This document shows positions 1 through 64,000 of a DNA stretch of 64,000 nt, one piece after another. The notes under the pieces were generated by a model. It was not told the origin of the DNA and did not search any database. It saw only the letters and a program-made list of their open reading frames with translations. Every line of letters starts with the position of its first letter. Position 1 is the stretch's first letter. Position numbers and translations under genes: made by a program. The DNA comes from Phycisphaerales bacterium (GTDB lineage Bacteria > Planctomycetota > Phycisphaerae > Phycisphaerales > SM1A02), in NCBI GenBank assembly GCA_029242715.1, contig JAQWTL010000020.1:62001-126000 (forward strand), written 5' to 3'.

Positions 1-51
1 CCATGGCTGTTTCCATTGCTGGTTCCATGGCTGGTTCCATGGCTGGTTCCA
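1..51 (-). repeat. 12-bp tandem repeat encoding Glu-Pro-Ala-Met in motB
   Basis: At least four near-perfect units of GGTTCCATGGCT on plus (one unit has CATTG), running to the window edge. They encode EPAM units at the MotB C-terminus. Confidence 0.9.
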
Positions 52-757
52 GCAGATCCTCAGTGAGGACGATGTCCACTCGTCGATGATCCGCCAGCTC
101 AGATTCTCGGTAGGCCCGTGCGTTGATGGGCTCGCGGGTGCCGACAGCTTCCAGCCGGAAGAGACGGTCTTCGATGCCTTCCTCCACGAGGATGGCTCGA
201 ACCGCCATGGCCCGGTGGAAGCTCAACTCATCGAGATTCTGCCACGGTGAGTTGGGTGACAGGTACTTGTTGGCAGCGTGTCCGCGAACGACGATTCGAT
301 TTCGCCGGCCTGCAAGGAGCGGCGCCAGTTCAATGACCGCCTGCTGCCCACCTGGTGTCAGCGAAGCAGAGCCTGGACCGAACATGGCCGGTCCCCCCAG
401 AGTGAACTGGAGACCGGCAGGCACGCTCTGGACACGAGCCTGGGGACCACTTGGCCCCTGATCCTTCACGTGGCTTCTGTTGGGCTCAACTTCATCGCGT
501 CGAGCCGTAACCGTATCCAACGCCTGGATCATGCTCTGCAAGGGAACATCATCCGTTGGAAGAATACCCACCTGTCCAGTGAAGCCGAAGGCGGTCTTGA
601 CCGCATTGGCAACACGTTGATACTCACGATCCCGCTTCAGCTCAGAGAACATCTGCAGCAGAATGAAGAAACACAACAACAGTGCCATCATGTCTGCAAA
701 GGTGATGGTCCAGGCAGGAGCGCCCTCGCGTCGGGATGATCGGCTACGCGTGATCAT
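1..757 (-). CDS. motB: Flagellar motor stator protein MotB (partial, C-terminus cut)
   Basis: Peptidoglycan-anchored half of the flagellar stator. Reading down from 757, the N-terminus has the MotB signature: PAWTITFADMMALLL followed by a single membrane helix, including the Asp expected to carry protons. The C-terminal part is OmpA-like, with LSFHRAMAVRAIL and later HRRVDIVL, the usual peptidoglycan-binding layout. The start ATG (757-755) overlaps the motA stop (756-754) as ATGA, so the two genes are translationally coupled. The frame is open to base 2 and continues outside the window. The last visible residues are a Glu-Pro-Ala-Met repeat encoded by a 12-bp tandem repeat, beyond the OmpA domain and not typical of MotB. 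Confidence 0.93.
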   Translation of the reverse strand, partial: MITRSRSSRREGAPAWTITFADMMALLLCFFILLQMFSELKRDREYQRVANAVKTAFGFTGQVGILPTDDVPLQSMIQALDTVTARRDEVEPNRSHVKDQGPSGPQARVQSVPAGLQFTLGGPAMFGPGSASLTPGGQQAVIELAPLLAGRRNRIVVRGHAANKYLSPNSPWQNLDELSFHRAMAVRAILVEEGIEDRLFRLEAVGTREPINARAYRESELADHRRVDIVLTEDLLEPAMEPAMEPAMETAM

Positions 758-1545
758 GCTGCTTGGCTCAGAATTTCCTGTGCACGCGACCTGGGCGGAA
801 GGAACGTTCGCAATTTCGAGTCGACATGTCTCGGGTTGTCACCCGCCTGGATACCCAGCACGCCCTGAATGGCCATTGACCTCACAAGAACTTCCTCGGA
901 AGTGCGTGCTGACAACTTGTCTGCCAACGGCAGGAACACGAGGTTGGCCAGCAAGGCGCCATAGAGGGTTGTCAGCAGGGCCGCGGCCATGCCAGCACCA
1001 ATAGCGGAGGGATCCTCCATATTGGCGAGCATCGCCACCAGTCCGATGACGGTTCCGATCATGCCGAAGGCAGGGGCATACTTCCCCAACTGTTCAAACA
1101 TGCTTCGCCCGGCTTCATGCCGTTCGACGAGAACCTCAAGTTCCGTTTCAAGGACCGAGCGAATGGTCTCCGGATCGGTCCCGTCAATGGCCAGTTGCAC
1201 CCCACGCACAAGGAAGGGGTCGTCAATTTCGTTCAAAGCACCTTCCAAGGCGAGTACGCCTTCACGACGTGCCAGCTCTGAAAGAGTCACGAGTCGGGCA
1301 ATCTGCTCCTGAGGACTCACGCCACGATGCATCAATGCCTTCAGACTCACCTTGTGGACGGCGAAGATTCGCCGAATCGGTGCTGAAACCAGGGTTGCTG
1401 CCCCAGCACCTCCCACAACGATCAGCAAGGCAACTGGGTCTACATAGGCACCGAACGATCCGCCCAGTACCAGAGCAACGACCACGCAGCCAGCGCCTAA
1501 AAAGAGTCCTGTAATAGTGGATAGATCCACGGGATTCGCCTCCAT
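754..1545 (-). CDS. motA: Flagellar motor stator protein MotA
   Basis: Proton-channel subunit of the flagellar stator, about 263 residues. It has membrane helices near residues 10-28 and 35-53, a long cytoplasmic loop, and the paired helices around AFGMIGTVIGLVAML and MAAALLTTLYGALLANL that are typical of MotA/TolQ/ExbB proteins. The frame can be extended upstream to a TTG at 1641. I prefer the ATG at 1545 because MEANPVDLSTITGLFLG matches how MotA proteins begin. Because motB follows directly, this is motA rather than tolQ or exbB. It is divergent from the BamD-like gene at 1692. Confidence 0.93.
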   Translation of the reverse strand: MEANPVDLSTITGLFLGAGCVVVALVLGGSFGAYVDPVALLIVVGGAGAATLVSAPIRRIFAVHKVSLKALMHRGVSPQEQIARLVTLSELARREGVLALEGALNEIDDPFLVRGVQLAIDGTDPETIRSVLETELEVLVERHEAGRSMFEQLGKYAPAFGMIGTVIGLVAMLANMEDPSAIGAGMAAALLTTLYGALLANLVFLPLADKLSARTSEEVLVRSMAIQGVLGIQAGDNPRHVDSKLRTFLPPRSRAQEILSQAA

Positions 1546-1691
1546 CTCTCGGACCGGGGGAACCTGGCCTCCTTGGCAGCTTGCCTCGGGTCTTTCGGCC
1601 AGGGTTCTCGCATCGGCGGGCCAGAGAGGCGACTTGAGCAAGATGAGCGAGTCCCCGGCCGAAGACCATCAACACACGTTCCTTGGGTACC

Positions 1692-2939
1692 ATGCGGGCC
1701 ATGCTGATCCGTTCCTGCAGAGTCCTTTCCTGGCAACTGATTGCCCTCCTGGTCCTTCTGACCACAGCCCCAAGCTTTGCGCAGAATGACTACAAACTGG
1801 ATGACGCCGATAACTGGCAGCTTGTAGGCCAGCCAGATCCCGGCACTCCAGAGGGCGCCCTCGCACGAGCCCGAGAACTTCTGGCCCAGGGACAGGCCGA
1901 CCGCGCGTACAACATGGTGAACCGATGGCTGGAGCGAAATCCGGATTCGGCTTTGGCAGCAGATGCCTACCTCCTTCGAGGTGACGCTCTGGTTGCGATG
2001 GCTGACTACTACGAATCCCTGTACGACTACGAATACGTCATCAGACGTTACCCCGCATCGCCTACGTTCACGCTTGCGCTTGCCAGAGAACTTGAAGTCG
2101 CTTCCCTCTTCGCGCATGGAACACTTCGCAAGGTGTTTGGATTGCGAATTGGTGATGGCACGGAAGAAGCCGAGGAGATCTTCATCCGTATCCAGGAACG
2201 AACACCTGGCAGCCAGCTTGCCGAACAGGCTGGTATCGAACTTGCAGACATGTACTTCCGTCAGCGGCGAATGGAAATTGCAGCTGACATGTATGCAATC
2301 TTCCTTGAGAAGTACCCGAAATCGCCATTCCTGGACAAGGCCCGCCGACGCCTGATCTACTCGAATATCGCTACTTTCAAGGGACCACAGTTTGATATCG
2401 TCGGGCTCCGGGAAGCCAAACGTGAACTGCAGGAACTCCTCATCACTCGCCCAGCAGAAGCCGAACGCATTGGTGCACAGGCCCTCATCAACAGGATCAT
2501 CGAGTCGGAAGCAACCAAGTTGCTTACGACCGCACGTTGGTACAACCGTGTCGGAGATCCTATTGCTGCAGAGTTCATGATCCGCAACCTCATCGAACGC
2601 TACCCCCAATCAGCGGCAACCATCCGAGCCCTTGAGCAGATCCCGGACATCCTCAAGCAACTGCCCGAGGTCATCCTGGCAGCGGCTCCGAATTACGAGG
2701 TTCTCAGGGAGGCCATCCTCAACCGTGATCGTGCCGTCTTGACAGATGCACCAGAAGAGTTGCCGGCCGAATCCATGGAACCAGTGGAAGCGCTCCCTCC
2801 AGTTTCATCCAATGATGCACCTCCGCCACCGGACCAGACGTCCGCCGAAGATCTGCACAGAGCCATGGAGCGCGCCCAATCACCCGTGAATCTCCCGCCA
2901 GGTGAAGATCCTGTCCCGTTGCCGGGGGATGATCCATGA
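1692..2939 (+). CDS. Secreted TPR protein, BamD/YfiO-like
   Basis: About 415 residues with an N-terminal signal peptide (SWQLIALLVLLTTAPSFAQ) and several tetratricopeptide-like units, for example around GQADRAYNMVNRWLERNPDS and the later EIAADMYAIFLEKYPKSPFLD. This resembles the outer-membrane assembly factor BamD (YfiO), which normally has about 245 residues and is a lipoprotein. No lipobox Cys is seen here, and the C-terminus is a Pro-rich tail. The start is ATG 1692; a TTG at 1683 is also in frame. The stop overlaps the LptE-like start (ATGA). Grouping with LptE-like and FtsH genes points to envelope biogenesis. The exact role is inferred. Confidence 0.8.
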   Translation: MRAMLIRSCRVLSWQLIALLVLLTTAPSFAQNDYKLDDADNWQLVGQPDPGTPEGALARARELLAQGQADRAYNMVNRWLERNPDSALAADAYLLRGDALVAMADYYESLYDYEYVIRRYPASPTFTLALARELEVASLFAHGTLRKVFGLRIGDGTEEAEEIFIRIQERTPGSQLAEQAGIELADMYFRQRRMEIAADMYAIFLEKYPKSPFLDKARRRLIYSNIATFKGPQFDIVGLREAKRELQELLITRPAEAERIGAQALINRIIESEATKLLTTARWYNRVGDPIAAEFMIRNLIERYPQSAATIRALEQIPDILKQLPEVILAAAPNYEVLREAILNRDRAVLTDAPEELPAESMEPVEALPPVSSNDAPPPPDQTSAEDLHRAMERAQSPVNLPPGEDPVPLPGDDP

Positions 2940-3457
2940 TCAAGACACCACTCCTGCTGACAATCCTTGCCTGCCTTTCCATTGGAGTGGGCTGCAGTGA
3001 CGATCCAGCCAAAGGCTGGTCGACCAAGTCGATCTTCACCAATGAGGTCAAAACCGTCTCGGTGCCGATTGCTGCCAATACCACCCAATATCGCCAGATC
3101 GGATTTCAACTGACGGATGCGGTCATCAAGGAAATCGAATCCAGGACCCCATGGAAGGTCACCTATGCCAGCCGGGCAGACACCGTCCTGAACATGACGA
3201 TCAAGAGCGTGCAGCTTCAGACCATTTCCCTTTCGGACCTAACTGGACTCAATGAGGAAATGGTCATTTCACTGACAATTGACTTTGACTGGGAAGACCT
3301 GGAAACCAACCAGACGATCTTTTCCCGGAAGGAATTCTCGGCCGGTGGCCTTTTCGTGCCTTCCCAGCCCTCTGGAGAGACTCTCCAAATCGGGGAATTC
3401 CAAGTCGTACAGCAGATGGCCACCGATATCGTCGATGAGATGGCCGGGTCCTGGTAA
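2936..3457 (+). CDS. LptE-like LPS assembly lipoprotein
   Basis: Small lipoprotein of 173 residues. The signal peptide ends in a lipobox-like IGVGC. The middle matches the LptE layout: TVSVPIAANTTQYRQIGFQLTDAVIKEIE, then a segment where Ala-Asp introduces an extended beta strand (SRADTVLNMTIKSV). LptE plugs the LptD barrel in the outer membrane and helps lipopolysaccharide export. Its start overlaps the upstream BamD-like stop by four bases, so the two are probably co-expressed. LptE homologues diverge strongly, so the family call rests on architecture and context. Confidence 0.7.
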   Translation: MIKTPLLLTILACLSIGVGCSDDPAKGWSTKSIFTNEVKTVSVPIAANTTQYRQIGFQLTDAVIKEIESRTPWKVTYASRADTVLNMTIKSVQLQTISLSDLTGLNEEMVISLTIDFDWEDLETNQTIFSRKEFSAGGLFVPSQPSGETLQIGEFQVVQQMATDIVDEMAGSW

Positions 3458-3525
3458 GTCCGACCCCGAAGGCATCGAGGGGCGTATCATGACGAAACGG
3501 GAGTCTCCCGATCGCGATCAGCCCC

Positions 3526-5622
3526 ATGGGCACCGCACACGACGGGCAAGAAAACACCATGTCAAGTAACGAGAATCCGCAGAACGAACCCGGCCAGGAT
3601 CCCCAGGGCAATCGCCCCCAGAACACGCCGCCGCCCCCTCCCAACCGGATGGGCAGAGGCCTTCTGAGCTGGGTGATCATCATCGGCATCCTCATCGTGT
3701 TCTTCGCGATGATGAATACTGGCACCACAGGCGATCGCATCAGCAGTTGGGGGCAGTTCAAGGCACTCGTGAACCCCGAAACAGGAAGTGTTCACGAATC
3801 GACACTCGGCAGCCCTGATCCCGTCACGATCAAGAACAACAAGATCGTCGCCATCATCGCTCCCAATTCCGGCCCCAATAATACTGACAAGCCCCAGAAG
3901 GCCTACGTGGAGATTGATTCCAGCAACCGGGAGTTCTTCCGCAACGAACTCACCGAGATGGGCGTCGATCATGTCAATGACACAGCGACCAGCATCTGGG
4001 GACAACTCCTGCTTGCAGTCGGCCCCTTCCTGATCATCGTCCTGCTGATCTGGTTCCTGATCGCACGATCAATGCGAGGCGCCGGAGGTGGCCCGGGCGG
4101 CATGCTTGGCAGCTTCGGAAAATCACGTCACCGCATCTCCACCAAGGAGAACACGAGCGTTCGATTCACCGATGTCCAAGGCATCGCAGAAGCGAAAGAC
4201 GAAGTCCAGGAAATCGTCCAGTTCCTCAAGAACCCCAGGAAGTTCCAACGACTTGGTGGACGTATCCCGCGTGGCGTTCTGCTCGTCGGACCTCCCGGTT
4301 GTGGCAAGACTCTGCTGGCCAAAGCGATCGCCGGTGAGGCCGAAGCCCCCTTCTTCTCGATTTCCGGCTCGGACTTCGTGGAAATGTTCGTTGGTGTCGG
4401 TGCCAGCCGTGTCCGTGATCTCTTCAAGCAGGCCAAGGAAAACTCTCCCTGCATCATCTTCCTTGATGAAATCGATGCTGTAGGCCGTCGACGCGGCGGT
4501 GGCTTTTCCTCAGGTGGCAATGATGAACGCGAACAAACACTCAATGCCATCCTCGTAGAAATGGATGGTTTCGAGGCTACTGACCAGGTCATCGTGATCG
4601 CCGCGACAAACCGAAGTGATGTGCTCGATCCCGCACTCACCCGACCAGGTCGCTTTGATCGCCAAGTACATGTTTCACTGCCTGATCTCAATGGGCGATA
4701 TCGAATCCTTGATGTCCATTCCAAGAAGATCAAGCTTGCTGAAGGCGTCGAGCTTCACAAGATTGCACGAGGCACACCCGGCTATTCCGGCGCTGACCTC
4801 GCTGCCCTGATCAATGAAGCCGCAATCCTTGCCACACTTGATGGAAAGGACTGCGTCGAACAGCACGATCTGGAAGAAGCACGCGACAAGATTCGCTTTG
4901 GCCGCGAACGAAAAAGTCGGCACATGGAAGAAGAAGACCGCGTCCTGGTTGCGTACCACGAGGCGGGACATGCCGTGCTCCAGGCGATTCTTGAAGACGC
5001 GGATCCAATCCACAAGGTCACGATCATTGGCCGTGGCCCATATGGCGGCGCTTCCTTCAGCCTTCCAGAGAAGGATCGGCATGGCTATGGCCGTCGTTGG
5101 CTCGATGCCACTTTGCGTGTCATGTGCGGCGGTCGAATCGCTGAGCAGAAGAAAGTTGGAGATGTCTCTTCGGGCGCTTCAATGGACATCCAGCACGCCA
5201 CGAATCTGGCACGCTCCATGGTCCTCGAATGGGGCATGTCCGAACGTCTTGGCTTCGTCAACTACAACCGGGACGACTCAAGAGACGGCCTCGTCCTCGA
5301 CAAGGATCACTCCCCTGAAACAGCCCGGATCATCGATGAAGAAATCAAGCGACTCATCGATTCGGCCTATGACGATGCCACTCGATTGATCTCTGAAAAC
5401 TGGGAGAAGATCGAAGCGCTGGCCCAGGCCCTGTTGAAATACGAAACGCTTCAGAGCGATGAAATCATCGACCTGATTGAAGGGCGTCGAGTTGACCGAC
5501 CCACCGTCAGTGACCTGCTTGATGAAGAGTCAAAGGCGACCTCTGATCAGCCGCCATCACCTTCCAAGACGGAAGACACGGACGATGAGTCCGCAGGCGG
5601 CCTTGTTCCATCGCCTGCCTGA
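3526..5622 (+). CDS. ftsH: ATP-dependent zinc metalloprotease FtsH
   Basis: Membrane-anchored AAA+ protease that degrades misfolded membrane proteins and regulatory proteins. Two membrane helices are visible (about residues 42-62 and 161-180), flanking a periplasmic domain. The Walker A motif GPPGCGKT is near residue 254, Walker B is IIFLDEIDA, the arginine-finger region contains [13 protein letters not shown], and the zinc site HEAGH is near residue 477. The length of up to 698 residues is normal. The ATG at 3526 gives the longest frame. An ATG at 3559 (MSSNENPQ) is an equally plausible start, and neither has a clear ribosome site. The last 40 residues are acidic and low complexity. A strong hairpin follows the stop. 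Confidence 0.97.
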
Positions 5623-5652
5623 ACAAGCCCGACAACACTACACCGATAAAGA

Positions 5653-5684
5653 ACAACGACCTCGCCATCTGGCGAGGTCGTTGT
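5653..5684. terminator. Bidirectional hairpin between convergent ftsH and cupredoxin gene
   Basis: A perfect 14-bp stem (ACAACGACCTCGCC with its complement) closes a 4-base ATCT loop between two convergent stops. On the minus strand it is followed by a short T-rich run, so it fits transcription from the cupredoxin gene slightly better. Confidence 0.8.
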
Positions 5685-5715
5685 GTTCAATCCTGTTTCA
5701 AGTGACGTTGCGAAC

Positions 5716-6540
5716 TCAGCAATTGGTGCCGTAGACACCCAGCATCTCAAGGAGATCATTCACGTCGACAAATCCATTGCCATCAACATCACAGGTGCAG
5801 TCCTCCGCGGAGCAGTCAGTGCCGAATTCGCCAAGAAGCGACAGGAGATCGTCGACGTCGATGTCATTATCGCCGTCCACGTCACTCGGGCAATCATTGT
5901 CATCAATGATCTCGATGCTGCCGACCATGCCGAAACCGCAGTGCGGGTTGCAGAAGTAATTCTGGGTGACCCCGGCCATGTCCTCAGGAACTCTCCAGAG
6001 AACCGCGCCATTGCTGCTGGACAACTCCTCATCCAGCGTGCCATCCGACACGCAATCCTCACCGAAGGTGACGGAATGAAAGCCACCACCGTGTTCGAAG
6101 ATGACAAGATCGCCAGGGCTGACCGTGATGCTTGGCGGATCGAATGTGAACCCGTTTGTGCTCACGATATGAATCTCGCCATTGTTGTTGCCGAGGATCA
6201 ACGCCCCATATTGATTGCCGTTGGCACAGTGACTGGAAATGCTGCAGTAGTACTCGATGTTTTCCGTTGCATCCGCAGGAACAGTCCATGTAAAACTGGT
6301 ATTTGTCCCGTTGAGCGTGGGTGATGAGATCTGACCATCTGTTTCACCGCAGATCGCACCACTGATGACATTGTGTGACCCCTCAGTCCTTGTCCAAGTG
6401 ATGACATCGCCAGGATTGACCTCGAGCCACTGCGGGTCGTAATAGGTGTTACCTACTTCAACTTGATGGTCAACGCCTGCAAACGCACCGGCAGACAGTG
6501 AAAGACAAATCGTAAGCGTGGTGGCAAACTGCTTTTTCAT
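5716..6540 (-). CDS. Secreted protein with two cupredoxin domains and C-terminal dockerin-like repeats
   Basis: A 274-residue exported protein with a signal peptide (MKKQFATTLTICLSLSAGAFA). Two plastocyanin-like domains follow. The first has a candidate copper His in GSHNV and a Cys/His cluster YYCSISSHCANGNQ. The second has GGFHSV and YFCNPHCGFGM, the His...Cys-x2-His-x4-Met order of a type-1 copper site. The C-terminus carries two Ca-binding-loop repeats (DVDGDNDIDVDDLL and DVDGNGFVDVNDLL) ending GTNC. The type-1 ligand set in domain 2 looks complete; in domain 1 the axial ligand would be Gln or absent. This is likely a periplasmic or surface copper or electron-transfer protein. The substrate is unknown. 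Confidence 0.88.
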   Translation of the reverse strand: MKKQFATTLTICLSLSAGAFAGVDHQVEVGNTYYDPQWLEVNPGDVITWTRTEGSHNVISGAICGETDGQISSPTLNGTNTSFTWTVPADATENIEYYCSISSHCANGNQYGALILGNNNGEIHIVSTNGFTFDPPSITVSPGDLVIFEHGGGFHSVTFGEDCVSDGTLDEELSSSNGAVLWRVPEDMAGVTQNYFCNPHCGFGMVGSIEIIDDNDCPSDVDGDNDIDVDDLLSLLGEFGTDCSAEDCTCDVDGNGFVDVNDLLEMLGVYGTNC

Positions 6541-6684
6541 GATTGGGGATCCTCTTCTACTTCCGCAAGATCAACACTCGGCCATTCTGAGGCCCAGATG
6601 CCATCAACACGTGGTGGATTTACTTTAGCCTGACAACCCAGGAAGGAGAACCGTAATCTTGATTTCAATCCCTCTGCCGACCTT

Positions 6685-8064
6685 CTAATCCCCGAGAACA
6701 CGCTTCCGCCTGAGAATGTGGTGATAGTGCTGAGCAAATCGGTGAGCCTCGTCTCGTATGGCTTGGCAGAGCTTCAATCCAGCATTTGTTCGACCAAGCC
6801 GAATGGGCTCTGGTTGATCCTGAACCCAGATCAACTCTTCCCGCTTTGCCAGCGAGATCACCAAAGGTGGCTGCTCGGACATGTCCGCAAAGGCCTCGAG
6901 TGCCGCATTGAGCTGCCCCAGACCTCCGTCAACCAGAATGACATCGGGATAGAGCTCCTGGCCCTGACCAGCCTCGCGATACCGCCTCTGCACGACCTCC
7001 CGAATGGCTGCGTAATCATCATTCTTGACTGATTTGATGCGGTATCTCCGGTAAGCATCCTTGAATGGCCTCCCGTCAATAAAACACACCTTTGAACCAA
7101 CAGTCTCATCTCCGCCAAGATGGGCGATATCAATGGCTTCCATGCAACGGATCGCCGTCTCTTCTCCCAGGGTCCGCTGCAATGAACGGAGGCCGTCGGA
7201 AGGATCCGTTGCAAAGACCGTGACCTCAGGCTGCCAGTTACTGGACGCCTCATTACCACGTTCATCCAATCGTTCAATGGACTTCACCTGATCACGCAGG
7301 CTTGCTGCCCGTTCATAATCACGTTGATCAGAAGCCCCCTGCATTGCTTCTCGCAACTCCTGGAGCACCTGCTTTCGCTGTGATCCCATGAATCGAATCA
7401 GACGATTGATGTCCTCTCGATAGGACACTGAATCAATTCGATCCGCACAAGGCGCCGTGCACAGTTCTATTGCATGTAACAAGCACGGGCGAAAATACCG
7501 GTTGGCGTCCGCCCCTTCTTGGATATCAAGGTGACAGGTCCGGAAACGAAAGATGCGTTGCATCACCTGTACTGCTTCACGAAGTGCGCCAGATGATGAA
7601 AAGGGGCCAAACACTCTTGCGCCCTTGAATTCGGGATCCGAGGGTGTTCGGGTGACATAGACGCCCGGGAAAGTATCCCGGGTTGTGATGGCCAGGTATG
7701 GATAGGACTTGTCATCCTTCAACTGAATGTTGAATTTGGGCTGGATGTCCTTGATCAACCGAGCTTCGACGAGCAGGGCCTCCCACTCTCCTTCCGCCTC
7801 AATGACTTCGACATCATTGATCAAGTCGAGCATCGGCTGCTTCCGGGGGCCAAGGTCCGTGGATGGCGTGAAATAGGATCCGACACGGCTCCTGAGGGAA
7901 CTGGCCTTCCCGACGTACAAAACATGCCCGGCCTGATCCTTGAACAGGTAGACCCCAGGCCCATCTGGCAGATCACGTGCTTTTCCGGCCAGTTCCTCCC
8001 GGGAAACCGGCTGGGGTGAATCCCCGGGGCAATCTGCAGAATGTGGGCTTTCTGGTGCCATCAA
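6685..8064 (-). CDS. uvrC: Excinuclease ABC subunit C, short form without HhH domain
   Basis: Nucleotide excision repair nuclease homologue that would make the two incisions with UvrAB. The GIY-YIG domain is at about residues 30-115 (DGPGVYLFKDQAGHVLYVGKA). It is followed by a UVR helix pair near residue 235-270 and an RNase H-like domain with IDIAHL, ILVDGGLGQL and DEAHRFA, holding the expected Asp/Asp/His residues. UvrC normally has about 600 residues and ends in tandem helix-hairpin-helix motifs. This one stops at 459, directly after the RNase H domain (RRKRVLGD, TAG), and I see no HhH coding sequence downstream. The GIY-YIG domain shows it is not a Cho-only protein. Confidence 0.9.
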   Translation of the reverse strand: MMAPESPHSADCPGDSPQPVSREELAGKARDLPDGPGVYLFKDQAGHVLYVGKASSLRSRVGSYFTPSTDLGPRKQPMLDLINDVEVIEAEGEWEALLVEARLIKDIQPKFNIQLKDDKSYPYLAITTRDTFPGVYVTRTPSDPEFKGARVFGPFSSSGALREAVQVMQRIFRFRTCHLDIQEGADANRYFRPCLLHAIELCTAPCADRIDSVSYREDINRLIRFMGSQRKQVLQELREAMQGASDQRDYERAASLRDQVKSIERLDERGNEASSNWQPEVTVFATDPSDGLRSLQRTLGEETAIRCMEAIDIAHLGGDETVGSKVCFIDGRPFKDAYRRYRIKSVKNDDYAAIREVVQRRYREAGQGQELYPDVILVDGGLGQLNAALEAFADMSEQPPLVISLAKREELIWVQDQPEPIRLGRTNAGLKLCQAIRDEAHRFAQHYHHILRRKRVLGD

Positions 8065-8097
8065 GGCATCCTAGGGCCAGTTTGCCCAATCACTGGG

Positions 8098-8125
8098 TTG
8101 GCATTGGCAAGTACAGGGCTATACT
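8098..8125 (+). promoter_or_regulatory. Sigma70-type promoter candidate for the Cys-rich lipoprotein
   Basis: TTGGCA (8098-8103) and TATACT (8120-8125) are separated by 16 bases in the gap between divergent uvrC and the lipoprotein gene at 8216. The fit to a housekeeping promoter is good. The leader would be about 85 bases. Confidence 0.45.
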
Positions 8126-8215
8126 GCATATCGCTACTCTGATTAATGAGGCTTCCGAGCTCCGATGCGAGGAGGCATAATTGCCGTTAAACCATTTGGA
8201 ATGAGGATTTAATCC

Positions 8216-8467
8216 ATGAAGACTATGCTCGCCACTATCGGAATTTGTGTTGCCATGGCTGCTGCTGGTTGTGCTCAGAAGGCCGACTCATCTGCCACAC
8301 TCGCTGCATTCGACGACAACAAATCATCAGCAAGCTGCTGCATGTCCAAGACGCCTGGTAACGGCTGCCCCATGGCTGCTAAGCAAGCTGCTGCCTCAAC
8401 TGGCTGCTGCAAGTCCAAAGCTGCCTCCAGCTGCAGCAAGAGCAAGAGCGAGACCGTCAGCAACTGA
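8216..8467 (+). CDS. Small Cys-rich lipoprotein, unknown function
   Basis: An 83-residue protein with a short signal peptide and a lipobox (AAAGC), then a Ser/Ala/Lys-rich mature part with six further Cys: CC-MSKTPGNG-C, then CC-KSKAASS-C. The repeated CC...C pattern suggests metal binding or disulfides, but I do not recognise the family. The start is ATG 8216 with AGGA upstream (8202-8205), fair spacing. A strong terminator follows, so it is monocistronic. It could be a metal-sequestering lipoprotein; this is inference only. Confidence 0.75.
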   Translation: MKTMLATIGICVAMAAAGCAQKADSSATLAAFDDNKSSASCCMSKTPGNGCPMAAKQAAASTGCCKSKAASSCSKSKSETVSN

Positions 8468-8494
8468 CCCTCGCATGCAAGGATCACGTATCCT

Positions 8495-8532
8495 CAACAC
8501 CCCTGTGGACTCCCACGGGGGTGTTGTCTTTT
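8495..8532 (+). terminator. Rho-independent terminator after the Cys-rich lipoprotein
   Basis: A 14-bp stem with one G-T pair (CAACACCCCTGTGG against CCACGGGGGTGTTG) and loop ACTC is followed by TCTTTT. Confidence 0.9.
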
Positions 8533-8554
8533 ACCGTTGGGAGGGAGTTGGTCC

Positions 8555-9886
8555 GTGACCTCGCTGCTCATACATGGCGGACGCATCATTGATCCGGATT
8601 CCGGCACAGATGCAACCGGTGACCTTCTGATCCGAAACGGCTGCATCGAGGCCATTTCAACAGACAGCCCGTTGCCGCGTGATGCTGATTCGAGCATCGA
8701 TGCCGATGGCTGCCTGGTTACACCGGGCCTGGTTGATCCCCACGTGCATCTGCGGGAGCCCTCCAACGGCCAGCCGCACCGTGAGACAATCGCCATCGGA
8801 TCCCGGGCGGCATTGGCAGGTGGCTTCACCACCATCTGCAGCATGCCCAATACCCAACCACCACCGGACACTGCAGATCGCATCAAAGATCTTGTTTCAC
8901 GGGGCAAAATGGCCAACGCTGCGAGGGTGTACCCGATCGCATGCGGCACAATGAACAGGGCCGGCGAAGAAGCAACCGATGTTCAGAAACTGATTGATGC
9001 CGGCGCACAGGGCATTTCGGATGATGGCGATGGGGTGGCCTGCGATGCGGTAATGGACACGATCCTGCAACGCGTCGCTGCAGCAGATACCTGTTTCATG
9101 CAACATTGTCAGGATCCCACGATGACCCTGGGTGCTGCCATGAATGCCGGAGCGCTTGCTGTCCGCATGGGACTCGGCGAATGGCCTCCTGCTGCTGAAA
9201 CCTCAATGATCGAACGCGATGTCCTGCTCAATGGCAAACATGGCGCCCGCTATCACGCCCAACACCTGAGTTGTTCAAAGAGTGTTGATGTCATCAGAAA
9301 GGCTCGGGCTGAAGGACAAACCGTGACCGCTGAAGCCAGCCCTCATCATCTGCTTCTCACCGAAGAGGCCTGTGAGGGCTACAACACGATCGCCAAGGTC
9401 AACCCTCCACTGAGAACCTCCCAGGACATCGATGCCATCAAGGAAGGGATTGCCCAAGGTGTCATCACGATCCTGGCAACTGATCAGGCACCTCATCCAC
9501 CACAGGCCAAGGAAACCGACTTTGCATCTGCAGCGTTCGGCATGGTCTCCATCGAGTGCGCCCTGCCGCTCTACAAACGCGCCCTGGTAGATGAAGGCGT
9601 AATCGACTGGTCTCGATTGATCGCCATGATGACCTGTGAACCTGCCAACCTGGTTGGCCTGCCAGAAGCTGGTCGACTCAGAATGGGTGGGCCTGCTGAT
9701 GTGACCCTGATCGATCCAGATCTGGAATGGACCATCGATTCCAGCACTTTCCTCACGACTGGTCGTAACTGCCCATTCGACGGCTGGAGCGTTTCAGGAC
9801 GTGCCCTGGCGTCCATTATCGCCGGAGAGGTCCGTTGGGCCCTTCCTGGTGCCCGCATGGAGCAAACAGCCATAGCAGGGCATTGA
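8555..9886 (+). CDS. pyrC: Dihydroorotase (type I), with one altered active-site motif
   Basis: Amidohydrolase that closes carbamoyl-aspartate to dihydroorotate in pyrimidine synthesis. About 443 residues. Family motifs present are DPHVHLREP (first metal ligands), the GISDDGDGV stretch, ASPHHLLLTEE, and the late motif read here as ATDQAPHP. Most active type I enzymes have DHAPH at that site, so the first His is Gln while the catalytic Asp is kept. I chose the GTG at 8555 because GGGAGGGAG lies 8 bases upstream; a TTG at 8537 lies inside that ribosome site. It is possible that this protein is a catalytically weak or structural partner of aspartate carbamoyltransferase, but no pyrB is in the window. 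Confidence 0.9.
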   Translation: MTSLLIHGGRIIDPDSGTDATGDLLIRNGCIEAISTDSPLPRDADSSIDADGCLVTPGLVDPHVHLREPSNGQPHRETIAIGSRAALAGGFTTICSMPNTQPPPDTADRIKDLVSRGKMANAARVYPIACGTMNRAGEEATDVQKLIDAGAQGISDDGDGVACDAVMDTILQRVAAADTCFMQHCQDPTMTLGAAMNAGALAVRMGLGEWPPAAETSMIERDVLLNGKHGARYHAQHLSCSKSVDVIRKARAEGQTVTAEASPHHLLLTEEACEGYNTIAKVNPPLRTSQDIDAIKEGIAQGVITILATDQAPHPPQAKETDFASAAFGMVSIECALPLYKRALVDEGVIDWSRLIAMMTCEPANLVGLPEAGRLRMGGPADVTLIDPDLEWTIDSSTFLTTGRNCPFDGWSVSGRALASIIAGEVRWALPGARMEQTAIAGH

Positions 9887-10115
9887 ACCCACCCCCCGGG
9901 TCCAGTACGATGCGTCACTTACCCATGGATCGGGGTGTTCCCATCCATGGCAACAATCCGTATGGCCGTTACCTGAACGTGGGAAGGTACACGGCAACGA
10001 TTTTCATCGACTCGACCATCATCATGATGGTCACACCCAAGCGCCCATGCGCAGGTGGCGGAAAGATCCGCACTCCCACGTGCACCTGCTGGTGTCGCTG
10101 CCAAGGACAAGACTC
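9887..10115 (+). promoter_or_regulatory. Leader region of rpsB-tsf
   Basis: A 229-base non-coding gap before rpsB. It contains an 8-bp inverted repeat (CCATGGAT at 9923-9930 with ATCCATGG at 9943-9950) and further complementary segments close to the start (GCAGGTG near 10050 and CACCTGC near 10083). Ribosomal protein S2 operons are often autoregulated through the leader RNA. The structure here is suggestive only. Confidence 0.3.
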
Positions 10116-11009
10116 ATGTCCGATACGCTCGTACAGGATCTGCTGGAGGCCGGAATCCATTTCGGCCAGAGGCGAAGTGCCTGGAATCCACGCATGAAGC
10201 CCTACATCTGGGGCGCACGCAACAAGATCCACATCATCGATATTCGCGAAACGATCAAAGGTCTCCTGCTGGCCAAGCGTTTCATCACCAAGACTGTCCA
10301 GAGCGGCAAGGATGTCTGCTTCATCGGGACCAAGCGACAGGCACGTGATGCTGTCCAGACCCGGTCAACAGATGTCAACATGCCATGGGTTGTCGAACGA
10401 TGGCTCGGTGGCACCTTGACCAACTTCCGAACCATCCGCGAGCGGCTCCGCCGACTCAAGGAACTGGAAGGCCTCATCGAAACTGGTGAAATCAATTCCT
10501 ATTCCAAGAAGATGACTTCACAGTTGATGCGAGAGAAGCGGAAGATCACCCGCAACCTCGAAGGCATCCGACATATGAACAAGCTTCCCGGTGCGTTGGT
10601 CATCATTGACACCAACCGGGAAATGAATGCACTGCGGGAAGCTCGTGCTCTGCACATTCCCACGATTGCATTGATCGATACGGATGGTGATCCCAACGTC
10701 GTCGACCTGCCCATCCCGGGCAATGACGACTCGATGCGTTCCATTGACGTCATCATGAGGGAACTCACCGCAGCCGTCACCGAGGGCGTAAACCAGCGAC
10801 CTGGAGAGAACCAGAAGGAAGCCAGTGCAGAAGAGACTGCCGGTGACCAGACTGCACAAAACCAGCGACCATCCTCTTCCCGCAGCCGATTCCGCGGCAT
10901 TGCCTCCGCTTCGGCCAGTGCCGATGCCACGGCAGAAAATGCTGGTGAAGAAACCGCCCCACCCGCTGAGGCCCCCGCCCCCGAAGGCGAGTCCGCCCCA
11001 GCTTCGTGA
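10116..11009 (+). CDS. rpsB: 30S ribosomal protein S2 with acidic/Ala-rich C-terminal extension
   Basis: Structural protein of the small subunit. Starts MSDTLVQDLLEAGIHFGQ and carries the family landmarks WNPRMKPYIWGARNKIHIIDI, WLGGTLTNF and the late IPTIALIDTDGDPN. The start is ATG 10116 with AAGGA 8 bases upstream; the open frame extends further 5' but lacks S2 similarity. The core ends near residue 228. About 65 further residues are Glu/Ala/Pro-rich and low complexity, making it longer than the usual 240 or so. tsf follows 66 bases later, the standard gene order. Confidence 0.97.
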   Translation: MSDTLVQDLLEAGIHFGQRRSAWNPRMKPYIWGARNKIHIIDIRETIKGLLLAKRFITKTVQSGKDVCFIGTKRQARDAVQTRSTDVNMPWVVERWLGGTLTNFRTIRERLRRLKELEGLIETGEINSYSKKMTSQLMREKRKITRNLEGIRHMNKLPGALVIIDTNREMNALREARALHIPTIALIDTDGDPNVVDLPIPGNDDSMRSIDVIMRELTAAVTEGVNQRPGENQKEASAEETAGDQTAQNQRPSSSRSRFRGIASASASADATAENAGEETAPPAEAPAPEGESAPAS

Positions 11010-11075
11010 GTTACTGAACCAACACCTGCCTGAACACTGACTCCCTACCAGGGACCTGAACCAGGAGTATTGAAC

Positions 11076-11864
11076 GTGAGCGTTGCAGCAAAGGACGTGA
11101 TGTCCCTCCGCCAGAAGACCGGCCTTGGCATGATGGACTGCAAGGAAGCCCTCATTGCCACTGACGGTGACATGTCCGCCGCTGAGGAATGGATTCGCAA
11201 GAAGCGCAAGGGCAAGATGGATTCCCGTACCGAACGGGCAACCGGCGAAGGTCGCATCGGTATTCTCATTGATGCCGACAAGGCCGTCATGGTCGAAGTC
11301 AAGACCGAGACCGACTTCACCGCCAAGAATGAAGACTTCATCGAGATGGTCGATGGTGTCTGCAAACTGGCCATGGCCGCACCTGCTGGTGACATCTCTG
11401 TCACTGATGGCATCCAGAAACTGGTTGATGATGTTCGCATCAAGACCGGAGAAAACGCCAACTACTCTCGTGGCGAAAAGCTCGAGGGTGGCCACTACGG
11501 CAGCTACCTCCATCATGATGGCAAACGATCCTGCCTGATCCAGCTTGATGGCGATGCAGATGCTGATGTCCTCAAAGGAATCTGCCAGCACATCGTCTTC
11601 CATGACCCGGCCGCCATCGGCCCCGATGATGTCCCTGCTGAAACCCTTGAAAAACTTCACAACGATGCCATGACGGAAGCCAAAGGCTCCGGCAAGAACG
11701 ATGAGATCGCCGGCAAGATTGCTGAAGGCAAGGTTCGCAAGTACCTCGAGGAAAACACGCTCATCAAGCAGAAGTTTGTTCTGGATGAGACCAAGACCGT
11801 CGAGGAAATGCTGCCATCGGGCGTAAATATCACCCGTTTCATCCGCTACACACTTGGCGGCTGA
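11076..11864 (+). CDS. tsf: Translation elongation factor Ts
   Basis: Guanine-nucleotide exchange factor for EF-Tu, about 262 residues. The N-terminal UBA-like domain has LRQKTGLGMMDCKEALIAT, followed by the EF-Ts core motif RIGILIDADKAVMVEVKTETDFTAKN and a C-terminal module ending in GVNITRFIRYTLGG. Start choice: AGGAG at 11063-11067 lies 8 bases before GTG 11076 but only 2 before an in-frame TTG 11070, so GTG is preferred. It is co-transcribed with rpsB, and a terminator follows the stop. Confidence 0.96.
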   Translation: MSVAAKDVMSLRQKTGLGMMDCKEALIATDGDMSAAEEWIRKKRKGKMDSRTERATGEGRIGILIDADKAVMVEVKTETDFTAKNEDFIEMVDGVCKLAMAAPAGDISVTDGIQKLVDDVRIKTGENANYSRGEKLEGGHYGSYLHHDGKRSCLIQLDGDADADVLKGICQHIVFHDPAAIGPDDVPAETLEKLHNDAMTEAKGSGKNDEIAGKIAEGKVRKYLEENTLIKQKFVLDETKTVEEMLPSGVNITRFIRYTLGG

Positions 11865-11891
11865 GCAAAGACTGATCTGATTTGATTCACG

Positions 11892-11914
11892 GGCCGCGTC
11901 CTCTGGACGCGGCC
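11892..11914. terminator. Terminator between tsf and the CpcT-like gene
   Basis: A 10-bp GC-rich perfect stem (GGCCGCGTCC and complement) with a TCT loop, then TGTTTCATT. It sits between convergent stops and may serve both genes. Confidence 0.82.
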
Positions 11915-11934
11915 TGTTTCATTCCAGGCCTGTT

Positions 11935-12612
11935 CTACTCAGGTCCACGGCTGGATGTACGGCGAAAGATGTAGGGACCGCTTGTGGAGCCCCAGACCTG
12001 CTGCCCCTGAGGGCCGTATCCCCTGTCCCAAACCAGGATGCGATCAGATCGAAGGGTCACGTCCGAGCTCAGGTAGGTGGCACCGCTCAGATCACTGGGG
12101 CATCCGGTGCCTTCGATTCCTCCCTTGAAGGTATTGCCATCCACCTTCTTGAAGACGACGGTGCACCCGGGTCGTGGGACGAGTGAATCCGGGTGAAGAC
12201 CACCCAGCGAGCCATCGCCTCGCCAGGGCGCGGTGTAGTCCAGAGGGTTGCCTGGCAGATCAAAGACCTGACTGTCAATGCGTCCATCGGACTGGATCGA
12301 GAGTTGGTAGACACGTTGGCGATAGGGCTTGTTCAGCGCATCGGAGTGAGCCTGTTCCACATAGAGCCAGGGGCCGTCATCACGGAATTCCCAGATCGGC
12401 ACCTGTACAAGCCTGATGTCATGAAAATCACCAGGTGCTTGCTTGGACTGTTGATGGCTGTTGAACGTCCCGACCATCCATTTCTTGACAGTCTGTATCG
12501 CCTTTCTCTTCTGCTTGCCCCTTGACACTTTCGGGCCAGACGTGCAGGCAGCCATTGCCAGCAAAATCATGGCCGAGGCAACGAGCAGCGTTCTGTTGGT
12601 TCGCCTTCCCAT
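11935..12612 (-). CDS. CpcT/CpeT-family (chromophore lyase-like) lipoprotein
   Basis: A 225-residue exported protein with a lipobox-like signal (LLAMAAC). The mature part matches the CpcT/CpeT family: MVGTFNSHQQS, PIWEF, WLYVEQA, YRQRVYQL, a single conserved Cys near PRPGCTVVF, then DRILVWDRGYG and QVWGSTSGPYIF. In phycobilisome-bearing phototrophs these proteins attach bilin pigments to phycobiliproteins. This appears to be a non-phototroph and the protein is exported, so bilin lyase activity is doubtful; a lipocalin-like tetrapyrrole or small-molecule carrier role is possible. The start overlaps the FmdB-like stop by one base (TGATG). Confidence 0.82.
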   Translation of the reverse strand: MGRRTNRTLLVASAMILLAMAACTSGPKVSRGKQKRKAIQTVKKWMVGTFNSHQQSKQAPGDFHDIRLVQVPIWEFRDDGPWLYVEQAHSDALNKPYRQRVYQLSIQSDGRIDSQVFDLPGNPLDYTAPWRGDGSLGGLHPDSLVPRPGCTVVFKKVDGNTFKGGIEGTGCPSDLSGATYLSSDVTLRSDRILVWDRGYGPQGQQVWGSTSGPYIFRRTSSRGPE

Positions 12613-12932
12613 CAGTCAGCCGAAAGCGTGTCAGGCCCTTTGCCTGCCCGCTTCTCATAGTGGCCGTCTCCCGCCTTCTCATACTTCGTGAACCCCAGTC
12701 GATCGAGGTTCTTATTGGATAGCTTCGACTTGGTCGTTGCATCAGACCAGTTACCGGCAATGTTGGGAATCGACGGGATGCGACGCACCGGAACCCCTGT
12801 CTCGGGGTGCTTGGTCAGCGGATCCTCCGACATGGGTTGAACCACCTCGAAGATCTCGCCCTCGGATCCATCCTTCATGATGACTTGATAGGTGTAGGTC
12901 GGCACGTGATCAGTGTATTCCCACACGGCCAT
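12612..12932 (-). CDS. FmdB-like small protein with degenerate zinc ribbon
   Basis: About 106 residues. The segment [26 protein letters not shown] follows the spacing of FmdB-family zinc-ribbon proteins, in which the Pro-rich part normally contains CPxCG. All zinc Cys are missing here (HPETG in place of the second pair). The C-terminal half ([20 protein letters not shown]) is not recognised. The start is placed at ATG 12932, which overlaps the end of the upstream transpeptidase gene by 23 bases; a longer frame begins at 12962 inside that gene. Function unknown. It lies between a periplasmic transpeptidase and a CpcT-like lipoprotein. Confidence 0.6.
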
Positions 12933-14709
12933 TGATGACGAACTCGAAACCCGGATCATCATTGATGATCACCGGCTCGATGCCAGCAGGCTCACCCCCC
13001 TTGCGAGGGTCGCTAGCAGGCATGATCAACCCTTCCGGGGTGATTTCTATCAACTGGACCTTGCCTACAGAAGGCCGGCGCCCCGTTGAATGCCCCAGTG
13101 CCTCAACCGCCTCGATACTCCTGGAATCCATCCAGCACTCCTCGAAATCAAGACGGTCAGGCATCCACTGATGGTGAAAACGCGGCGCGGCCAGGGCCTC
13201 CACGGGAGTCATCCCCAGAAGCAGAACATTGATGATGGCCTGGAGGGTCCCATTGATGATGCGAGGTCCACCCGACGCGCCCGCAATGAGTCGTACGGAG
13301 TCCCCCTCCATGACGATGGTTGGCGACATCGATGAGATCGGTCGCTTTCCGGGGGCTGGCAGGTTGCCCTCTGATTGCTTCAGGCCAAAGGCGTTGGCCT
13401 TGCCGGGAATGGTCGTGAAGTCATCCATCTCGTCATTGAGAACAATTCCCCACTCCGGAACACCGACCAGTGAACCGAACTCCAGGTTGATCGTCTCAGT
13501 GCAGGCAACTGCCGATCCATCAGCGGTATAGATGCTGAAGTGACTGGTACCCGCATCATCGGGAGGCACGACACCAACGACATCCCGTTCCGCAACGGCA
13601 TCGAATCGAATCGAATTGGCAGCAGCATCCAGACTTCCTTCATCCAGCATCTGACTGACAGGAACAGATACCTGCGTGCCATCCGCCATGTAGCGAGCCC
13701 GGTCAGCAAATGCATGACGCATCGCCTCGACAAGAAGATGAATCCAGGCTGGTGATTCAGGCTTCAGATCGGGAACCTCATCAATTCGACGATCGATGAT
13801 TCCCAGGATGGCCTGCATGGCGATACCGCCACTGCTGGGTGGTGGCATTGAAAGCAGACGGTACTTCTCGAGGACAACAACGCTTTGCAACGGCGATGTG
13901 CGTGCAACACGATATCCATGAAGATCAGAAGCCGTGATGACGCCACCGAACTCATCAACAACACGAGCTATCGAATCGGCAACCTCGCCCTTGTAGAAGG
14001 CATCCGGACCCTCTGCAGCAATACGCCGCAACAACCGGGCCTGAGCTGGCTGTTGGATGATGTCACCCTCTTCAAGTTCGCCGCCGCCACAGAGGTTCTG
14101 CCATGTCCACTCGGAGGCGGCATGCAGTTCGGGATGATTCGATCGGACCTGTTCAACCCAACCGGCAGCGTCAATCCAGGCAGACTTGACTACAACACCA
14201 TCTTCGGCAGCCTGTACAGCCGGCTGCACGAGGTCCGACCAGGGCAATGACCCCCAACGCTGATGAGCCTCCCACAAACCTGCAACCATGCCAGGCACAC
14301 CGACTGCTGCTCCACCAAACCGACTGGCCGTCGATTCGCGGTCGACATAGAACGTGGAATCGACTGCTGCAGGCGCTGTTTCACGGTAATCCAAGGCCGC
14401 TGAAACAGCACCACGCTTTGATGTGGCTGCCAGGCGGACAACCATGAAGCCCCCGCCACCAACTCCGCAACTGAAGGGATGAACTACCGAGAGACAGAAA
14501 CTCGTAGCAATCGCAGCATCGATCGCATTACCACCCTGCCTGAGCATGGAGGCACCCGCTTCTGATGCCAGGGCATGGTCGGCAGCCACGGCACCACCTC
14601 GATAGATCTTCTGTGGCTTCACCGGCCAGGAATGCTGTTGACAACCGATTGAAACCGTCATCAATAACGTACTGGCCAACATTGAGATTTGGATTCTCTT
14701 CTTCATCAA
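12910..14709 (-). CDS. ggt: Gamma-glutamyltranspeptidase (lipoprotein)
   Basis: N-terminal nucleophile hydrolase that transfers or hydrolyses the gamma-glutamyl group of glutathione. 599 residues, with a signal peptide ending in lipobox VSIGC, so it is probably membrane-anchored in the periplasm. Visible motifs: [44 protein letters not shown], the autocleavage/nucleophile Thr of DAGTSHFS near residue 387, and later [14 protein letters not shown]. The start ATG overlaps the upstream isomerase stop (ATGA). Length and motif order are normal. In context it may feed glutamate or cysteine from glutathione-like peptides to the cell. Confidence 0.94.
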
Positions 14710-15542
14710 CTCACTCCAGGTCCAGCATGTGCTCGAACAAGATCGATCGCCACTTTGATGTCCTCGACACGGCTGCCACCCGCTTCACGTTCAATGATCA
14801 CTTCGACATCCTCTGATCCGGAACCAAGAACCTTGAAGAATCCATTCCAATCAACGGCACCCGTTCCAACTGGCACTTCCTGTCCCCACTCACCCTGCGT
14901 TGTCGCAGGCAGTGCATCCTTGATATGAACCTGGAAGACATGCGCACGCAAGATGTCCAACGCTTCGACAGGATCGCCCATTCCATAAAGAACCATGTTC
15001 GCAGGATCGAAGTTGACTCCAACCGATTCACGATCAATGTCGCCCAGGACTTCCAGCAATGTAGAAGCGGATTCCTGTCCGGTCTCAAATGCAATGTGGA
15101 CGCCCTGGTCGCTGAAGATCGATGCCAGTACCTGAAGCCGTTTCACCATTGCGCTTCGCTCGGGATCCTCACGATCATGTGGCAGGAAACCAGCATGCAA
15201 AGTGACGAGGTCGATACCGGCCCCTTTCGCGAGGACTGCCATGGCTCTCGCCATGGCCTCATTGGCCGGCCAGGTGAAGTCTGGACGAATCCCACCCGTA
15301 CGGGCGATCGACTCCAACGTGCTGTAATCCTCGCCAACAGGGGCCATCATCCCACTGGCAATTGAGACCCCTGCAGCCTCCAATACCTCGATGACATCGC
15401 CCCATAACTCCCGATCACTTACCGCTGGGGATAATGCCAGCTGGACCTTGGATAAACCGGTGGCGGCCAGCCGATGAACCAGTTCTGCCGGGGAATCGGG
15501 CTGGAGGCTCCAAGAACACACACCAAGACCGCAATCAGCCAT
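14706..15542 (-). CDS. Sugar phosphate isomerase/epimerase-like TIM-barrel protein
   Basis: 278 residues of the xylose-isomerase-like TIM-barrel superfamily (AP endonuclease 2 fold). Features: N-terminal [40 protein letters not shown] and VFQVHIKDA, with Glu/Asp/His residues in the positions used to bind the metal in this family. The substrate cannot be told. It is the first gene of a minus-strand operon with ggt (ATGA overlap). Divergent from the DUF4442 gene at 15648, with a shared 105-base promoter gap. Confidence 0.85.
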
Positions 15543-15647
15543 TTCTTTGCTCCATTTCGACTCTGGGTGGATTCCCCCAGGAGCCTGAAGAGCGTAGGAT
15601 GCGTCTCCAAGGCCACGGCGTCAATAGCCTGCCAGTGCGGATACACG

Positions 15648-16241
15648 ATGACAACGACTCACAGCAAGCCATCCATGGGCCCGTCGGCGGCCACACTGCC
15701 CCCTCCAAAGCGGTCTCTATACAACCGCATGGACGATTTCATCAGTCGGCTGAGCACCCGGAATAACTTCTGGCACCGTGCCTGCTCGCTGGTCTGGCTG
15801 CCATTTGCCTGGAAGTCCGGCATCACCATGAAGCGTCTGGGAACGGACCGCTTCACGGCCATCCTGCCCTTCAAGCGAGTTAATCGAAATTGGTACAACG
15901 CCATGGCAGGAGCAGCCCTCCTTGGCAATTCCGAGGTCGCTGCCGGCATGTTCGTCTTTACCGAATGTGGCACCGACTACGCCGTGGTTTGCAAGGATCT
16001 GCGATACAAGTTCCTGCGGCCATGCCTGGGACCGGCGGTCTACAGGATCACCGAAGGCGATCAGGCCTCTCAGCAGATCAAGGATTTGATCAGTGCTGGC
16101 GGTGAGTTCAATATCAATCTTCAACTGGACGTCTCCCAGATCCTCAAGAACAAGGGTCGAAAGTTGCGGGTTGGTCGCTGCGAGCTGACCTTCCACTGCA
16201 CCCCCAAGACGGTCTTCAGACAGCGCAAACGCCGCAGCTGA
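15648..16241 (+). CDS. DUF4442 hotdog-fold protein
   Basis: About 197 residues. The core (WKSGITMKRLGTDRFTAIL, then NWYNAMAGAALLGNSEVAAG) matches the DUF4442/PaaI-like hotdog fold, related to acyl-CoA thioesterases. The highly basic C-terminus (KTVFRQRKRRS) is unusual. The frame is open from 15474, but residues before ATG 15648 look like non-coding translation and would overlap the divergent gene, so I use 15648. The membrane protein gene follows 20 bases later. The real substrate is unknown. Confidence 0.75.
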   Translation: MTTTHSKPSMGPSAATLPPPKRSLYNRMDDFISRLSTRNNFWHRACSLVWLPFAWKSGITMKRLGTDRFTAILPFKRVNRNWYNAMAGAALLGNSEVAAGMFVFTECGTDYAVVCKDLRYKFLRPCLGPAVYRITEGDQASQQIKDLISAGGEFNINLQLDVSQILKNKGRKLRVGRCELTFHCTPKTVFRQRKRRS

Positions 16242-16261
16242 TCTGGCGATACTCTTCTGCC

Positions 16262-17413
16262 ATGAGCCACCCGATTCGAACCGCCGCAAGCACAGCAGGC
16301 TGGGGACTGTTCCTCACGTCCAGTTGGACATGGTGCATCGGGATGTGGCTGCCGATCGTGCTGCTTGGCATGTACGGTTGGCCCGGGTTCTGGCTGTTCG
16401 CCATTCCGAACGTGATCGGGTGTGCCGCCATGGGATACCTGGTGAAATCACGCGAGCATTCACAGAGCCTGGTCGAGAAACACCGCGGGCCCATGCGATG
16501 GTTCTCGGTTGCCACGATTGCCTATCAGCTGTTTTTCCTGGCCTTCATCTTCGGAACACAGGGCTGGATGCTGGGCATGAGTGGCAGCACGCTTTTCGCA
16601 CTGCTTGTGCCCGCAGCCGCTTTCATAATCGCCCTGGCCGCCAGTTTCATTCCATGGCCTGTATGGCCATGGATTGGAACACTCCTGTTCGCCGCAAGCA
16701 TGGTGAGCTGGGGCTTCCTGGGAAGCAGCGTAACTGAGCAGATTGAAAACACGGGATCAGAACCTTCACTGGATCTTGTGCCGCTTGCCCCGTTGATCAT
16801 CCTGGGCTTCCTGGCCTGTCCGTGGCTGGATGCCACCTTCCACAGAGCACGGCAACTCGCTCCCAGCCGCCATGCCTTCGGCATCTTTGGCATCACGTTC
16901 TTTGCCATGCTGCTCTTCATCACGTGTTACTACCGTGTCAGCGGAACAGATTTCTGGTGGTTCGTCCTGGCCTTCTTCTGCTACCAGACGATCTTCACCA
17001 TGAGTGTTCACCTTCGTGAAATCAGACTGCTCTCTGCCGCACGGGGATGGGGCTCACCTGGTTTACTCATGGCCTGCTCACTGATTGGCCTGGTCATCGG
17101 ATACAGCATCTGGCAAGTGTGCTGCACATCCATCGCCCGGGATTGGCTGGATGACACCTACCTACGATTCATGGCTCTCTATGGGCTGGTATTCCCCGCC
17201 TGGATCCTGGCCTTCATGCTCGGTCGTGGACGCTGGACCAGTGGAAACATGGCCGTGTTCATCATCGGCCTGCTCATCGCACTGCCCATGGCCGAACTGG
17301 GCATGCTTCATGCCTCCAAATGGTGGCTGATGCCTGCTGTTGCAACACTCCTTGCCAGCGCAGCCATCATCTCCATCCGAAATCGCCAGGCCGTCGCATC
17401 CTCAACCAGTTGA
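16262..17413 (+). CDS. Multipass integral membrane protein, unknown
   Basis: 383 residues with about ten hydrophobic helices spread over the whole length. The first helices (GMYGWPGFWLFAIPNVIGCAAMGYL) vaguely resemble the start of sodium:solute symporters, but I cannot identify a transporter motif. Trp-rich. It starts 20 bases after the DUF4442 stop and is probably co-transcribed with it. It is convergent with secA, whose stop abuts this gene with no spacer. Function not assignable. Confidence 0.8.
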   Translation: MSHPIRTAASTAGWGLFLTSSWTWCIGMWLPIVLLGMYGWPGFWLFAIPNVIGCAAMGYLVKSREHSQSLVEKHRGPMRWFSVATIAYQLFFLAFIFGTQGWMLGMSGSTLFALLVPAAAFIIALAASFIPWPVWPWIGTLLFAASMVSWGFLGSSVTEQIENTGSEPSLDLVPLAPLIILGFLACPWLDATFHRARQLAPSRHAFGIFGITFFAMLLFITCYYRVSGTDFWWFVLAFFCYQTIFTMSVHLREIRLLSAARGWGSPGLLMACSLIGLVIGYSIWQVCCTSIARDWLDDTYLRFMALYGLVFPAWILAFMLGRGRWTSGNMAVFIIGLLIALPMAELGMLHASKWWLMPAVATLLASAAIISIRNRQAVASSTS

Positions 17414-21583
<4,170 letters not shown>

Positions 21584-21692
21584 GGGTCACCTCGTGATTG
21601 GTTGATGGGTACAGAACTGATAGTGATGAATAGACGACAGCAGAATCACCTGGGCAGCCAGGACAGGTGTCCGTGGATCTGCCGAGGGCTGT

Positions 21693-21965
21693 TCAGCAAC
21701 TTGGTGGCGGCAAGTTCAACCGCGCTTCTCCAAGTCGGCTCGTCTCTGATCGCAACTCCCCCAGGTCGACCCGGCGTTCCAACGCGGGGGCTCCAGACAG
21801 TCCATCATCCAGGCTCACCTGGAAGCAAGCCTCCACGTGAACTGGAAGGGCCAGGACTGACAGGACCGGCGCGTGGGTGACGGGCCGAACCACTGAGTTC
21901 GTTGTGAGCCCCCCCGACGTCACCATCAATACCATTGCAAGCATCACAAGGGTCCCACCGGCCAT
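21693..21965 (-). CDS. Possible small secreted protein (hypothetical)
   Basis: A 90-residue frame starting ATG with a hydrophobic segment (MAGGTLVMLAMVLMVTSGG) that could be a signal peptide, then a plausible soluble part (VSLDDGLSGAPALERRVDLGEL). It lies in the 460-base gap between divergent secA and copA, on the secA strand, 109 bases before the secA start. No family is recognised and the ribosome site is weak, so this could be chance. If unreal, the gap holds only promoters. Confidence 0.3.
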   Translation of the reverse strand: MAGGTLVMLAMVLMVTSGGLTTNSVVRPVTHAPVLSVLALPVHVEACFQVSLDDGLSGAPALERRVDLGELRSETSRLGEARLNLPPPSC

Positions 21966-22043
21966 AATGGTCGGACGAGACAAAGATGAGCACACAACAG
22001 GTGTAGCCTGGGGGGTCATGGCCGTACAGTGTACCCAGTGAAT

Positions 22044-24221
22044 ATGGACAACTCACCTATCAACCTGGAACTCGAGCTCAGCGGCCTTCATTGTGCCGGC
22101 TGCGTAGCCGCCGTAACCAAGGCCTTGGAGGGCCTGGATGGGGTCGAAGGGGTCGAAGTCGATCTCCAGCAGGCTCATGCCAGCATTAGGGGGAATCAGC
22201 AACTGGATCCCCAGGCCGCCCTTTCCGCCATCAAGGCCAAGGGGTTTGGTGCCTCTATCCAGCAGACTGCCGACACCCCCATAGAACTCCGCAGCAAACT
22301 GGAACGGCGGCAGCACAATGCTGCCTGGTACTGGCAGTGGCGTGCCGCCACTGGCATGCCCATCTGGATTGCCCTTGAGATCCTTCATTGGACTGTTGGT
22401 GGCGCCGGAGCTGCACCGTGGGTGACATGGATCATGTTCGCCGGATCCACTACCGCAGTGATCCTCGTGGGAAGCGGCTTCTTCCGCTCAGCACTCCGCG
22501 CCCTTCGCGGCGGCAGCACGAACATGGACACGCTTGTCTCAATCGGAGTCCTCACAGCCTGGATCTATTCCGTTGTCCTCATGGTGCTCACTCTGAGTGG
22601 TATCGACCATGGACAGATGCCCTACTTTGCCGAGGCAGTCGCTCTGCTTGGCATCATCAGCCTTGGACACTGGTTGGAAGCAAGAGCTTCTGCGAAAGCC
22701 GGAACGGCCGTTCGCGCCCTGCTGGAACTACAACCCGAGACAGCAGAGCGTTTGGATTCATCTGGCGAATCCATCGAAGTTCCGATTGCAGACATCACTG
22801 TCGGAGATCATCTGGTTGTCCGACCCGGATCACGTGTTGCCGTAGATGGTCGTGTTCTTGAGGGCCAATCAGAACTTGATGAATCCGTTGTCACTGGCGA
22901 ACCCATCCCGGTGGCACGTGGAATCGGAGACCAGGTCACCGCCGGCAGCATGAATACGACTGGCCGACTTGTTCTGGAAGCAACCGTGGACGGCACCGGT
23001 ACTACGGTTGCCCGGATTGCGGATCTCGTGACTCACGCGATGGGCTCAAAAGCCAATATCCAAAGATTGGCAGACAAGGTCAGCAGCATCTTCGTTCCTG
23101 CCGTGCTGATCATCGCCTTGCTGACGATTGTGACCTGGTCACTCTTCTCGATCTTCCGAGGTGATGTCACGATCTTTCAAAGCGGTCTCATTGCCAGCGT
23201 GACCGTCCTGGTCATTTCCTGCCCATGTGCCCTGGGACTCGCGACTCCAATGGCCGTGATGGTCTCAGCCAGTCAGGCAGCACGTAGCGGCATCTTGGTG
23301 AAATCTGCTGTTGCTCTGGAACGCGCCGGTCTGTCCAATCGCGTGATCTTCGACAAGACCGGAACTCTGACACTGGGACGGCCCGTGGTCATGGATGTCA
23401 CGACAACGGCCGATGTGACCCGCGATCAGGTCCTCCAACTTGCTGCCGCCGTCGAGAAACCAAGCGAACATCCCATTGCCAAAGCCATCATCCAGGCAGC
23501 AGACGAAAGCGGGCTGAACATCCCGGATGTCGTTGACTTCAAGGCAACACCGGGCGAAGGAGTCTCCGGCAGGGTCGATGGACAGCGCGTTGATGTTCGC
23601 CGCGATGCCCAGGCATCCTGCCAAGTTCTGGTTGATGACCAGGAGATTGGCACAATCACGGTTGCTGATAAGGCTCGTCCTGATGCCGCTGAGGCCGTCA
23701 AGAGTCTTCATGAAATCAATGTCGCCACGACGATTCTCTCGGGTGATCGACAAGCTACTGCAGAAAACCTGGCGAAGTCAGTGGGCATTGATCCCGGGGA
23801 GGTCCATGCCGAGCAGTCACCAGAAGACAAGCAGCACTGGGTCGAAGCCTGCACAGATCAAACCATCATGGTTGGTGATGGCATCAACGACGCAGCCGCT
23901 CTGGCTGGCGCGGATGTCGGAATCGCCATGGGCACGGGAACCAACATCGCCATCGAAGCCGCCGATGTCATTGTGCCAGGTGACCGACTCACATCGGTGC
24001 CCCTGGTCATACGCATTGCGAGAATGACCCGATCAACGATCCGCCAGAACCTCTTTTTCGCGTTCCTCTACAACGGGACACTCATCCCGATTGCGGCCCT
24101 GGGGCTGCTGGGAGCCTCTGGTCCGATCTGGGCCGCCATTGCCATGGGCCTCAGCGATGTAACCGTTATTGGTAATGCCATCCGCCTTGGCCTCCGCCTG
24201 AAACGGCTGAGAGGGTCCTGA
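22044..24221 (+). CDS. copA: Copper-translocating P-type ATPase
   Basis: P1B-type ATPase exporting Cu(I) from the cytoplasm. Domains in order: one HMA domain with the metal-binding LHCAGC near residue 20, membrane helices from about residue 95, actuator motif VVTGEPIPV, the intramembrane copper motif CPCALGLATP, phosphorylation site DKTGTLTLG, the nucleotide-binding EKPSEHPIAKA, and GDGINDAAAL. About 725 residues, normal for a one-HMA CopA. The start is ATG 22044; an in-frame GTG at 22029 would add five residues. It is upstream of a six-gene run that includes a second HMA protein and a di-haem enzyme. Confidence 0.96.
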   Translation: MDNSPINLELELSGLHCAGCVAAVTKALEGLDGVEGVEVDLQQAHASIRGNQQLDPQAALSAIKAKGFGASIQQTADTPIELRSKLERRQHNAAWYWQWRAATGMPIWIALEILHWTVGGAGAAPWVTWIMFAGSTTAVILVGSGFFRSALRALRGGSTNMDTLVSIGVLTAWIYSVVLMVLTLSGIDHGQMPYFAEAVALLGIISLGHWLEARASAKAGTAVRALLELQPETAERLDSSGESIEVPIADITVGDHLVVRPGSRVAVDGRVLEGQSELDESVVTGEPIPVARGIGDQVTAGSMNTTGRLVLEATVDGTGTTVARIADLVTHAMGSKANIQRLADKVSSIFVPAVLIIALLTIVTWSLFSIFRGDVTIFQSGLIASVTVLVISCPCALGLATPMAVMVSASQAARSGILVKSAVALERAGLSNRVIFDKTGTLTLGRPVVMDVTTTADVTRDQVLQLAAAVEKPSEHPIAKAIIQAADESGLNIPDVVDFKATPGEGVSGRVDGQRVDVRRDAQASCQVLVDDQEIGTITVADKARPDAAEAVKSLHEINVATTILSGDRQATAENLAKSVGIDPGEVHAEQSPEDKQHWVEACTDQTIMVGDGINDAAALAGADVGIAMGTGTNIAIEAADVIVPGDRLTSVPLVIRIARMTRSTIRQNLFFAFLYNGTLIPIAALGLLGASGPIWAAIAMGLSDVTVIGNAIRLGLRLKRLRGS

Positions 24222-24346
24222 GCCCCCTCTCGAGCCGCCATGGTGTTTCCTTGGACTCATGGGGATGGAATGCAGGTTCTGTTCCGTACTGCTTGATACA
24301 TGCACCAATCAGGGGCATCCTGTCTACAGGACCTACAGGAGCATTG

Positions 24347-25855
24347 ATGATGGCCTCAGGACTTAGCCGCCTGAATTCGAAAGACTTCGACTACTGGGCT
24401 GCCCAGCACCTGCTCCAGAGAGCAGGCTTCGGCGGAACCCCTGCTCAGGTACTGGCCTTGAAAAACATGGGCCTGGAAGATGCCGTTGATTCGCTGATCG
24501 AATTCGAGGACGTGGATGAAACCGGAATCACCTCGGATGTCGATGGTCGTTTCGATCAGAACATCATGAAACCACTGTCACGTGATGAACGCCTGAGGCG
24601 AACCCAGGCACGCCGATCCGGCAATGAAGATGTTCTTGAACAGTTCCGCAATGAACGCCAGATGCGGCAACGATCTGATCGTCGGCAACTAGCTGAACTC
24701 CAAGCATGGTGGATGGGCAGGATGATTGAATCCAATCGCCCGTTCCAGGAAAAGATGACATTGTTCCTGCATGGCCACTTTGCCACCGGGTACCGCCCGG
24801 TTGAAGACAGCTATCACATGTTCATGCAGAACGAGTTGTTCCGAAGGAATGCCGCGGGCAATTTCAAGAATGATCTTGCACGAAACATCATCCGGGACCC
24901 CGCGATGATCAAATACCTCAACAACAACCAGAATTCCCAGAAGGCACCGAATGAGAACCTGGCCCGAGAGCTGATGGAACTCTTCACTCTTGGAGAAGGC
25001 CGCGGCTATACCGAGGCCGACATCAAACAGGGCGCCAGGGCATTGACCGGCTACACCTTTCGTGATGACAGTTTCCAGTTCAATCGTGATGCTCACGATG
25101 ATGACATCAAGGTCATATTCGGCAAACGCGGCCGCTGGAACGGGGACGATTTCATCGACCTCATCTTCATGCGACCATCCGCCAGTCAATTCGTCTGCGA
25201 AAAACTCTATCGCTATTTCGTGAACGATACGCCCGACATCGTCGATGGCGAAGGCAAATCGACCATCCGCCAAATGGCACGAGTTCTGGAATCAAACAAC
25301 TGGGAACTCAAGCCGCTTCTCAAGAAGCTTTTCATGTCCAAGGCATTCTACGCACCGGCCAACCGCGCAAGCATCATCAAGAGTCCGGTTCAACTCATCG
25401 TTCAGGCCGTGCGTTCGCTTCGAACACCTTCCCGCAACATGGCTCGGCTTGTACAGGCCAGCAGTCTCATGGGACAAGGACTGTTCACCCCTCCATCCGT
25501 CAAGGGATGGGATGGCGGCCGCAAATGGATCAACACTTCGACACTGTTCACCAGGCAGAACACACTTGTCTTTCTTCTGACGGGACGGGAGCCGGGATCC
25601 CAACCATGGTCCACAGGAGATGGCGGCTTCGACGCCCGGCACCTGGTTGATCACCTGCGAGATGTTCCTGGACGAGACCGTGATCAGGATGCAGTCACCT
25701 ATCTGTCCAGGTTCACCATCGGATCCGTTCCAGAACAGGAACGAATGAACCAGTGGGTTGAATACGTACGCGAGCGAGGAGGAGCCGACGACAACACGAC
25801 AATCGTCCGCCTCCTGGCGCTCATGACCGCTGCACCCGAGTACCAGCTCTGCTGA
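24347..25855 (+). CDS. DUF1800 family protein
   Basis: About 502 residues. Begins with the family opening (AAQHLLQRAGFGGTPAQV) and contains MTLFLHGHFATGYRPV, NENLARELMELFTLGEG and QGARALTGYTF, all typical of DUF1800. The family is abundant in Planctomycetota and is almost always next to a DUF1501 gene, as here. The pair's function is unknown. The ATG at 24347 has AGGAG five bases upstream, so upstream in-frame codons are rejected. No clear signal peptide. The DUF1501 start is 16 bases downstream. Confidence 0.93.
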   Translation: MMASGLSRLNSKDFDYWAAQHLLQRAGFGGTPAQVLALKNMGLEDAVDSLIEFEDVDETGITSDVDGRFDQNIMKPLSRDERLRRTQARRSGNEDVLEQFRNERQMRQRSDRRQLAELQAWWMGRMIESNRPFQEKMTLFLHGHFATGYRPVEDSYHMFMQNELFRRNAAGNFKNDLARNIIRDPAMIKYLNNNQNSQKAPNENLARELMELFTLGEGRGYTEADIKQGARALTGYTFRDDSFQFNRDAHDDDIKVIFGKRGRWNGDDFIDLIFMRPSASQFVCEKLYRYFVNDTPDIVDGEGKSTIRQMARVLESNNWELKPLLKKLFMSKAFYAPANRASIIKSPVQLIVQAVRSLRTPSRNMARLVQASSLMGQGLFTPPSVKGWDGGRKWINTSTLFTRQNTLVFLLTGREPGSQPWSTGDGGFDARHLVDHLRDVPGRDRDQDAVTYLSRFTIGSVPEQERMNQWVEYVRERGGADDNTTIVRLLALMTAAPEYQLC

Positions 25856-25871
25856 GACATTGGAGTACACC

Positions 25872-27164
25872 ATGTCCGATCGCAACGAACATCCCTGGAG
25901 CCGACGCCTGTTCATTCAACAAGGTGTCACTCTGGCCTCGCTAGCAGCAACAACCCCGCTGTTCATCCAGCAGACCGCCAAAGGTGTCATGTTGCCTCTG
26001 GGATCCGCATTGAGTTCGATACCTGGAGTTCCCCAGGACAAAATCCTCGTGATCGTGCAACTTGGCGGTGGCAATGACGGCCTCAACACCGTCATTCCCT
26101 ACGGCAGTGACGACTATTACCGCGCTCGACCGAACATCGCCATTCAGCAGCCTGGTCGCGGCAATGATGCCGCCCTGCAACTTTCCCAGGCCAATGGCAT
26201 CGGGCTTCACCCCTCGATGGTCGGGCTGAAGTCACTCATGGATGACGGCGTTGCTTCCATTGTGCAGGGCGTGGGATATCCCAATCCGAACCGATCACAC
26301 TTCTCATCCATGGATATCTGGCACACCGGCAACCCGGAAGGACGCAGAGGCAGTGGATGGGTCGGTCGTTACTTTGATAATGCATGCAAGGGCGCACCAA
26401 ATCCCGAGATTGGCATCTGCGTTGGAAACAGTGCCCCGCTGGCGATGCAGGGCGACACGGTCATGCCCGTGAGTTTCGAGAAAGCCGAGCTCTACCGATG
26501 GATGGGTGAAGATCTCGATAATGGACTGTCCCGTCCCTACCAAGGCGTCGCGGGAGATGGTTCCGATTCAGACAGCGCAGATCAACTGGCCTTCCTCAAG
26601 CGAACAACGATGGATGCCCAGGTGTCCTCCAAGAAAGTGCGCAAAGCAGTCGCCCAGCAACCACTGGTCGCCTATCCAGGCGGCAATCTGTCGGATCAAC
26701 TGAGAATGATCGCCGCCATGATCCGATCAGAAATGCCAACACGCGTCTATTACGCCAGCATTGGTGGCTTCGATACACATGCCAATCAGGCTGGCCAGCA
26801 TTCCAGACTCTTGCGGCAGGTAGGTGATTCGCTCAAAGCGTTCTATGGAGACATCAAGGCCCAGGGCAACAGCGGACGAGTCCTCACGATGGCGTTCTCC
26901 GAGTTTGGCCGCCGTGTTCCCCAGAACGCTTCTGGCGGAACGGATCATGGAACTGCTGCACCGATGTATTTCATTGGCGACATGATGAAGCCCGGCGTCC
27001 ATGGCACACACCCATCCCTGAAGAACCTTGATAATGGCGATCTCAAGTTCACCGTTGATTTCCGCTCTTGCTACGCAGGCGTTCTGAATGACTGGATGGG
27101 TGCGGATGCCAACGCGGTTCTGGGACGCAAATGGAAATCCGCCCCGATCATCAAGAACGCATGA
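25872..27164 (+). CDS. DUF1501 family protein with Tat-like signal
   Basis: About 430 residues in the alkaline-phosphatase-like/sulfatase-like superfamily DUF1501. An N-terminal twin-Arg-like SRRLFIQQG precedes a hydrophobic stretch, suggesting export in folded form. Conserved features: ILVIVQLGGGNDGLNTVIPY, NRSHFSSMDIWHTG, GGFDTHANQAGQH, and the late FSEFGRRVPQN...GTDHGTAAPMY, which place metal-type residues. The ATG at 25872 follows GGAG; a TTG at 25860 lies within the ribosome site. The stop overlaps the HMA gene start (ATGA). It works with DUF1800 in an unknown process. Confidence 0.93.
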   Translation: MSDRNEHPWSRRLFIQQGVTLASLAATTPLFIQQTAKGVMLPLGSALSSIPGVPQDKILVIVQLGGGNDGLNTVIPYGSDDYYRARPNIAIQQPGRGNDAALQLSQANGIGLHPSMVGLKSLMDDGVASIVQGVGYPNPNRSHFSSMDIWHTGNPEGRRGSGWVGRYFDNACKGAPNPEIGICVGNSAPLAMQGDTVMPVSFEKAELYRWMGEDLDNGLSRPYQGVAGDGSDSDSADQLAFLKRTTMDAQVSSKKVRKAVAQQPLVAYPGGNLSDQLRMIAAMIRSEMPTRVYYASIGGFDTHANQAGQHSRLLRQVGDSLKAFYGDIKAQGNSGRVLTMAFSEFGRRVPQNASGGTDHGTAAPMYFIGDMMKPGVHGTHPSLKNLDNGDLKFTVDFRSCYAGVLNDWMGADANAVLGRKWKSAPIIKNA

Positions 27165-27457
27165 GACTGCTATCAGCCATCCTGCTGGTCAGCAGCGTGA
27201 TCCTGGTCGCGTGCAAACCCGCCGACACCCAGGCTGAACCCATATCGTCAACGCTCTGGATCCAGGGAATGCACTGCGAAGACTGTGCGTCAAGTATCCA
27301 CCAATCCGTCATCGTGATTGATGGTGTCGAGACCTGCGAGGTCTCCTTTGAGAGCGGCCAGGCCACCATTACCGCTGACGACCCCGCAACCATCGGGAAT
27401 GCAGCCAAACGAATCCGCCTGATGGGCTTCACCGTTGATGAGACGCCCGACTCCTGA
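27161..27457 (+). CDS. Lipoprotein with a heavy-metal-associated (HMA) domain
   Basis: About 98 residues. The signal peptide ends in the lipobox LVAC, then one HMA fold with IQGMHCEDCASSI (MxCxxC copper site) and the matching C-terminal GFTVDE strand. HMA proteins of this type normally act in the cytoplasm (CopZ) or as N-domains of CopA. A lipid-anchored extracytoplasmic form is unusual and would pick up Cu(I) in the periplasm. Overlap with the DUF1501 stop implies translational coupling. Confidence 0.88.
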   Translation: MRLLSAILLVSSVILVACKPADTQAEPISSTLWIQGMHCEDCASSIHQSVIVIDGVETCEVSFESGQATITADDPATIGNAAKRIRLMGFTVDETPDS

Positions 27458-27505
27458 GCAAACAGCCCGCACAATTCCAGTCACGGCCTACACTGTGCCA
27501 GTTCC

Positions 27506-29332
27506 ATGCTCTTCGTATCACTCATCATGCTGTTGGCCTGCAGCCAGCCCGGCCCCACCTCGCAGGATGAAAGTCATCCTGCCGCCTGGGATCTGACTGT
27601 AGAAGACATGGCTGCCCCCAGCGCCGTCGCCATGCTTCCGGATGGACGGGTCCTCGTGACCGAACCACATGCCCATCGGATCGCTGTCATCAACAGCAAT
27701 GGAAGCCGTCAGCACAACTGGGGAGAACACGGGATCAACCGAGACCAGTTGCATCGGCCTGCCGGTATCGATACCGATGGACATGGCACCATCATCGTGG
27801 CGGATGCGGGGAATCACAGGATCAAGTTCCTGGACGAAAACGGTCGGACACAAGGTGTCATTGTGGACTGGGACGACATCCCCTTCCGAAATCCGCAGGA
27901 TGTCGCGATCTCGCAGAACTGGATCGCGGTCGCTGACACGGGCAATGACCGTGTGTGTGTCAGAAGCCGGAGCGAAGTCAAGGGCTGGTGCGTCGATCTT
28001 TCTGTCTCACTGAGATCTCCCCAGGGGATTGATGTCGATGATGATGGCGCAGTTTGCATCGCTGATACCGGCAACCATCGCATCCTCATCTTCAATCCCG
28101 ATGGTTCACTTCGAACCGAGTACGGAGACTGGGGACGCTTTCCTGGAATGTTCGCCGAACCAACCGGCATCGAATTCCACGGTGAACTCGTCTATGTCGC
28201 CGATCGACTCAATCACCGTATCCAGGTCCTGACCCGGGATGGCGAACCGGTGACCTGGTGGGGCATGCATGCTGTCGTTCCAAGACAGGGCGAAGGCCAC
28301 ATCCACTACCCCTCCGACATCACCGTCTCAGCAGACGGACAACGAGCCGTCGTGAGCGAACCCTTTGAACGACGAGTCCAGTTCTTCAAGCCAGGCCCCC
28401 CCTCCAGGCCTGAGCCCTCCAAGACTCGTGCACCCAGAGGATTGCAATCGCACTTTGGACATCAGGTTGAAACCGGTGGACGAGGTCTGGTGACATGGGA
28501 ACCCGAGGTCCGCAGCCTTGCGGTCTTCGTCACTGACCGCGAGATTCCGATTCATGTCACGACCTTCGGCACACCCGGAACAGGGCCCGGCCGAATCGGC
28601 GACATCGCGGATCTCAGTTGGAATCAAACCACCGGTGCCTTGAGTGTCATTGACCGTGGCAATGACACCATCCAACGATGGCGCATCACACTGCCGCCGC
28701 TTGAAGCCCTGCGATACGACCCGGATGCAGCAGTGCTGCTGGACTCCAGTCCGATGCCGCATGTTCAACTGAACCGTCTTCTCAAACCGGCTTCCGCCGT
28801 GCAGGATGATTCCGGAACGCTTCTTGTCATTGATGACTCCCTGGACCTCGTCGTCACACTGAAGGACAAGGACATCCAGACATGGAACCTGGAACTGGAT
28901 CCTGTCGCAATCGGAACCGATGGAAAAACCATCGCCATCGCTGATGGACGAACTGGACGCATCCACCTCTATGACCAAGATCACCAACCCGCCAACATCA
29001 TCGGACCAGCTCCTGGACTGGAACATCCCTGGCCCGGAGGTGTCGCCATCCTGGATGATGGCAGCGTCGTAGTAAGTGATACAGCCGCAGACCGAATCGA
29101 TCACTTTTCTGCCAATGGCGAACACCTTCACACCTTTTCAAGCTCCGGTGGCGAACATGGCCAGACGTGGATGCCTGGCGAAATCGCCCAGGACGCCTCC
29201 GGACGAATCATCGTCCTGGACCATGGCAACCATCGCATGCTGGGCTTCGAACCCGGTAATGACTGGGTACTGACCTTTGGACTGGGCAGAGCAATGACCC
29301 CGGAACGACTGCAACGGAGTTCGAAACCATGA
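27506..29332 (+). CDS. NHL-repeat beta-propeller lipoprotein
   Basis: 608 residues. A very short signal ending in the lipobox MLLAC, followed by repeated NHL units with the pattern DxxGxxxVADxxNHRI: for example IIVADAGNHRIKFL, VCIADTGNHRILIF, VYVADRLNHRIQVL and SVVVSDTAADRIDHF. This predicts one six-bladed propeller plus a second, more degenerate one after about residue 300. Such propellers serve as binding platforms or as enzymes. An N-terminal Arg/Lys is missing from the signal, so export is likely but not certain; no alternative start exists before the in-frame upstream stop. It overlaps the next gene by ATGA. Confidence 0.85.
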   Translation: MLFVSLIMLLACSQPGPTSQDESHPAAWDLTVEDMAAPSAVAMLPDGRVLVTEPHAHRIAVINSNGSRQHNWGEHGINRDQLHRPAGIDTDGHGTIIVADAGNHRIKFLDENGRTQGVIVDWDDIPFRNPQDVAISQNWIAVADTGNDRVCVRSRSEVKGWCVDLSVSLRSPQGIDVDDDGAVCIADTGNHRILIFNPDGSLRTEYGDWGRFPGMFAEPTGIEFHGELVYVADRLNHRIQVLTRDGEPVTWWGMHAVVPRQGEGHIHYPSDITVSADGQRAVVSEPFERRVQFFKPGPPSRPEPSKTRAPRGLQSHFGHQVETGGRGLVTWEPEVRSLAVFVTDREIPIHVTTFGTPGTGPGRIGDIADLSWNQTTGALSVIDRGNDTIQRWRITLPPLEALRYDPDAAVLLDSSPMPHVQLNRLLKPASAVQDDSGTLLVIDDSLDLVVTLKDKDIQTWNLELDPVAIGTDGKTIAIADGRTGRIHLYDQDHQPANIIGPAPGLEHPWPGGVAILDDGSVVVSDTAADRIDHFSANGEHLHTFSSSGGEHGQTWMPGEIAQDASGRIIVLDHGNHRMLGFEPGNDWVLTFGLGRAMTPERLQRSSKP

Positions 29333-29763
29333 CTCGTTCAATCCTGATGGCAACATTGTTTGCCTGCGCCCTTCTGCACACTGCCTGTCGAAATCCCGGC
29401 ATGCCCACTCTGGTCGCTTCCCCATCAGCCAATACGGTTGCATCCAACGACGGGCAATACACCTTCTACTGGGTGCCAAAGCCCAATCCGATTCCACTGA
29501 ATCGTTTCTTCTCAATGGATGTCGAGGTCCTGGACCTGTACGGAAACCCCGTCACCCCGGAATCCGCATCACTCACCGTTGACGCCGGCATGCCTCAGCA
29601 TGGTCATGGGATGAATCACGTGCCACGAATCAAAGCCCAACCCGATGGAACCTGGATGGCAGAAGGTTTTCTGATGCACATGCCAGGTGATTGGCAACTC
29701 TACTTCGACCTTGAGGTGGAGGGGGTCTCCCATCGTGGGCAGACACCACTGGTGGTCGATTGA
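29329..29763 (+). CDS. YtkA/FixH-like small lipoprotein, His/Met-rich
   Basis: 144 residues. The signal peptide ends in HTAC, a weak lipobox. The mature domain has an immunoglobulin-like YtkA pattern: MDVEVLDLYGNPVTPES, then DAGMPQHGHGMNHVPRI, then the conserved LMHMPGDWQLYFDLEV. The Met/His clusters (MPQHGHGMNH, MHM) are typical copper ligands of CopC/YtkA-like periplasmic proteins. It overlaps both neighbours (ATGA upstream, TGATG downstream) and sits immediately before a MauG-type di-haem enzyme, which makes it a candidate partner or substrate. That link is inference. Confidence 0.8.
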   Translation: MTRSILMATLFACALLHTACRNPGMPTLVASPSANTVASNDGQYTFYWVPKPNPIPLNRFFSMDVEVLDLYGNPVTPESASLTVDAGMPQHGHGMNHVPRIKAQPDGTWMAEGFLMHMPGDWQLYFDLEVEGVSHRGQTPLVVD

Positions 29764-31022
29764 TGATCCTCTTGCTGGTGCTGATCCTGGCAGGCTCCCC
29801 GACGTCGCTCACTGAACAACAGCAACGACGGATCGCAGGCCTGCAGATGTCCTCTGCGATCCCCGGCGATCCCACCAACAGAATCTGGGACAACGAACAG
29901 GCCGCTGTTCTCGGGCAGAGAGTCTTCTTTGATCCAGGCTTCTCCCGCAACGGTGAAGTCTCATGCGCCACCTGCCATGATCCGGCTCTTGGTTTCGCCG
30001 ACGGTAAACCTCTGCCCATGGGGCTCGCCCAAGGTGAACGGCATGCACCGTCTCTTCTCAATGTTGCAGGGCACCGGTGGTTCTTCTGGGATGGTCGTGC
30101 AGACACGCTCTGGGCACAGGCCCTTCATCCCTTTGAACGTGAGGAGGAATTCGGTTCCTCCAGACTCGAAGTACTCCACCGAATCCATTCTGATCCATTG
30201 CTTCGAAGCCAATACGAACAGGTCTTCGGATCCATGCCGCAGTTGGATGACATCAACCGTTTTCCACCAAGGGCACGGCCTGGCAGAAATACCCAGGCAA
30301 CGGAAGTTGTTGCATGGAATGCCATGGCCGAGGAAGACCAGGAAGCCGTCAACATTGCATTCGCGAACCTGGGCAAGGCAATTGCTGCCTATGAACATCA
30401 ACTCATCACCCCGCCCAGTGACTTCGATCGGTTCGTGGACGCAATGCTCGCAGGAAATCAGAAGGGGATGACCGTGCTTTCCCCCGCCGCTCAAAGAGGC
30501 ATGTTGCTGTTCGTTGGAGAGGCCGGCTGCCGGCAATGCCACAATGGTCCGCTGCTGAGCGATCTTGAATTTCACAACACTGGCATTCCAAATGCAGACG
30601 GATCGATGCCAAGCGACCCGGGGCGATGGAAAGGGATCCAACTGCTTGGCGAAAACCCGTTCCGGGCAAATGGGGCCTACTCCGATGCGCCCGAGAGCCG
30701 GCGAGGGCAATCCACCGCATCACTGGCACGCAATTCAGAACACTGGGGCGCCTTCAGAACCCCCTCCCTGCGGAACCTCAACCAGACCGCCCCGTACATG
30801 CATCAGGGGCAGTTTTCGACCCTTGGAGAAGTCCTAGACTTCTACAACACCCTTGAGGGCATGGTGGTCATGGACCATCATCAGGAAACCGTCTTGGCCC
30901 CTCTGGGCCTCACATCAGGGCAACTGGCTGATCTTGAAGCATTCCTTCTGAGCCTCTCCAGCCCACCTCCAAATGCCTCTCTGATGGCCCCACTACCCCT
31001 TGAAGACCCCCATTCACCCTGA
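29763..31022 (+). CDS. Di-haem cytochrome c peroxidase/MauG-family protein
   Basis: About 419 residues, exported. Two c-type haem sites are visible: SCATCH near residue 60 and CRQCH near residue 258. Between them are family landmarks LNVAGHRWFFWDGRADTLW, FGSSRLEV and the central GKAIAAYEHQLITPPSDFDR, and after them FRTPSLRNLNQTAPYMHQGQFSTL. CcpA enzymes reduce peroxide; MauG/MbnH enzymes use a high-valent haem pair to oxidise side chains of partner proteins. Which applies cannot be read from this alone. The start ATG overlaps the YtkA-like stop by one base, and it ends the operon. Confidence 0.92.
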   Translation: MILLLVLILAGSPTSLTEQQQRRIAGLQMSSAIPGDPTNRIWDNEQAAVLGQRVFFDPGFSRNGEVSCATCHDPALGFADGKPLPMGLAQGERHAPSLLNVAGHRWFFWDGRADTLWAQALHPFEREEEFGSSRLEVLHRIHSDPLLRSQYEQVFGSMPQLDDINRFPPRARPGRNTQATEVVAWNAMAEEDQEAVNIAFANLGKAIAAYEHQLITPPSDFDRFVDAMLAGNQKGMTVLSPAAQRGMLLFVGEAGCRQCHNGPLLSDLEFHNTGIPNADGSMPSDPGRWKGIQLLGENPFRANGAYSDAPESRRGQSTASLARNSEHWGAFRTPSLRNLNQTAPYMHQGQFSTLGEVLDFYNTLEGMVVMDHHQETVLAPLGLTSGQLADLEAFLLSLSSPPPNASLMAPLPLEDPHSP

Positions 31023-31149
31023 ATTTTGCAAACTCGGACCTCATACGTCTGACTTTGCAGGATCGCCTTCGCCTTGAATCACGTATCGACTAGAGTGTTT
31101 ACAGGGGTAAGTCAGGGCAATTGCTGCCCCAAGAGAGAGGAGCTCACGC

Positions 31150-33405
31150 GTGTTCAGACTGCAGGTCCTAGCCACCGTTGCCACGGGGTCGGTCATTGTT
31201 GCTTCCGCCCTGGCACATCAGGACGATCCAAAGCTTCGTGACCGCCAGCCACCAGTCCAGGCAGATGCCTTCAGGGCCGATCTGGACAAGGCCGACCATG
31301 TCCGAGGAGCCTTCGAGTCCGATGGCATCATGATGCTCAGTTGGCTCTCCCTTTCCGCACTCGGTGGTTACCAGAGCGGCAATGACTGCTGGGGTTACGT
31401 ATCACCTTCTGGACGCGAGTACGCCCTCATGGGTGTCAACTCCGCCACGATCTTTGTGGATGTAACCGTGCCAGGCAACGCAACCATCGTCGAAACCATC
31501 AGTGGACCAGACAGCCTCTGGCGCGATATCAAGACTTACCAGAACTATGCCTACTCAGTCTCTGAGGGCGGCAGTGGTATCCAGGTCATGGACATGTCCA
31601 ATATTGACCTGGGTGTTGTCACGCTCGTGAATACCATCACGGATGGTGGCACCTCCGCTACGCATAATGTCGTGATCGATACGACAAGCGGATTCCTCTA
31701 CCGCACAGGTGGCGGCAGCAACGGACTGCGTATTTATGATCTCAATCCGGATCCTGCAGCACCGGTATACGTAGGCACCTGGACGAACAAGTACGTACAT
31801 GACGCCCAGATCATCACCTATCCAGCTGGAACGCCCTACGCAGGAAAGCAGATCGCATTCTGCTACGCAGGGTTCAATGGCGGCTGGGAACAAACCGGGC
31901 TGACGATCCTTGATGTCACCAACAAGTCCAATATCGTCATCCTTGGCGAGCTGGAATACACCAACAACAACTACTCCCACCAGGGGTGGGTGAGTGAGGA
32001 TCTGCAGTACGTCTACCTGAACGATGAACTGGATGAACAGAACACGGGTACGCCCACGACTACACGAATCATCGACGTGTCTGATCTCTCGAGCCCCGGC
32101 CAGGCCGGCACATGCTCCACAGGTCTGACATCCATCGATCACAACCTCTACATCCATGGGGACCGGATGTACCAGGCCAACTACCGCAGTGGCCTGCAGG
32201 TATTTGACATCTCTGACCCACTCTCCCCTGTCCGAACCGGCTGGTTCGACACCTACCCGGGAGATGACGGAGCCAGTTTCAACGGGATGTGGAGCAACTA
32301 CCCATACATGCCCAGCGGGATCACCATCTGCAGTGACCTCGAACGGGGCTTGTTCGTCCTGAGTGCTGCGAGCATCGAGATTTCACTTCTCGAAGATCTT
32401 CCCGAACTGCTTTCACCAACAGGTGCCACGCTACCTGTTCGTATTCGCGGACTTGCTGGCAACCAAGCAGATCCGGACACCTTCAAGCTTCTGGTGAATG
32501 ATGGCTCTGGTGAACAGATCATCCCCCTTTCCCCGACAAGCGATCCGGAAGTCTGGAATGTGAACTTCCCGAACATGGACTGTGGCAACTTCGCCAACTG
32601 GCATGTCACAGCAACCTCCCTTTCCGGACAGACCGTCACCCTCCCCAGCGGAGGCCCTTCGAATCCGTATGAAACACTCGTTGCAGATGGACTCATTGAA
32701 ACCTTCAAAGATGACTTCCAGACCGATACCGGCTGGACTGTCGAGATCGATTGTATTGATGGCGAATGGACACGCGGCGTACCTGTCAACGGAGGACGCG
32801 GCGATCCGGTAACCGATGCAGATGGCAGCGGCCTCTGCTTCGTCACTGACAATGAGATCGGCAACTCCGATGTCGACGGCGGACTGACAAGGCTCGTATC
32901 ACCGACTCTTGATGCTTCGGCAACCGGTGCCATCCTGACTTACTGGCGGTGGTATTCAAACGACTTCGGTGCCGCCCCCAATGAGGACATCTTCCTCGTG
33001 GAAGTCTCCGACGACGGTGGAACCAACTGGTTCACCCTGGAAACCGTTGGCCCCGATGGTCTGGGAACCTCCGGCGGCTGGTTCCAGAAGCAGTTCCCGA
33101 TTGATTCCATGGGAGGCATTTCGCCCTCGGACAACTTCCGTGTCCGCTTCACAGCAGAAGACAGCGGAAGTGGATCAGTGGTTGAAGCTGGTGTCGATGG
33201 CGTCTCCATCACGGCTGTTGATTGTGACGATCTGGAAGACTGCCCGGCAGACTGCGCCAATGGTGATGGCGTTGTCGATGTCCAGGACATCCTGGAGATC
33301 CTGGCACAGTTCGGAACCGCCGGTGACTGCGACGTAAACGGCAACGGAGTGGTCGATGTCTCGGATATCCTCGAGGTCATATCCGCCTGGGGCGTCTGTC
33401 CCTAG
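31150..33405 (+). CDS. Choice-of-anchor-B family secreted protein with C-terminal dockerin repeats
   Basis: 751 residues. Signal peptide (LATVATGSVIVASALAHQ). Residues of about 50-420 match the choice-of-anchor-B/LVIVD-like propeller: LSLSALGG, GNDCWGYVSPSGREYALMGV, WRDIKTYQNYAYSVSEG, STGLTSIDHNLYIHGDRMYQANYRSGL. A beta-sandwich region around residue 540-690 follows (MAM/laminin-G-like look), then two EF-hand-like repeats, NGDGVVDVQDILEIL and NGNGVVDVSDILEVI, ending AWGVCP. Start is GTG 31150 with AGGAG 9 bases upstream. Likely surface-located; the binding target is unknown. Confidence 0.9.
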   Translation: MFRLQVLATVATGSVIVASALAHQDDPKLRDRQPPVQADAFRADLDKADHVRGAFESDGIMMLSWLSLSALGGYQSGNDCWGYVSPSGREYALMGVNSATIFVDVTVPGNATIVETISGPDSLWRDIKTYQNYAYSVSEGGSGIQVMDMSNIDLGVVTLVNTITDGGTSATHNVVIDTTSGFLYRTGGGSNGLRIYDLNPDPAAPVYVGTWTNKYVHDAQIITYPAGTPYAGKQIAFCYAGFNGGWEQTGLTILDVTNKSNIVILGELEYTNNNYSHQGWVSEDLQYVYLNDELDEQNTGTPTTTRIIDVSDLSSPGQAGTCSTGLTSIDHNLYIHGDRMYQANYRSGLQVFDISDPLSPVRTGWFDTYPGDDGASFNGMWSNYPYMPSGITICSDLERGLFVLSAASIEISLLEDLPELLSPTGATLPVRIRGLAGNQADPDTFKLLVNDGSGEQIIPLSPTSDPEVWNVNFPNMDCGNFANWHVTATSLSGQTVTLPSGGPSNPYETLVADGLIETFKDDFQTDTGWTVEIDCIDGEWTRGVPVNGGRGDPVTDADGSGLCFVTDNEIGNSDVDGGLTRLVSPTLDASATGAILTYWRWYSNDFGAAPNEDIFLVEVSDDGGTNWFTLETVGPDGLGTSGGWFQKQFPIDSMGGISPSDNFRVRFTAEDSGSGSVVEAGVDGVSITAVDCDDLEDCPADCANGDGVVDVQDILEILAQFGTAGDCDVNGNGVVDVSDILEVISAWGVCP

Positions 33406-33446
33406 CAGCCAGCGATCCCAAGGGAACGCTTCCGTATAGCATGCGG

Positions 33447-33480
33447 CACGGGCCGGTCCACTCGGATCGGCCCGTGTTTC
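33447..33480 (+). terminator. Rho-independent terminator after the choice-of-anchor-B gene
   Basis: A 13-bp stem (CACGGGCCGGTCC with GGATCGGCCCGTG, one wobble pair), 4-base loop, then TTTCTTTCT. It ends 20 bases before the next gene. Confidence 0.88.
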
Positions 33481-33499
33481 TTTCTGGATCTTTCAAGAC

Positions 33500-35485
33500 A
33501 TGGGCTGTGGTTCCTGTACATCATGTGGCGACGGTGGCTGCCAGGGACTCCTCCCTGAAGCCGATCTGCCAACATCTCTGCCACTGGTGGTCTATGACGG
33601 CAACTGCGGATTCTGCCGGCGATGGCTGAAGCGATACGAAGCACTCACCCCGCCAGGTAAATTGGCATGGGCCTCCTACCAGAAGGCGGCAGGCACTTTT
33701 CCAGGTATTCCCGAAGCGCAGTTTCAAAAGGCCATACATCTCGTCCAACCGGATGGCAGCCATACACGTGGCGCTGAAGCCGTCTTCGAGATCATGAATC
33801 ACGCAGACCTGAGATCCTGGCCACTGTGGTGCCAACGAAATCTGCCACCCTTCCGGGCCACCTGCAATGGCTTGTATCGAGTGGTTGCCAGGAACCGTCG
33901 CATGGCAGGAACAGGTGGCCGTCTTCTCTGGGGAAGTCTCCAGATTCCCTCCACCACTCTTCTGACACGGCGAATCTTTCTGCGACTGCTGGGCCTGATT
34001 TATCTCCTGGCCTTTCTGTCCATTGGTTCACAGGCAGCAGGACTCATCGGGCCTGATGGACTTCAACCGTATGAGCAACGACTCGAACAGATCGAAACGT
34101 ATGCCAACGCGGAAGGCACGAGCGCCTTTCTGCTGAATCCGACCATTCTCTGGGCAGGAGGCCCGGGGCTTCTTGATACGACCTGGATTATTGGTTTGAT
34201 TGCCGCATCCGCTCTGGTCCTTGGTCTTGTGCCGATGCTTTCCATGGGCATTGCATGGGCGTGCTACCTCTCCATTGTGAATGTAGCTGGAGTCTTCACG
34301 GGCTATCAGTGGGATGCACTTCTGCTTGAAGTCGGGTTCCTGGCCATTTTCTGGGCCCCTTGCTCATGGCGACTCAACAGCCAGCATGTGCGGCGTTCTT
34401 CCACTCTGCTGCGATGGATGCTCCTCTGGCTGCTGATGCGATTCATGTTCACATCCGGCTGGGTCAAGTTGGCAAGCAACGATCCGACCTGGTGGGATCT
34501 CACGGCATTGGACTACCACTACTGGTCTCAGCCGCTTCCCTGGTGGCCCGCCTGGTACGCGTGGCAACTGCCCATGTGGTGGCAGAAAGCCAGTTGCTTG
34601 ATCATGTTCATCATCGAACTGGGCGTTCCGTTCCTGGTCATCTTCCCTCGTGTCCCCAGACTCATAGCCTTTCTGGCCCTCGTGTTGCTGCAGATTGGCA
34701 TCTTGATCACGGGCAACTACGGCTTCTTCAACTGGCTCACGATTGTCCTGTGCCTGGTGCTGCTGGATGACAGTCAATTGTTGTGGCTGTGGCCCAAGCG
34801 GGCACGAGGCATGATTCGTGTGGGCTTGACCCGTCGTGAATCTCCACCACGACGTGTGTTGAATGTAATCGTTGCCCTGTTGCTGCTGAGCCTGACCATC
34901 CCGATCACCGTGTCGCAACTCCAGGACAAACGTGTCAGTGCCTGGCCACGAACGATGGCACCATGGCATGTGGCGAACGGATACGGACTCTTCCGGGTGA
35001 TGACAAAGACCCGGCCGGAAATCACGATCGAAGGTTCAAACGATGGGGTGACGTGGTTGCCGTACATGTTCCGATGGAAGCCCGGACCGCTTGACCGGGC
35101 ACCTGCATTTTCCCAGCCAGGCATGCCACGGCTGGACTGGCAAATGTGGTTTGATGCCCTGAACTACGAGCTGGCCTGGGAACGGGGCTACCTTCCGAAT
35201 GGTGGTGGGCTTGCCCGAGGGTCAAATGCGTTCGCAAGCGTCAATGGAGGGCAGGTGACACCCGCACTCTGCGCATCATTGGCCCGAGGGGACGCAGCTG
35301 TCCTTGATCTGCTGGCGTCGTCCCCCTTCCCCGCAGGCCAACCTCCTCGATACCTTCGATGGCACCTGGATCACTACCAGTTCACCACAGCTGACCAGCG
35401 TGATGAAACGGGCAACTGGTGGACGAGCAAACGCCTTTTTACCTCTGGCGTCCTGAAATCAACCCCTGAGCTCAGCCGCCCTTGA
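33500..35485 (+). CDS. Fusion of DUF393 (DCC) thiol oxidoreductase and lipase maturation factor
   Basis: 661 residues in three parts. First, a Cys-rich N-terminus (MGCGSCTSCGDGGCQG). Then a DUF393/DCC thioredoxin-like domain with the signature VVYDGNCGFCRRWLK near residue 30. From about residue 145, a multipass membrane region resembling lipase maturation factor (LMF1): YQWDALLLEVGFLAIF, LLRFMFTSGWVKLAS-type helix, and a soluble C-terminus with SNDGVTWLPYMFRWKPG. LMF1 helps disulfide-rich lipases fold in eukaryotes. The fused CxxC domain suggests a bacterial membrane complex for disulfide handling. The role is inferred. Confidence 0.87.
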   Translation: MGCGSCTSCGDGGCQGLLPEADLPTSLPLVVYDGNCGFCRRWLKRYEALTPPGKLAWASYQKAAGTFPGIPEAQFQKAIHLVQPDGSHTRGAEAVFEIMNHADLRSWPLWCQRNLPPFRATCNGLYRVVARNRRMAGTGGRLLWGSLQIPSTTLLTRRIFLRLLGLIYLLAFLSIGSQAAGLIGPDGLQPYEQRLEQIETYANAEGTSAFLLNPTILWAGGPGLLDTTWIIGLIAASALVLGLVPMLSMGIAWACYLSIVNVAGVFTGYQWDALLLEVGFLAIFWAPCSWRLNSQHVRRSSTLLRWMLLWLLMRFMFTSGWVKLASNDPTWWDLTALDYHYWSQPLPWWPAWYAWQLPMWWQKASCLIMFIIELGVPFLVIFPRVPRLIAFLALVLLQIGILITGNYGFFNWLTIVLCLVLLDDSQLLWLWPKRARGMIRVGLTRRESPPRRVLNVIVALLLLSLTIPITVSQLQDKRVSAWPRTMAPWHVANGYGLFRVMTKTRPEITIEGSNDGVTWLPYMFRWKPGPLDRAPAFSQPGMPRLDWQMWFDALNYELAWERGYLPNGGGLARGSNAFASVNGGQVTPALCASLARGDAAVLDLLASSPFPAGQPPRYLRWHLDHYQFTTADQRDETGNWWTSKRLFTSGVLKSTPELSRP

Positions 35486-35761
35486 GGGGCGTTTAAACAG
35501 CCCTTGGCTCATGGAGGGGCCCTGGCTGGCTCCTGAGTAACAGAACCAATCCAAAAAACACCAATGAAGACCTTTCTCAAGCGAAACATGGCGGACCGGG
35601 ATCGCATTGTCCGATCAGCCACATGCCGCCGTGGCATGGTGTCAAGTTAAATTTCTTTGATTTTGCTGGATTTGAGGTGATTGAGAACACATCTGACCGC
35701 AGAACTCGTAGTGGAAAGTGTTCCCCAATCAATTTTCAAACATCCACGGGACCAGAAACAG

Positions 35762-35959
35762 ATGCCTCGACCCTTCCAAAGCTGGAAAGACCACCTCAAG
35801 TCACTTCTTGGGCGTACTGAGGCCAACTATGACTTGGCTCCTGGCGAGGCTCTACAGGCCAGCCATACCACTGACGGCGACCTTCTAGAGTTGTACTCCT
35901 TTGGCTGGACCGCCGAGGAGACCGCAAGAGCGATCACCGAGACGCTCGGACTGCGCTGA
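35762..35959 (+). CDS. Small hypothetical protein (possible)
   Basis: A 65-residue frame, MPRPFQSWKDHLKSLLG to TARAITETLGLR, with a helical character and a reasonable residue mix. The same frame extends upstream to a TTG at 35681 with GAGGTGA directly before it, which would give 92 residues. A clear terminator stem begins 52 bases after the stop, which supports a real transcription unit. No family is recognised. Confidence 0.4.
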   Translation: MPRPFQSWKDHLKSLLGRTEANYDLAPGEALQASHTTDGDLLELYSFGWTAEETARAITETLGLR

Positions 35960-36010
35960 TCCAGGGGGAACCTTGTTCCCTGCACTCCGAGCCCGACTCG
36001 ATCGAAAGAT

Positions 36011-36033
36011 AACCCCCCGCCTCGCGGGGGGTT
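36011..36033 (+). terminator. Terminator-like hairpin after the small hypothetical gene
   Basis: A 9-bp perfect stem AACCCCCCG/CGGGGGGTT with a 5-base loop, followed by GTCAATG. The stem is strong and the tail has few T. Confidence 0.65.
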
Positions 36034-36284
36034 GTCAATGAAGGGGCTCAGAAGGCTTGTTATCCAACTCCAACCCCATTGAAGCATCCAAAAATAGGGT
36101 TTTTGAAAACTGTGACCGCTTTAAACGCCAAATATGGGGCTACCCCCTGAAAACTGATCGATCCAAAGATTCTGGCTGGATGGCCTAACTAACCACTGAT
36201 CGCAAGATAAGCAGTTGCAAAGATGTAGAGAGCCAATAGTCTTACATTGTTCGCGGAAGAGAATAGGAAGGGACACAACACCCA

Positions 36285-36881
36285 ATGGCACCTAGAAAGC
36301 TCCTGGCACTGATAGCCGTAACTGGCTGTAGTTCCGCCGTCTTAGCCGATGGCAGGATCGAGATGCCGCTTTCTGACATCTTCTATTGGGGTGGTGCTAT
36401 TGATGAGTTCCATCTTGGTGACGCCGGAGCCGAATACGGCAACGCCAAGATCATCAGCATCGAGTGGACTGGCCTCACACTGGAAACCTACAACAACGTA
36501 GGTGTACCAAACTATGGCAGTGAAGCCATGCTCGGACTGGAAACCACCAATGCCAATGGTGACAAAGAAGAACTCTGGTTCTTCCCATTCCCTGATGCCA
36601 ACTACCAGGGCACCCCTGACAATCCCATCGAACAACCCGAAGGCGAAACCTATTCCTTCGACCTCCAGGACTACAACCTTGAGCTCGATGCGTTAGGTCA
36701 GATTCGTGGTCTGGTTACATCTGCCTGGTACGACGGCGCATCACCGGATGATGGCTACTACGCTGGAAAGTGGAGTGGCGGAACTGTTACCGTCAACTAC
36801 GAGAAGATTCCCGCACCGGGCGTATTGGCCCTGCTGGGAATCGCTGGTCTTGCTCGTGGACGACGGCGACGTCGTAACTGA
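36285..36881 (+). CDS. Secreted protein with PEP-CTERM-like sorting tail
   Basis: 198 residues. Signal peptide (LLALIAVTGCSSAVLA), a mature domain of unknown fold rich in Gly/Tyr/Asp, and a C-terminal tripartite tail: PAPGVLALLGIAGLARG followed by RRRRRN. That is the PEP-CTERM/exosortase layout (short Pro motif, hydrophobic helix, Arg cluster), implying cell-surface sorting or release. A purine-rich site GGAAGGGA lies about 12 bases before the ATG. No domain is recognised in the body. Confidence 0.85.
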   Translation: MAPRKLLALIAVTGCSSAVLADGRIEMPLSDIFYWGGAIDEFHLGDAGAEYGNAKIISIEWTGLTLETYNNVGVPNYGSEAMLGLETTNANGDKEELWFFPFPDANYQGTPDNPIEQPEGETYSFDLQDYNLELDALGQIRGLVTSAWYDGASPDDGYYAGKWSGGTVTVNYEKIPAPGVLALLGIAGLARGRRRRRN

Positions 36882-36905
36882 GCTACCAGACCAACACCTG
36901 AAAAA

Positions 36906-37100
36906 CTATTCTTCAGTTGAAACGGTGCCGGCCATGGTGTCGAGGTTTTCACCTGTACCTGGTTGCCCTGTTCCAATAGGCCAGTCATGTCCAAGGACCG
37001 TTGACTCCGTGTACGGATCCGGTGCCATGGGTGCAGGCTGGTAACCACAGCCAACAAGACATGCCGATGTCATGAAAACAAATGGGATCAGACGTTTCAC
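36906..37100 (-). CDS. Small lipoprotein, unknown
   Basis: About 64 residues. GTG start at 37100 with a strong GGAGGAG six bases upstream, a basic N-terminus (VKRLIPFVF), lipobox-like CLVGC, then a Pro/Gly/Thr-rich tail (YQPAPMAPDP...). The longer frame from 37133 would bury the ribosome site. Convergent with the PEP-CTERM-like gene. No family recognised; probably outer-membrane tethered and disordered. Confidence 0.65.
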   Translation of the reverse strand: MKRLIPFVFMTSACLVGCGYQPAPMAPDPYTESTVLGHDWPIGTGQPGTGENLDTMAGTVSTEE

Positions 37101-37279
37101 AATCAACTCCTCCAAGAGCCTTGAACACTCCACCGGTCCCCACGGGCCAGTCTTCAGGTATTCAATAACATCAGGCTATCAGAGGCATGGGGACTGCCGG
37201 AGTGGATTTGAGCCAAGCAGGGCATCTGAGGCATGTTTCAGATGGCGAAGCAGAGGCGAATCCGCTATCCTCCGATAGT

Positions 37280-37294
37280 TGAGAATGAATCTCA
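37280..37294 (+). promoter_or_regulatory. Fur-box-like operator upstream of feoA
   Basis: TGAGAATGAATCTCA is a 7-1-7 near-palindrome close to the TGATAATNATTATCA Fur consensus. It lies 18 bases before the feoA start, where a bound Fur-type repressor would block transcription or initiation. This fits iron-responsive control of ferrous iron uptake. Confidence 0.65.
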
Positions 37295-37312
37295 GTCTCG
37301 ATAAGGCCTCCA

Positions 37313-37543
37313 ATGACCAGTCCAAACACCCTCTCCGAACTCAGTGCCGGTACCGAGGCGATCCTCGCGAACGCCACATGTGGCACCGATGAAGGGCCAC
37401 TCTTACGTGCCATGGGACTGGAACCGGGCGAACGTGTCCGCATCGCAAGGCAAGGGGAGCCCTGCATCGTCGAAGTCAGAGGGACCCGGATTGGCCTCTC
37501 CAGGGATATCAGTTGCCAAGTCCAAGTCACCCCAGCGACCTGA
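37313..37543 (+). CDS. feoA: Ferrous iron transport protein A
   Basis: 76 residues forming the small SH3-like FeoA that regulates FeoB. Recognisable as LLRAMGLEPGERVRIARQG, then the family ending in GTRIGLSRDISCQVQV. ATG at 37313. feoB begins 26 bases after its stop. A Fur-box-like site precedes it. Confidence 0.92.
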   Translation: MTSPNTLSELSAGTEAILANATCGTDEGPLLRAMGLEPGERVRIARQGEPCIVEVRGTRIGLSRDISCQVQVTPAT

Positions 37544-37569
37544 CGACCCGGTAACTTCGAGCCATCAAC

Positions 37570-39546
37570 GTGCCGCCCAACACGGATCAATCAAGTTCCG
37601 AGACCCCAACGAGAACAACGGGCACCGTTGTCGTAGTCGGGAATCCAAACGTCGGCAAGACCACGCTTTTCAACAGGCTCTGTGGCCTTCGTGCAAAAGC
37701 CACCAACCTTCCCGGTACGACCATTGAAGCACGTCATGGAATCACCAAGTGCAATGGAAACAGGATCACTCTGGTAGACATGCCTGGGGTCTACAGCCTT
37801 GCACTGGATCAACCAGAATCCCAATCCGTAGCACATTGCATTGCCGGTAAACTCGAGGGAACACCAACTCCAGCTGCCGTACTCATCGTGATCGATGCCA
37901 CGAACCTCGCGCGAAACCTGAGAATCGCAAATGAGGCTCTTCGCACGGGTCTGCCCTGTGTCGTTGCCATGACAATGACTGACACGGCTTCCAGACGCGG
38001 CCTGACACTCAATGCTGCAAAGCTGGAAAACTACCTCGACTGTCCCGTAGTTCCAATCAATGCAAGGAGCGGCCAGGGAATCGATACCTTGAAGAAGGCG
38101 ATTTCACGAGCCCGCATATCCGCGTCTTCCCTTCCATCACCCGATGACGAAGCACGTGTATCTGAATGGTGCGACGGCCTGGTGCGAGAAGCTGCCGGGG
38201 GCACAGTAGCCACAAGAAACCAGAAGATGAGAGATCGCCTGGACCTGGCTGCGGTCCATCCCATTCTTGGCCTTCTGCTCTTCATCACGATCATGGCCGG
38301 GCTTTTCTATGTGATTTTCGCCCTTGCTTCGATTCCAATGGACCTGATCGAGTTGATTTTCGGGCATGTGGGCGGATGGCTGCATTCCGTGCTGCCAGAA
38401 GGTGCCATACGGGATCTCGTGGTAGATGGCGTTGTTGGTGGACTTGCAGGCACAGTTGTTTTCCTGCCACAGATTCTGCTGCTGTTCTTTCTCATCAGCC
38501 TGCTTGAGGACACTGGCTACCTGGCGCGTGCCGCATTCGTCATGGACCGCCTGATGCGACGATTCGGACTCCCTGGCCAGGCCTTCGTTCCGATGTTGTC
38601 CGCTCATGCTTGCGCGATTCCGGCCATCATGTCCGCGCGTCTGGTACCGGATCGTCGTGATCGCCTGGCGGTCATCCTCGTAGCGCCTTTCCTCTCATGT
38701 TCTGCCAGGCTGCCCGTCTACGTACTTCTATTGGGTGTGCTCTTCGCCGATCGACCGGCACTGGCAGGACTGGTGTTTGCCGGCTGTTATGCATTGGGAA
38801 TCGTTGCGGCTCTGCTCTCTGCCCTTCTGGCAAGACGAACGTTGTTGAAAGGCCGGGCAAGACCAATGGTTCTGGAACTTCCGGACTATCGCCGCCCTTC
38901 CATTCGAACAGCTGCGTTGACTGCTTGGGACCGCGGTTTCCTTTTCCTGCGCAAAGCCGGCACAGTCATCCTTGGAATCGTCATCGTTCTCTGGTGGCTC
39001 AGTGCCTATCCAAGTAGTGAACCGCCTGCTGAATCCATTGCCTTGAAAGAACAAGCTTCCATGGTGGCCGATGCCGCCGAATCGGAGTCCATGGAAGCCG
39101 AAGCAGAGTCGATTGCAACTCGAAGTGCTTTGGCCCACTCATTTGCAGGACGCATTGGCCGATTCGTTCAGCCAGTCTTTGATCCACTGGGATATGACTG
39201 GCAGTTGACCATTGGTGTGATGACCTCATTCGCGGCACGAGAGGTCTTCGTATCCACAATGGCAGTCCTGGTAGCAGGTGGAGACGATGTCGAGGATCCG
39301 GCCATCATCAAGCGCATAGAAAATGCCCGGACTGATGATGGGAGCAGAATGCTCACACCTTCCTCTGCTGCAAGCCTGCTTGTCTTCTTCGTACTGGCAA
39401 TGCAATGCCTCCCGACTCTGGCCGTCACAGCCAGAGAAGCTGGCGGCTGGAAATGGGCTATGCTCCAGCTTGGTTGGATGACTGCGGTGGCCTGGTTGGC
39501 CGCCTGGATCACAAGAATGCTTGTTCAAGCTGGAGGCTGGGCCTGA
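37570..39546 (+). CDS. feoB: Ferrous iron transporter FeoB
   Basis: Membrane Fe(II) permease with an N-terminal GTPase. G1 GNPNVGKTTLFN and G2 NLPGTTIE, then G3 DMPGVY. The G4 site reads TMTD where NMxD is expected, so the guanine-contacting Asn is Thr. Two gate regions follow (DTGYLARAAFVMDRLMRRFGL; GVMTSFAAREVFVSTMAVL) among about ten helices. 658 residues, slightly short of E. coli FeoB (773). An internal Glu/Ser/Ala-rich loop is seen near residue 500. GTG start at 37570. Confidence 0.95.
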   Translation: MPPNTDQSSSETPTRTTGTVVVVGNPNVGKTTLFNRLCGLRAKATNLPGTTIEARHGITKCNGNRITLVDMPGVYSLALDQPESQSVAHCIAGKLEGTPTPAAVLIVIDATNLARNLRIANEALRTGLPCVVAMTMTDTASRRGLTLNAAKLENYLDCPVVPINARSGQGIDTLKKAISRARISASSLPSPDDEARVSEWCDGLVREAAGGTVATRNQKMRDRLDLAAVHPILGLLLFITIMAGLFYVIFALASIPMDLIELIFGHVGGWLHSVLPEGAIRDLVVDGVVGGLAGTVVFLPQILLLFFLISLLEDTGYLARAAFVMDRLMRRFGLPGQAFVPMLSAHACAIPAIMSARLVPDRRDRLAVILVAPFLSCSARLPVYVLLLGVLFADRPALAGLVFAGCYALGIVAALLSALLARRTLLKGRARPMVLELPDYRRPSIRTAALTAWDRGFLFLRKAGTVILGIVIVLWWLSAYPSSEPPAESIALKEQASMVADAAESESMEAEAESIATRSALAHSFAGRIGRFVQPVFDPLGYDWQLTIGVMTSFAAREVFVSTMAVLVAGGDDVEDPAIIKRIENARTDDGSRMLTPSSAASLLVFFVLAMQCLPTLAVTAREAGGWKWAMLQLGWMTAVAWLAAWITRMLVQAGGWA

Positions 39547-39734
39547 TGCCGATCAATGACTGGCAATTCTGGGTCGTCTCCCTACTGGCACTCGGGGCTG
39601 CTGTTGTCATGTTGAAGCCAGTTCTGGCCCGTGTGGCACGACGAGGGAGCCGTCAGGCCTCAACCAGGGCCAGCTTGACCATTGAAGGTCGACAGGTGGG
39701 CCGATCCCGGCGATCCTCCACCAGTCATGACTGA
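39546..39734 (+). CDS. Small single-helix membrane protein in the feo operon
   Basis: 62 residues. MPINDWQFWVVSLLALGAAVVML is a single membrane helix, followed by a very basic Arg/Ser/Thr-rich tail (RRGSRQASTRAS...). The start ATG overlaps the feoB stop (TGATG), implying translational coupling. The position is that of FeoC or the small Feo partner proteins, but no FeoC wing-helix or Cys is present. Function unknown. Confidence 0.7.
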   Translation: MPINDWQFWVVSLLALGAAVVMLKPVLARVARRGSRQASTRASLTIEGRQVGRSRRSSTSHD

Positions 39735-40596
39735 CCGCACTACCCCCATCACAATCATCGGCGCTGGCGCCCTGGGCCAGGCCCTGACCATGAGCCTTCA
39801 TGCCGCCGGTCGTTCCATTGATCTGGTTGTGAGTCGATCTGATGAACGCGGACAGGCCCTTGCCGATGCGGTTGGTGCCAGGCGAGCCAATTCTCCAGAA
39901 GGCATTTCCAGCCAAGCGATCATCCTGTGCGTTCCAGATGATCACATTGAATCCGTTTCAAAGCAGCTCACTGCCCCCAGTGGAAGCATCGTTGCACACT
40001 GTGCAGGTTCACGAGGACTGGATGTCCTTCATGCAGCGAGTTCGACTGGTGCACACGTCGGATCCATTCATCCCGTCATGGTGCTGGCTCAGGCTGGCCG
40101 TGGCCCAGACGCACTGCAAGGCGCCACGGCCGCGATAGAAGGTAATCATGTGTCGGGCCCCTGGTTGCGTCAACTCGCTGAAGATATCGGTATGCACGCC
40201 GTAGAGATCCCGGCTGAAAACCGAGCCCTCTACCACCTCTCCGCTTCGCTTGTCGGTGGCCTGATGACCGGACTCCTGGCGGCATCAGCAGATCTCTGGG
40301 AGCTCCTTGGGCTTGACCGAAACACGGCTGCCTCCGCACTGGCGCCTATGGTGCGTGAAGCTGGTCGCAACCTTGAAGAACTGGGCGTCCCCAAAGTTGT
40401 GATGGGCCCCGCTGCCCGTGGTGACATTGGCACGATCAAATGCCATCTGGAAGTCCTGGCCAGTCAAGCCCCCCACCTGCTGCCGCTTTATCGTGAACTC
40501 GTAAGGCTCAGTGTTCCCTATGCGTGTGAACAGGGACTTCTGGATCACGATGCCGCCCAGGCGGTGCATGATGTGGTGGACTGCTGCGATCAATAG
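39727..40596 (+). CDS. Rossmann-fold/DUF2520 protein
   Basis: About 289 residues. An N-terminal dinucleotide-binding motif (ITIIGAGALGQALTMSLHAAG), AIILCVPDDHIESV, and the characteristic SIHPVMVLA and YHLSASLVGGL of the Rossmann-like plus DUF2520 family, related to F420-dependent and 6-phosphogluconate-type dehydrogenases. ATG 39727 overlaps the small membrane gene by eight bases. The substrate is not known. In some genomes this family sits near pantothenate or folate genes, which are not here. Confidence 0.88.
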   Translation: MTDRTTPITIIGAGALGQALTMSLHAAGRSIDLVVSRSDERGQALADAVGARRANSPEGISSQAIILCVPDDHIESVSKQLTAPSGSIVAHCAGSRGLDVLHAASSTGAHVGSIHPVMVLAQAGRGPDALQGATAAIEGNHVSGPWLRQLAEDIGMHAVEIPAENRALYHLSASLVGGLMTGLLAASADLWELLGLDRNTAASALAPMVREAGRNLEELGVPKVVMGPAARGDIGTIKCHLEVLASQAPHLLPLYRELVRLSVPYACEQGLLDHDAAQAVHDVVDCCDQ

Positions 40597-40633
40597 CACA
40601 AGTAGGCAATGGGCCTGCCGTGTCGCCTCATGA

Positions 40634-41221
40634 TCAGTCTTCACCCTCGCGGATAATTCTGATTTCCGGCACAAAGTCAATTCGCTTGACCGGAGCCGGC
40701 TTGCCGACTCGTGTACCACAGGAACTGCAGGTGGAGAGCGCCTCATCGGCCCAGAATGCTTCCATCGCCTGGGTGAAATGTTCGACGATATCCTCGCAAT
40801 CGAATTCCTGGTCATGAACAAGTTCATGGCAATTCGGGCAGTAGAACTGCTGATGCTCCGTCTCACCGGCAGGTCGGCGGCGTTCGACAACGACGCCAAT
40901 CGTCCCGGGCTGACGCTGAGGGGCATGTGGAACACCGCCTGGAATGAAAAAGGTTTCCCCTTCCATGATGGGAACATGCTTGAGCCCATCGTCATCACGG
41001 ATGATGATGACCATGTCACCTTTCAACTGGAAGAAATACTCTTCCGAATTGGTCATGTGAAAATCATTCCTGGCGTTCGGCCCCCCGATGACCATGACAA
41101 AGAAATCATTGCCATCGTAGAGATACTTGTTCCCCACAGGCGGGTTGAAGTCGGCAGCATTCTGCTTGACCCAATCCAGTAGATTCACAGGCAACTGGCA
41201 TGTATTCAATTCAATCGTCAT
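40634..41221 (-). CDS. nbaC: 3-hydroxyanthranilate 3,4-dioxygenase
   Basis: Cupin dioxygenase that opens 3-hydroxyanthranilate in the kynurenine route to quinolinate and NAD. 195 residues. Iron ligands appear in RNDFHMTNSEEYFFQLKG (His, Glu) and IPGGVPHAPQR (His). The substrate-binding VVVERRRP is present. The C-terminus has a rubredoxin-like metal site (CPNC...CSSC), as in bacterial enzymes. No other kynurenine gene is in the window, so the pathway must be encoded elsewhere or the enzyme is orphaned. ATG at 41221. Confidence 0.93.
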   Translation of the reverse strand: MTIELNTCQLPVNLLDWVKQNAADFNPPVGNKYLYDGNDFFVMVIGGPNARNDFHMTNSEEYFFQLKGDMVIIIRDDDGLKHVPIMEGETFFIPGGVPHAPQRQPGTIGVVVERRRPAGETEHQQFYCPNCHELVHDQEFDCEDIVEHFTQAMEAFWADEALSTCSSCGTRVGKPAPVKRIDFVPEIRIIREGED

Positions 41222-41279
41222 TTCTTTGGCCCCAGAAAATCAACGTGTTACTTCAAACCAAGTTGTACCCTAGCAGGAC

Positions 41280-41696
41280 ATGAATGCCGCAGAACGAAAC
41301 AGGTTTGACAAGTTGGTGGAATCCGTCCTGGCGGACCTGCCAGCCGCCATGCACAACTTGCTTGAAGAAGTGCCTCTGCTCGTCGAAGACACGCCAGACC
41401 CGGCTCTGCTCAAGACAACCGACTGCAAGGCAGAAGAGATCTGTGGGCTCCATAGTGGGCTGAACCTCGCCGAGCGAAGTGTTGAAGATCTCCCTGAAAT
41501 CCCCGAAACAATCCACTTGTTCCGGGTGGGCATCCTTGAAATTGCCGGTGGCTGGGACACATGGCAAGATGAAGATGGCACACCAATGGGAGGCGTTGAT
41601 GTGGTTCGTGAAGAAATTCGAATCACTCTTCTTCACGAAATCGGTCATCACTTTGGCCTTGACGAAGACCAACTTGAACGACTGGGGTTTGCCTGA
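41280..41696 (+). CDS. Small metallopeptidase-like protein (zincin, DUF1025 type)
   Basis: 138 residues. The C-terminus carries the zincin motif ITLLHEIGHHFGLDEDQL, identical in form to the minimal-zincin family PF06262 (DUF1025). The N-terminal helix FDKLVESVLADLPAAMHNLLEEVPLLVED matches the family start. No signal peptide, so cytoplasmic. Activity has not been shown for most members. ATG 41280 lies 58 bases from the divergent dioxygenase start. Confidence 0.9.
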   Translation: MNAAERNRFDKLVESVLADLPAAMHNLLEEVPLLVEDTPDPALLKTTDCKAEEICGLHSGLNLAERSVEDLPEIPETIHLFRVGILEIAGGWDTWQDEDGTPMGGVDVVREEIRITLLHEIGHHFGLDEDQLERLGFA

Positions 41697-41731
41697 GGTT
41701 ACCCAGCCACAGGCCTAAGCAGACCAGAACG

Positions 41732-41786
41732 TTTAAAGAGCCTTTAAAGAGCCTTTAAAGAACCTTTAAAGAACCTTTGAAACACC
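41732..41786 (+). repeat. 11-bp tandem repeat, five copies
   Basis: Units TTTAAAGAGCC, TTTAAAGAGCC, TTTAAAGAACC, TTTAAAGAACC and TTTGAAACACC lie directly after one another, 36 bases after the zincin stop. They are in the leader of the next gene, about 127 bases before its start. Confidence 0.95.
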
Positions 41787-41912
41787 AGCAAAGCAGATAC
41801 GACTGAAACCTCAGAGGGTTTTCGGACGTAGTAGTTCAGTGGTGTCGGTTCCACGCTCGGAAACCGCTGCCATGGAGAATTAATGTGGGGGTGGAGGCTT
41901 GAGGAGGTCTCC

Positions 41913-42554
41913 ATGAAGTCAGTACATGCGGTACCAGCGATCTTTATTGCTGCACTGTCAACATCAACACTCGCTGGAATTGATGACAATCTGATTGTCA
42001 ATGGATCCTTCGAGGAACATATCGTCAACGGTTCCTGGAACCTCTTTGAAGACATCCCAGGGTGGACTCTTGAATCTGGACCAGGCATTGAACTACAGCG
42101 AGGTGTTGCAGGCTGGGATGCCTACGATGGCGAACAGTGGCTTGAACTGGATGCCGATCAGAACGGACCTGGCGGAAGCTATATGCATGGCGAGATCGGC
42201 TCGACATCACTGAGCCAGGAAGTTCAGACTGCGGTTGGCCAGTACTACATGTTGACCCTGTCTTTTTCAGCCAGGCCAGGTGTAGAGGACAATCACCTTG
42301 TCGTCGACTGGAATCATGAAACGATCATTGATCTGACAGCCAGCGGTATTGGCTACAACAACAACAACTGGCAGGAGATCAGCGTTCTGATCGAGGGCAA
42401 TGGGATGACTTCGAAACTGGTCATAGGTGATGCCAGCGTGGATGACACGCTGGGGACGTTCGTTGACGCGGTTCGACTCGTCGCCGTGCCTGCACCGGCT
42501 TCGCTAGGCCTGATCTTGCTCCTTCCTCTGACAGGCAGACGCCGTCGTCGTTAG
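41913..42554 (+). CDS. Secreted DUF642-like protein with PEP-CTERM-like tail
   Basis: About 213 residues. Signal peptide (AIFIAALSTSTLAG), then NLIVNGSFEE...PGW, the classic opening of DUF642-type galactose-binding-like domains, with GEQWLELDAD and a late jelly-roll strand set. The tail is PAPASLGLILLLPL followed by TGRRRRR, the PEP-CTERM-like sorting signal. ATG at 41913 has GAGGAGG seven bases upstream. Likely carbohydrate-binding and surface-sorted; ligand unknown. Confidence 0.85.
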   Translation: MKSVHAVPAIFIAALSTSTLAGIDDNLIVNGSFEEHIVNGSWNLFEDIPGWTLESGPGIELQRGVAGWDAYDGEQWLELDADQNGPGGSYMHGEIGSTSLSQEVQTAVGQYYMLTLSFSARPGVEDNHLVVDWNHETIIDLTASGIGYNNNNWQEISVLIEGNGMTSKLVIGDASVDDTLGTFVDAVRLVAVPAPASLGLILLLPLTGRRRRR

Positions 42555-42563
42555 TCTGTTCGC

Positions 42564-43478
42564 ATGATGCGTGCTGCTTTTCTCTTCATTGCCATCCTGG
42601 TTCTGGGATCTGGCTGTCACGTCCCAGAAGCAAGATCAATGCGTGGACGCCCTCTCGAGACACCTACGCTCCCTGAAGATGTACAGGCTCGACGTGAGGC
42701 AGACCTGAGACATGCCCGCACGATCTACTCCGTACATCCCAGTGATGAAGAAGCCATTATCTGGCTGGGTAGACGCACCGCCTATCTGGGGCGTTATCGG
42801 GAAGCTGTCGACATCTACACGAACGGCCTGAAGACATTCCCTGAGAGCTATCGTCTGCTCCGTCATCGAGGTCATCGATACATCACTCTGCGAAAACTGG
42901 ATGCCGCCATAGATGATCTTCAGAGAGCCGATGAGCTCTCCCGGGACCAACCCGATGCCATAGAACCTGATGGCATGCCCAATGCCGCCGGCAAACCACG
43001 CAGCACTACCAAGGGCAACATCCTCTACCACCTTGGCCTGGCCCACTATCTGCAAGGCGAATTTGTCGAATCCATGATCGACTTCCAGCGATGCCTTCAG
43101 CTTGCTACCAATGATGACATGCGTGTGGCCTCTGCCTACTGGTTGTATCTCTCGGCTTGTCGCTGCGAAGACAAGGCCATTGCAGATCATGCACTTGCCA
43201 TCGCTACACCCAAGATGGATCTCCTGGAGAACCATGCCTACCGGGCCTTGCTGCTCTCTTTCCAAGACCTCGACGCTGGTGAGACTGTTGACTCCCAACT
43301 GGACGAAGGCGTCGACGAAGCCACCTCAGGCTACGGTTTGGGCATGAAACAGCTACTCAATGGAGAAACGGATCTCAGCCGTGCTCAATTCGAAGTGATC
43401 ATTGCTGAAACCAACTGGGCGGCCTTCGGCCACATCGCTGCTGAAGCAGAACTGGCCCGGCTGGATCAGAAAGACTGA
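42564..43478 (+). CDS. TPR lipoprotein
   Basis: 304 residues. The signal peptide ends in the lipobox LGSGC. Several tetratricopeptide-like units follow: DEEAIIWLGRRTAYLGRYREAVDIY, FPESYRLLRHRGHRYITLRKLDAAI, then KGNILYHLGLAHYLQGEFVES. It lies 9 bases after the PEP-CTERM-like gene and may share its mRNA. A terminator follows. Partner unknown. Confidence 0.85.
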   Translation: MMRAAFLFIAILVLGSGCHVPEARSMRGRPLETPTLPEDVQARREADLRHARTIYSVHPSDEEAIIWLGRRTAYLGRYREAVDIYTNGLKTFPESYRLLRHRGHRYITLRKLDAAIDDLQRADELSRDQPDAIEPDGMPNAAGKPRSTTKGNILYHLGLAHYLQGEFVESMIDFQRCLQLATNDDMRVASAYWLYLSACRCEDKAIADHALAIATPKMDLLENHAYRALLLSFQDLDAGETVDSQLDEGVDEATSGYGLGMKQLLNGETDLSRAQFEVIIAETNWAAFGHIAAEAELARLDQKD

Positions 43479-43505
43479 ACACCTGTAATCGATTCAAAAA
43501 ATGAC

Positions 43506-43535
43506 AAGCCCCGATCCCTTTCGAGTTCGGGGCTT
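43506..43535 (+). terminator. Terminator after the TPR lipoprotein
   Basis: A 9-bp stem AAGCCCCGA/TCGGGGCTT with a 12-base loop, then ATCCACC. Good stem, weak T tail. Confidence 0.65.
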
Positions 43536-43867
43536 ATCCACCATTTGATGACGGCCGTTAGTGGTCTGGTTTTACCCTTCCCTAGGTAATCGTCACACGC
43601 CTTCGGTTTCCTTCGGCTTCCCGCTCTGTCGTGTTTCCACGTTTCGCGTTCTTCCGCTTTTCACCGCCGACTCCGGTCATCGCCCTGGTTTCGCTTGGTC
43701 AGCTTTCCCGCGTTTCCGCGTTTGGCCTTGCCTCGTCGTGTTTCCACTTCTCGGCTTGACTTTCGCGTCCTTTGACGACGAGTGCATCATGCCTGCAAGA
43801 AACAGATCCTGCAAGCCTTTGATAAAAAGTGAATGTCTGGTGGATGAGCCGTGGAAACTGTCTTGAA
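43536..43867. other. Pyrimidine-rich intergenic block, non-coding
   Basis: About 330 bases between convergent genes. From 43562 to about 43780 the plus strand is dominated by C and T in short TTTCC/TTCCG words, unlike any neighbour. A 13-base direct repeat GTCGTGTTTCCAC occurs at 43628 and 43735. A 101-residue frame crosses it on plus but has no protein-like pattern. May be an RNA gene, a degenerate repeat, or the remains of a basic-protein gene on minus. Confidence 0.6.
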
Positions 43868-45190
43868 TTACCTGGCGGACATTGATTCATTGAACTTCTG
43901 AAGCACTGTTGTGGGCCCAACATAAGTTCCATCCACATAGCTCTTTGCAATTGCATTGTCGTTCGAATCAATCCATACCAGATTCGGAATGCCACGACCT
44001 CCATATGTGGATTTGAGTCCACTGGGACCCACACGACTGAAAGGAACTGCATAGAAATTCATCTTGTAGTCCTTCATGTACTGGGTCATCTGATCGATCG
44101 ACTTGTCCGAGCTTACGAAAATGACTGTGAAATCACCGTCTTCCGAATGGTCATCGAAGAACTTGACCAATGACGGGGTGAATTTACGGCATGGCGGGCA
44201 CCACTTGGCAGAGAAGTAAAGCAGCACATTCGACTTGTCTGCAAGATCGCTGGTTGGAACGGACTGCCCAGATGCCGTCATGAGTTCTGGTCCAATCATC
44301 GAAATCAATTTCGCGTGATTGGTGCCAGAAGCCCCAGAACCCTCTGGATTTCTCGTCGGTGAAGACTTGGATCGCTGAACCTTGTTCTTGTTGGCCATGT
44401 TTCGGACGGCTGCCGGGATGGCAAACTCTGATATGGCATCCTGGAGCTTGAATTGCTCAACCTGAAGATCCTGAAAAAGGTCGTCATTGTTGTAGATCCT
44501 GAGATGCACGGGAAGCCCAGGGCCAGGCATCTTGGCCAGCGTGCTGTTGCCCGCGAAACCGAACTCATCGATATGGACTCTGACATCCACGGCATTTGCC
44601 TTGCTTCCTTCCAAGCGAGTCTTCAAACCACGCCAATAACCCGTTTCTGTAGAAAAATACAGTTCGACAGCCTTACGGGCCCCATTGGGAAGACAGAGCA
44701 CACGCCAGCAGGAGTCACCGGAGAAGTCCACCTTGCCGGCATTGATGATCTTCCTGGAATGCGATTCAATCGAACCCAACCACATTGGATTGAAGATGAG
44801 TTCAAACAGGAACAGTCTCTGAGGCGTCAGGGTCTCTAGCTCGAGCACCTTGACATCATCACCCTCCCCTTTGGAGGTATAGAACCAATTGAGTTTGCCA
44901 GTGGATCCGATACTCGTTTTCTGGGTATCGCCGGGAATCGATGTCTCGGCCAGAAAACTGTTTGGTTGAGCACGATCAAATGCCGAAACGATCACCCCAT
45001 CTGTTTCCCAACCAGTCCACTTGGTCATTACCGCTTCATGCTTGTCAGAAGTCCAGCCGGACATCTCCATCCACTGACCAATGAGCTCATCGGCAGTCGG
45101 TTTTTTCTGCGAGGAGGCCTTGGAAGTGGCCTGCCCCATGACAGCTGAACTGACCAGAAGCACGAGCGCTGCAGCGAGAAAACGAGACAT
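43868..45190 (-). CDS. Secreted protein with C-terminal thioredoxin domain
   Basis: About 440 residues. Signal peptide (FLAAALVLLVSSAVMG). The N-terminal half is of unknown fold and resembles periplasmic lipid-binding beta-sheet proteins (GKLNWFYTSKGEG; VHIDEFGFAGN). The C-terminal 140 residues are nucleoredoxin/TlpA-like: VLLYFSAKWCPPCRKFTP with the redox CPPC, then VIFVSSDKS and GGRGIPNLVWID. ATG 45190 has GGAGGT five bases upstream; the longer frame to 45310 has a non-signal N-terminus. Likely a periplasmic disulfide reductase or thiol sensor. Confidence 0.87.
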   Translation of the reverse strand: MSRFLAAALVLLVSSAVMGQATSKASSQKKPTADELIGQWMEMSGWTSDKHEAVMTKWTGWETDGVIVSAFDRAQPNSFLAETSIPGDTQKTSIGSTGKLNWFYTSKGEGDDVKVLELETLTPQRLFLFELIFNPMWLGSIESHSRKIINAGKVDFSGDSCWRVLCLPNGARKAVELYFSTETGYWRGLKTRLEGSKANAVDVRVHIDEFGFAGNSTLAKMPGPGLPVHLRIYNNDDLFQDLQVEQFKLQDAISEFAIPAAVRNMANKNKVQRSKSSPTRNPEGSGASGTNHAKLISMIGPELMTASGQSVPTSDLADKSNVLLYFSAKWCPPCRKFTPSLVKFFDDHSEDGDFTVIFVSSDKSIDQMTQYMKDYKMNFYAVPFSRVGPSGLKSTYGGRGIPNLVWIDSNDNAIAKSYVDGTYVGPTTVLQKFNESMSAR

Positions 45191-45417
45191 CAAAGACCTC
45201 CATGGAGTAAGGGCAAGTGGCCCCTCACTATACCCCCCACATCTCAAGACAATAAGAAACTGGATCAGCAAGAGGCCTTCCAGCGGCAGGAAAGGCGGCA
45301 TCCCAGGCATTTTTGAAAAATTCGGATTCCAACTGATAGATCACCATCCTGAAATTCGAAGCCCATGCAGAGGAAACGCGCACGAAGAGGGAATGATCCA
45401 AATGAAACGGGATCCAC

Positions 45418-48042
45418 ATGCTCCAGATTAAATCGCATCGTTTCAGCATCACTGCGGCAGCAGTTATTGCTCCACTGGTTCTATTTGCATCCAGCAGTTT
45501 GATTGAGGCCACCACCTCACCAGCACCTGGCAAGCAGATACCAGATCATGTTCTCAAACATCTTTCCCGGAGTCAGGTCAGCCTGGATTCTCCAGGCGCA
45601 TGGCGAGGCAAGGCAAAAGCTGCCCGAGATGCCCGCAAATCAGGCCAGCGAAGCAGCGGAGCCGTCACGGGCGTCCTTGATGTTCCCGTGTTCTGCTTTG
45701 GCTTCAATAACATCAACTTGCCAGCTGATACGGTTGCCAACCTGCAGACCGAACTCTTTGATGGCCCATGGCCCACGGGAACACTGAGCGAGTACTACCG
45801 CGAAGTCTCCTATGGCAAGTTCACATTCAGTGGTGTCGTTTCGAATATTGGCAATCTCGCCAACAACGATGCCTTCTACGAAGGTGGATCCAACGGCATG
45901 GACAATGACGAACCGTTCGTCTACGTCACCGAGGCACTTCAACTGGCAGATGCCACCACCGACTTCACCCTTTATGACAATGATGGGCCGGATGGAATCC
46001 CCAACTCCGGCGATGATGATGGCATTGTCGATCTCGTTGCTCTGGTTCATCCTGAATCCGGAGGTGAATGCCTGGGAAGCAGCAATCTCTGGTCACACCG
46101 CTGGTCGTATGGCTCTGCCAACTCCTGGGCGACTGGTTCAAATGCCAACTTCGTCACAAACGATGATGGTGCAAACGGTTCCAAGATCCAGATCAGCGAT
46201 TACACGATCATGCCTGCACTTTCCTGCGAAGGAACATTGATTGAAATCGGCGTGTTCTGCCATGAATTTGGACATGCACTTGGGATCGGAGATCTCTACG
46301 GAACGAATGGCTCCGCCAATGATGGCTGTGGCCACTTCTGTCTGATGGGTGCTGGAAACTGGAATTCGCCATCAAGGCCTTCCCACATGTCAGCGTGGTG
46401 CCGGGCAGAGTTGGGCTGGATCGAACCACAACTTGTCATCGGCGAGTATTCGGACCTGATGATTCCTGCAATCGAAGAAGCACCTTTCGCGTTGAAAATT
46501 CAGCATGATCCAAACAGCAGCGAATACTTCCTTATTGAGAATCGCCAACCCATTGGATTCGACGAGAATCTCTGGGCCTGCGGCCTTGCCATCTGGCATA
46601 TCGATCCCAGCGTCGGCACCGGAAATGACTTCGGCTGGTGTGGTGGAAATGCGGCCGCTCCTCACAGCATGATCGCCCTAGAACAAAGTGATGGTCTCTG
46701 TGATCTCGAGAATGACATCACGAATCGTGGTGACGTTGGTGACCTTTGGTCAGCAACCAGTCCAGCAACGGTTTTCGATCCAGGCACCTTTCCCAACTCC
46801 AGGCCCTACTCCGGTGTGAACACGGGCGTGAAGCTTGCTGACATCTCAGCTTGTGGCGATGACATGACCATTGATCTTTCGGTCAATCCCCTGCCCATCC
46901 AGGAACCACGCGAACTGGATGTCCTGTTCATCTTCGATACTTCCGGCAGTTACAGCGACGATCTGCCCAACATGCTTGCCCAGATGCCATCCGTCATGGA
47001 TGAGATTTCCAGCACGTTCCCCAATCCCCGCTATGCCGTAGCCAACTTCACGGATTTTCCCATACATCCAGCAGGTAATCCGACTGATGAAGCCTGGATC
47101 GTAGATCTCGATTTCACCAGCAATGAAGTCGCCGTGACCAACGCCATGGCAGCCTTGACTGCTTCAGGTGGCCAGGATCTTCCTGAGTCGCAGTACGAGG
47201 CGCTCTACCAGGCCATGATGGGAACCGGCCTTGATCTGAATGGTGATGGCGACTTCACCGACACTGGCGATATCGCTCCACAGCCACTGTCCTGGGACAG
47301 TGATCGTGCACCAATCATCTTTTTAATGACCGATGCTGAATTCCATGATGCAGATGTCGAGGACTACCCCAGTGGTACCGGTGAAGCCAATGGCCGTGCC
47401 GCTCTACTTGCAGAAATCGGTGGACCATCTGTCATGGCAGAATCACCTCGCATCTTCACTCTGAATGCAGCCTGGGAAGGACCAGACATCACTTCAAGTG
47501 AATTTGGCGATGGACATCACTCGTTTTCTCCTTGGAAAACCAGCAAACTGCATGAACAAGCAACAGAGTTGGCTGCGCATTCCAGAGCCAGTCTGATCTA
47601 TGCTGGCGACAACACCATCGAGTTCAAGCGAGCCGTCAAGGAAGCACTCGATCTACTGGCTACAGACATCACGGCAGCAGGCACCTGCTGCACCTGGGAT
47701 GGCGGATGCCAGCAGGACATCAGCAGTGATCAGTGTCGACAGGAACTGGATGGCGTCTGGAGCGGCGGCGACTGTCAGATTGATTGCAATGAAAACAATC
47801 GACCTGACACCTGTGAAATCGCCTTGAACCTTGTTCCTGATATCAACAACAACGATATTCCTGATGGATGCGAATGCCTTGCTGATATCAATGGCGATGG
47901 CGCCGTGAATGTCGATGACATGCTCAAGATCATCGGCGAATGGGGCTGTCGTGATTGCCCTCGAACCGATATCAATCAGGATGGAATCACCAATGTAGAT
48001 GACCTGTTGATCGCCTTCGATGGCTGGGGAGATTGCCGCTAG
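45418..48042 (+). CDS. M6-family metalloprotease with vWA domain, Cys module and dockerin repeats
   Basis: 874 residues, secreted. A signal anchor near residues 10-30. Catalytic M6 (immune-inhibitor-A-like) domain with CHEFGHALGIGDLYG near residue 281 and the preceding WSHRWS region. From about residue 500, a von Willebrand A domain: DVLFIFDTSGSYSDDLP (MIDAS-like DxSGS). Then one Cys-rich unit GTCCTWDGGC...QCRQELDGVWSGGDC, similar to the repeats of the 938-residue protein downstream. Finally two EF-hand-like repeats ending GWGDCR. The likely role is degradation of external protein. ATG 45418 has no strong Shine-Dalgarno site. Confidence 0.9.
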   Translation: MLQIKSHRFSITAAAVIAPLVLFASSSLIEATTSPAPGKQIPDHVLKHLSRSQVSLDSPGAWRGKAKAARDARKSGQRSSGAVTGVLDVPVFCFGFNNINLPADTVANLQTELFDGPWPTGTLSEYYREVSYGKFTFSGVVSNIGNLANNDAFYEGGSNGMDNDEPFVYVTEALQLADATTDFTLYDNDGPDGIPNSGDDDGIVDLVALVHPESGGECLGSSNLWSHRWSYGSANSWATGSNANFVTNDDGANGSKIQISDYTIMPALSCEGTLIEIGVFCHEFGHALGIGDLYGTNGSANDGCGHFCLMGAGNWNSPSRPSHMSAWCRAELGWIEPQLVIGEYSDLMIPAIEEAPFALKIQHDPNSSEYFLIENRQPIGFDENLWACGLAIWHIDPSVGTGNDFGWCGGNAAAPHSMIALEQSDGLCDLENDITNRGDVGDLWSATSPATVFDPGTFPNSRPYSGVNTGVKLADISACGDDMTIDLSVNPLPIQEPRELDVLFIFDTSGSYSDDLPNMLAQMPSVMDEISSTFPNPRYAVANFTDFPIHPAGNPTDEAWIVDLDFTSNEVAVTNAMAALTASGGQDLPESQYEALYQAMMGTGLDLNGDGDFTDTGDIAPQPLSWDSDRAPIIFLMTDAEFHDADVEDYPSGTGEANGRAALLAEIGGPSVMAESPRIFTLNAAWEGPDITSSEFGDGHHSFSPWKTSKLHEQATELAAHSRASLIYAGDNTIEFKRAVKEALDLLATDITAAGTCCTWDGGCQQDISSDQCRQELDGVWSGGDCQIDCNENNRPDTCEIALNLVPDINNNDIPDGCECLADINGDGAVNVDDMLKIIGEWGCRDCPRTDINQDGITNVDDLLIAFDGWGDCR

Positions 48043-48078
48043 CGTTCCGAACAGGCGAACTCTTCGACAAACAATACG

Positions 48079-48114
48079 CAACACCCCGGTCTCCCAAAGA
48101 GGCCGGGGTTGTTG
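48079..48114. terminator. Bidirectional hairpin between convergent M6 peptidase and FAD oxidase genes
   Basis: About 13 paired bases, CAACACCCCGGTCT against GAGGCCGGGGTTGTTG, with a small imperfection; T-rich flanks on both sides (TTGTATTAC). Confidence 0.7.
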
Positions 48115-48129
48115 TATTACAAGCGAAAT

Positions 48130-49584
48130 TCAGCCGAGGCCAAGCTTGCCGGGACAGAGAATATTGTTGGGATCCAATCCCGACTTCACACCGCGGAGCA
48201 TGACCATCCCGCCTTCTCCCAGTTGGTCAGACATGTAATCACCCAACCGCATGCCGACCCCATGATGATCATTGATGACTGCCCCCGATTCAAGTGCTGC
48301 TTCGGTTGCTGCCCGGACAATGGCATCATGCAAAGCTACTGCTTCTTGCAGATCATCAGGACCCTTGGGTACACCGAATCTCGGGTAGATCATCGAACCC
48401 CAGGGATACCAGTGAGAGAAATGTGTCTTCAAGGTCATGTTCCACTTGGGATCAATCGCAGTCTTCATCGCCTCTGTCACAGCATCGTAGACACCACGGA
48501 TATGAGTGAAGTCAGCTACGACATCCATCGTGGCCCAGATCTGGGGAAGCACAGGGGCATGGGGCGGATAGTAGAAATCGTAGCGGCGCTTCCACCAGAT
48601 CTCTCCTGCTTCGGAACCATGATCAACACCGCCATGTGATAAACAGAAATCGATTCCAGCAGCCGCTTCCGCTTCAACGACTGAATCCACATCTCCATCG
48701 AACATCAGAACCATGGCCGCACGATCGATTCCGCACTCGACAGCACGCTCAAGTGATCCGGTTGCTGCTGAATGGTCATAAAGACGCATGACTGGTGGAC
48801 GCAGTCCATTGACCATGATGTCACGACCAGCGGCAAGCCCCTGATCGAGATCATCGAAGAGCAGGCATCGAAAGACACGTTTGGTCGGAACCTTACGCAA
48901 GGCAATGGTTGCAGCAGTCACGATCCCAAGGGCACCCTCTGAACCAACGAACATCTGAGTCAATTCAGGCCCAGCCGCATGCCGAGGCACCGCCGGTGTA
49001 TGCATGATTTCGCCCGTTGGAAGAACGACTTCCAGACTCAGAACATGCTCTTCAATCTTCCCGTATTTCGTTGACAACACACCACTGCCACGGGCCGCAA
49101 TACACCCTCCCAGGGTGGCCCATTCCGCAGAAGCAGGATAATGAGTGAAACTCAAGCCATCCGCATTGAAGGATGCCTCCAGTTCCCGGATGACATGTCC
49201 AGCCTCGACAACGGCTGTCATTGAATCACGGTCAACAGACCGAACACGATTCAATCGCTTCAATGACATCACGATGCCACCACGATCTGCATTTGCCGCG
49301 CCCTGGACACCCGATCCACCACCGAAAGGTGTCACCGGCACGCCTGCTCTGTTTGCCAGAACAAGGATCTCGGAAACTTCCTCAGTCGTACCTGGAAAGA
49401 CAAGCGCGTCAGGTCGGCTCAGAGGTGTGCCTGCGGCTGCAGCTGAAATCGTCAACCAGCTCATGTCGCCCGTATGAACCTTCGCAGCAGCGTCCTTGTC
49501 CATGACGTGATCCTGGCCAACAATGCCTGCGAGCATCGTTACCAATGAAGCGGTTGCACCCGGATCAATTGTCGTGGTATCCAT
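48130..49584 (-). CDS. FAD-binding oxidase (GlcD/D-lactate dehydrogenase-like)
   Basis: 484 residues. FAD PCMH domain: PGTTEEVSEILVLANRAGVPVTPFGGGSGVQG, then ASAEWATLGGCIAARGSGVLSTKYGKIEEHVLSLEVVLPTG broken by other motifs, and FVGSEGALGIVT. The C-terminal FAD-oxidase domain ends with GVGMRLGDYMSDQLG. This family oxidises D-2-hydroxy acids or alkyl-DHAP. Last gene of a four-gene minus operon, 27 bases after the creatininase-family stop. The substrate is not known. ATG at 49584. Confidence 0.9.
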   Translation of the reverse strand: MDTTTIDPGATASLVTMLAGIVGQDHVMDKDAAAKVHTGDMSWLTISAAAAGTPLSRPDALVFPGTTEEVSEILVLANRAGVPVTPFGGGSGVQGAANADRGGIVMSLKRLNRVRSVDRDSMTAVVEAGHVIRELEASFNADGLSFTHYPASAEWATLGGCIAARGSGVLSTKYGKIEEHVLSLEVVLPTGEIMHTPAVPRHAAGPELTQMFVGSEGALGIVTAATIALRKVPTKRVFRCLLFDDLDQGLAAGRDIMVNGLRPPVMRLYDHSAATGSLERAVECGIDRAAMVLMFDGDVDSVVEAEAAAGIDFCLSHGGVDHGSEAGEIWWKRRYDFYYPPHAPVLPQIWATMDVVADFTHIRGVYDAVTEAMKTAIDPKWNMTLKTHFSHWYPWGSMIYPRFGVPKGPDDLQEAVALHDAIVRAATEAALESGAVINDHHGVGMRLGDYMSDQLGEGGMVMLRGVKSGLDPNNILCPGKLGLG

Positions 49585-49611
49585 TCCGTCTCCGTTCCTG
49601 TCCCGGTCCTG

Positions 49612-50616
49612 CTAGGTGGACATCGTCTTGCCAGCAGTCCAGTCACGGTCCTTGACCTTGACCTTGACCTTCTCCAGTTCGTGAACCGCATCAATGAGGT
49701 GATTGGAAAATCTTCGGAAAGCAACCTCACCCTTTCCAGCCGTTCCACGTTCAGGGTTGCCCATGACACCGGATTCCGTGAACTCCTGGTGCTCAAAGGG
49801 GAAGTTGAAGTACTGATATCCCTGGAATTCCGCGTCAGGCATGCCATCCTTCTTCGCCCACGCATCTCCCAGCCACTTTGGTGCGTGAGCACGATCTACG
49901 GCAGCACGGTCCATGCGGACGATTCCCGGATCATGGCAAAGACATTGACTGGTCTCCAGTTCACCGGCATGCCATCCAGGGGTCTCTTCAGGCGGACCCT
50001 CAAGGACATCCTTCAACATTCCGATGTAACGCTCTGCATAAGGCTTGTAATAGCAGATCAGCGCCCCCGTCTCATTGCGGAGCTTCCGCAGGACCGGGTC
50101 AACAACCTTCACGTTGGAACCATGACCATTGACGAAAATGAGACGGTTGAATCCATGATGGACAAGACTGCGTCCAATGTCATAAAGCAGGTTGAGATAG
50201 GTCTCTACCCGAAGCGTGACGGTGCCTGTGCCTTCACCAGGCCCACGCATGTGCTGAGGTGAATAACCAAGCCAGAGAGGCGGGGTGTACATGATGCCCG
50301 CCTGCTCACCAGCGCGACTGGCGACTTCCAGAGACGTGATGGTGTCACAGAACAATGGCAGATGCGGCCCATGCTGCTCAAGACTGGCCTTTGGAATCAG
50401 GATCGTATCTGAATGCTTCAGGTATTCCGCTACATCAACACAGGTCAGATCACCCATGCAGAAAGAAGGGAAATCAAGATCCAGGGTTTTGCGGCGAGGC
50501 GCGTGCGCTTCATCCTGATAAATCCGATCACCCGGCAGGCTTTCCTCATCGATGGCTGAGGGTGGTTTTTCCCCGCCCTGGTTTCCTAACGTCCTGATCG
50601 TGTCCTTCCTACTCAT
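49612..50616 (-). CDS. Creatininase-family amidohydrolase
   Basis: 334 residues. Metal-binding landmarks are SLEQHGPHLPLFCDT, LIFVNGHGSN and HAGELETS, as in creatininase. The family includes creatinine hydrolase, formamide deformylases and mycofactocin enzymes. About 55 residues precede the domain. The C-terminus includes a Lys-Val repeat (KVKVKVKD) from a 6-bp tandem repeat. Starts 33 bases after the UPF0261 stop. The amide or cyclic substrate is unknown. Confidence 0.88.
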   Translation of the reverse strand: MSRKDTIRTLGNQGGEKPPSAIDEESLPGDRIYQDEAHAPRRKTLDLDFPSFCMGDLTCVDVAEYLKHSDTILIPKASLEQHGPHLPLFCDTITSLEVASRAGEQAGIMYTPPLWLGYSPQHMRGPGEGTGTVTLRVETYLNLLYDIGRSLVHHGFNRLIFVNGHGSNVKVVDPVLRKLRNETGALICYYKPYAERYIGMLKDVLEGPPEETPGWHAGELETSQCLCHDPGIVRMDRAAVDRAHAPKWLGDAWAKKDGMPDAEFQGYQYFNFPFEHQEFTESGVMGNPERGTAGKGEVAFRRFSNHLIDAVHELEKVKVKVKDRDWTAGKTMST

Positions 50617-50649
50617 GCAACGTCTCCTTCGGCATGTCGAGAGGCCACT

Positions 50650-51879
50650 CTAGCAGGAACGCCACGCTGCGAGCACCGCCTCAGCAAATGCCTGATCGTT
50701 GATATGAGCCTCGATGTGCTCAACCTTGACGTTGTCATGCAAAGCTTCTTCAAGTTCCTTGCAGAATGCCTCCGTGATAACGGGATTCCAGAATTCCCCT
50801 CCCGGTGCATCAGGGATCGAGAAGCCACCCATGGGAATCATGACCTTTACCGGTCCACAAGACTCATTCAATCGGCTGGCCATGCGTCGCGCCACTTCAC
50901 ATTGCTCATCATGATCCAGTCGAACCAATGTGAATGTCGGGCTGTGGTAGTAACTGGGGCAATCACGCTTGTCGGCAGGCAATTCATCACGAGGACCGTG
51001 TACCGTGAAATCAACACAACCAGGAACCACGATCTGGGGAAGACCAAGACGACCTGCCTGGCTCAGGCGTTGACACTTGCAACAAGCATGAAATCCACCC
51101 GCAACCTCTGCAGCCAACTCGTTGAGGGTAAAATCGATCACACCTGTGAACTGGCCTGAATCCATTGATTCCTCCATGGCCGCGCCCCCCACACCATTGG
51201 CATGGAAGATCACCAGTTCCTGATCGGACTCAAGCATCTGCTCTCGAATCCACATCAGCGGCAGAGTCGTGTTGCCAAGCATCGTTGCAGCAACCTGTGT
51301 TCTTGCAGGGGCCATCGGCTCACGGGCATGAAATGCCAGTGCCATACCCGCCATGGCAGCGGATGCATTGTCATACACAACGCTGCCAATGGAGTTGAGT
51401 CCAAGGATGTCTACGACAGAATGCATGACTGTGACATCACGCGTTCCGACGAACGGCTCAAACAATCGCCGACCGGATGCGAGGGGCGAAACGATCAACT
51501 TTGGAAAGCCCACCGGCAATTCCGTCATCGCAGCGGCAGCCAACGCAGAGCCTTCTGCGCCACCGAGCGCCACGACACCATGGATCCTGCCGGAGGCATG
51601 AAGCTCAAGCGCCATTGCCCGAACGCCCTTGAGCATGTGCTCGATGGCCGTTCCCCGTGACCCGATCGTCCGAAGTGATTCGATGTCCGTACCCGCTGCA
51701 CTGGCGACCTGGTCACGAGTGATATCAGGAACCACTCCGACAGGGCTTCCAAGGATTCCGCAATCCAGAACAATCGTGTCACAACCTCTTCGACGGATGC
51801 CTTCAGCCAGCGCAGCCGTCTCTGGCCCCTTGGTATCAAGAGTCCCGAGGCAGAGCACCGTCGGGCGCGTCTGCATCAT
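50650..51879 (-). CDS. Tm-1-like/UPF0261 ATP-binding protein
   Basis: 409 residues. Opens PTVLCLGTLDTKGPETAALAEGIR, then ALGGAEGSALAAAAM, VMHSVVDILGLNSIG, and the later PMGGFSIPDAPGGEFWNP, all characteristic of the UPF0261/Tm-1-like family. The plant Tm-1 protein inhibits tobamovirus replication; bacterial members probably act in small-molecule metabolism and are often linked to TIM-barrel proteins, as here. The start overlaps the upstream isomerase stop (ATGA). Confidence 0.92.
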   Translation of the reverse strand: MMQTRPTVLCLGTLDTKGPETAALAEGIRRRGCDTIVLDCGILGSPVGVVPDITRDQVASAAGTDIESLRTIGSRGTAIEHMLKGVRAMALELHASGRIHGVVALGGAEGSALAAAAMTELPVGFPKLIVSPLASGRRLFEPFVGTRDVTVMHSVVDILGLNSIGSVVYDNASAAMAGMALAFHAREPMAPARTQVAATMLGNTTLPLMWIREQMLESDQELVIFHANGVGGAAMEESMDSGQFTGVIDFTLNELAAEVAGGFHACCKCQRLSQAGRLGLPQIVVPGCVDFTVHGPRDELPADKRDCPSYYHSPTFTLVRLDHDEQCEVARRMASRLNESCGPVKVMIPMGGFSIPDAPGGEFWNPVITEAFCKELEEALHDNVKVEHIEAHINDQAFAEAVLAAWRSC

Positions 51880-52772
51880 GACACTGTCTGGGGCGCACAG
51901 GCCCTCAGATATTGAGCCGTCTGTTCGAATGAAGCGCTGTACGTCTCATCGTCCTGCAGATCACTTCCATGATCTCGTATGAACTTCAGTTCTTCGGCAG
52001 ACCCCTTGGTCCCTGCTTCTTTACGCATGCCCGCCAGAGGCGTTCGGTCAGCAGGATTCACGAACTCGATGGTCAAACAACCTTCATATCCGATCTCGTC
52101 AAGTGTCTTGAGAACTTTGGCCCAATCCCAGGCACCTTCACCAGGAGCCCGGCGATTGGTATCTGCAATGTGAAAATCATTCAGTCGACCTGCTGATGCC
52201 CGGATGGCAGCATAAGGATCTTCTTCTTCAATATTGATGTGAAACGCATCAAGGCAGATCCCGACATCCTCACCAACCGCATCCGCCAGGCACAGTGCCT
52301 GATCATGTCGATTCAGAAAATTCGTTTCGAATCTGTTCAAAGGTTCCAGTGCGATCCGCACATCCTGTTTTCGAGCATGATCTGCAACCTGCTTGAGACC
52401 CTCGACTGCCCATTTCCACTCCGTCTCCGGATCAGCCATCGGTGTGATCTTGCCGACTTCGCTGGGGACGATGCACATGACCTCTCCACCCAGTTCATGA
52501 ACCATGGTGATGCAGTCCTTCAGATACTCGATCGATCCGAGCCTGAGGTACTTGTCCGCATGAATCAAATCACGGCACTGCATCATGATCGAGACCGAGC
52601 CCCAGCAACGAATTCCATGCTTTTCGAGCAACTTGCGTGTTGCCCGAGGCTCGTACTTGTCCGGCTCACCCATGATCTCGATGCCCTCGTATCCATAACG
52701 GGCAAGTCGTTCAAGTGTTGTTTCCAGTGGTTCTGGACGCATCCAGTTGTGTGCAGCTAATCGCAAGCTCAT
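51876..52772 (-). CDS. Sugar phosphate isomerase/epimerase-like TIM-barrel protein
   Basis: About 298 residues. N-terminus MSLRLAAHNWMRPEPLETTLERLARYGYEGIEIMG, then IALEPLNRFETNFLNRHDQAL, GICLDAFHINIEEEDP and NDFHIADTNRRAPGEG, with metal-ligand Glu/Asp/His/Glu of the xylose-isomerase-like superfamily. ATG 52772 has GGGAGAA upstream; the longer frame to 52937 crosses the divergent gene start. It is the first gene of the operon and shares a promoter gap with the CMF-like gene. Confidence 0.9.
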   Translation of the reverse strand: MSLRLAAHNWMRPEPLETTLERLARYGYEGIEIMGEPDKYEPRATRKLLEKHGIRCWGSVSIMMQCRDLIHADKYLRLGSIEYLKDCITMVHELGGEVMCIVPSEVGKITPMADPETEWKWAVEGLKQVADHARKQDVRIALEPLNRFETNFLNRHDQALCLADAVGEDVGICLDAFHINIEEEDPYAAIRASAGRLNDFHIADTNRRAPGEGAWDWAKVLKTLDEIGYEGCLTIEFVNPADRTPLAGMRKEAGTKGSAEELKFIRDHGSDLQDDETYSASFEQTAQYLRACAPQTVS

Positions 52773-52930
52773 GAAATTCTCCCTCGATCCAATACAGTTT
52801 GAAGTGAGCTCACTATATCGAGAGAAATACTCGCTGTTCGGTTTCCTCACCCTTCCCCACTCCCAATCTGCTTTCCTATACTCGTCACCAGAGAAGCCCT
52901 TGAAATCAAACAGGGGCGAGAGGACCAGCC

Positions 52931-54856
52931 ATGTCACTGGTAACCCTTGGATTGTGTGCCACTGTGTTGGCTGGAAGCCAACATGTAGCTGCTCCGAAAC
53001 AAATCGGCGCTCCGGCCTCCGACCTGCTCAATAATCGCCTGCGAAGCCCTGATCCTTCGACAATAGGTCGACCATTCGGGCATGCCATGCTCGCCTTCTC
53101 ATTCGATGAAAACGGGCAATGGCAATACGAATTACCAGTACCGCCGACCATGCACCTTTCAATCCTGCCTGTTGGCCCAGGCTGCGAGGAATGGGATCTT
53201 GTCGCCATCAATCCTGCTGGGGAGGATGCAGGCGACAACCGACTCATCACTGAAGGTGATCTGCAGCCTTTCTTTCCCGTGGCCCTGGAACGGATCGATA
53301 TCGCCAATCCAATGCCCGGATCGTGGTCAATCATCATCACAGGTGGGCAACCAGGTGATTCAGGTCAGTTGATTGTGCGTGATCGATCTGGAATCGCACT
53401 ACAACTTCACCCGGCCTCACACGTCGCGTTGGTCGGACACCCGATCATTCTGCGAAGCGCCCTTGCTCCTGTCGATCGAAGCGGCTCACCTCTGCAGGAT
53501 GCCTTCAAGGCAATGGCCCGCGGGCTTGATGTATCAACTGCTCGAATTCGCTGGCAAGATGATCGTGGAGATTTCACCACATCTGATCTCCTCCAGAATG
53601 GACCATGGCTGGAACACAGCTTCACTCCTCTCCGGGCTGGGCCACACCTGGCACACCTGGAGGTCGAAGGCATAGATGCCGATGGCTTCCATTTCATCCG
53701 TACGGCTCACTGGCATTGCCATGTTGAAACCGAAGTTTCTGTCACAGACATACAGACGACCGAACTGGATACCGAACGCCTCGCCATCAATCTTGAACTA
53801 TCGGGAATCGACCTTCGCGATAAAGTCCTGCTAAGCGCTGAAGCCTGGTGTGATGGCCAGGGCGGCATGAGCCCACGCTGCTGGATCGGAGGCATGGCCG
53901 CAGTCATCGACAACCAGGCTCGCCTGGTTCTGGATCGGCGATGGCTCACGCTTGAAGGCGGCAATGGTGAAAACCTACAGCTTCGTTCCCTGCGAGTTGC
54001 AGAGCCCAATGGCGCTCGCCCCCTGCTCCCCAGTGGTGACATCGATTCAATTCTGCTTGGCAACGTCGATATCCCAGACCTCATCACGGATCACACCGCC
54101 ATCCTTCCTGAGTTGATTCACGGTCAGGGTGATCAACAAGGATTCGCCTTGGAACGTTCAAGCAGTGAACCCGGAAGCCGTGGAGACCAGTACGGTGGTC
54201 ACAACCTCATGCTCTCGCATGGCTACTGCTCAGACGGCGATTCATTTCCTCCAGCAGACTTCACGGGTGATGTAGCCGCTTACGTCAACACTGATCAGAA
54301 CTTCTCTCATGATGAGTTTGCACTGGACATCCTGAGCTTCGGTTCGCAGTACAAGAGCTATGGGCTGGTCGGCCATTCTCAGGGAGGCAACGCAGCCGTC
54401 CACCTCTTCACCTTCTACTGGAGTGGCCTTGACTGGGCCGGACCGGGCAGACTGCTGCAGGCAATGGGCTCACCATTCTCTGGAACAACTCTTGCCGGCA
54501 ATGTTTCGATTCTTGGAGAACTCTTCGGCTTTGGCTGTGGAGTCAACTACGACATGACCTATGACGGTGCTGCCGTCTGGCTCTCCTACATTCCCACCTC
54601 TACTCGCCAACGAACATGGACATGGACATCCACCTTCGAAGACGAGTGGTGGTCCTACGACTATTGCCACATCCTCACGGACCTTGTCCTCTGGGATCCT
54701 GATGATGGAGTCGTTGAAAATTCCGAGGGCGACCTCGACGGCGCCAACAACATGGGAACCACGATTGGCTGGTGCCATATTCAGGACATGTCGGATCCAG
54801 CAGAAGTCTGGGACACCAACCGGACCAGTGACATGAACACGGAGGGGGCACGATGA
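52931..54856 (+). CDS. Conditioned-medium-factor-like secreted alpha/beta hydrolase
   Basis: 641 residues. Signal peptide (MSLVTLGLCATVLAGS). The N-terminal 400 residues are beta-rich and unrecognised. The C-terminal half has a lipase-like fold: MLSHGYCSDGDSFP, then the nucleophile elbow YGLVGHSQGGNAAVHLFTFYWSG and GSPFSGTTLAGN, with FGFGCGVNYDMTYDGA and a late WCHIQDM. This pattern is that of the Dictyostelium conditioned medium factor (CMF) and related bacterial proteins. ATG 52931 has GAGAGGA upstream. The stop overlaps the P-domain gene by four bases. A catalytic role is likely but unproven. Confidence 0.75.
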   Translation: MSLVTLGLCATVLAGSQHVAAPKQIGAPASDLLNNRLRSPDPSTIGRPFGHAMLAFSFDENGQWQYELPVPPTMHLSILPVGPGCEEWDLVAINPAGEDAGDNRLITEGDLQPFFPVALERIDIANPMPGSWSIIITGGQPGDSGQLIVRDRSGIALQLHPASHVALVGHPIILRSALAPVDRSGSPLQDAFKAMARGLDVSTARIRWQDDRGDFTTSDLLQNGPWLEHSFTPLRAGPHLAHLEVEGIDADGFHFIRTAHWHCHVETEVSVTDIQTTELDTERLAINLELSGIDLRDKVLLSAEAWCDGQGGMSPRCWIGGMAAVIDNQARLVLDRRWLTLEGGNGENLQLRSLRVAEPNGARPLLPSGDIDSILLGNVDIPDLITDHTAILPELIHGQGDQQGFALERSSSEPGSRGDQYGGHNLMLSHGYCSDGDSFPPADFTGDVAAYVNTDQNFSHDEFALDILSFGSQYKSYGLVGHSQGGNAAVHLFTFYWSGLDWAGPGRLLQAMGSPFSGTTLAGNVSILGELFGFGCGVNYDMTYDGAAVWLSYIPTSTRQRTWTWTSTFEDEWWSYDYCHILTDLVLWDPDDGVVENSEGDLDGANNMGTTIGWCHIQDMSDPAEVWDTNRTSDMNTEGAR

Positions 54857-55629
54857 GAAATTTCGCTGTTCCACTCACCCTTCTGCTCACGAACGCTGCC
54901 ATCGCAGACACCTTCTGCGGCAACGGATCAACAGGAATACCGGATGGCTCCCCTGCTGGAACCTCCTGGACGATCGATGTGACCGAAGAAGGCATCGTGA
55001 CCAGGGCAAGGACGTTCATTACGATCAACCATCCATGGGTCGGAGATCTCCGACTCGTGCTCAAGTCACCAGATGGCGCAACGGTAACGTTGCTTGATCG
55101 ACCTGGCATGCCCAATGGTGGCTGGATTGGGCCATGGGGATGCGGTGGTGACGACATCAATGGCATGTTCACCGACTCCGCCAGCGTTACGGCTGAATCG
55201 ATGTGTTCCCAGGTGGAAGTTCCCGTGCTGCACGGAAGCATGCTTCCTGCCGAGCCACTTTCTGCAATGCATGGCCATCCGGCTCAGGGAACCTGGCTGA
55301 TAACAGTCCATGACGATTCACCCGTCGATGCCGGCAGCATCGTTCAACTCTGTGTCCTTCTGGAGACCTCTCCGGACTGCAACAGCAATGGCATTGCTGA
55401 CAGCGATGACATCACTGGCGGATCTTCACAGGACGTCAATGGCAACGGCGTACCCGATGAATGCGAATGCCCCGGTGATGTCACAGGCGAAGGCGTCATC
55501 GATATCGAGGACATCCTTCTGGTCATCGCCGCCTTTGGCCAGAATGGTGGCGTCGCTGACATCGACGGAAGTGGCCATGTTGATATCGCGGATATTCTGA
55601 TCGTGATTGAGGGCTGGGGAAGCTGTTAG
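54853..55629 (+). CDS. Secreted P-domain (proprotein convertase) protein with dockerin repeats
   Basis: 258 residues. Signal peptide (PLTLLLTNAAIA). A P-domain-like beta-sandwich: RTFITINHPWVGDLRLVLKSPDG, then GTWLITVHDDSPVDAGSIVQL. Then two EF-hand-like repeats (DVNGNGVPDECEC; GVIDIEDILLVIAAFG; GHVDIADILIVIEGWG) ending GSC. P-domains normally follow subtilases; here it stands alone and is coupled to the CMF-like gene by ATGA overlap, so it may dock onto or stabilise that product. Inference. Confidence 0.88.
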   Translation: MRNFAVPLTLLLTNAAIADTFCGNGSTGIPDGSPAGTSWTIDVTEEGIVTRARTFITINHPWVGDLRLVLKSPDGATVTLLDRPGMPNGGWIGPWGCGGDDINGMFTDSASVTAESMCSQVEVPVLHGSMLPAEPLSAMHGHPAQGTWLITVHDDSPVDAGSIVQLCVLLETSPDCNSNGIADSDDITGGSSQDVNGNGVPDECECPGDVTGEGVIDIEDILLVIAAFGQNGGVADIDGSGHVDIADILIVIEGWGSC

Positions 55630-55685
55630 CTGACTACAGACCACCAACCACAACAGCAGGACCATCAAACCTGTAACGTGCCCAC

Positions 55686-56129
55686 ATGACAGATGACCTT
55701 CTCACCTGGCACCAGTTGCCCCCTGTACCTGATCGGGTGGACGAGCCCTGGGTGGGTTTCGACTGGAACTACTGGGAGTCGCTGCTCAAGACGCGACGGG
55801 TAGTCATCGACCGACCACGAAAAACGGCCCACCCTGACCACCCCGCCATCATCTACCCGATCGACTACGGCCATCTTCCCGGGACAAAGGGAGGCGATGG
55901 CGTTGAAGTTGACGTGTGGTCGGGAAGCGGACACTGCGGCCTGGTGGGCGTGATCCTGACGCAAGACCATGTCAAAAAGGACCGTGAAGTGGATCTCCTC
56001 TGGAACTGCACACCACAGGAGATCTATCTCGTGAACGGGTTCATCAACTTTGATCGTGAGCTCCTTGAAGGCCAACTGCTGCTTCGTCATGCCATGCTGA
56101 AGCTATGGTCACAAGTAGACAGTTCATGA
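55686..56129 (+). CDS. Short inorganic pyrophosphatase-like protein
   Basis: 147 residues against about 175 in E. coli PPase. The central motif YPIDYGHLPGTKGGDGVEVDVWSG keeps the Tyr and two of the three acidic residues around the metal core seen in soluble family I enzymes, but much of the N-terminal part (ligand-bearing Glu/Lys) is changed: RRVVIDRPRKTAHPDHPA. Cytoplasmic, no signal. It probably descends from PPase; activity on pyrophosphate is uncertain. ATG 55686. Confidence 0.8.
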   Translation: MTDDLLTWHQLPPVPDRVDEPWVGFDWNYWESLLKTRRVVIDRPRKTAHPDHPAIIYPIDYGHLPGTKGGDGVEVDVWSGSGHCGLVGVILTQDHVKKDREVDLLWNCTPQEIYLVNGFINFDRELLEGQLLLRHAMLKLWSQVDSS

Positions 56130-56160
56130 AAAAAGCCCCGGCCGGAAAACCGGCCGGGGC
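56129..56160 (-). terminator. Strong terminator for the Cys-repeat gene (and PPase gene)
   Basis: A perfect 11-bp GC-rich stem (GCCCCGGCCGG and complement) with AAAA loop at 56135-56160. Read on minus it is followed by a run of six T, a textbook rho-independent terminator for the gene ending at 56198. Confidence 0.92.
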
Positions 56161-56197
56161 ACATGCAAACCTCTTGATCTGGAAGCAGGCTGTTTGA

Positions 56198-59005
56198 TCA
56201 GCGTGCGGACCAGTTGTCGAGCACGACCAGGACATCACCGATTCCGACGACGCCGTCACCATCCTGATCAGCCATGCAGTCTTCTTCACCGTCACACTGG
56301 TTGCCCCAGTTCTCGATGACTGCCAGGAGATCAGTGATGTCAACCTTGAAGTCATAGTTGACATCGCCTGGGCCAGGTTCCGAGCAGGTCTCGGTCTCGA
56401 AGCAGATATCTTCGCTGCAGGTGGATCCATCGTCCATAGTGACTGTCAGCGTCAGGCAGATCGACTGACCGTTCGGTGCATTGAAGAGCTTCGTGTCCAG
56501 GGGGTAGCTCTGGTAAGGCGGGAACGGACCCATGAAGGTGTTGGGAGTGATCGTCAAGCCGGAAGGACCGGTCAACTCGAGTTGCTGGATGTTGGAAGGA
56601 CCATTGTTGGCGAAACCAAACTCCAGGAACTGGTAGGTGCCATGCAGGTGATGCGAACGGCAGCTGATGTCGAAGAAGTAGGTCGTGAAGCAAGGCTCAG
56701 TGCTTGCAGCAGTCACGACGAGGTCACCAAGCATTGTCTTGTCCTGACCACTCATGTTGTCCTGGTAATCGACGAGGACACTGTCAGCAACGGTGCCACC
56801 GGTTGCAGGAAGACCTGCGAATCCGTAGATGTTGGAATATGGGGCAGGATTGTTCAGGTGCAGGGCATCGCCGCCAGCCCAGGCACGGTCAACATCTGCA
56901 TCCACACCACCGGACGTGTTGTTGCCGCCGGCCTGACCAACCCCGAACGTATTACCACTGGGGATCCATGTACCGTTGCTGCACTCGTACTCGAGCAGAC
57001 GGGACCTGTGAGCTACCAGGGAATCGAAGTTGACCAGGGAACGCTCTGCAAGCATCATCGTGCCGCGGGGAGTGAATCGCATGTCTGCAACTGGAGCACT
57101 CCAGTTGGTGCTGCCATAGCTAGGCAAAGAGATCTCAAGGGTCTCGAGACCTACAGGCATGCCGGTGGCATCGAGCTGGACGGACCAGATCTCGTTGGCG
57201 TTCGCAGATGAGCCGGAGTCTACGCTCTCGTTCCACATTGAGAAGTAGAGACGTCCAGCATGGACCTCGACAGCCAGGGGACGATCGCCAAGTGCTACAG
57301 GACCAGCAGAACCGTTCCAGGCAGCAGCAGGATCGAAAGCGTCAAGAATGTTGCCTGCGGTATCGAGACGGTAGATGAGACCATCCTCGATGTTGCTGAC
57401 GAAGAAGACCTGGTGATCACAATCCCATGTGATGCTGCCGAGCCCGGCACCATTGTTGGGAAGTGTTGCAAAGACACTGATGTCACCGGTGAGACGGTCG
57501 AGTCGGTACACGGCACCCCAGCCACCTGAGCCGACGTAATCGAAGTTCCAGGAACGCGTGCTGCTGACGAAGATGTCGCCATCTTCATCCACGGCTACAC
57601 CGAAGACACTGCCAAGCTCCCACTGAGTCCAGTCAGCATCGCTGTAACGATTCAAGGAGAACCAGCTGTCCAGGGGTGCACTGTTGACACCACTGAGATC
57701 GAAGACCTTGACGACATGGCCGCCAAAGATGTTGGGGGATGCGGTTTGAACAGCGATCTGACCGTTACCGAAGACCTGTGAAAAATCAGGATCGATGTAG
57801 GCAGGACGTCCAGCACACTGGGCACCAGGAACGATGATGCAATCGTCTCCACTTGGAAGATCGCATTCAACCTGAGGATCGGTGCAGAGAACACCAGGAC
57901 CATACCAGTAGCCACTGGGAAGATTCTCACACTGGACCTGCAGAACCTGGGCGCAGATCCAACCAAGATCCGCATCTTCGTAGCAGCAAGCACCAGGAAC
58001 ATCGCCGGATGGGCCACAGTCAACCTGAGGATCGGTGCAAAGAACGGCAGGGCCATACCAGATACCAGCAAGGGTTTCGCAATCGATGGCGTTGACTTCG
58101 ATGCAGTTCAGAGTTCCATCAGCATCCTCGTAGCAGCAGGCACCTTTGTCATCGCTCGAAGAACCACAATCAACCTGAGGGTCGGTGCAGAGAACGCCCA
58201 TTCCATAGAAGGTGCCATTCACATCAAGGCAATGTTCCGGACTCAGTTGTACACAGATCCAACCAAGATCCGCATCCTCATAGCAGCAGGCACCCTCTGG
58301 ATCCGGTGGCAGGTCACACTCGACCTGTGGATCCGTGCAGAGGACGCCTGGGCCATACCAGTAGCCATTGACGTCAATGCAGAATTCCTCAATCGTGTAC
58401 CAGCAGACGAAACCGAAAGTCGGATCGTCATAACAACAGGCACCAGGATCGTTGTTCTGTGGTTCGCAATCGACCTGAGGATCCGTGCATAACACACCGG
58501 ATCCATACCAGTAACCATTGACATCGAGGCAATGCTCTTCGATCAACTCTGCACAGATGACGTTATTATTGGCATTCTTGTAGCAGCATGCTCCCTTTTG
58601 AACTGGCAGATCGCATTCAACGTGCGGGTCTGTGCAGTCCACACCTGCGCCGTACCAGTAACCACTGACATCGATGCAATGCTCCTCGATGAGCATGGCA
58701 CACACGAAGCCGAAATGGTCGTCCTCGTAACAGCAGGCACCTTCGATATTGCCAGGCAGGTCGCATTCAACCTGTGGCTCGTTGCAATTGACATAAGGGC
58801 CATACCAGTATCCCTGGTAATCCAAACAGACATGCTCTGTGAGCATTTCACAGACCATTCCGTTGCCCCAGTACTCATGGCAACAGGCCCCTTCAGGCTC
58901 ATTTGAAGCGGCGTAGGACGTCGAAGCAACGGAACAGGCCAGGAGGCCGATCGTCGACCAGATAATGGCACTGTGGGATTTGCGATTGTTATTCACTGTG
59001 TTCAT
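56198..59005 (-). CDS. Secreted protein with seven Cys-rich repeats, propeller and dockerin-like tail
   Basis: About 935 residues. A signal segment (SAIIWSTIGLLACSVASTSYA), then seven tandem repeats of about 50 residues (58,890 down to 57,830) each with the pattern GACC...C......C...GxWYGxGxxCTDPxVxC: for example GACCYEDADLGWIC and LDVNGYWYGPGVLC. Each repeat has six or so Cys, probably three disulfides. Next come a six-bladed-propeller-like region (NIEDGLIYRLDTAGNILDAFD; GSVFGVAVDEDGDIFVSS) and two EF-hand-like repeats, ending DVLVVLDNWSAR without the usual Cys. Starts possible: ATG 59005, GTG 59014, GTG 58996 (GGAG 9 bases before the last). Confidence 0.9.
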   Translation of the reverse strand: MNTVNNNRKSHSAIIWSTIGLLACSVASTSYAASNEPEGACCHEYWGNGMVCEMLTEHVCLDYQGYWYGPYVNCNEPQVECDLPGNIEGACCYEDDHFGFVCAMLIEEHCIDVSGYWYGAGVDCTDPHVECDLPVQKGACCYKNANNNVICAELIEEHCLDVNGYWYGSGVLCTDPQVDCEPQNNDPGACCYDDPTFGFVCWYTIEEFCIDVNGYWYGPGVLCTDPQVECDLPPDPEGACCYEDADLGWICVQLSPEHCLDVNGTFYGMGVLCTDPQVDCGSSSDDKGACCYEDADGTLNCIEVNAIDCETLAGIWYGPAVLCTDPQVDCGPSGDVPGACCYEDADLGWICAQVLQVQCENLPSGYWYGPGVLCTDPQVECDLPSGDDCIIVPGAQCAGRPAYIDPDFSQVFGNGQIAVQTASPNIFGGHVVKVFDLSGVNSAPLDSWFSLNRYSDADWTQWELGSVFGVAVDEDGDIFVSSTRSWNFDYVGSGGWGAVYRLDRLTGDISVFATLPNNGAGLGSITWDCDHQVFFVSNIEDGLIYRLDTAGNILDAFDPAAAWNGSAGPVALGDRPLAVEVHAGRLYFSMWNESVDSGSSANANEIWSVQLDATGMPVGLETLEISLPSYGSTNWSAPVADMRFTPRGTMMLAERSLVNFDSLVAHRSRLLEYECSNGTWIPSGNTFGVGQAGGNNTSGGVDADVDRAWAGGDALHLNNPAPYSNIYGFAGLPATGGTVADSVLVDYQDNMSGQDKTMLGDLVVTAASTEPCFTTYFFDISCRSHHLHGTYQFLEFGFANNGPSNIQQLELTGPSGLTITPNTFMGPFPPYQSYPLDTKLFNAPNGQSICLTLTVTMDDGSTCSEDICFETETCSEPGPGDVNYDFKVDITDLLAVIENWGNQCDGEEDCMADQDGDGVVGIGDVLVVLDNWSAR

Positions 59006-59394
59006 CTCCAACACGGGGTTTGCACTTGATGTTCAGGACATGACATCATTTGCCACCTTGCTCGAGTGCCCGCGGCCTTGTGTGCTGGCTCCATACCAGC
59101 CAAGGCATTGGGTTCGAGGACCTGCTCAATAGGTCTCTGCACAGCAACCGTGAATCTCACACATGAATACCCTTTTCATGTGGAATTTCTGTATTTGGCA
59201 GCCCCCCAGGGCCTGAAAAGGCCACCTCCCGAAAGGCCCCCAGAAATTGCAGGCCGAAGCTTCGAAATGGATAAAAATCCGTGATTTGCTGACAGATCCT
59301 CCCTGGAACGTTCGCAGCCCCGGTAACAGGACACTGTTCCTTTGTATGGGCAGCGTCCACCAACGAAACGGGACCCCTTTCAGGAGTGATCATC
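59006..59394. other. Divergent promoter region, 390 bases
   Basis: Between the Cys-repeat gene and the 59395 gene. Contains a small inverted repeat (CACATGAA...TTCATGTG near 59158-59180) and a CT/AG-rich stretch, but no RNA gene or clear operator. It presumably holds two divergent promoters. Confidence 0.45.
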
Positions 59395-60909
59395 ATGACC
59401 CTCGCACGCACTACTGCCCTGTCGATCTGCTTTCTCTCGAGTACCGCTCTCGCTGATCTCGCAGCCCCCTCATCCACCATCATTACACCCGACTCCGAAT
59501 ACCTGGCCATGCTCCAGGCACCTGAGGGTGGCGTGTACGCCATCGGTCAGATTCGAACCGATGATTCAGGCCATCGGGATGTTCTTGTCAATCGGATATC
59601 ACCGGACATGGAAAATGCCTGGAGCCTCGTCATGGGCGGAAGCCAGGATGAGAATGACGATTTGCTTGATGTTGCCGCTGGTGCTGATGGCGATCTCTTT
59701 GTACTAGCCAAACTTCGGGACTTCGATGAAGAGGGTCATCACAAGACCCATGTCAATACCTACCGAATCAATCCGGAGGGTGAGGTTGTCTGGACTCACA
59801 CCAGTGATTCACTCGGCCTGACAGGCTATTGGCCTTCAACTGAGAAGACCCGCCTGGCCACCTCGACTGCCGGCCGCACATGCATCATGGAAAACGTCGT
59901 TTATGAGTCGATCCAGGTTCGATCACTTGATGCCGACGGCAACCTGGAATGGGACAAGAATTACATGATCGATGGCGTCACCAACACGATCATCGGTCTG
60001 GAAGTCACCATGAACGATTCTGGTGAAACCCTGGTTGGCGGGTTGATCGCAGGTGGTGATTCCGCAGGACAATTCGCCATGTCCATTGCCCCGGATGGAA
60101 CGCACCAGTGGACTCACCTCTTTCCCTGCGAAAGTAATGCTGGCGGCCCGCATTGTGTTATCAAAGTTGATTCGGATGGAAACTGGATCATTGCCGGAGA
60201 ACTCAGCGAGATTGACAACAGCCTGTCTCTCTATGCTGCCACGATGACTCCCTCAGGAACCGTTTCCTGGCAGAGCCAGTACAGTGAATTTGACAAGCAA
60301 CTGTTCCTCCATGGCATGGATGTAGGACCGGACAATGCCGTAGTCCTCGGCAGCACTTCACAGTGGCACAACGGCGATATCTGGAAGCGTACCCAGGTGG
60401 TCTTGAAATTTGATGCCGCTGGACAGCTTGAATGGTCCCGCAAGAACTTCACCCCAAACATGTTTGAGAATAATGCTGTGACCGGCATCGCCTGCGGAAC
60501 CAACGATCTCATCCATGTATCGGGTTACTACTATGGCGACGAGGGCAGTTTGGCACAGATCTGTTCAACGATGAATTCAAGTGGTGAAGTCACCAAGGCC
60601 ACCGCATGGAATCCCAGCCAGAGCAGTGATCTTACAAGTGACGTTGTCATCGATGAAAATGGAGACACCTTCCTCTGTGGCAGGACCAATCCCCAAGGCA
60701 GCAGCCACGAGTTTGATGGCACGGTCATAAAAGTCACGAACTGTGTCGCAGATATCGATGCCAATGGTTCGGTGAACATCATTGATCTACTGACCTTGCT
60801 CTCGGTCTATGGAAGCTACGACCTGGGCGCAGATCTGGACCAGGACGGCAGCGTAGGTGTCACTGACCTGCTCATTCTTCTTGAGCAATGGAACATCTGC
60901 AACGCCTGA
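59395..60909 (+). CDS. Secreted beta-propeller protein with dockerin-like repeats
   Basis: About 504 residues. Signal peptide (MTLARTTALSICFLSSTALA). The body is a repeat protein resembling SBBP/PQQ-like propellers: DEYLAMLQAPEGGVYAIGQIR-type blade starts, DGDLFVLAKL, DADGNLEWDKNYM and NNDNAVVLGSTSQWH-type strands recur. The C-terminus has two EF-hand-like units (DIDANGSVNIIDLL; DLDQDGSVGVTDLL) ending WNICNA. ATG 59395 has AGGAG at 59382-59386. Ligand unknown. Confidence 0.85.
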   Translation: MTLARTTALSICFLSSTALADLAAPSSTIITPDSEYLAMLQAPEGGVYAIGQIRTDDSGHRDVLVNRISPDMENAWSLVMGGSQDENDDLLDVAAGADGDLFVLAKLRDFDEEGHHKTHVNTYRINPEGEVVWTHTSDSLGLTGYWPSTEKTRLATSTAGRTCIMENVVYESIQVRSLDADGNLEWDKNYMIDGVTNTIIGLEVTMNDSGETLVGGLIAGGDSAGQFAMSIAPDGTHQWTHLFPCESNAGGPHCVIKVDSDGNWIIAGELSEIDNSLSLYAATMTPSGTVSWQSQYSEFDKQLFLHGMDVGPDNAVVLGSTSQWHNGDIWKRTQVVLKFDAAGQLEWSRKNFTPNMFENNAVTGIACGTNDLIHVSGYYYGDEGSLAQICSTMNSSGEVTKATAWNPSQSSDLTSDVVIDENGDTFLCGRTNPQGSSHEFDGTVIKVTNCVADIDANGSVNIIDLLTLLSVYGSYDLGADLDQDGSVGVTDLLILLEQWNICNA

Positions 60910-61018
60910 TTTCATCCCCCAACCCATCACTCCACGCGTCCCTGGCATGGGGTTCCTTGTAAAGAGGGCCCCACGCCGGGGTCGTTTCATGTCATGGTGC
61001 CGGTCGCATGAATACACG

Positions 61019-61050
61019 ACAACGCCCTGTCCACCTGGCCGGGGCGTTGT
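61019..61050. terminator. Hairpin between convergent propeller and sulfatase genes
   Basis: A 9-bp stem ACAACGCCC/GGGCGTTGT with a 14-base partly paired loop, followed by TCATTCATCC. Confidence 0.7.
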
Positions 61051-61054
61051 TCAT

Positions 61055-62494
61055 TCATCCCTGGTCTGATTTGTCCGGCTGTGGAAGTCGCCCTGGTTCA
61101 CGGACCCCCCGGCCTTCCCGCTTGACGAGATTGTCACCCAGATCAACGCGAGCAGCCTCGACGAGTTCAAGCATCCTGGCGACAACCTCCGGGTTCGCAT
61201 GCTGAACATCGGTCGTCTCACCTGGATCAATCTCGACATCGTAGAGCGCCAGATCCTGCTTCATGCCATAGGTGTATTTGGTGGGTTTGCCACCAGTTCC
61301 GCCTGGACGACCTTCCATGGATCGATACGTATGAGGCAGGTGCAGCTTCCAACGACCCCAGCGAATGGCTTCCAGATTGTTTCGCCCGTAGTAGAAGAGG
61401 TAGACCTCCTGCGGTGATTCAGCACCGGATTCACTGACGAGCACTGGCAGAGCATCACGGCCGTCAATGGGTCGAGTGGGCAGATCTGCCCCGACGATGC
61501 CAGCAACGGTTGGCAGAACATCAATCGTCATCCACATGGTGTCATTCACATGACCTGGCTGAACATGCCCTGGCCATCGGGCAATACAGGGAACCCGAAC
61601 GCCGCCATCAAATGTAGTTCCCTTGGCTTCACGAAGATGGGCCGTGGTGCCAGCATGATCGCCATAGTTGATCCAGGGGCCGTTGTCAGATGCGAAGATC
61701 ACGAGGGTTTCATCCGAAAGCCCTTCTTCTTCAAGAGCCTCGAGGATCTGGCCAACTGACCAGTCGATCTCCTGCATCACGTCACCGTAGAAGCCCTGTT
61801 CACTGCTTCCCTTGAAATCTTCATCTGCACCCAACGGCACATGAGGCTGAGGATGAGGCACATAGAGAAAGAACGGCTCATCAGCATGTCGATGAATGAA
61901 ATCAACCGCGCCCTCGGTGAGGCGTCTGGTGATGGCATCCTGATCGTCGTAATCCTCAACGATTTCGATCGTCTCATCACCACGAATCAAAGGAAGCTTG
62001 GGCCAGTTCTTCGGGGTCACGGGGTGGCCGGGCCACATGTCGTTGGAATAGGGAATGCCAAGGTATTCATCGAAACCATGGTGCACCGGCAGGAACTGCT
62101 TGTGATGTCCAAGATGCCATTTTCCAAACATGCCTGTGGCGTATCCACGTGATTTGCAGATCTCCGCCAGCGTCGTCTCGTCTTCGTGAAGCCCATGCTT
62201 TGCAGAAGGCGCCAATGCGCCATGAATGCCAAGACGGTTGGGGTAACAACCCGTCAACAATGCTGCTCGAGATGCAGAACAGACTGGCTGGGCGACATAG
62301 AACCTGGTGAAACGCGTTCCATCACGTTCCATCTGGGACAGATTGGGCATCTCCCAACCAGTAGCTCCCTGGGAGGGCAGATCACCCCATCCCATGTCGT
62401 CCACGAATACCACCACGATATTGGGGCGCTCCTGCCGGGATTCAACCGGGGCGCCCATGCCGAGACACAGAACCATCAAGCTTAGATTGAACAT
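61055..62494 (-). CDS. Secreted arylsulfatase
   Basis: About 479 residues of the alkaline-phosphatase superfamily. A signal peptide (MFNLSLMVLCLGMGAP), metal site NIVVVFVDDMGWGD, then the catalytic loop PVCSASRAALLTGCYPNRLG, whose Cys would be converted to formylglycine. GMFGKWHLGHH and FASDNGPW follow. The core is C-S-A-S-R, not C-x-P-x-R, the form accepted by anaerobic-type maturases (anSME). The likely substrate is a sulfated polysaccharide. ATG 62494; the frame extends to 62566, but only the inner start has a signal peptide. Confidence 0.92.
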   Translation of the reverse strand: MFNLSLMVLCLGMGAPVESRQERPNIVVVFVDDMGWGDLPSQGATGWEMPNLSQMERDGTRFTRFYVAQPVCSASRAALLTGCYPNRLGIHGALAPSAKHGLHEDETTLAEICKSRGYATGMFGKWHLGHHKQFLPVHHGFDEYLGIPYSNDMWPGHPVTPKNWPKLPLIRGDETIEIVEDYDDQDAITRRLTEGAVDFIHRHADEPFFLYVPHPQPHVPLGADEDFKGSSEQGFYGDVMQEIDWSVGQILEALEEEGLSDETLVIFASDNGPWINYGDHAGTTAHLREAKGTTFDGGVRVPCIARWPGHVQPGHVNDTMWMTIDVLPTVAGIVGADLPTRPIDGRDALPVLVSESGAESPQEVYLFYYGRNNLEAIRWGRWKLHLPHTYRSMEGRPGGTGGKPTKYTYGMKQDLALYDVEIDPGETTDVQHANPEVVARMLELVEAARVDLGDNLVKREGRGVREPGRLPQPDKSDQG

Positions 62495-62572
62495 GCCCCC
62501 CAGCCTACCTTGGATCGAGCGATGAGAGGGTGGAGTCCACTGCTCCCTCACCCCTGTTGGTAGCATGATTCC

Positions 62573-63793
62573 GTGAATATCATCAATACCATCATGAAAC
62601 CCGTTTCAATCATCATGCTTCTGGGGATGCTGCTCGCCGGGTGCCAGGCCAAGGAAAAATGGTACCGGGGCAACACACACACGCACACCTACTGGAGCGA
62701 TGGTGATGCAGCCCCTGACCAGGTAGTGGCCTGGTATGTCGACCATGATTACGACTTTCTTGTCCTGTCGGATCACAATGTGATGCAGCAAGGTGAACGC
62801 TGGCATCCAATCACGGAAACCGGAAGCCTTCCGCTTACGCAGCAGCACGTGGATCTGATCGAAGAACGATTCGAGCCCGGTTGGGTCGAGATTCGTGAAC
62901 GTGACGGTGTCCGGGAAATGCGATTGAAGACACTCCCCGAACTCCAGGCTTTCTGCAAGGAAGAAGGACTTGTTCTCATCCCTGGTGAAGAAGTAACAGA
63001 TCGCTGGAACAAGAACGAAGTCCATATCAACGCGATCAACAACATCGAGGTCATCCCTCCTCAGCATGGTGACTCTGTACAGGACACGATCCAGCGCAAC
63101 CTCGATGCAATCGCAGAACATGGACGAAAGCATGACCGTCCTGTACTTGGACATGTGAACCATCCCAACTTCGTCTGGTCATTGACCGTGGAGGACATTG
63201 CTTCCATTCGAGGGGAACGATTCTTCGAGGTCTACAACGGTCACCGCAGCGTGAAAAACCATGGGGATGCAACTCATCCCTCCACTGATGAACTCTGGGA
63301 CCTGGCCCTTGTCGAACGACTGGCCAATGGTGCTGGCGATGGTGAACTTCTCTACGCTGTCGCCACGGATGACGCACACAACCACCACGGCAACAACCTC
63401 CATTCCATCCCGGGTAGAGGCTGGATCATGGTGCATACGGATGCCTGTACACCCGAGTCGATCATTCCAGCCATGAAACGTGGCGACTTCTACGCATCAA
63501 GCGGTGTGAATCTGAATGGCATTTCGGCCGATGGTCGACGCCTGAGGCTCTGGATTACGGAGCAGCCCGGAGCGACGTACACGACCGAGTTCATCGGAGT
63601 ACGTCGGAGTGATGATGGTGAATGGACAAAGCCCGGCGTACTCTCAACCGTAGTGGGCACGAGTGCCACCTACGAATTCACCGGTGACGAACTCTATGTT
63701 CGCCCCCGTGTGACATCGTCTCTTCCACATCCAAGGCCGTACAAGGAAGGCGATCGACAAATGGCCTGGGGTCAGCCGGTGCGTCCCGGCTGA
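62573..63793 (+). CDS. PHP-domain lipoprotein (metal-dependent phosphoesterase-like)
   Basis: 406 residues. The signal peptide ends in the lipobox LLAGC. Catalytic PHP landmarks: YRGNTHTHTYWSDGDAAP, then DFLVLSDHN and LIPGEEVTD, HVNHPNF and VATDDAHNH, the expected His/Asp clusters for a tri-metal site. Starts GTG 62573 or ATG 62594; neither has a strong ribosome site. PHP lipoproteins of this type are common in Planctomycetota, with unknown substrates. It is divergent from the sulfatase gene and converges with the next gene after 7 bases. Confidence 0.88.
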   Translation: MNIINTIMKPVSIIMLLGMLLAGCQAKEKWYRGNTHTHTYWSDGDAAPDQVVAWYVDHDYDFLVLSDHNVMQQGERWHPITETGSLPLTQQHVDLIEERFEPGWVEIRERDGVREMRLKTLPELQAFCKEEGLVLIPGEEVTDRWNKNEVHINAINNIEVIPPQHGDSVQDTIQRNLDAIAEHGRKHDRPVLGHVNHPNFVWSLTVEDIASIRGERFFEVYNGHRSVKNHGDATHPSTDELWDLALVERLANGAGDGELLYAVATDDAHNHHGNNLHSIPGRGWIMVHTDACTPESIIPAMKRGDFYASSGVNLNGISADGRRLRLWITEQPGATYTTEFIGVRRSDDGEWTKPGVLSTVVGTSATYEFTGDELYVRPRVTSSLPHPRPYKEGDRQMAWGQPVRPG

Positions 63794-63800
63794 CCTTCGT

Positions 63801-64000
63801 TCAGCAGATGCCCCAGGCTCCAAGAACAACCAGAATGTCATCGATGTTGGTAGCGCCATCACCGGTGATGTCACCATCAGCAGTTCCCCAGGCATCGAGA
63901 ATGACCAACAGGTCATTGATATCAACAACGCTGTCGTCGTTGGTATCCCCATTGCATTCGCATTCATCGGGAACCTCATTCCCGTTGTTGTCCAGGCAAC
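63801..64000 (-). CDS. C-terminal end of a secreted dockerin-like protein (partial)
   Basis: The frame enters from the right edge and ends at TGA 63801-63803. The visible 66 residues contain PDECECNG, then two EF-hand-like repeats (DTNDDSVVDINDLLVIL; DITGDGATNIDDILVVL), ending AWGIC. This is the same C-terminal tail as on six other proteins in the window. The rest of the protein lies outside. Confidence 0.85.
   Translation of the reverse strand, partial: CLDNNGNEVPDECECNGDTNDDSVVDINDLLVILDAWGTADGDITGDGATNIDDILVVLGAWGIC

Follow-up and report, generated by a model that had tools for sequence, protein, structure and literature searches.

Di-haem enzymes of the MauG/MbnH type have Tyr in place of Met as the distal haem ligand (Tyr294 in MauG), and the metallo-propeller Sb-PTE has six metal ligands in the order E-H-H-H-E-H. 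In methanotrophs, the MopE/SACCP and CorA/CorB systems each pair a copper(I) protein with a di-haem peroxidase-like protein encoded on the same transcript, and a Trp near the copper of MopE and CorA is converted to kynurenine, according to the sections of two papers that deal with them (PMC3912023; PMC3621798). Pairs of the MbnP/MbnH type are portrayed in the relevant section of one of these as mysterious partners, kept far beyond methanobactin producers and with an unclear role (PMC3621798). The copper protein CrdA of Helicobacter pylori has no His, and the sections of its description that concern the protein itself mention no di-haem partner (PMC9182242).

We analysed a 64-kb window (the whole stretch of DNA presented here) in which an earlier note had described a copper-linked module of seven co-directional genes spanning 22044-31022. 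All seven genes are present (Table 1), with the spacing that had been noted: neighbouring genes share an ATGA at 27161 and at 29329 and a TGATG at 29761-29765, and 48 bases separate the gene starting at 27506 from the one ahead of it. A domain scan and motif reading agree on HMA motifs in two members (CopA, with E1-E2 ATPase and HMA domains, is one) and on two CxxCH motifs in a third, the di-haem enzyme, whose gene ends at 31022 and has two candidate starts, 29760 (TTG) and 29763 (ATG). The end assigned to the module was too early, however, as the choice-of-anchor B gene (AnchB) that follows on the same strand belongs to it too. The strongest terminator-like hairpin lies past the AnchB gene; terminator-like hairpins were found overall at chance frequency (8 against 8.2 expected), and the promoter scan found none against 4.9 expected, so neither scan is strong evidence. 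Lipoprotein and export signals of the window proteins were judged by eye.

Table 1. Genes and other features of the locus, in window coordinates
Feature	Position	Strand	Evidence
CopA, Cu-type P1B ATPase with one HMA domain	22044..24221	+	TIGR01511, 528.7 bits (cut-off 397)
DUF1800 protein	24347..25855	+	PF08811, 369 bits
DUF1501 protein	25872..27164	+	PF07394, 92.7 bits (cut-off 27)
HMA-domain lipoprotein (MerP/CopZ-like)	27161..27457	+	PF00403, 46.3 bits
NHL-repeat propeller lipoprotein, core	27506..29332	+	PF01436, 127.9 bits
YtkA/CrdA-like lipoprotein, core	29329..29763	+	PF13115, 26.8 bits (cut-off 25.9)
Codons of YtkA-like M88, H91, H93, M95, H117, M118, W122	29590..29694	+	
MauG/MbnH-type di-haem enzyme, core	29760..31022	+	PF03150 (CCP_MauG), 140.9 bits
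Choice-of-anchor B (LVIVD) propeller, AnchB, fourth core member	31150..33405	+	TIGR04312, 329.6 bits (cut-off 100)
Terminator-like hairpin, 15 pairs, after AnchB gene	33445..33478	+	Hairpin scan

The conserved unit is not the set of seven genes but a set of four, comprising the NHL lipoprotein, the YtkA-like lipoprotein, the MauG-like di-haem enzyme, and AnchB. Among 181 genomes of the same family, 124 have a YtkA match, 126 the MauG-like enzyme, and 137 AnchB; the 124 include the window's own genome, and 120 of the other 123 loci were analysed, leaving out G097, G098, and a fragment in G175 and ignoring second YtkA matches in G148 (stop-broken) and G020 (fragmentary). The NHL gene adjoins YtkA, directly upstream, in 116 of these 120 loci, and the MauG gene likewise adjoins YtkA in 116, the misses being contig ends. 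A single open frame covers both NHL and YtkA at 26 loci from six genera, and in the g7 loci YtkA and MauG are inverted yet still adjacent (11/11). AnchB lies at most 4 kb from YtkA in 98 loci and is missing from 11 although at least 6.6 kb of contig follows. By presence, YtkA and MauG occur together in 121 of the 181 genomes, one without the other in 8, and neither in 52, whereas 20 of the 137 AnchB-bearing genomes have no YtkA match; both kinds of count show the link between YtkA and MauG to be tighter than the link of either gene to AnchB. The pairing of the YtkA-like protein with the di-haem enzyme proposed in the earlier note is therefore deeply conserved, and conserved gene order extends past the DUF1800/DUF1501 pair. 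In other families of the phylum, YtkA and MauG are found near 6 of 19 AnchB loci, with gene order rearranged. A pattern-based survey for lipoboxes proved unreliable and was not used (its second round gave 69 of 94 for single YtkA frames, 6 of 90 for NHL frames).

The other four genes had been taken as integral parts of the module, and their distribution does not bear this out. CopA, DUF1800, and DUF1501 are each linked to the core in 19 of the 120 loci and the HMA lipoprotein in 13 (three genera). The position of DUF1800 and DUF1501 is upstream of the core, in the same orientation, in all 19, which belong to five genera; CopA is placed likewise in 18, its remaining match coming from a sixth genus and lying on the other strand. 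The block is essentially confined to five genera in which SecA and LMF1 also stay close by, so it is accounted for by general synteny, and the case for module membership of the four genes is weak; DUF1800 and DUF1501 are ruled out as core members by this distribution. In six other genera, a divergent CitMHS_2 transporter stands upstream of the core instead. Of the open frames listed outside the module, the scan covered 16 of 30 upstream and 4 of 26 downstream.

The di-haem enzyme carries the haem motifs CATCH and CRQCH, and its Tyr362 (codon 30843-30845) occupies the position of the Met ligand of cytochrome c peroxidases, with whose Met it aligns in the five alignments examined. This position is Tyr in 115 of 115 sequences and, in a separate count, in 67 of 67. 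Among solved structures, cytochrome c peroxidases are the closest in sequence, and the enzyme scores below the cut-offs of both the MbnH model (TIGR04039; 144.3 bits, cut-off 362.85) and the MauG model (TIGR03791, TTQ_mauG; 137.5 bits, cut-off 443.85); in the tree, the di-haem enzymes of the core form a group separate from MbnH (100/99). Neither an MbnP match at E 0.01 nor a methylamine dehydrogenase was found among the nine window genes scanned, and the di-haem enzyme's neighbour is the YtkA-like protein. The Tyr supports placing the enzyme in the MauG/MbnH-type functional class, which would imply a bis-Fe(IV) state and oxidation of a partner protein.

The YtkA-like protein barely clears the Pfam gathering cut-off (Table 1). 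Its predicted copper site, MPxHxHGM...HMxGxW, is invariant in 121 sequences except at H117 (113/121), the MPxHxHGM part being kept in every one. The best fold match of the model is CrdA (Z 14.0, next entry 10.3), a comparison made with a single-sequence model, four of the five models being poor; CrdA is also the sole PDB match of the family profile (E 1.2e-5), and the two share the MP, GM, M, and W positions. Fold and profile thus both point to CrdA and support the view, in line with the earlier note, that this is a copper-type protein with predicted copper binding. Its proposed role as the oxidised substrate of the di-haem enzyme is unproven, and this reading is weakened by the presence of the invariant Trp in H. 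pylori CrdA as well; for the same reason, a conserved Trp loses force as proof of a MauG substrate.

In AnchB, the conserved residues are 23 (the predicted mature N-terminal His, 31216), 139, 172, 217, 277, 293, and 331. All 241 homologues have H172, H217, H277, E293, and H331, and 240 of them have an acid at position 139. The structure model (pLDDT 88.3) has Sb-PTE (5hrm) as its best fold match, consistent with a seven-bladed propeller, although many WD40 propellers follow closely (Z 31.7 against 33.7). Against PDB chains, AnchB profile A1 matched Sb-PTE alone (E 0.0011 and 0.0022), through three stretches of 8.0, 2.3, and 6.8 bits of which none is significant by itself, and profile A2 placed it at E 0.077, under 19 presumably spurious asparaginase entries. 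Two weak local alignments put H277 and H172 of AnchB on Sb-PTE His residues that we take to be the metal ligands H258 and H389. The candidate ligands acid139-H172-H217-H277-E293-H331 run in the order E-H-H-H-E-H given for Sb-PTE, but only two of the six are aligned directly, and in weak stretches. From sequence and model, AnchB is possibly a remote relative of Sb-PTE with a predicted metal centre; a copper propeller like that of nitrous-oxide reductase is considered less likely, no such chain having appeared among the fold matches listed. The window's AnchB also has a GC-type dockerin-like end (22.3 bits, below the model cut-off of 29).

The N-terminal His tail of AnchB is disordered in the model. 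A mature N-terminal His is predicted for 113 of 113 AnchB proteins from genomes with YtkA (101, plus 11 from L188-L198 and one from L201) against 8 of 24 from genomes without it (L182-L187, L199, L200, and L283-L298, one protein each); as the His and YtkA are both inherited, these counts are not independent events. The mature N-terminus was called by eye or by pattern, and L190 and L198 have a residue other than Ala or Gly just ahead of the His. The contrast covers neither the second, weak AnchB of L284 nor fragments that are too short, nor five proteins from L299-L302, where a di-haem gene is present and no YtkA was detected; all five have the His. A universal N-terminal His in the choice-of-anchor B family is ruled out by Bacteroidota members and by g13-g17 genomes that lack it.

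MbnP and MbnH adjoin AnchB in 33 of 81 loci in Pseudomonadota, and an MbnH-like gene lies near it in 13 Bacteroidota loci. In an evenly drawn sample of the Pseudoalteromonas order, AnchB and MbnH are adjacent in seven of the eight genomes having both, sample centre included; AnchB is adjacent in 7 of the 15 genomes with MbnH and absent from another 7, and MbnH was not detected at E 1e-90 in 12 of the 20 with AnchB. The same propeller therefore pairs with two kinds of copper partner, and the MbnP/MbnH analogy drawn in the earlier note gains weight.

The four exported core proteins look like a kit to activate or supply an extracellular metal enzyme. With moderate confidence, we read the core as an extracytoplasmic metal-handling module in which copper loading and oxidation serve AnchB. 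Cu(I) uptake would be the task of the Met/His loop of the YtkA-like lipoprotein, as the predicted fold and ligand pattern suggest; the di-haem enzyme, assigned to its class by ligand pattern, would act in the manner of MauG/MbnH, oxidising a residue of a partner with peroxide; and the NHL propeller, which is often fused with YtkA, may scaffold the pair. The exported propeller AnchB, whose metal centre is predicted to be Sb-PTE-like (a weak remote match plus invariant His and Glu), would be the beneficiary that the pair supplies or activates. CopA, the HMA lipoprotein, DUF1800, and DUF1501 would be a lineage-specific neighbourhood outside the core that may feed copper to it.

A different division of labour, which we think unlikely but worth weighing, makes AnchB itself the protein modified by the di-haem enzyme, at a Trp, Tyr, or His near the metal centre or at the N-terminal His tail, with YtkA as copper donor and its HxH as a transfer site and not a cofactor site. 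AnchB is, after all, common to the YtkA-MauG and MbnP-MbnH settings, its His tail tracks the module in the phylum, and the YtkA Trp is not specific to the module. However, the tighter linkage is between YtkA and MauG, it is the neighbouring copper protein that bears kynurenine in MopE/CorA (as the pertinent section of PMC3912023 has it), and the N-terminal His is missing from Bacteroidota AnchB proteins encoded close to MbnH-like genes. We find it improbable that all seven genes form a single copper operon, as first proposed, with copper moved by CopA and the HMA protein, a helper role for DUF1800/DUF1501, and YtkA oxidised by the di-haem enzyme: close spacing, overlaps, and the same-strand upstream positions in 19 (DUF1800/DUF1501), 18 (CopA), and 13 (HMA) loci speak for it, but synteny explains a block restricted to genera with SecA and LMF1, CitMHS_2 takes its place elsewhere, and AnchB is omitted. 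Likewise improbable is an account with no protein modification, where the surface is protected by the di-haem enzyme, acting as a cytochrome c peroxidase that removes peroxide, and by YtkA as a copper sponge, and where AnchB is an unrelated secreted hydrolase that is carried along. It fits the closest solved structures and the part of the CrdA report that presents CrdA as a copper-resistance protein (PMC9182242); it fits poorly with the Tyr that replaces the peroxidase Met in 115 of 115 sequences, and with AnchB staying close by both in the phylum's other families and, next to another kind of copper protein, in Pseudomonadota.

We tentatively suggest that choice-of-anchor B proteins are widespread secreted metallo-propeller enzymes with an Sb-PTE-like centre, which in the window's phylum, in Pseudomonadota, and in Bacteroidota can be activated or metal-loaded by a dedicated pair of a copper protein and a di-haem oxidase, the former being MbnP or, independently, a YtkA/CrdA-like lipoprotein with HxH; in the window's phylum, the pair would also go with the mature N-terminal His, which might be a histidine-brace-like copper ligand. 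The family is apparently uncharacterised: in the open-access literature, we found no paper for choice-of-anchor B and none on AnchB-type function by title or abstract start for LVIVD, and among the matches listed for wider family names a methanobactin paper alone seemed pertinent by title. For MauG together with YtkA, no listed match was relevant by title. The choice-of-anchor B family now gains a testable metal-site prediction. A third gene family often beside MbnP/MbnH-type pairs, and beside a second kind of copper partner, is a concrete candidate for what such pairs serve, and the four-protein set makes these poorly understood copper/haem gene pairs easier to test.

Set against described systems, the core resembles MopE/SACCP and CorA/CorB in having a copper-type protein with a di-haem neighbour, although modification is a prediction here and no propeller partners are mentioned for those systems in the sections concerned (PMC3912023; PMC3621798). 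With MauG it shares two CxxCH haems and Tyr at the distal ligand position, but the nine window genes include no methylamine dehydrogenase and the TTQ_mauG score is low (137.5 against 443.85). The YtkA-like protein has, by model, the fold of H. pylori CrdA (PDB 9LL2/9LL4), along with its profile match and the MP/GM/M/W positions; unlike CrdA, it has an invariant HxH, mostly a third His, and a di-haem neighbour, in place of a Met-only motif. Sb-PTE, the phosphotriesterase of Sphingobium TCM1 (PDB 5HRM/5IOJ), is the best fold match and sole A1 match of AnchB, which differs in its low sequence similarity, the lack of a phosphotriester link, the N-terminal His tail, and, in the window's protein, the dockerin-like end. 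Compared with MbnP/MbnH (TIGR04052/TIGR04039), the window has a YtkA/CrdA-like partner instead of MbnP, an added NHL propeller, and a separate di-haem group, but in both a copper-type partner gene adjoins that of a Tyr-ligated di-haem enzyme, and MbnP/MbnH, too, are found near AnchB elsewhere.

The seven genes that the earlier note had grouped as a copper operon ending with the di-haem gene are all found in the window, with the spacing and domains claimed for them (coordinates and domain scans); the host assembly is 3.2 Mb in 46 contigs. The unit conserved among relatives is a different one, however, and it includes AnchB, which that grouping had omitted. The YtkA-like protein was matched in 124 of 181 genomes from the family to which the window genome belongs, itself included; for 120 of the remaining 123 YtkA loci, flanking sequence was fetched and its stop-to-stop frames were scanned with profiles of the window genes. 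An NHL propeller lies directly upstream of YtkA in 116/120 loci and the di-haem gene within 1 kb of it in 116/120; the four misses of each kind all fall where a contig runs out, within 432 bases for NHL and 195 bases for the di-haem gene. The pairing of the YtkA-like and di-haem genes is borne out. Genus g7 has the di-haem gene inverted relative to YtkA, with adjacency kept (11/11 loci), and in 26 loci from six genera NHL and YtkA form a single open frame. AnchB is found within 4 kb of YtkA in 98/120 loci; among the other 22, the contig stops no more than 2.4 kb downstream in 11, and in the remaining 11 a downstream stretch of 6.6 kb or more is free of AnchB, 9 of the latter genomes carrying it elsewhere. 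Tandem AnchB duplicates were also seen beside the module in several genera (L044, L045, L066, L070, L082, L092, L095, and L112).

Features of the window in and around the conserved module
Feature	Position	Strand	Remarks
SecA	17414-21583	-	1389 aa
CopA	22044-24221		Upstream neighbor
DUF1800	24347-25855		Upstream neighbor
DUF1501	25872-27164		Upstream neighbor
HMA lipoprotein	27161-27457		Upstream neighbor
NHL lipoprotein	27506-29332		Core
YtkA-like lipoprotein	29329-29763		Core
MauG-like di-haem enzyme	29760-31022		Core
AnchB	31150-33405		Core; choice-of-anchor B (LVIVD) propeller, TIGR04312
LMF1 fusion	33500-35485		DCC1-like thiol-disulfide oxidoreductase domain fused to lipase maturation factor (LMF1) region; Cys-rich N-terminus

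Membership of CopA, DUF1800, DUF1501, and the HMA lipoprotein could not be upheld, as they are linked to the core in only 19, 19, 19, and 13 of the 120 loci, respectively. Linkage of the first three is confined to five genera and that of the HMA lipoprotein to three of these, the exception being one CopA match in genus g39, on the opposite strand. The same five genera keep LMF1 (19/120) and SecA nearby; unrelated neighbors are thus linked to the core at least as well as the four genes. A CitMHS_2 transporter (putative citrate transport) lies divergently upstream of NHL in six other genera (L043, L044, L056, L060, L115, and L140), and a different DUF1501 is upstream of the core in genus g2; the domain scan of upstream neighbors covered 16 of 30 listed upstream frames. 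The window SecA is longer than the roughly 900 aa usual for this protein.

Presence across the 181 family genomes was scored at E 1e-3 for YtkA, 1e-40 for MauG, and 1e-30 for AnchB. Of these genomes, 121 carry both YtkA and the di-haem gene, 52 carry neither, 3 carry YtkA alone, and 5 carry the di-haem gene alone, related genomes not being independent. In all three YtkA-only genomes YtkA is close to a contig end, and in the four di-haem-only genomes fetched (of five) the di-haem gene is at the contig end or cut by it, with AnchB beside it. AnchB and YtkA occur together in 117 genomes, AnchB alone in 20, YtkA alone in 7, and neither in 37. One genome has a second, weak YtkA-like stretch (G148:C36:793-1038) that contains three TAG stops and may be a decayed copy.

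Because the window YtkA-like protein scores marginally against Pfam YtkA (26.8 bits; cut-off, 25.9), its identity was examined further by fold and profile. The window sequence alone had no convincing match; when a profile of 23 module YtkA sequences was run against the PDB with a limit of E 10, Helicobacter pylori CrdA was the sole match (E 1.2e-5). CrdA is also the best match of a single-sequence model with pLDDT 85.9, four of the five models being poor (Foldseek E 4.1e-5; Z 14.0, next entry 10.3). M88, P89, H91, H93, G94, M95, M118, G120, and W122 are invariant in 121 YtkA-like sequences and H117 is kept in 113/121; outside the family, M95 can be replaced by Leu or Phe. Sequence and model together point to a CrdA-like protein whose Met/His loop would bind copper.

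Both CxxCH motifs are invariant in 116/116 di-haem enzymes, and Tyr362 in 115/115. In the five alignments inspected, Tyr362 falls on a Met of cytochrome c peroxidases, the haem ligand of these enzymes; Tyr occupies the same position in 29/29 MbnH rows. A 100/99 branch of a 68-row tree separates the MbnH rows from the YtkA-linked rows. A frame of about 1,500 aa or longer, weakly matching the MauG profile, was seen a few kilobases away from the module in three loci of one family-level group (L189, L191, and L196).

AnchB has a putative metal site. H23, H172, H217, H277, H331, and E293 are invariant in 102/102 family proteins; H172, H217, H277, H331, and E293 are also kept in every one of 241 homologues, drawn from this and other families of the phylum as well as from Pseudomonadota, Bacteroidota, and further groups, and residue 139 is acidic in 240/241. 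The best fold match of an AlphaFold2 model of residues 23-407 (pLDDT 88.3; first 17 residues below 50) is the phosphotriesterase of Sphingobium TCM1 (Sb-PTE; PDB 5HRM; Foldseek E 4.9e-11; Z 33.7 across 325 residues); among the remaining propellers listed, Z is at most 31.7. The window AnchB sequence alone had no Sb-PTE match in the PDB; a 16-row profile matched Sb-PTE entries only, up to E 10 (E 0.0011 and 0.0022), in three weak stretches (8.0, 2.3, and 6.8 bits). With a 33-row profile, 19 asparaginase entries ranked ahead of Sb-PTE, which came at E 0.077. Two weak stretches align H277 and H172 with Sb-PTE His residues that, with an offset of +87, are presumably the ligands H258 and H389; the presumed order of the Sb-PTE ligands, E-H-H-H-E-H, is that of the conserved AnchB residues. 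A title among the references of PMC11656708 describes Sb-PTE as a binuclear-metal, seven-bladed propeller.

In 101/101 family AnchB proteins, the residue immediately before H23, at a predicted signal-peptidase site, is Ala or Gly. With 12 from other loci, 113/113 AnchB proteins examined from YtkA-carrying genomes have a predicted N-terminal His, against 8/24 from genomes without a YtkA match (Fisher value 2.5e-15, which ignores shared descent). Those 24 comprise 0/11 in genera g13 to g17, where most proteins begin right at the propeller, 0/4 in four other order-level relatives, 4/4 in g46, a related genus represented by four genomes, and 4/5 in G059, G073, G093, G031, and G028, some of whose proteins are incomplete. 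AnchB proteins of a related genus (L184 to L187) have H(E/Q)(N/D)WR after the signal peptide, with no YtkA-like gene found in these genomes. A His-led motif follows a signal-like stretch in 44/44 proteins from L202 to L245, where the context is different; no N-terminal His was seen in Bacteroidota AnchB.

AnchB was found in 127 of 392 genomes of a phylum-wide sample, 87 above the cut-off. At 19 AnchB loci outside the family, YtkA and the di-haem gene are nearby in 6, from three family-level groups, with gene order sometimes changed or orientation convergent; a seventh, representing a fourth group, has just NHL and YtkA, and the remaining 12 have neither YtkA nor a di-haem gene nearby. On a Pseudoalteromonas replicon, AnchB is divergent from an MbnP-MbnH pair, both above NCBIfam cut-offs. 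A bacterial-genome scan led by this AnchB, and so biased to its relatives, gave 81 loci (the best 80 plus the Pseudoalteromonas record): MbnP and MbnH adjoin AnchB in 33, an MbnH-like gene lies inside the fetched flank in 13 Bacteroidota loci, and an MbnH match is absent from 35, some on short contigs. The Bacteroidota MbnH-like proteins checked, from two genomes, score 265.7 and 236.8, below the 362.85 cut-off; in L268, the one such locus read, a gene that looks MbnP-like by eye lies between AnchB and the MbnH-like gene. Three to five consecutive AnchB genes precede the MbnH-like gene in L267, L268, and L280 (Bacteroidota). In a less biased check of 99 genomes of the Pseudoalteromonas order, centre included (MbnH E 1e-90; AnchB E 1e-60), MbnH is present in 15, AnchB in 20, and both in 8. 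The two lie about 1.4 to 1.7 kb apart on one contig in 7/8 (6/7 without the centre) and on separate contigs in the eighth, but 7 MbnH genomes lack AnchB; AnchB is therefore a frequent, not obligatory, neighbor of MbnH.

Sequences and models support a constant association of a CrdA-like Met/His-loop protein, a probably Tyr-ligated di-haem protein, and two propellers. We give about even chances to the reading that a copper protein and a di-haem oxidase serve AnchB, which the pair would supply or activate; in this reading the di-haem enzyme would oxidize a partner protein, and which protein would be oxidized is less sure than the reading as a whole. The unit is of more interest than a local copper operon, since a single propeller family is paired with one copper protein in some lineages and with another in others; the open-access literature searched contained no description of a link between AnchB and copper protein/di-haem pairs. 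MbnH produces kynurenine in MbnP. MopE and CorA have kynurenine near copper, with di-haem neighbors proposed as its makers in a section of PMC3912023, and a passage of PMC3621798 terms MbnP/MbnH mysterious partners. The window di-haem enzyme differs from both MbnH and MauG in scoring below either family cut-off. Module YtkA and CrdA have the MP, GM, M, and W positions in common, so that the Trp is not module-specific, whereas HxH sets module YtkA apart from CrdA, which contains no His according to an excerpt of PMC9182242.
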